From positions 1 through 15,115 of the forward strand of contig AUXH01000471.1 in NCBI GenBank assembly GCA_000482145.1: a stretch of DNA of 15,115 bases, given 5' to 3'. Both the position numbers and the translations under genes were made by a program. Shown in pieces: positions 1-15,115 of this stretch. The notes under the pieces are model-generated. The model was not told the origin of the DNA and did not search any database. It saw nothing but the letters and a program-made list of their open reading frames with translations. Numbering within the stretch: position 1 is the first letter of the stretch; the number at the start of each line of letters is the position of its first letter. This DNA is from Strigomonas culicis. Taxonomy: Eukaryota > Euglenozoa > Kinetoplastea > Trypanosomatida > Trypanosomatidae.

Positions 1-1
1 C

Positions 2-1459
2 GCCGGCGGCGGCGGCGGCGGCGGCGCACGACGGGGAGGGCGCGGTGACGCGGCCGCTGCCGCTGCCGCGCAGCTGCTGACATCGCAGTTCCTCGAGAGC
101 CTCTCCGCGGAGAGCCGCCGCCTGCTGCTTATCTTCGGCACCGCGATGGAGTTCGCGGAGAGCGACGCGCTGCACCAGATCGCGGCAGCGCAGCACCAGC
201 GCAGCCAGGCGATCGAGGCGTCGCTGCGGCAGCCGGCGCCGGTGGTGGCGGCCGCCGCCTCCCCTGTCATTGTGCCCGCGGCGCTGCCGGCGGACCGCCG
301 CGCTGCGGAGGAAACCGCTGATGACGCACTGGGCGAGCACTCACTCGAGTACCGCATCGAGGCAAATCTCGTCGACGAGGTGAAGCGCGCGGACTTGGAC
401 AAGGATTACACCATCTCCTCCGGCGAGTACGATCGGTGGGTGCACCAGCGGTTCGCGGAGCGCCATGCCGGCCTCGCGCCCGACACGGCGGAGGCGGCGC
501 GCGACGGCAAGCACATCATCAAGCTGCTGCAGGCGGCGGGCCCGGCGCCGCTCCCCGCCGACGTACTGCAGATCGACCACACTCTGCCAACGAGCGAGGC
601 GCGCGCGACAGGCGAGCCGGCGCCGCCGCCGCCATCGACCCCGCCGCCGCCTGCCCCGGCCCCCGTCGCGGAGGGGCAGGAGGGCGGCGCGAACACGCTG
701 TACCCGAAGGCCGCGATGCGCCGCGCCGCGATGGCGGATGCGGCGCTCACCTCGCTGCGCGTGCGACAGGCGCAGGCGGAGCGCGACCCGCTGCTGCACC
801 AGCTGCTGGACGTTCTGCGGCAGAACGGTTTCTTCCGTCATGCCAAGAGCGCGGCGCCGGCGGCACCCAAACAGGAGGCGGAGGCAGACACGGGGCACAT
901 CCCTTTCCCGCTCTATCGCGCGGTGGTCCTTGGCGCCGCGGCGCCCTTCTTTGCCTTTGGGCTGCTCGACAATTCCTCGCTGATCATCGCCGGCGACTTC
1001 ATCGACAGCCTGCTGGAGGGCGCGCTGGAGTCCCGCACGTCGCCGATGATGGCGGCCGCGCTTGGCGGCGTGGTCAGCGGCGTCGTCGGCATCCAAGTGC
1101 ACGGGCTGGCGGAGCGCTGGACGCGGCGGGCGGCCCCAGCGGTGCGGCTCACGCCGGAGCAGCAGCGCAGCAGTCGCCACGCGCGCGCGGTGCGGCTCGG
1201 CAACACGGCCGGCATGGTCGCGGGGCTGCTGTGCGGGATGGCGCCGCTGTGGCTCGTGAACAGCGATAAGGACAAGGAGGAGGCGGAGCAGCTCACCGCC
1301 GAGGTGCGCGCGCTGCGGCGGCAGGCCACCGTCGCGGAGACCAAGACGCGCGAGCGGCGCGGGCGGCAGAAGAACGAGTGGGAGGAGGCCGAACAGCGGG
1401 AACGTATGCGACGTGAGATGCAGGAGACGCGGAGAGCGCTGTCAGCAGAGAAGAAGTAA
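2..1459 (+). CDS. TMEM65-family membrane protein with EF-hand loop (5' partial)
   Basis: The C-terminal half matches the TMEM65 family, whose human member is a mitochondrial inner-membrane protein linked to Na+/Ca2+ exchange. Counting from the ATG at 146, the family domain spans about residues 252-372. It has three hydrophobic segments (about 260-282, 299-316, 350-371) and the hallmark stretches FGLLDNSSLIIAGDFID and MMAAALGGVVSGVVGI. Residues 83-94 (nt 392-427) form a canonical 12-residue EF-hand loop with D83, D85, D87, T89, S91 and E94 at the ligand positions. A Pro-rich linker lies at 158-173 and a charged, probably coiled-coil tail at 373-437. The frame stays open for 48 codons before the ATG at 146, with the same GC-rich codon use and no AT-rich leader. 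The gene therefore probably begins upstream of the window and any targeting signal is not visible. The family call is strong; a mitochondrial location and a calcium role are inferred. Confidence 0.85.
   Translation, partial: AGGGGGGGARRGGRGDAAAAAAAQLLTSQFLESLSAESRRLLLIFGTAMEFAESDALHQIAAAQHQRSQAIEASLRQPAPVVAAAASPVIVPAALPADRRAAEETADDALGEHSLEYRIEANLVDEVKRADLDKDYTISSGEYDRWVHQRFAERHAGLAPDTAEAARDGKHIIKLLQAAGPAPLPADVLQIDHTLPTSEARATGEPAPPPPSTPPPPAPAPVAEGQEGGANTLYPKAAMRRAAMADAALTSLRVRQAQAERDPLLHQLLDVLRQNGFFRHAKSAAPAAPKQEAEADTGHIPFPLYRAVVLGAAAPFFAFGLLDNSSLIIAGDFIDSLLEGALESRTSPMMAAALGGVVSGVVGIQVHGLAERWTRRAAPAVRLTPEQQRSSRHARAVRLGNTAGMVAGLLCGMAPLWLVNSDKDKEEAEQLTAEVRALRRQATVAETKTRERRGRQKNEWEEAEQRERMRREMQETRRALSAEKK
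5..25 (+). repeat. (GGC)7 trinucleotide repeat
   Basis: Seven perfect GGC units at the left edge of the window. In the reading frame of the TMEM65-family gene they encode a glycine run, so they are probably a coding microsatellite in that gene's N-terminal region. Confidence 0.85.
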
Positions 1460-1497
1460 AAAAAAAAAAACATAATTTAAAATAAAAAGAACATAGA

Positions 1498-1534
1498 AAC
1501 ACACACGCATATACAATATGTGTGTGTGTGTGTT
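1498..1534 (+). repeat. (TG)7 microsatellite forming a 14-bp hairpin
   Basis: The left arm at 1498-1511 and the right arm at 1521-1534 can pair over 14 positions (12 Watson-Crick and two G-U in RNA) around a 9-base loop. The right arm lies within the (TG)7 run at 1519-1532. It is 38 bases after the stop of the TMEM65-family gene, so it would fall in that gene's 3' UTR. Confidence 0.6.
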
Positions 1535-2047
1535 GAAATACCATAGATTTTGTGATATCGGGAGCAGAAGGAGAAGCAAGAAAAAAAAAGGAATCAAAAA
1601 AGGAAAAGAAAACAGATGGGAAGTGTTCTCGCTCTTTTCTTTCGTAGCTGCACTTTCTCTTTTTTTTTTAATGGAGTGACATAAAACGTTGATTCAATGC
1701 ATAAAAGTGTCCATATATACTAATAATAACAAAACCTAAGTTGATTTTATATATTGTTTTTTCCCCTTTCCACACTCGCACTTACTTTTTTCTTTCTTGT
1801 TACGTGTTGATTTCTTTTTACTTCCTTTCACGACCCTCTACGCACCGTAAACGTTTTCCCAGTAATGAATTAATATGCATCATCATTTGTTTTTATTCTC
1901 TTCTTCTCTTTACTTGTCTTGTTATAAAGTAGCAACCCCAGCACACCCATAATACCACATCCTAAAAGTAATGATAACAACAACAAGCAAAAAAAAAACT
2001 GAACCCAAAACTACATCCTCTTCAAATCATCTATTGTCTGTGCACTA

Positions 2048-2104
2048 TCTTTTTCTCTCTCTGTCTCGCTCATACACGTATAACCATCTACGTACTTTTT
2101 GCAG
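2048..2104 (+). promoter_or_regulatory. Probable trans-splice acceptor for DPY-30/IQ gene
   Basis: A pyrimidine tract at 2048-2070 is followed by TTTTTGCAG, with the AG at 2103-2104. This would give a 5' UTR of about 51 bases before the ATG at 2156. The pattern is that of a kinetoplastid spliced-leader addition site. Confidence 0.65.
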
Positions 2105-2155
2105 CCAAGTAAGTAGAAAAGAAGAAGAATAAAAAAAAAAACAATACGACCTCCG

Positions 2156-3907
2156 ATGGAGTCTAACTACCTCAAGTCCGTGGTCGGCCCCATCCTCGCG
2201 AAGGCGGTGGCCGAGACGGTCGTGGCGCGGCCGCAGTGCCCCACGGAGTACCTCGCGCTGTACCTCCTTCACCACATCCAGGAAAAGGAGCTGCGGGAGC
2301 GCGACGTGAAGAACGCCACGAAGGCAGAGCACCTCCGTGGCGAGTGCGCGGAGGCGCAGCGCGAACAGGAGAAGCTGGCCGCGGACCGCATCCAGAAGCA
2401 GTTTCGTGCCTTCCGCATCCGCACGGCGAAGCGACAGGAGGAGGAGGCCGCGTGGGCGCAGCTGTACGAAGAGAGCGTCGGCGAGGCGGAGGATCTGTTG
2501 GATCGCCTGCCGCCCGTTGCGAAGGCCGCCGACGACGAGGCAGCACCGAACCTGAGCCCGGAGGTGCTCTACGACGAGGAGCACTGGACTCCTGGCGCGC
2601 CCTCCTTTGCGGAGATCGCGGAGAAGCTGGACGAGACGCGCCGTGCCTTCTTCACGCAGCAGAAGTTCATCTGCGACCACCTCCAGAAGCAGCAGGTCGG
2701 TGCACTGAAGGAGCTCGTGGTGGACCGCCGCGACTTCGTCGAGCGCGGGCTGGCGACCGCGGAGAAGGCGAAGGACGCCGCGCTCGCGGCGGAGGATGCC
2801 GCTCAGGAGGCCGCGGCGGCCGCCGACACGGTGGCCCGCGAGCACCGCTTCAACGCGGACCTCGCCGTGCCGCCCGCGGCGAGCGCGTTGGCTGCCCAGC
2901 TGTTGGAGCAGCAGCAGGGCGACGTCAGCGGCAAGGCGCCGCCGGCCAACGCGCCCTACTTGGCGTACCTGCTGCTCAAGTGCGTGCTGTACCTGCTGCA
3001 GGGCCCGCGGGCGACGCCCAAGTCGACGCGCGCGGTCGCGCATCTGGTACAGTTCTGCAAGCCCACGCTGCTCGCGAAGCAGCTCAAGGCGTACAACCCG
3101 GTGAAGAGCTATCGGCTGAACGAGCCGCTGCTGCTGGCGAGCCTGCTGCCGGCTGGCGAGGAGGAGGAAGAGGCCGCGCCGCCGCGCAAGAAGGCGGCGG
3201 CCGGCGAGGACGCGGAGGCCGACGCCGGCGAGGAGTTTCCGCAGACCCGCACCCGCGCCGTGCGGCGCGTCGCGCGCATCCTCCGCTACCTCTTCACTAC
3301 GGCGGAGCGCCGCCACCGGCCGTACGTGACGGACCTGCTGCCGTCGGACTTCTTCTTCAACCACGAGGACCCCACCGCGGCGGAGCAGGAGCTGGCTGAC
3401 CTCCTCGAGGACGAGGGCGGACCGCTCGTCGCGGAGCAGGAGGCGGCCGAGGCGATCCGCGCGGCGCGCACGGCCGCGAAGGAGACACTGCTCGAGGACG
3501 ACCTGCGGCGCGCCGCCGGCGGCGGCATCTGGCTCGTCGCGCTGTACCGGTACGTGGACGCCGCGGTGCAGTACCGCCTGGCGCGCGACGCGCTCGCAGA
3601 GGCGCTGCAGAGCGGCAAGCCCGCGAACCCCGCCGGCGTCGCGCTGCCGGAGGACAACGAGGCGCCCGAGGCGGAGGAGGAGGACGATCAGAACGAGGAG
3701 GTGCTGCTCGACGACGAGGGCCTACCGGACGAGGAGCAGGTGCGCGCGGTGCGCCACAAGGTCGGCGAGGACGCCGAGGAGACGATAGTGAAGACGTGGG
3801 AGACGATCGATGGGCGCCGCCGCAAGGAGCTGACGGAGCTCGCCGTCGCGTTTAGAAAAAAGCAGCTGCAGGAGAGCAAGAACGATGAGGACGAGGACGG
3901 CAAGTGA
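2156..3907 (+). CDS. DPY-30 and IQ-motif protein, probably flagellar
   Basis: A 583-residue acidic protein. Residues about 5-45 match the DPY-30 dimerisation motif (YLKSVVGPILAKAVAE, then RPQCPTEYLALYLL). This motif docks on amphipathic helices in radial-spoke and COMPASS complexes. Residues 79-89 fit the IQ calmodulin-binding consensus with I79, Q80, R84 and R89. A helical Ala/Glu-rich stretch follows at about 195-230. A central region at about 262-400 contains two hydrophobic helices and has no family I recognise. The C-terminal third is very acidic (about 500-525 and the last ten residues). DPY-30 plus IQ in one chain recalls radial-spoke proteins of the RSP2 type, so an axonemal calmodulin-linked scaffold is the best inference; no GAF domain was recognised. 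The ATG at 2156 is the first after the predicted splice acceptor. The domain calls are firmer than the role. Confidence 0.82.
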   Translation: MESNYLKSVVGPILAKAVAETVVARPQCPTEYLALYLLHHIQEKELRERDVKNATKAEHLRGECAEAQREQEKLAADRIQKQFRAFRIRTAKRQEEEAAWAQLYEESVGEAEDLLDRLPPVAKAADDEAAPNLSPEVLYDEEHWTPGAPSFAEIAEKLDETRRAFFTQQKFICDHLQKQQVGALKELVVDRRDFVERGLATAEKAKDAALAAEDAAQEAAAAADTVAREHRFNADLAVPPAASALAAQLLEQQQGDVSGKAPPANAPYLAYLLLKCVLYLLQGPRATPKSTRAVAHLVQFCKPTLLAKQLKAYNPVKSYRLNEPLLLASLLPAGEEEEEAAPPRKKAAAGEDAEADAGEEFPQTRTRAVRRVARILRYLFTTAERRHRPYVTDLLPSDFFFNHEDPTAAEQELADLLEDEGGPLVAEQEAAEAIRAARTAAKETLLEDDLRRAAGGGIWLVALYRYVDAAVQYRLARDALAEALQSGKPANPAGVALPEDNEAPEAEEEDDQNEEVLLDDEGLPDEEQVRAVRHKVGEDAEETIVKTWETIDGRRRKELTELAVAFRKKQLQESKNDEDEDGK

Positions 3908-4310
3908 GGCCCTCTGAAGTGAGAAAGAGAAAAAAAAAACATTTGTACCTGATGTATTCTTCTTTTTGTTAGTTTTATTGTTTTTTCCTTTTGGTATCAT
4001 TAGATGTACATCCACAATTCTTGATAATCCACACGATTTCAATGTAATTATTACCAACTCAGAAATAAAAGAAAAAATAAATAAGAGAAACATAAAGGAT
4101 AATAAAGCCACATACACAAAGAGAGAAGTGTATAACAGAAAAAGCCCCATCTGCAGAACTCTCTATTGACTTCACTCTCCTTCCCCTTCTTCTTACCCTA
4201 TCATCGATGTAGCGAAACATAGTACCACCACATTGTTCTCCCAACACTTCTTTATAATTCGTGTAGAAAACACAAAAAGAAAGAAAACGCAATTAGGAGG
4301 AGAGAGCATC
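3908..4310. other. AT-rich intergenic spacer
   Basis: A 403-base spacer. It contains a poly-A run at about 3930-3940, a T-rich stretch at about 3957-3990 and an A-rich stretch at about 4060-4100, then the pyrimidine tract and AG for the next gene. A short AT-rich frame here opens only from TTG and looks non-coding. No RNA gene was seen. Confidence 0.65.
4171..4212 (+). promoter_or_regulatory. Probable trans-splice acceptor for the 140-residue protein gene
   Basis: An almost pure pyrimidine tract spans 4171-4200 and the first AG after it is at 4211-4212, giving a 5' UTR of about 98 bases. Later AGs at 4221-4222 and near 4265 are possible alternatives. Confidence 0.6.
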
Positions 4311-4733
4311 ATGTGGTTCGTCACACGCGTACTGTGCGCGCCAGGCGGCGCCGGTGTCGGAAAGAAAAACAAACACCTTTTCCGGTATGCCAAGCCCGCG
4401 CTGCAGGAAAGCCACGCGCGCCACCAGGTGCAGCAGGCAAACAAAAAACTCTTCAGCGCGGTCAACCAAAGCTACCGCGACGAGCAGCATTTTCTGCGGC
4501 GCAGCCGGCGCGCCTACGAGGATGCGGCGCTGCAGCTCATGTACAACAAAGGTGGTGCGCGCGACAGCCAGGGCCCCCGGAAGAGCACGACGTACGTGCC
4601 ACCGGCGCAGCAGGCGGCGCAGCGGGAAATCGCTCGGCACCTGCTGCTGCTGAACGAGAGCCAGCGACGCGAGATAAAGCGCGGAAAGAACAAGCGCAAG
4701 AGTGAGTTTCAAATGTTGAAGCGGAGGACGTAG
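4311..4733 (+). CDS. Small basic protein, unrecognised
   Basis: A 140-residue, strongly basic and Gln/Arg-rich protein that I do not recognise. The N-terminus (MWFVTRVLCAPGG, then GKKNKHLFRYAKP) is compatible with a short mitochondrial leader. The rest is predicted helix with many Arg/Gln/Ala, ending in a lysine/arginine cluster (about residues 122-140). Small basic proteins of this kind in trypanosomatids are often mitoribosomal or RNA-associated, but nothing here proves that. The frame is open further upstream, but the only extension begins at a TTG (4233), so the ATG at 4311 is the start. Support for a real gene comes from the abrupt rise in GC content at the ATG, the intergenic signals on both sides and the consistent strand. 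Confidence 0.72.
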   Translation: MWFVTRVLCAPGGAGVGKKNKHLFRYAKPALQESHARHQVQQANKKLFSAVNQSYRDEQHFLRRSRRAYEDAALQLMYNKGGARDSQGPRKSTTYVPPAQQAAQREIARHLLLLNESQRREIKRGKNKRKSEFQMLKRRT

Positions 4734-5089
4734 GGGGTGCACGCGGACCTCTCCCGGGGCCTACACCCGCATGTGTAGGAACAGTGTTCACCGTTGTATA
4801 TTATGTAATTGTTTGCTGCAAATCTATACCACCCACCCCCATTTCTTATTTTCATTTTGAAAGAGGAGTGTCGTAAAAAGAGAAAAAAAAAGAGTTAATC
4901 TACAGTATGCCCATCTATCATTGCGTGTAGCACTTTTCTTCTTCTTCTATACTATATTTCTCTCTCTCTTCGATAACAACCGCGGCAGCCAACCAACCAA
5001 TCAACCAACCAAGCAAATAAACAAACGAACAAAAAAAAGATTTCATATTTTTCTTTTAAACAAACAATAAAACAAACTAGCAGATCCAC
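4734..5089. other. AT-rich intergenic spacer
   Basis: A 356-base spacer. It has a short GC-rich 3' UTR start, a poly-A run near 4883-4890, two pyrimidine tracts at 4933-4948 and 4956-4970, and CCAA/CAAA-type repeats at about 4988-5030. Nothing else was recognised. Confidence 0.6.
4933..4988 (+). promoter_or_regulatory. Probable trans-splice acceptor for single-pass membrane protein gene
   Basis: Pyrimidine tracts at 4933-4948 and 4956-4970 are followed by GGCAG with the AG at 4987-4988. Secondary candidates are the AGs at 5079-5080 and 5082-5083, very close to the ATG at 5090. Confidence 0.55.
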
Positions 5090-5644
5090 ATGCAACCATC
5101 GTGTCACAACACTTTTCTTATGCGGCGGCCACACGCCGCCTTCTGGGGCCGCTGCGGTGCGCTCTCCGCCACACCGCGGCGTTGTTTTGGAAGCATCGGC
5201 CGGACGCCTCTTTGCTACGCGCCGTCGTCGAGCCCTCAGTACGACCCTTCGCAGAACGAGAGAGCAAACGCGGAGGAGCACGCGCAAACGCGGCGCACGC
5301 GGTTCGGTGGCCGTGACGCGTGGTATCGCATGAATACCAAGCAGCACGACCAGAGGCAGCGGGAGAAGTATCAGTCGATTTTCGAGTACGTAGACTCACT
5401 TTCCACCTTTTCACGGTTTTGCTTTTCCATCACGCCGGTGCTGTGCTTGTTTTTTTTTATGCTTGTTATGCAGCCCGCTTACTATCTCCGCCACCACCCG
5501 TACCTGCGGGTCTGTGCGCTGCCGTCAACCGCCGCCACTCAGGAGGCCACAGTCGATGTTGTGTCGAAGGATCGTAACATTTGGAAAAAAGATCTGAAGG
5601 TCATGCGAGATGAGAGAGGCGAGATTGTGGAGTACTGCTTTTGA
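5090..5644 (+). CDS. Single-pass membrane protein, probably mitochondrial, unrecognised
   Basis: A 184-residue protein that I cannot assign to a family. The N-terminal 40 residues are rich in Arg, Ala and Ser and lack acidic residues, as in a mitochondrial presequence. The second Met (residue 11, nt 5120) followed by RRPHAAFWGRC would be an equally good start. A polar, Arg/Gln-rich segment spans about 45-100. One clear membrane helix lies at about 107-129 (FCFSITPVLCLFFFMLVM). The C-terminal tail of about 55 residues is charged. This arrangement is common among kinetoplastid-specific subunits of respiratory complexes, but that is inference only. Inside the membrane helix the DNA holds a poly-T run and then CAG at 5471-5473, which resembles a splice acceptor; because the frame reads straight through a credible helix, I take it as coding. 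Confidence 0.72.
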   Translation: MQPSCHNTFLMRRPHAAFWGRCGALSATPRRCFGSIGRTPLCYAPSSSPQYDPSQNERANAEEHAQTRRTRFGGRDAWYRMNTKQHDQRQREKYQSIFEYVDSLSTFSRFCFSITPVLCLFFFMLVMQPAYYLRHHPYLRVCALPSTAATQEATVDVVSKDRNIWKKDLKVMRDERGEIVEYCF

Positions 5645-5648
5645 ATCG

Positions 5649-5687
5649 TTTTTTTTTTCCCGATTGTGTCGACGCAAAAAAAAAAAA
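5649..5687 (+). repeat. T10 ... A12 inverted pair just after the stop codon
   Basis: T10 at 5649-5658 and A12 at 5676-5687 are separated by a 17-base loop containing GTCGAC. They begin five bases after the stop codon. In the transcript they could form a U/A stem, with a second A9 run at 5695-5703 close by. Confidence 0.5.
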
Positions 5688-6082
5688 TAGAATTAAAAAA
5701 AAACAGAAACCATAAAAACAACAACAACAACAACATAAAAACCATTCATATATGAGAGAGTACAGTTTTAGTGTGATTACAATACACAGAGGAAATAGCA
5801 ACACGCAAAAAATACAAACAAATAGAATATATAACGGATACGTGTTCCTATAGTAAGGCCACAACAATGCAAACTGTTATTATTGACTATTTGTATACGT
5901 GTTCATTTTTTTTCTCCTTCTTTCTCTCTTTACATGTGTGTACAATATTTCATAGTTCGTATGCTTCTAACTTTTGCGATGCTATTGTTGCTATGTCGAC
6001 AACAACCAGACATATGTCTTACACATAAAAACAATTTCACTTCTCTTGCGTTTGCTTTTTTTTTTGTTCTAACTGATAATCA

Positions 6083-6133
6083 CTCTCTCTTTCCTTCTCT
6101 TTCTCTTCCTCCTCTACACACGATCTGCCTAAG
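6083..6133 (+). promoter_or_regulatory. Probable trans-splice acceptor for NEK-GFA gene
   Basis: A 33-base uninterrupted pyrimidine tract spans 6083-6115, with the first following AG at 6132-6133. Further AGs at 6194-6195, 6200-6201 and 6204-6205 could also serve. Every option lies upstream of the ATG at 6226 with no intervening ATG. Confidence 0.6.
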
Positions 6134-6225
6134 CAATACAAAAACAAAATAACAACACCACCAACACACAACTGTACCTTCTGTCTTGAATTTAGTTTCA
6201 GCCAGTTGTGCTGGTACTGCTCGTC

Positions 6226-7944
6226 ATGAACGCCATGGACGAGCTGAACATAATGCTGGGCCTCGGCGCGGCACGGCCCTTCCAGCTGCCTCCCGCGATG
6301 GTGGAGAAGGGGTTTGCGATAATCAAAAAGTTAGGCAAGGGCTCCTTCGGTGAAGCGTTCCTCGCCACAGTGCCGCTTTCCACCATTATCAACATCAACA
6401 ACAGCAACAACAATAGTAATAACAATAGTGCTTATAAGAACGAAACGGAGTTAGTCTGTGTAAAGTATATCAACACGACTCGTATGTCGAAGCGCCAAAA
6501 GCACGACGTGGAGTCGGAGGTGATAATCCTACAGCGGTTGAAGCACCCAAACATCATTCAGTACATCACTTCCTATCTACCCTCGTCGTCCGCGGCGTCG
6601 CCGCTCCACAACAATAACAACAATAATGCCAACGCGAATAATTTCTTTATTGTGATGGAGTACGCAGATGGCGGGGATCTCTGTTCGCTTCTGCAGAAGC
6701 GAAAGCGCAACGTAACAACCGCCATGAGCCCCACCGCCGCTGCCATCTTGAATAAGCAAATCAACAAGGCGCATTCACCGCACCACCATAATAGTAACAA
6801 CAATGGGTATCTCTCTGAAAAGGAGGTGCTGTATATCTTTGTACAGATCGTCTTGTCGCTCGTGTACATGCACGACCGCCACCTGCTACATCGCGACATC
6901 AAGAGCCAGAATATTTTTCTGCGGCGCACCTCGCCCGCGCGGCGCGGCGGCGCTGGCGGCAGCGCGGCGCGCGATGGGGGGCTGCTGGACTACATTGTGA
7001 AGCTCGGCGATTTCGGCATCACCACCATCCTGAACGACACGGTCGCGATGGCAAGTACCATGTGCGGCACGCCCTGCTACTTCTCACCCGAGATCTGCTT
7101 CGGCAAAAAGTACAACAACAAGAGCGATATTTGGGCCCTCGGCGTCCTGCTGTTCGAGCTCGCCTGCCTCCGCATGCCCTTCACCGCCATGAGCTCGATG
7201 AAGGACCTCATGTACGAAATCTGCTACTGTCAATTAGAGGATGACCGGCTGCGGCCATCGCTGGGCGTGGGGCGGTCCCTGCCAGTCAGCGGCGTCGTGC
7301 CGGGGCTGCCGCCGAAAAAGGAAAAGGCGATCTACCGCAAAGAGGTGTTCCCCTCGTGCTACTCGGATGCGCTGTGGCAGCTCATCAAGGTCCTGCTGCA
7401 GAAGGACGCGACCCAGAGGCCGTCTGCGCACGACATCTTGGCCATCCCCGTCGTCGCCGCCGCGCTGCCGGATGTTCACGCACAGCTACAGGGCGCGGCG
7501 GCGGCGGCCGCCGCCGCGCGCGGATCTCTGCTGCGGCCGCTGCTGCAGCCACCCGCGCGGGGCGACCCCGTGGAGAGCCCACCGTTAGCACCGGTGTCGA
7601 ACCTGCCGCCCGCACCCCCGAAGCGGCAGATCTATACTAAAGACACACCCGCGTCGCTTCATAATAGTAGTGGTAGTACTAACAATAATAACAGTAATAA
7701 TAATAAGAAGAAGAATAAGGGGTCGGACAAGGACCATGGGCTGCTGCTGGGTGTGCAGGGGTCACCCGTTGCTGCTGCTGCTGTTGCGGCGGCGGCCGAT
7801 AGACGATCTTCGCGATCGCTGCCGCCGCAGATTATGGAGGACGGTGCTGCAAAGCCTAAGGAGGTGCGGGACCCACGCCATCAGAGCACGAGTGAGACTG
7901 GCACCTTGGTGTTGCCAGCCGCTGTCTCACCAAAACACAATAGC

Positions 7945-7978
<34 letters not shown>

Positions 7979-9357
7979 TGAAAGTTGATAATTATGAGTA
8001 CTATCGCGACTTTTATTTCCAGAATAAGAACAAAGATGCAAAAGAGAAGACCCCCGCGGCGAGCGATGCACATTTGGAGAAACCGGTTTTTCCGAAGAAT
8101 CCGGAGGGCGTCAGCGAAAAGGAAGAGCCGAGGGAAAAAGAGAAGGAGAAGGAGAAGGAAAGGGCAAAGTCGCCGATCTACAATAGCAACAACAAGAACA
8201 AGAACAACAACAATAATAATAATAATAATAAGGTCAAGAGCACGAATATAAAGGATTTGCTATATCGTTATGATGCGGAGAAGAAGCGGTATCATGAGAA
8301 CAAACAAGCGGTGCCGAGCAATCATAACAATAACAATGATCATAATAAGAATAAGCAACCACAGGCGCAGCATAGAGAAAAAGAGAGTAAAGTATACGAG
8401 CCCATGACACCGCCGACAAAAGACCGAGTGAGCAACCCACGTTCACTGATGCACAACAGTAACAATAACAGCAATAGTAGTTATGAGAATGAGAAGGAGC
8501 TGAATAGTCATAATGCTACGGATGAGATTGATGAAGTATTGAAGGAAATCACGTACCACTTGCAATCCATGAAGCAGAAACCAACGGATGGCAGTGCAAC
8601 TGAAGATCCCAACGCGGATAGCAACTTCGAAGATCAGAACGACGACGTGCTCAACATCAATGAGATTATGAAACAGAATGAGTTGTTCCAGACACTCAAG
8701 AAGGAAAAGACAGACGAACCAATGGACGAGGCGGAGAAGAGCCATTCGCCGTATAGCTCGTTTTCATCTTCTATAGCCAGTACCCCCACCACCGACGCAC
8801 ATCCGACCCACCCAGAGACGAAGGAGGGGGAGGCAGCGGCGGAGCTCACTGCTGCTGCTGCCATCCACAATAGCAACACGAATAATAATAACAATCACAA
8901 TAGTGTGAGTGAGGCGGAGGGCGGCGCCGACCCACTGTACCTCGAAGGCCACTGCCTGTGTCGCGCCGTGAAGATTCGCGTCCCCTTCTCTTTTATCTTT
9001 GGTGAGGTACAGTGTTCCTGCGCGGACTGCCTATCCATCTGTGGCCTCTACGCCTACCCCGACCGCGGGGATCGCACGGTCGGGGTGCTGTGGCTGCACA
9101 GCCCTTGCGTTGAGCGGGTAGAAGACTGGACGTCGCTGGCAGCCGCGGATAATAATGCTAATGGGCGGATCCAGCATTATGTTTATGCGAATGGTCACGC
9201 AGACGCGGCGGAGCATTTTGACGTGTACTTCTGTTCCTGCTGCGGCGCCCGGGTGGCGATTACACATCCAAAGCTGGATGGGTTTTTGTTTTCGAAGGCG
9301 GTCATCAACGAGGCGAGCTTAGCCCTTTTTGCGAAATACAACGTTCCGTGTTCTTAA
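6226..9357 (+). CDS. NEK-type protein kinase fused to a GFA/CENP-V zinc domain
   Basis: A 1043-residue protein. Residues about 30-410 are a complete Ser/Thr kinase: glycine loop G37-x-G39-x-x-G42, K80 in VCVK, helix-C glutamate probably E98, HRDIKSQNIFL with D224, DFG at 262-264, GTPCYFSPE ending at E289, and R398. HRDIKSQN and the LGDFGI context are typical of the NEK family (cell cycle, basal body, flagellum). Asn-rich inserts sit in kinase loops at 56-68, 128-139 and 186-193. Residues about 410-900 are a disordered, Asn/Lys/Glu-rich linker. Residues about 905-1043 match the GFA/CENP-V fold, with all seven zinc cysteines: C910, C912, C930, C932, C935, C1003 and C1006 (followed by G1007). 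One open frame covers the whole protein, with no spacer-like sequence between domains. The start is the ATG at 6226; a longer frame begins only at a GTG (6208). The kinase is probably active; the role of the fused domain is unknown. Confidence 0.9.
6391..6429 (+). repeat. Asn/Ser-rich insert in kinase domain (residues 56-68)
   Basis: AAC/AAT/AGT codons encode an Asn/Ser run inserted after the glycine loop and before the strand carrying K80. This position is a surface loop in protein kinases, so the insert should not destroy the fold. Confidence 0.75.
6607..6642 (+). repeat. Asn-rich insert in kinase domain (residues 128-139)
   Basis: An insert of His followed by Asn/Ala sits between the HPNIIQYITSY strand and the FFIVMEYADGG hinge strand. 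It is a loop position that tolerates insertions. Confidence 0.7.
6781..6804 (+). repeat. His/Asn-rich insert in kinase domain (residues 186-193)
   Basis: HHHNSNNN lies in an extended loop between the helix-D region and the helix-E region (YLSEKEVLYIFVQIVLSL). It begins with the same HNS seed found at the later tracts. Confidence 0.65.
7660..7704 (+). repeat. Asn/Ser tract in linker (residues 479-493)
   Basis: The tract opens with CAT-AAT-AGT (HNS) and continues with Ser/Gly/Thr and then mixed AAC/AAT codons. It lies in the disordered linker after the kinase domain. Confidence 0.7.
7936..7974 (+). repeat. (AAT)10 coding microsatellite (residues 571-583)
   Basis: After a CAC-AAT-AGC (HNS) seed come ten identical AAT codons (7945-7974). 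The pure codon run suggests recent slippage expansion, in contrast to the mixed AAC/AAT tracts elsewhere in the gene. Confidence 0.8.
8179..8229 (+). repeat. Asn/Lys tract in linker (residues 652-668)
   Basis: The tract opens with TAC-AAT-AGC (YNS), passes through Asn/Lys and ends in six AAT codons before AAG. A Lys/Glu-rich charged block lies just upstream, at about 8107-8165. Confidence 0.7.
8320..8355 (+). repeat. Asn/His/Asp/Lys tract in linker (residues 699-710)
   Basis: This tract contains two CAT-AAY starts (N-H-N and D-H-N) and mixed Asn codons. It is a more degenerate member of the same set. Confidence 0.55.
8452..8481 (+). repeat. Asn/Ser tract in linker (residues 743-752)
   Basis: The tract opens with CAC-AAC-AGT (HNS) followed by alternating Asn and Ser codons of mixed third base. 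Confidence 0.65.
8866..8904 (+). repeat. Asn tract preceding the GFA/CENP-V domain (residues 881-893)
   Basis: The tract opens with CAC-AAT-AGC (HNS) and closes with a second CAC-AAT-AGT. It separates the disordered linker from the zinc domain that starts about 15 residues later. Confidence 0.7.
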
Positions 9358-9857
9358 CTCAAAAAAGGCATCATTTTACAAAACAAAAAAAACATTAGAT
9401 GTATATTAATAGATCAATAGAGTTTGTGGGAACAGAGAAAAAAAACGCATACACATGTACATTAGTTATTGCTGTTTCTGTATATATTTTTTTACCTTCT
9501 TTTATACATTTTCTTATTTATGTATATACATATTAGAATACACGCTATTGTTTTTGTGCCATCATCTTCCTCCATATATCTGTGCTTATACACACACATA
9601 CATACACACATATATATGTAAGAAATACCAGTGGAACTCATAAGTCTGACTGAATAATACTATTACCATCACATGTGCAGTACACCAGCACTTTCCAAAG
9701 ACGCAAAAACCAACAAATATATAGAAACGCATATTTTCTTGTTTTTAAATCCTTCTCTATCTTTCCCATCGGATTCTCAAAACACCACCGTTATCTGCAG
9801 TGACGCTTATCGTTAGCATAGCATAGTAAGTCTATAAACAATAAAAAGCAAAACGCG
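9358..9857. other. AT-rich intergenic spacer
   Basis: A 500-base spacer with several poly-A and T-rich runs, TA/CA-type microsatellite sequence at about 9590-9617 and a pyrimidine tract at 9751-9769. A 62-codon frame from an ATG at 9455 is Tyr/Phe/Cys/Ile-rich, low in complexity and composed like the spacer; I do not consider it a gene. Confidence 0.65.
9751..9800 (+). promoter_or_regulatory. Probable trans-splice acceptor for the 210-residue protein gene
   Basis: A pyrimidine tract at 9751-9769 is followed by CTGCAG with the AG at 9799-9800, giving a 5' UTR of about 57 bases before the ATG at 9858. Confidence 0.6.
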
Positions 9858-10490
9858 ATGCGCTCGGCCGCCACCAAGTTAGCCACCGCCGCCGCGGCAG
9901 CGCCACGGACGGCGGCGCGCGTCGTGCCGGCGCGGCTGCGCGTCATCCAGAAGGATTTTCTGACCCGCAGCCGCGGCCGCTCACGCGTGTGCAGCGCGAC
10001 GGCCGTGGACTACACGCGTGCGTACCTCGCCCCCTACCAGACGCTAGCCCCCGCCGCCGACCCGAACTCGGAGAAGAAGCTGCTGAACTACAATGCCTGT
10101 CCGCGGCTGATCGACGCAGATCACATCCACAAGGATGAACATGAGTTTTACCGCGAGCGGCGCAGCTTCTACGTGGGCAAGACGAACTCGAACTTCTACC
10201 CGGTGTGGGAGCGGCAGGCGCAGGCCCTCATTACACTGACGCGCCGCGTGCCGCGGCTCCCAACGGCGGCCGCGCTCCGTCTCTTTCACTTCCAGTTCCA
10301 GTTTTTGTTTCTGCCGGAGCTGATGACGTCCGTGGTCGGCACGCTGCTGCCGGGCTGGAGCCACGGCGGCCTCAACGTCCGCGCGCTACTGGAGGAGGCA
10401 AAGGAGGACGAGCGCGAAAAGGGCGTGGCGAAGAAGAGTGATCGGGATGAGGCCACGGGGGAGGAAACTGAAAAGGAGAAGAAGGAGTGA
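9858..10490 (+). CDS. Probable mitochondrial protein, unrecognised
   Basis: A 210-residue protein. Residues 1-45 are a textbook mitochondrial presequence: Arg, Ala, Ser and Thr with one acidic residue (D33), able to form an amphipathic helix. A polar middle section (about 50-120) contains conserved-looking stretches such as FYRERRSFYVGKTNSNFYP, but I know no family for it. A hydrophobic, Phe-rich segment at about 139-165 (RLFHFQFQFLFLPEL) may be membrane-associated or a buried helix. The last 35 residues are highly charged Lys/Glu, probably disordered. The ATG at 9858 is the first after the predicted acceptor, and GC content rises sharply there. A mitochondrial location is likely; the function is unknown. 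Confidence 0.75.
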   Translation: MRSAATKLATAAAAAPRTAARVVPARLRVIQKDFLTRSRGRSRVCSATAVDYTRAYLAPYQTLAPAADPNSEKKLLNYNACPRLIDADHIHKDEHEFYRERRSFYVGKTNSNFYPVWERQAQALITLTRRVPRLPTAAALRLFHFQFQFLFLPELMTSVVGTLLPGWSHGGLNVRALLEEAKEDEREKGVAKKSDRDEATGEETEKEKKE

Positions 10491-10806
10491 GCGCACCTTG
10501 GGGCCTCCTGTCGTTGTCTTCTCTTCTTCACTTGTTCTAGTTGCTGGCGATCGTAGTTGGCGTTAGTGTTGTTTGGTTGTGTTCTTGATTACATCCTCGT
10601 ATCTATTCCTTCTTTTTTTTTTCTTTGCCCTTTTTTTTTATTTTATCGATCTCCATGTAATGGGATTGCTGTCCATCCGCATGTTCTATCTATCCATCTA
10701 TACGTATAGGTGCTCGCTCCCTCCTTCTTCCTTTTACCATCCAGTACACAAAAGCACACAAGACATAACGAAAAAAAAAGAAAAAAAAACACCCATTGAG
10801 AGTGTC
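10491..10806. other. Intergenic spacer and 5' leader of tRNase Z gene
   Basis: A 316-base region with a T-rich block at 10600-10639, a second pyrimidine tract at 10711-10740 and poly-A runs just before the ATG. The tRNase Z frame is open through much of it and would encode a Phe/Leu-rich stretch, but its in-frame ATG at 10660 lies upstream of the first AG after the T-rich block. The stretch is therefore more likely untranslated. Confidence 0.65.
10711..10744 (+). promoter_or_regulatory. Probable trans-splice acceptor for tRNase Z gene
   Basis: A pyrimidine tract spans 10711-10740, with CCAG placing the AG at 10743-10744. This gives a 5' UTR of about 62 bases with no ATG before 10807. The AG at 10708-10709 is an alternative served by the upstream T-rich block. 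Confidence 0.6.
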
Positions 10807-13800
10807 ATGACGCAAACTCTGCAGTTGCTGGGGACGGATGTGCCCCACAGTTATGGCGGCTGCTGTTTCTCCGGGCCGCTGTTTCAACACCTGTTCGCTC
10901 CGGAGCAGACAAGTGAAAAGAAGCTTTCCCGACAACAACAACAGCAGCAGCAACCACCACAACAATCACCTACTAGTCATAACACGAATGCGACGAGTGT
11001 ACCTGGCTGTGTAGAAGGCTATTTGTTCTTTAACTGTCCGGAAGGGACGCAGCGCAACAGCAGCGAGGCGAACATCAAGTTGAATAAAGTAAAGTGCTTT
11101 TTTTTCACGCGCTTCGGTCACGCAAGACAGAAGGATCAGAAAGAGGAGGAAGAGGATGATGATAAAGCGATAGAGGAGCCGGTTGCGCCTGTGCCGCATC
11201 AACCGCCGTCCGAGCGGCAGGGGTCGCCGATCGGCTGCGGCACCGCGGTGATGGGCTCCCCGGGGCTGCTCTTCACCATCAACGACAGCGGCGTCAGCGC
11301 CGCGTCCTTCTTCGGCCCCTCCACCCCGCTGTACGTGCGGTCCGCAGCGGTGGCGGCGGGTGGGTGGGAGCCGCGCTCGGCGCCGCTGGCGGGCGTCGCA
11401 CGGTACCTGCGGGTGCTGCGTACCCACTACTTCACCTATCGCAGGATGAGCCTGCGGCTGCTCTCTCCGCTCTTCACGCCCATCGCACCAGAGTCAACCG
11501 ATGACGGCCCCGCCGCAGCGGCGGCGCGCGACGAGTGGCTGCTGCGTGGCGGCGGCGATCTCCACAATGACACCGCGCGCGTGAACCTCGAGCAGCAGTG
11601 TGTCCCCACACCGCAGCTGGTGGGCCGGGGGAGGCGTATTGTACTGACGCTACCTTTGTCGGACCATTCGCTCCTCGTCGCATTCAAAACGACGGCGGGC
11701 CGGGCCGCTACGGTGGATGCTGCTGCCTTCGGCGCACATGATGTGCTCAGCTATCTGATTGTCTACGCCCCCAGACCCTTCTTCGATGCATCCAAAGCGA
11801 AGGCGCTGTGCATACCGCCGGGGCCGCGCTTCACGCAGCTAAAGGCCGGCCAACCCATCTGGGTGGACCTGGGTCTGGCGGGCGCGGCCGGCCAGGGCAG
11901 GAGTGCGAAGCGCCGGCGGCAGGAGGAGAAGCAGCAGCAAACGGGAACGACAGAAGAGGCGAAAAAAGAAAACCCGGCGGCGTGTTTTTGGGTGCACCCG
12001 GAGCAGGTGCTGGCGCACACCAAAGGCAGCAAGCGGCTCTATCTTTCGTTCATCCTGGACGCCGATGCGGAGGAAGCGCTGGAGGAATCCCTCGCCGATT
12101 TGTGCGCGCCGTCCTCGCCCGAGGGCGGCGTGGTGGAGGGCGAGCTCATCACGCTGCTGCGGATCGCCTTCCCCAGTTATTACTATTATTCGGATTACGA
12201 TAATGGGAATGCGCGCGTGGCGCGCGAGTGGGTGATTCAGCAGGTACTGCATCTACAGGCGGATGTTTACTTTGAAACACAGGTAGTGCAGGCGGCTAGG
12301 AGCAGCACGGCGGCGGCAGCCATGCGGCACGAAGAGCTGTGCTACACGTCCTACTGCCAACGGCTCTTCGCCTTCCTCCCCCAAGACCAGAACACGGAGG
12401 CCGGTCACGCCGTGCTGTTCCCTCACTGTTTTGAACAAGGGGCTGCTGCATCGAGGTACACGGAGGCGCCTCCGGCGGGGCGGGCGCCCATCAAGCACAT
12501 CTTTGCGCACCTTGTGATGCGCCGCTTCTCGGCGTTCCCGACCGCGCTGTCGCACCGGCACCACTTGCACTATCTGGCGCGCTCGCTCTTTCCGTTTTCG
12601 GCCATGGAGCCCTCACCGCCACAACAGCAACACGAACATAAAAATACTAGTCATGATGGGGATGATACGGGTCGAAAATACTATTGGCCCTACTCGTTTT
12701 TGTTTCCCTGCGCGCCGACAGAGGATGTGGTGCGCAGTGGCAATCAGACGCCCGCTGCCACGACGCACTGGCTGCAGTATCCGTCCTTCTCCTCTTCCTT
12801 GGCGTTGTTGTCGAAACCGTTTATGGAAACGGTGAATGCCATCTTGTCCGAGCAGGCGTCAGCACAGCAGGGGAAACAGTCAGAGAATCAGAGTTACAAC
12901 TTGGATGATTATCACGCGCAACACGCGGTCTCTTTTTTAGGGACAGGGTCCGCCATTCCGAGTAAGTACCGCAACGTTAGCGGCACCTTTTTGGAGCTGT
13001 ACATTCCCACACTTCCGCCTTCCCATCCGCACCATCCCCAGTCGTTCGAAAAACGGATTGTGGTGTTGGACTTTGGGGAGGGAAACGCCGGGCAGCTGGC
13101 GAGCCTCTTGGCGGCGGCGCCGCACCGCGACGCGCTGCCGAGCTTCCTGCGCCAGCTGCTCTTTGTGTTCATTTCTCACGGCCACGCCGACCACCATTTT
13201 GGGCTCCTCACACTGCTGAGCCTTCGCCATTATTACGTGTATCATCGCGACGGCGACCGCCACCACCACCCGCCCCCGCACGGTGCGACAGCGGCACAAG
13301 AGAAGCTGCTGGTGGTGCTGCCCGAGGAGGTCTATCGTTTTATGATGGACCTGTGGGGACCGGTCGAGCCGTACCGCACGATTTTTGAGCGCGAAGTCGA
13401 TTTTGATATTATTTCCTATCACGAAACCACCACCACCACAGCGATAAACCACCACACACCGCCGCATGGCGGCGCAGACTTTGTTGGGCACGCGGCCGTG
13501 CTGCCGAAGCTGCGGGCGCGGCTGCATGAGTGGAACCAACCGCTGCAGCCGTCACACGCACCGGAGGCCACCACACCACAACATAAGAATGTGTTCTGGG
13601 ATGCGGATGTCTTCACGGTCGACCACCCGGCGAACGCACACGCCTTGCTGCTGCGCTTCCCTTTTTTAGTTCCCTCCACATCCGCTGCTGCTGCTGCTGC
13701 TGCGGCCAGTCGTCTGCCGCTCGAGCTGTCGTCAAAAGTGTTTCTCTTCTCCGGCGACACGCGGCCCTGCGAGTATCTCATCGAGCGCTGCCAGCTGTTC

Positions 13801-14286
13801 ACCGGCCCGCAGCCGCATCCCAACCCGATCTTTATCTGTCTCCACGAGGCGACGTTCGGCGTCGGCTTCGAGGCGGAGGCGGTCCGGAAGCGGCACTCCA
13901 CCTTCACGGAGGCGATGTCCGTGCACGCGCGCATTGGGTCCACGTTCCTTGTACTCAATCACTTTTCACAGCGCTACCCGAAGCTGCCCTCTCTCTTCGA
14001 CACGACGCAGACGATCAAGCAACAAGAGAAGCGAGGCGCTCTGAGTCCCACCACGACGGGCGATGGGGATGACATGGATGTCCATACTGCTGCTGTGAAT
14101 GAGAACAACAGTGAGAATAGTTTATGTAAAAGCGTCAGCTTCTCCTTCGATCTGATGCGTTTGGCGTTCTCGTCTATTCACAAAAATGAAATATCGAACA
14201 AAATGATTTTGTTTTCCCTCTTGTTGAAGGAGTATGAGAGCTGGGAATCTGGCACAACAAAAAGACTGCGTGGTGGTGCAGATTAA
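10807..14286 (+). CDS. tRNase Z, long form (ELAC2 type)
   Basis: This endonuclease removes the 3' trailer of precursor tRNAs before CCA addition. The 1159-residue protein has the two-lobed long-form layout. The N-terminal degenerate metallo-beta-lactamase half keeps YLFFNCPEGTQRNSSEANIK (about 72-91), FFFTRFGH and GSPGLLFTINDSG, but no metal-binding histidines. The C-terminal catalytic half has FLGTGSAIPSKYRN (from 710), LDFGEG, the HxHxDHH motif (H791, H793, D795, H796), SGDTRP with D984 (982-987), HEATF (1013-1017), HST (1030-1032) and NHFSQRY with H1052. It is much longer than the roughly 800-850 residues usual for the family, because of Gln-, His-, Thr-, Ala- and charge-rich inserts, for example a poly-Gln run near the N-terminus and an Ala run at about 13682-13706. 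The start at 10807 is the first ATG after the splice acceptor. All trypanosomatid tRNAs are nuclear-encoded, so a nuclear role is expected; there is no clear mitochondrial leader. Confidence 0.93.
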   Translation: MTQTLQLLGTDVPHSYGGCCFSGPLFQHLFAPEQTSEKKLSRQQQQQQQPPQQSPTSHNTNATSVPGCVEGYLFFNCPEGTQRNSSEANIKLNKVKCFFFTRFGHARQKDQKEEEEDDDKAIEEPVAPVPHQPPSERQGSPIGCGTAVMGSPGLLFTINDSGVSAASFFGPSTPLYVRSAAVAAGGWEPRSAPLAGVARYLRVLRTHYFTYRRMSLRLLSPLFTPIAPESTDDGPAAAAARDEWLLRGGGDLHNDTARVNLEQQCVPTPQLVGRGRRIVLTLPLSDHSLLVAFKTTAGRAATVDAAAFGAHDVLSYLIVYAPRPFFDASKAKALCIPPGPRFTQLKAGQPIWVDLGLAGAAGQGRSAKRRRQEEKQQQTGTTEEAKKENPAACFWVHPEQVLAHTKGSKRLYLSFILDADAEEALEESLADLCAPSSPEGGVVEGELITLLRIAFPSYYYYSDYDNGNARVAREWVIQQVLHLQADVYFETQVVQAARSSTAAAAMRHEELCYTSYCQRLFAFLPQDQNTEAGHAVLFPHCFEQGAAASRYTEAPPAGRAPIKHIFAHLVMRRFSAFPTALSHRHHLHYLARSLFPFSAMEPSPPQQQHEHKNTSHDGDDTGRKYYWPYSFLFPCAPTEDVVRSGNQTPAATTHWLQYPSFSSSLALLSKPFMETVNAILSEQASAQQGKQSENQSYNLDDYHAQHAVSFLGTGSAIPSKYRNVSGTFLELYIPTLPPSHPHHPQSFEKRIVVLDFGEGNAGQLASLLAAAPHRDALPSFLRQLLFVFISHGHADHHFGLLTLLSLRHYYVYHRDGDRHHHPPPHGATAAQEKLLVVLPEEVYRFMMDLWGPVEPYRTIFEREVDFDIISYHETTTTTAINHHTPPHGGADFVGHAAVLPKLRARLHEWNQPLQPSHAPEATTPQHKNVFWDADVFTVDHPANAHALLLRFPFLVPSTSAAAAAAAASRLPLELSSKVFLFSGDTRPCEYLIERCQLFTGPQPHPNPIFICLHEATFGVGFEAEAVRKRHSTFTEAMSVHARIGSTFLVLNHFSQRYPKLPSLFDTTQTIKQQEKRGALSPTTTGDGDDMDVHTAAVNENNSENSLCKSVSFSFDLMRLAFSSIHKNEISNKMILFSLLLKEYESWESGTTKRLRGGAD

Positions 14287-14769
14287 TAAGAATACCGACA
14301 GAAGTACATCGATTAATGCTTTAAAACAAACAAACAAAAAGAATTATTCACTTTCTTCTCCTTTAATAAAGACTTTTCTTCCTCTTTTTTTTTTTCGTAA
14401 ATAATCGTATGTGGAATCTTATACATGCGCATGTGTCTATTTTTGCTCTCTCAACTTCGCTTTGCCTTCTTCTACACATCTCTCATTAGAAGTTTTTTTT
14501 TTCTTCCTTTTTTTTTTAAACCATATATAGAATAGTTGTGATAAAAATAAAAATAAAATTTAAAAACTTACATACATACACATACATACATAGAGGAAGG
14601 GTGTTTTTCTTTTCCCTTTTATATGATTGCATTCCATAGATAAAAAAAAAGATTTAAAACCGATCCACTACATCCCCATTATACTCGCACACACCCCTAC
14701 CGACATACATCCCCTCTTCATAAATAAACGAAACAGATTAAAAAAAAAAGTATCTGCACCAGAGTAGTG
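14287..14769. other. AT-rich intergenic spacer
   Basis: A 483-base spacer with CAAA repeats at about 14325-14340, poly-T runs near 14382-14395, 14492-14500 and 14509-14517, CATA repeats at about 14570-14591 and poly-A runs near 14642-14650 and 14739-14749. No gene or RNA was recognised. Confidence 0.65.
14711..14736 (+). promoter_or_regulatory. Possible trans-splice acceptor for last gene
   Basis: A short pyrimidine stretch (CCCCTCTTC) is followed by AAACAG with the AG at 14735-14736, ahead of the ATG at 14770. The tract is weaker than those of the other genes, and the AG at 14761-14762 is an alternative. Confidence 0.4.
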
Positions 14770-15115
14770 ATGCCTGTTGTCGGCCCCCAACCCCCTTCCC
14801 GCGTGCGGCTGCTCTGCGCTCAGCTGAGCCGGCAGCGGCGCCATCCGACGGCGCCATCGGGCTTGCGCCTGGCGCACGCGCTGGCCGCGGCAGCCGCGGC
14901 GGCCCCACCGCGCGCTGCTTCTTCGCATCCAGCCTGTCGTCTCCTCCTGCCGCGCCACCACCTCCCCTGTGGCGCGACAGGGGCTGCGCTGGGAATGCAG
15001 CGGCGGCACGGCAGCAGTGTCTCACTCGCCGCGAAGCGCAAGAAGCGGATGGCGAAGCGCGGCGGCGGCGGCGTCGCCGCCGCCGCGCCGCACAGCCCGG
15101 CGGCGGCCGCGGTGG
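14770..15115 (+). CDS. Arg/Ala-rich protein, probably organelle-targeted (3' partial)
   Basis: An open frame of 115 codons from the ATG at 14770 runs off the right edge without a stop. It begins where AT-rich spacer gives way to GC-rich sequence, as for every other gene here. The visible protein has almost no acidic residues and is rich in Arg, Ala, Pro, Leu and His. It includes an Ala run at about residues 38-46, a Lys/Arg cluster (KRKKRMAKR) at about 90-98 and then Gly and Ala runs. This composition suits a long mitochondrial presequence, though a basic RNA- or DNA-binding N-terminus is also possible. The family cannot be told because the body of the protein is missing. GC-rich DNA stays open in several frames by chance, so the frame choice rests mainly on the first ATG. 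Confidence 0.55.
   Translation, partial: MPVVGPQPPSRVRLLCAQLSRQRRHPTAPSGLRLAHALAAAAAAAPPRAASSHPACRLLLPRHHLPCGATGAALGMQRRHGSSVSLAAKRKKRMAKRGGGGVAAAAPHSPAAAAV

What the first reader, a model, noticed from the sequence alone, without database searches (positions are those of the whole stretch)
6226..9357. NEK kinase fused to a GFA/CENP-V zinc domain in one polypeptide
Seen: one uninterrupted frame carries a full set of kinase catalytic motifs and, about 500 residues later, all seven cysteines of the GFA/CENP-V fold (C910, C912, C930, C932, C935, C1003, C1006). Known: GFA proteins are zinc enzymes or zinc-binding folds, and mammalian CENP-V acts in chromosome alignment and cytokinesis, while NEK kinases act at centrosomes, basal bodies and mitotic structures. 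Inference: the zinc domain could be a targeting or substrate-binding module for the kinase at a microtubule or chromosome structure, or a redox/thiol sensor. I know of no described NEK with this partner.
Basis: partly seen in the sequence, partly recalled or inferred. Interest (0 to 1): 0.85.

Follow-up and report, generated by a model that had tools for sequence, protein, structure and literature searches.

The report
NEK kinase carrying a GFA/CENP-V zinc domain
A trypanosome-like protist has a cell-cycle-type protein kinase with a zinc domain related to CENP-V at its tail, and the same single-protein design recurs in relatives from free-living bodonids to Leishmania, so the join is real and old, but what it does is untested.

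Summary
It is neither an assembly join nor unique: the best 37 protein hits, 20 from named kinetoplastids (Trypanosoma, Leishmania, Leptomonas, Phytomonas, Novymonas, Bodo saltans, Neobodo designis), have the same order in one predicted protein. Each of the seven cysteines is kept in 37 or 38 of 38 sequences; none of the next 83 listed hits has the pattern. Kinase domains alone form one clade in a pruned tree (100/100), not in the first, unpruned one. A model of the zinc domain resembles solved GFA-family structures best. A separate GFA-only product by internal trans-splicing looks unlikely: every candidate tract found lies after the last in-frame Met. New here: short conserved islands in the tether, and the window's copy being the most diverged member. 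Most likely the GFA domain docks or positions the kinase (0.45); a thiol or aldehyde sensor is the main rival (0.25). My paper searches found no description of the pairing, though precomputed Pfam lists already show both domains on 15 of the 37.

The parts
6226..9357 (+). Complete ORF, 1043 aa: NEK kinase + tether + GFA domain
   Evidence: 37 orthologues
6226..6300 (+). N-terminal signature (MNAMDELN... in the window), conserved in the orthologue group
   Evidence: M1, L7, N8, L11, G12, G14, P22 in 38 of 38 sequences
6316..7449 (+). NEK-type protein kinase domain (residues about 31-408), with low-complexity inserts in several loops
   Evidence: in the full-length model parts of it, residues 260-283 among them, are under pLDDT 50
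7057..7104 (+). Activation segment TMCGTPCYFSPEICFG; Cys284 is in 38 of 38 of the group, but also in 3 of the 83 other listed hits
8236..8307 (+). Tether island 1 (residues 671-694, DLLYRYDAEKKR type), predicted helix 675-694; seen in trypanosomatid rows, mostly gaps in bodonid ones
   Evidence: secondary structure and pLDDT; likeness partly by eye
8512..8574 (+). Tether island 2 (residues 763-783, IDEVLKEI type), predicted helix
8626..8709 (+). Tether island 3 (residues 801-828), FxDxxGTxLDVxxL type; F801 and D803 in 38 of 38; predicted helix 811-828, while residues 785-805 are under pLDDT 50
8722..8724 (+). Last in-frame Met codon (M833)
8761..8772 (+). Only tract in the tether that met my scan (12 bases, T-rich, AG within 60); downstream of M833
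8979..9000 (+). Longer pyrimidine tract (22 bases at the scan's threshold, AG at 9005 and 9011) inside the GFA coding part, after C912 and after the last in-frame Met
8935..9345 (+). GFA/CENP-V beta-tent zinc domain (residues about 904-1040)
8953..8961 (+). C910-x-C912, half of the Cys4 zinc site (Gfa C31, C33)
   Evidence: Gfa numbering
9013..9030 (+). C930-x-C932-xx-C935, Cys3 zinc/thiol site (Gfa C52, C54, C57)
   Evidence: Gfa numbering
9232..9243 (+). C1003-xx-C1006, second half of the Cys4 zinc site (Gfa C99, C102)
   Evidence: Gfa numbering
6077..6116 (+). 40-base pyrimidine-rich tract followed by AG at 6132: probable spliced-leader acceptor region of this gene
   Evidence: sequence only

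Best explanation
Shown: a kinetoplastid NEK-family kinase with a C-terminal GFA (beta-tent, seven-cysteine) domain in one predicted polypeptide, conserved from bodonids to Leishmania. Inferred: the GFA domain is a docking module that holds the kinase at a target, most plausibly a cytoskeletal or chromatin-linked structure as CENP-V does, while the long disordered tether lets the kinase reach substrates nearby. Short conserved islands in the tether would be further docking sites. The join as such is near certain (about 0.95); docking as the main role of the GFA domain is about 0.45.
Against: No location, partner or activity data were available. The resemblance to CENP-V is that of the whole GFA family; the GFA-family entries among the 50 rows shown in each fold list are bacterial, and no animal CENP-V was compared. 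GFA-part identity of the window to orthologues is only 23-33%. The first kinase tree did not make the group one clade. In bacteria the same fold binds glutathione (PMC4682968 abstract), which fits a sensor as well. In L. mexicana only 2 of 22 NEKs resisted deletion (PMC7902614 passage; its discussion says 18 of 20 deleted), so an essential mitotic role is not likely by default.
Confidence: 0.45

Rival explanations
1. The GFA domain is a thiol or aldehyde sensor: glutathione, trypanothione or their formaldehyde adducts bind the Cys3 site and switch the kinase.
For: Cys3 site kept in 37 of 38 sequences although the Cys4 site might be enough to hold the fold (inference). Gfa binds glutathione and the C54A variant was not seen to bind it (PMC4682968 passage); C54 matches C932. 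W956 (37 of 38), H958 (38 of 38) and H1014 (37 of 38) are conserved, and the beta-tent fold carries a ligand groove (PMC4287342 passages); that these residues lie in the groove was not tested.
Against: Reported Gfa affinity for glutathione is weak (KD 500 uM). No path from the domain to the kinase is visible; the tether is long and mostly under pLDDT 50. CENP-V has the same thiol site with a role described in chromatin.
Confidence: 0.25
2. The zinc domain is a folding, stability or dimerisation tail without a ligand or target of its own.
For: The window copy has changed 7 of 27 positions that are the same in at least 33 of the 37 others, while keeping all seven cysteines; trypanosomatid copies tolerate long low-complexity loops inside the domain.
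Against: The Cys3 site, W956, H958 and H1014, which the Cys4 scaffold does not obviously need, are kept in 37 or 38 of 38.
Confidence: 0.15
3. Two proteins are made: an internal spliced-leader site yields a separate GFA protein.
For: One 12-base T-rich tract exists in the tether (8761-8772; AG at 8775, 8779 and five more up to 8831) and a longer one (8979-9000; AG at 9005 and 9011) inside the GFA part.
Against: Both lie downstream of the last in-frame Met (8722), so neither would give an in-frame ATG start for the GFA; the second also cuts the domain after C912. The gene's own upstream tract is about 40 bases. 37 relatives are single predicted proteins.
Confidence: 0.03
4. Assembly or annotation artefact joining two genes.
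For: None found.
Against: The same architecture in 37 other sequences from several sources.
Confidence: 0.01

Closest known systems
Kinetoplastid 'putative protein kinase' orthologues (P0001-P0037; e.g. Leishmania major P0028, Trypanosoma cruzi P0004, Bodo saltans P0019)
   Same: Same N-terminal signature, NEK kinase, F-x-D tether motif and C-terminal GFA in one predicted protein
   Different: The window copy is the most diverged: kinase identity 44-51% to the others against a minimum of 53% among the other pairs, with Asn-rich inserts
NEK1, NEK2 and NEK7 kinases
   Same: Catalytic domain; the 16 best PDB sequences are NEKs
   Different: No GFA part is named in the entries listed; their full domain content was not examined
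Gfa of Paracoccus denitrificans (1X6M)
   Different: Free-standing protein; here the domain is the tail of a kinase, with 67 instead of 41 residues between the Cys3 site and the last CxxC
CENP-V (mammals)
   Same: GFA-family domain with Cys4 and Cys3 zinc sites
   Different: No kinase domain of its own is mentioned in the passages seen; it is said to target kinases instead; orthology not tested
Other accessory domains on trypanosomatid NEKs (PH, coiled coil, B-box)
   Same: Trypanosomatid NEKs often carry extra domains (PMC1266030, passages and section 13)
   Different: GFA is not in that paper's Table 2 of accessory Pfam domains

Membership tests
NEK (NIMA-related) kinases | Complete active protein kinase motifs (Lys, Glu, HRD, Asn, DFG) | tested here: met
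   K80, E98, H222-R-D224, N229, D262-F-G264 the same in 38 of 38; Pkinase 1.9e-46
NEK (NIMA-related) kinases | Catalytic domain closest to NEKs among solved kinases | tested here: met
   The 16 best of the 60 PDB sequences shown (616 matched) are NEK1, NEK2, NEK7; ULK1 next
NEK (NIMA-related) kinases | Groups inside the NEK family on a kinase tree with non-NEK outgroups | tested here: inconclusive
   Trees hold hits of this search and own-genome paralogues only; no certain non-NEK outgroup was included
GFA family (PF04828) | Seven cysteines forming a Cys4 and a Cys3 zinc site | tested here: met
   All seven in the window; each in 37 or 38 of 38 sequences; zinc itself not measured
GFA family (PF04828) | Pfam gathering score | tested here: inconclusive
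   26.5 bits for the 146-aa part (above 24.3), 19.2 for the whole protein (below); 12 of 12 domain segments match at E 0.1, 24 of 30 full proteins at E 0.05
GFA family (PF04828) | Beta-tent fold | tested here: met
GFA family (PF04828) | Glutathione binding | not testable with these tools
   Needs a binding assay
CENP-V orthologue | Closer to animal CENP-V than to bacterial GFA proteins | not tested
   No animal CENP-V sequence was compared; the search for stand-alone GFA relatives returned nothing
CENP-V orthologue | Microtubule or centromere association | not testable with these tools
   Needs localisation

The most novel reading that the evidence does not exclude
Kinetoplastids use a dedicated NEK kinase whose GFA tail reads a small thiol adduct (glutathione or trypanothione with formaldehyde or another aldehyde), linking thiol or one-carbon stress directly to cell-cycle or basal-body control.
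Probability: 0.15. Interest if true: 0.85.

Novelty: new variant of a known kind. Interest (0 to 1): 0.55.

Why it matters
A kinase and a CENP-V-type zinc domain, which in the sources seen here occur as separate proteins, are one protein in kinetoplastids. It offers a natural test of what GFA/CENP-V domains do next to a kinase, and a defined member of the expanded trypanosomatid NEK set with a testable regulatory tail. The tether islands give concrete residues for interaction work.

Tried and rejected
Assembly join: rejected, 37 orthologues. Separate GFA mRNA: unlikely. My first scan stopped short of the GFA part; the repeat found a longer tract there, also after the last in-frame Met. A second GFA gene in the genome: the Pfam search found none but also missed the window's own domain, so it says little; the window's GFA as protein query found only itself, which does not exclude diverged copies. 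P0002 as query found no second full kinase-GFA copy in the rows listed, but only the best candidates are scored there. Searching the wider database with the 12-segment GFA alignment gave nothing at E 0.001 among 524 candidates, so the origin of the domain (bacterial transfer or an older eukaryotic GFA) stays open. T. brucei: no named T. brucei sequence among the 37, nor in a search with the T. vivax GFA part; that second search returned only 4 proteins and missed T. cruzi and T. rangeli as well, so it cannot show loss. Cys284 as a special redox residue: weakened, because the Nek8-like hit P0064 and two further hits also have it. The 70-row kinase tree did not make the 38 one clade (2 changes; 5% of bootstrap trees with 1), with the window and other long branches meeting near the midpoint root. 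After seeing that, I built a smaller tree of 49 rows, leaving out P0038, P0049, P0060, P0064, P0087, P0095 and P0118, the own-genome loci L002 and L004-L008, and eight orthologues (P0012, P0015, P0017, P0018, P0022, P0026, P0027, P0034). The window's nearest neighbour there is not supported (85/22). Eight orthologues were also left out of alignment A2 (P0012, P0015, P0018, P0022, P0024, P0026, P0027, P0034). PDB search with the single GFA part gave one hit, E 0.37, an unrelated chance match. The script stopped on an error after printing most results; the missing part was redone.

Full report
What is there. The window's ORF 6226-9357 (+) is one frame of 1043 codons. Pfam finds a protein kinase (1.9e-46) and, weakly in the whole protein, GFA (1.3e-3, under the curated cut-off; 7.3e-6 and over the cut-off when the last 146 residues are scanned alone). 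They match in order the two zinc sites of Paracoccus Gfa: C31, C33, C99 and C102 correspond to C910, C912, C1003 and C1006, and C52, C54 and C57 to C930, C932 and C935 (Gfa numbering from passages of PMC4682968).

It is a family, not a local oddity. A database search gave 577 hits at E 0.001 from 7993 scored candidates; 120 were listed. The best 37 share the N-terminal signature; 36 of them match a full C-terminal seven-cysteine pattern by regular expression. The 37th (P0034, contig 2158 bases) keeps the CxC and the last CxxC but lacks the central triad; a sequencing fault is possible, not shown. None of the other 83 listed hits has the pattern; the 457 unlisted hits were not seen. Of the 37, 20 carry organism names: seven Trypanosoma sequences, seven Leishmania, two Leptomonas, and one each of Phytomonas, Novymonas, Bodo saltans and Neobodo designis. 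Seventeen name no organism. The search database's precomputed Pfam list shows GFA for 15 of the 37, none of them a named Leishmania, Leptomonas, Phytomonas or Novymonas. The copies of the trypanosomatid side have longer, low-complexity stretches between the cysteine triad and the last CxxC (98-175 residues by the pattern) than the short bodonid-like copies (40-44 by the pattern, which in some rows took a neighbouring Cys three places early); the window has 67. That may be why the domain is easily missed.

Conservation. In an alignment of 38 sequences the catalytic residues are the same in all, and so are G926, G940, H958, P960, G1007 and G1019 in the GFA domain; the seven cysteines, W956 and H1014 are in 37 or 38 of 38. 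In the otherwise poorly alignable tether, F801 and D803 are in 38 of 38. A stricter regular expression for that motif fits 32 of 38 tethers, the window not among them (it reads FEDQNDDVLNINE), against a mean of 0.000 of 38 in 200 shuffles. Two more islands lie upstream, the first seen on the trypanosomatid side only. In the full-length model (mean pLDDT 56.5, pTM 0.47, 30 sequences) helices at 675-694, 763-783 and 811-828 stand out of a tether that is otherwise mostly under pLDDT 50; F801 and D803 themselves fall in a stretch under 50 (785-805). The GFA part is mostly about 80-90 with dips near 50; parts of the kinase, residues 260-283 among them, are under 50.

Kinase family. The 16 best solved sequences are NEK1, NEK2 and NEK7 entries. 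In a first tree of 70 kinase rows the group was not one clade and long branches met. With long rows and near-duplicates left out afterwards (49 rows) the 30 kinase-GFA rows form one side of a branch, 100/100, with the window inside a set of 19 rows that holds the Trypanosoma and Leishmania-type copies (96/96) but without a supported nearest neighbour. Another NEK gene of the same genome (L003) lies among Leishmania-type sequences with an end branch of 0.18, while the window's is 3.46. The window's kinase differs at 24 of 121 positions that are otherwise conserved (next highest 12 of 118, P0017). So this copy appears to evolve unusually fast, although its catalytic and zinc residues are intact; inserts may inflate the branch.

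One protein or two. A simple scan (90% pyrimidine, half T, 12 or more bases, AG within 60) found an upstream tract of about 40 bases before AG 6132, none in the kinase part, one 12-base tract in the tether (8761-8772) and one of about 22 bases inside the GFA part (8979-9000, AG 9005 and 9011). Both internal tracts are downstream of the last in-frame Met at 8722, so splicing there would leave no in-frame ATG for the GFA part, and the second would also cut the domain. No uninterrupted pyrimidine run of 10 or more occurs in 7600-8960. This is sequence evidence only.

Mechanism. The passages seen in PMC8586017 say that CENP-V binds microtubules through its zinc-finger part, and cite work that it targets Src-family kinases to microtubules and acts at basal bodies. 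A kinase with such a domain built in would be a covalent version of that arrangement; this is inference. PMC4682968 (abstract and passages; [quoted passage not shown] Both readings, docking and thiol sensing, therefore fit the kept residues. I favour docking (0.45) over sensing (0.25). That trypanothione replaces much of glutathione's role in kinetoplastids is recalled, not from a call.

Literature. PMC1266030 (section 13 read, other passages seen) lists accessory Pfam domains of trypanosomatid kinases without GFA. PMC7618733 and PMC7902614 (passages) discuss NEKs and hold no 'formaldehyde'; the latter reports 2 of 22 NEKs refractory to deletion in L. mexicana. Searches for trypanosom + NEK kinase + glutathione-dependent formaldehyde-activating, protein kinase + CENP-V + kinetoplastid, DUF636 + trypanosom + kinase and PF04828 + PF00069 gave no papers. 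GFA domain + kinase + trypanosom gave one review on kinetochores, which mentions the GFA domain of CENP-V in a table (PMC7614391). Glutathione-dependent formaldehyde-activating + Leishmania gave four; I opened one, PMC4287342 (passages), which is about the related CULT domain and does not hold the word kinase; the other three I saw as listings only. The library is open-access only and supplements were not readable, so absence there does not prove absence in print.

Noticed in passing
window 10660-14286 (+): 1208-aa ORF with metallo-beta-lactamase and weak tRNase Z matches, probably a long-form tRNase Z.
   Followed up: no
window 2156-3907 (+): 583-aa ORF beginning with a Dpy-30 motif (6.2e-8).
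   Followed up: no
window 146-1459 (+): 437-aa ORF with a TMEM65 domain (1.2e-25).
   Followed up: no
window 6226-9357: This orthologue is far more diverged than another NEK gene of the same genome (L003) and carries Asn runs of up to 10, one run of 6 lying inside the kinase domain. Reason unknown.
   Followed up: partly
P0034 (related protein): Keeps the Cys4 zinc site but lacks the central CxCxxC triad; natural variant or sequencing fault.
   Followed up: partly
Related proteins: No named T. brucei orthologue surfaced although T. vivax, T. cruzi, T. grayi and others did; possible loss, but the searches were not sensitive enough to show it.
   Followed up: partly
PMC4287342: A paper on the beta-tent fold lists one L. 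major and one T. cruzi protein among CULT-domain relatives, a sister domain of GFA.
   Followed up: no
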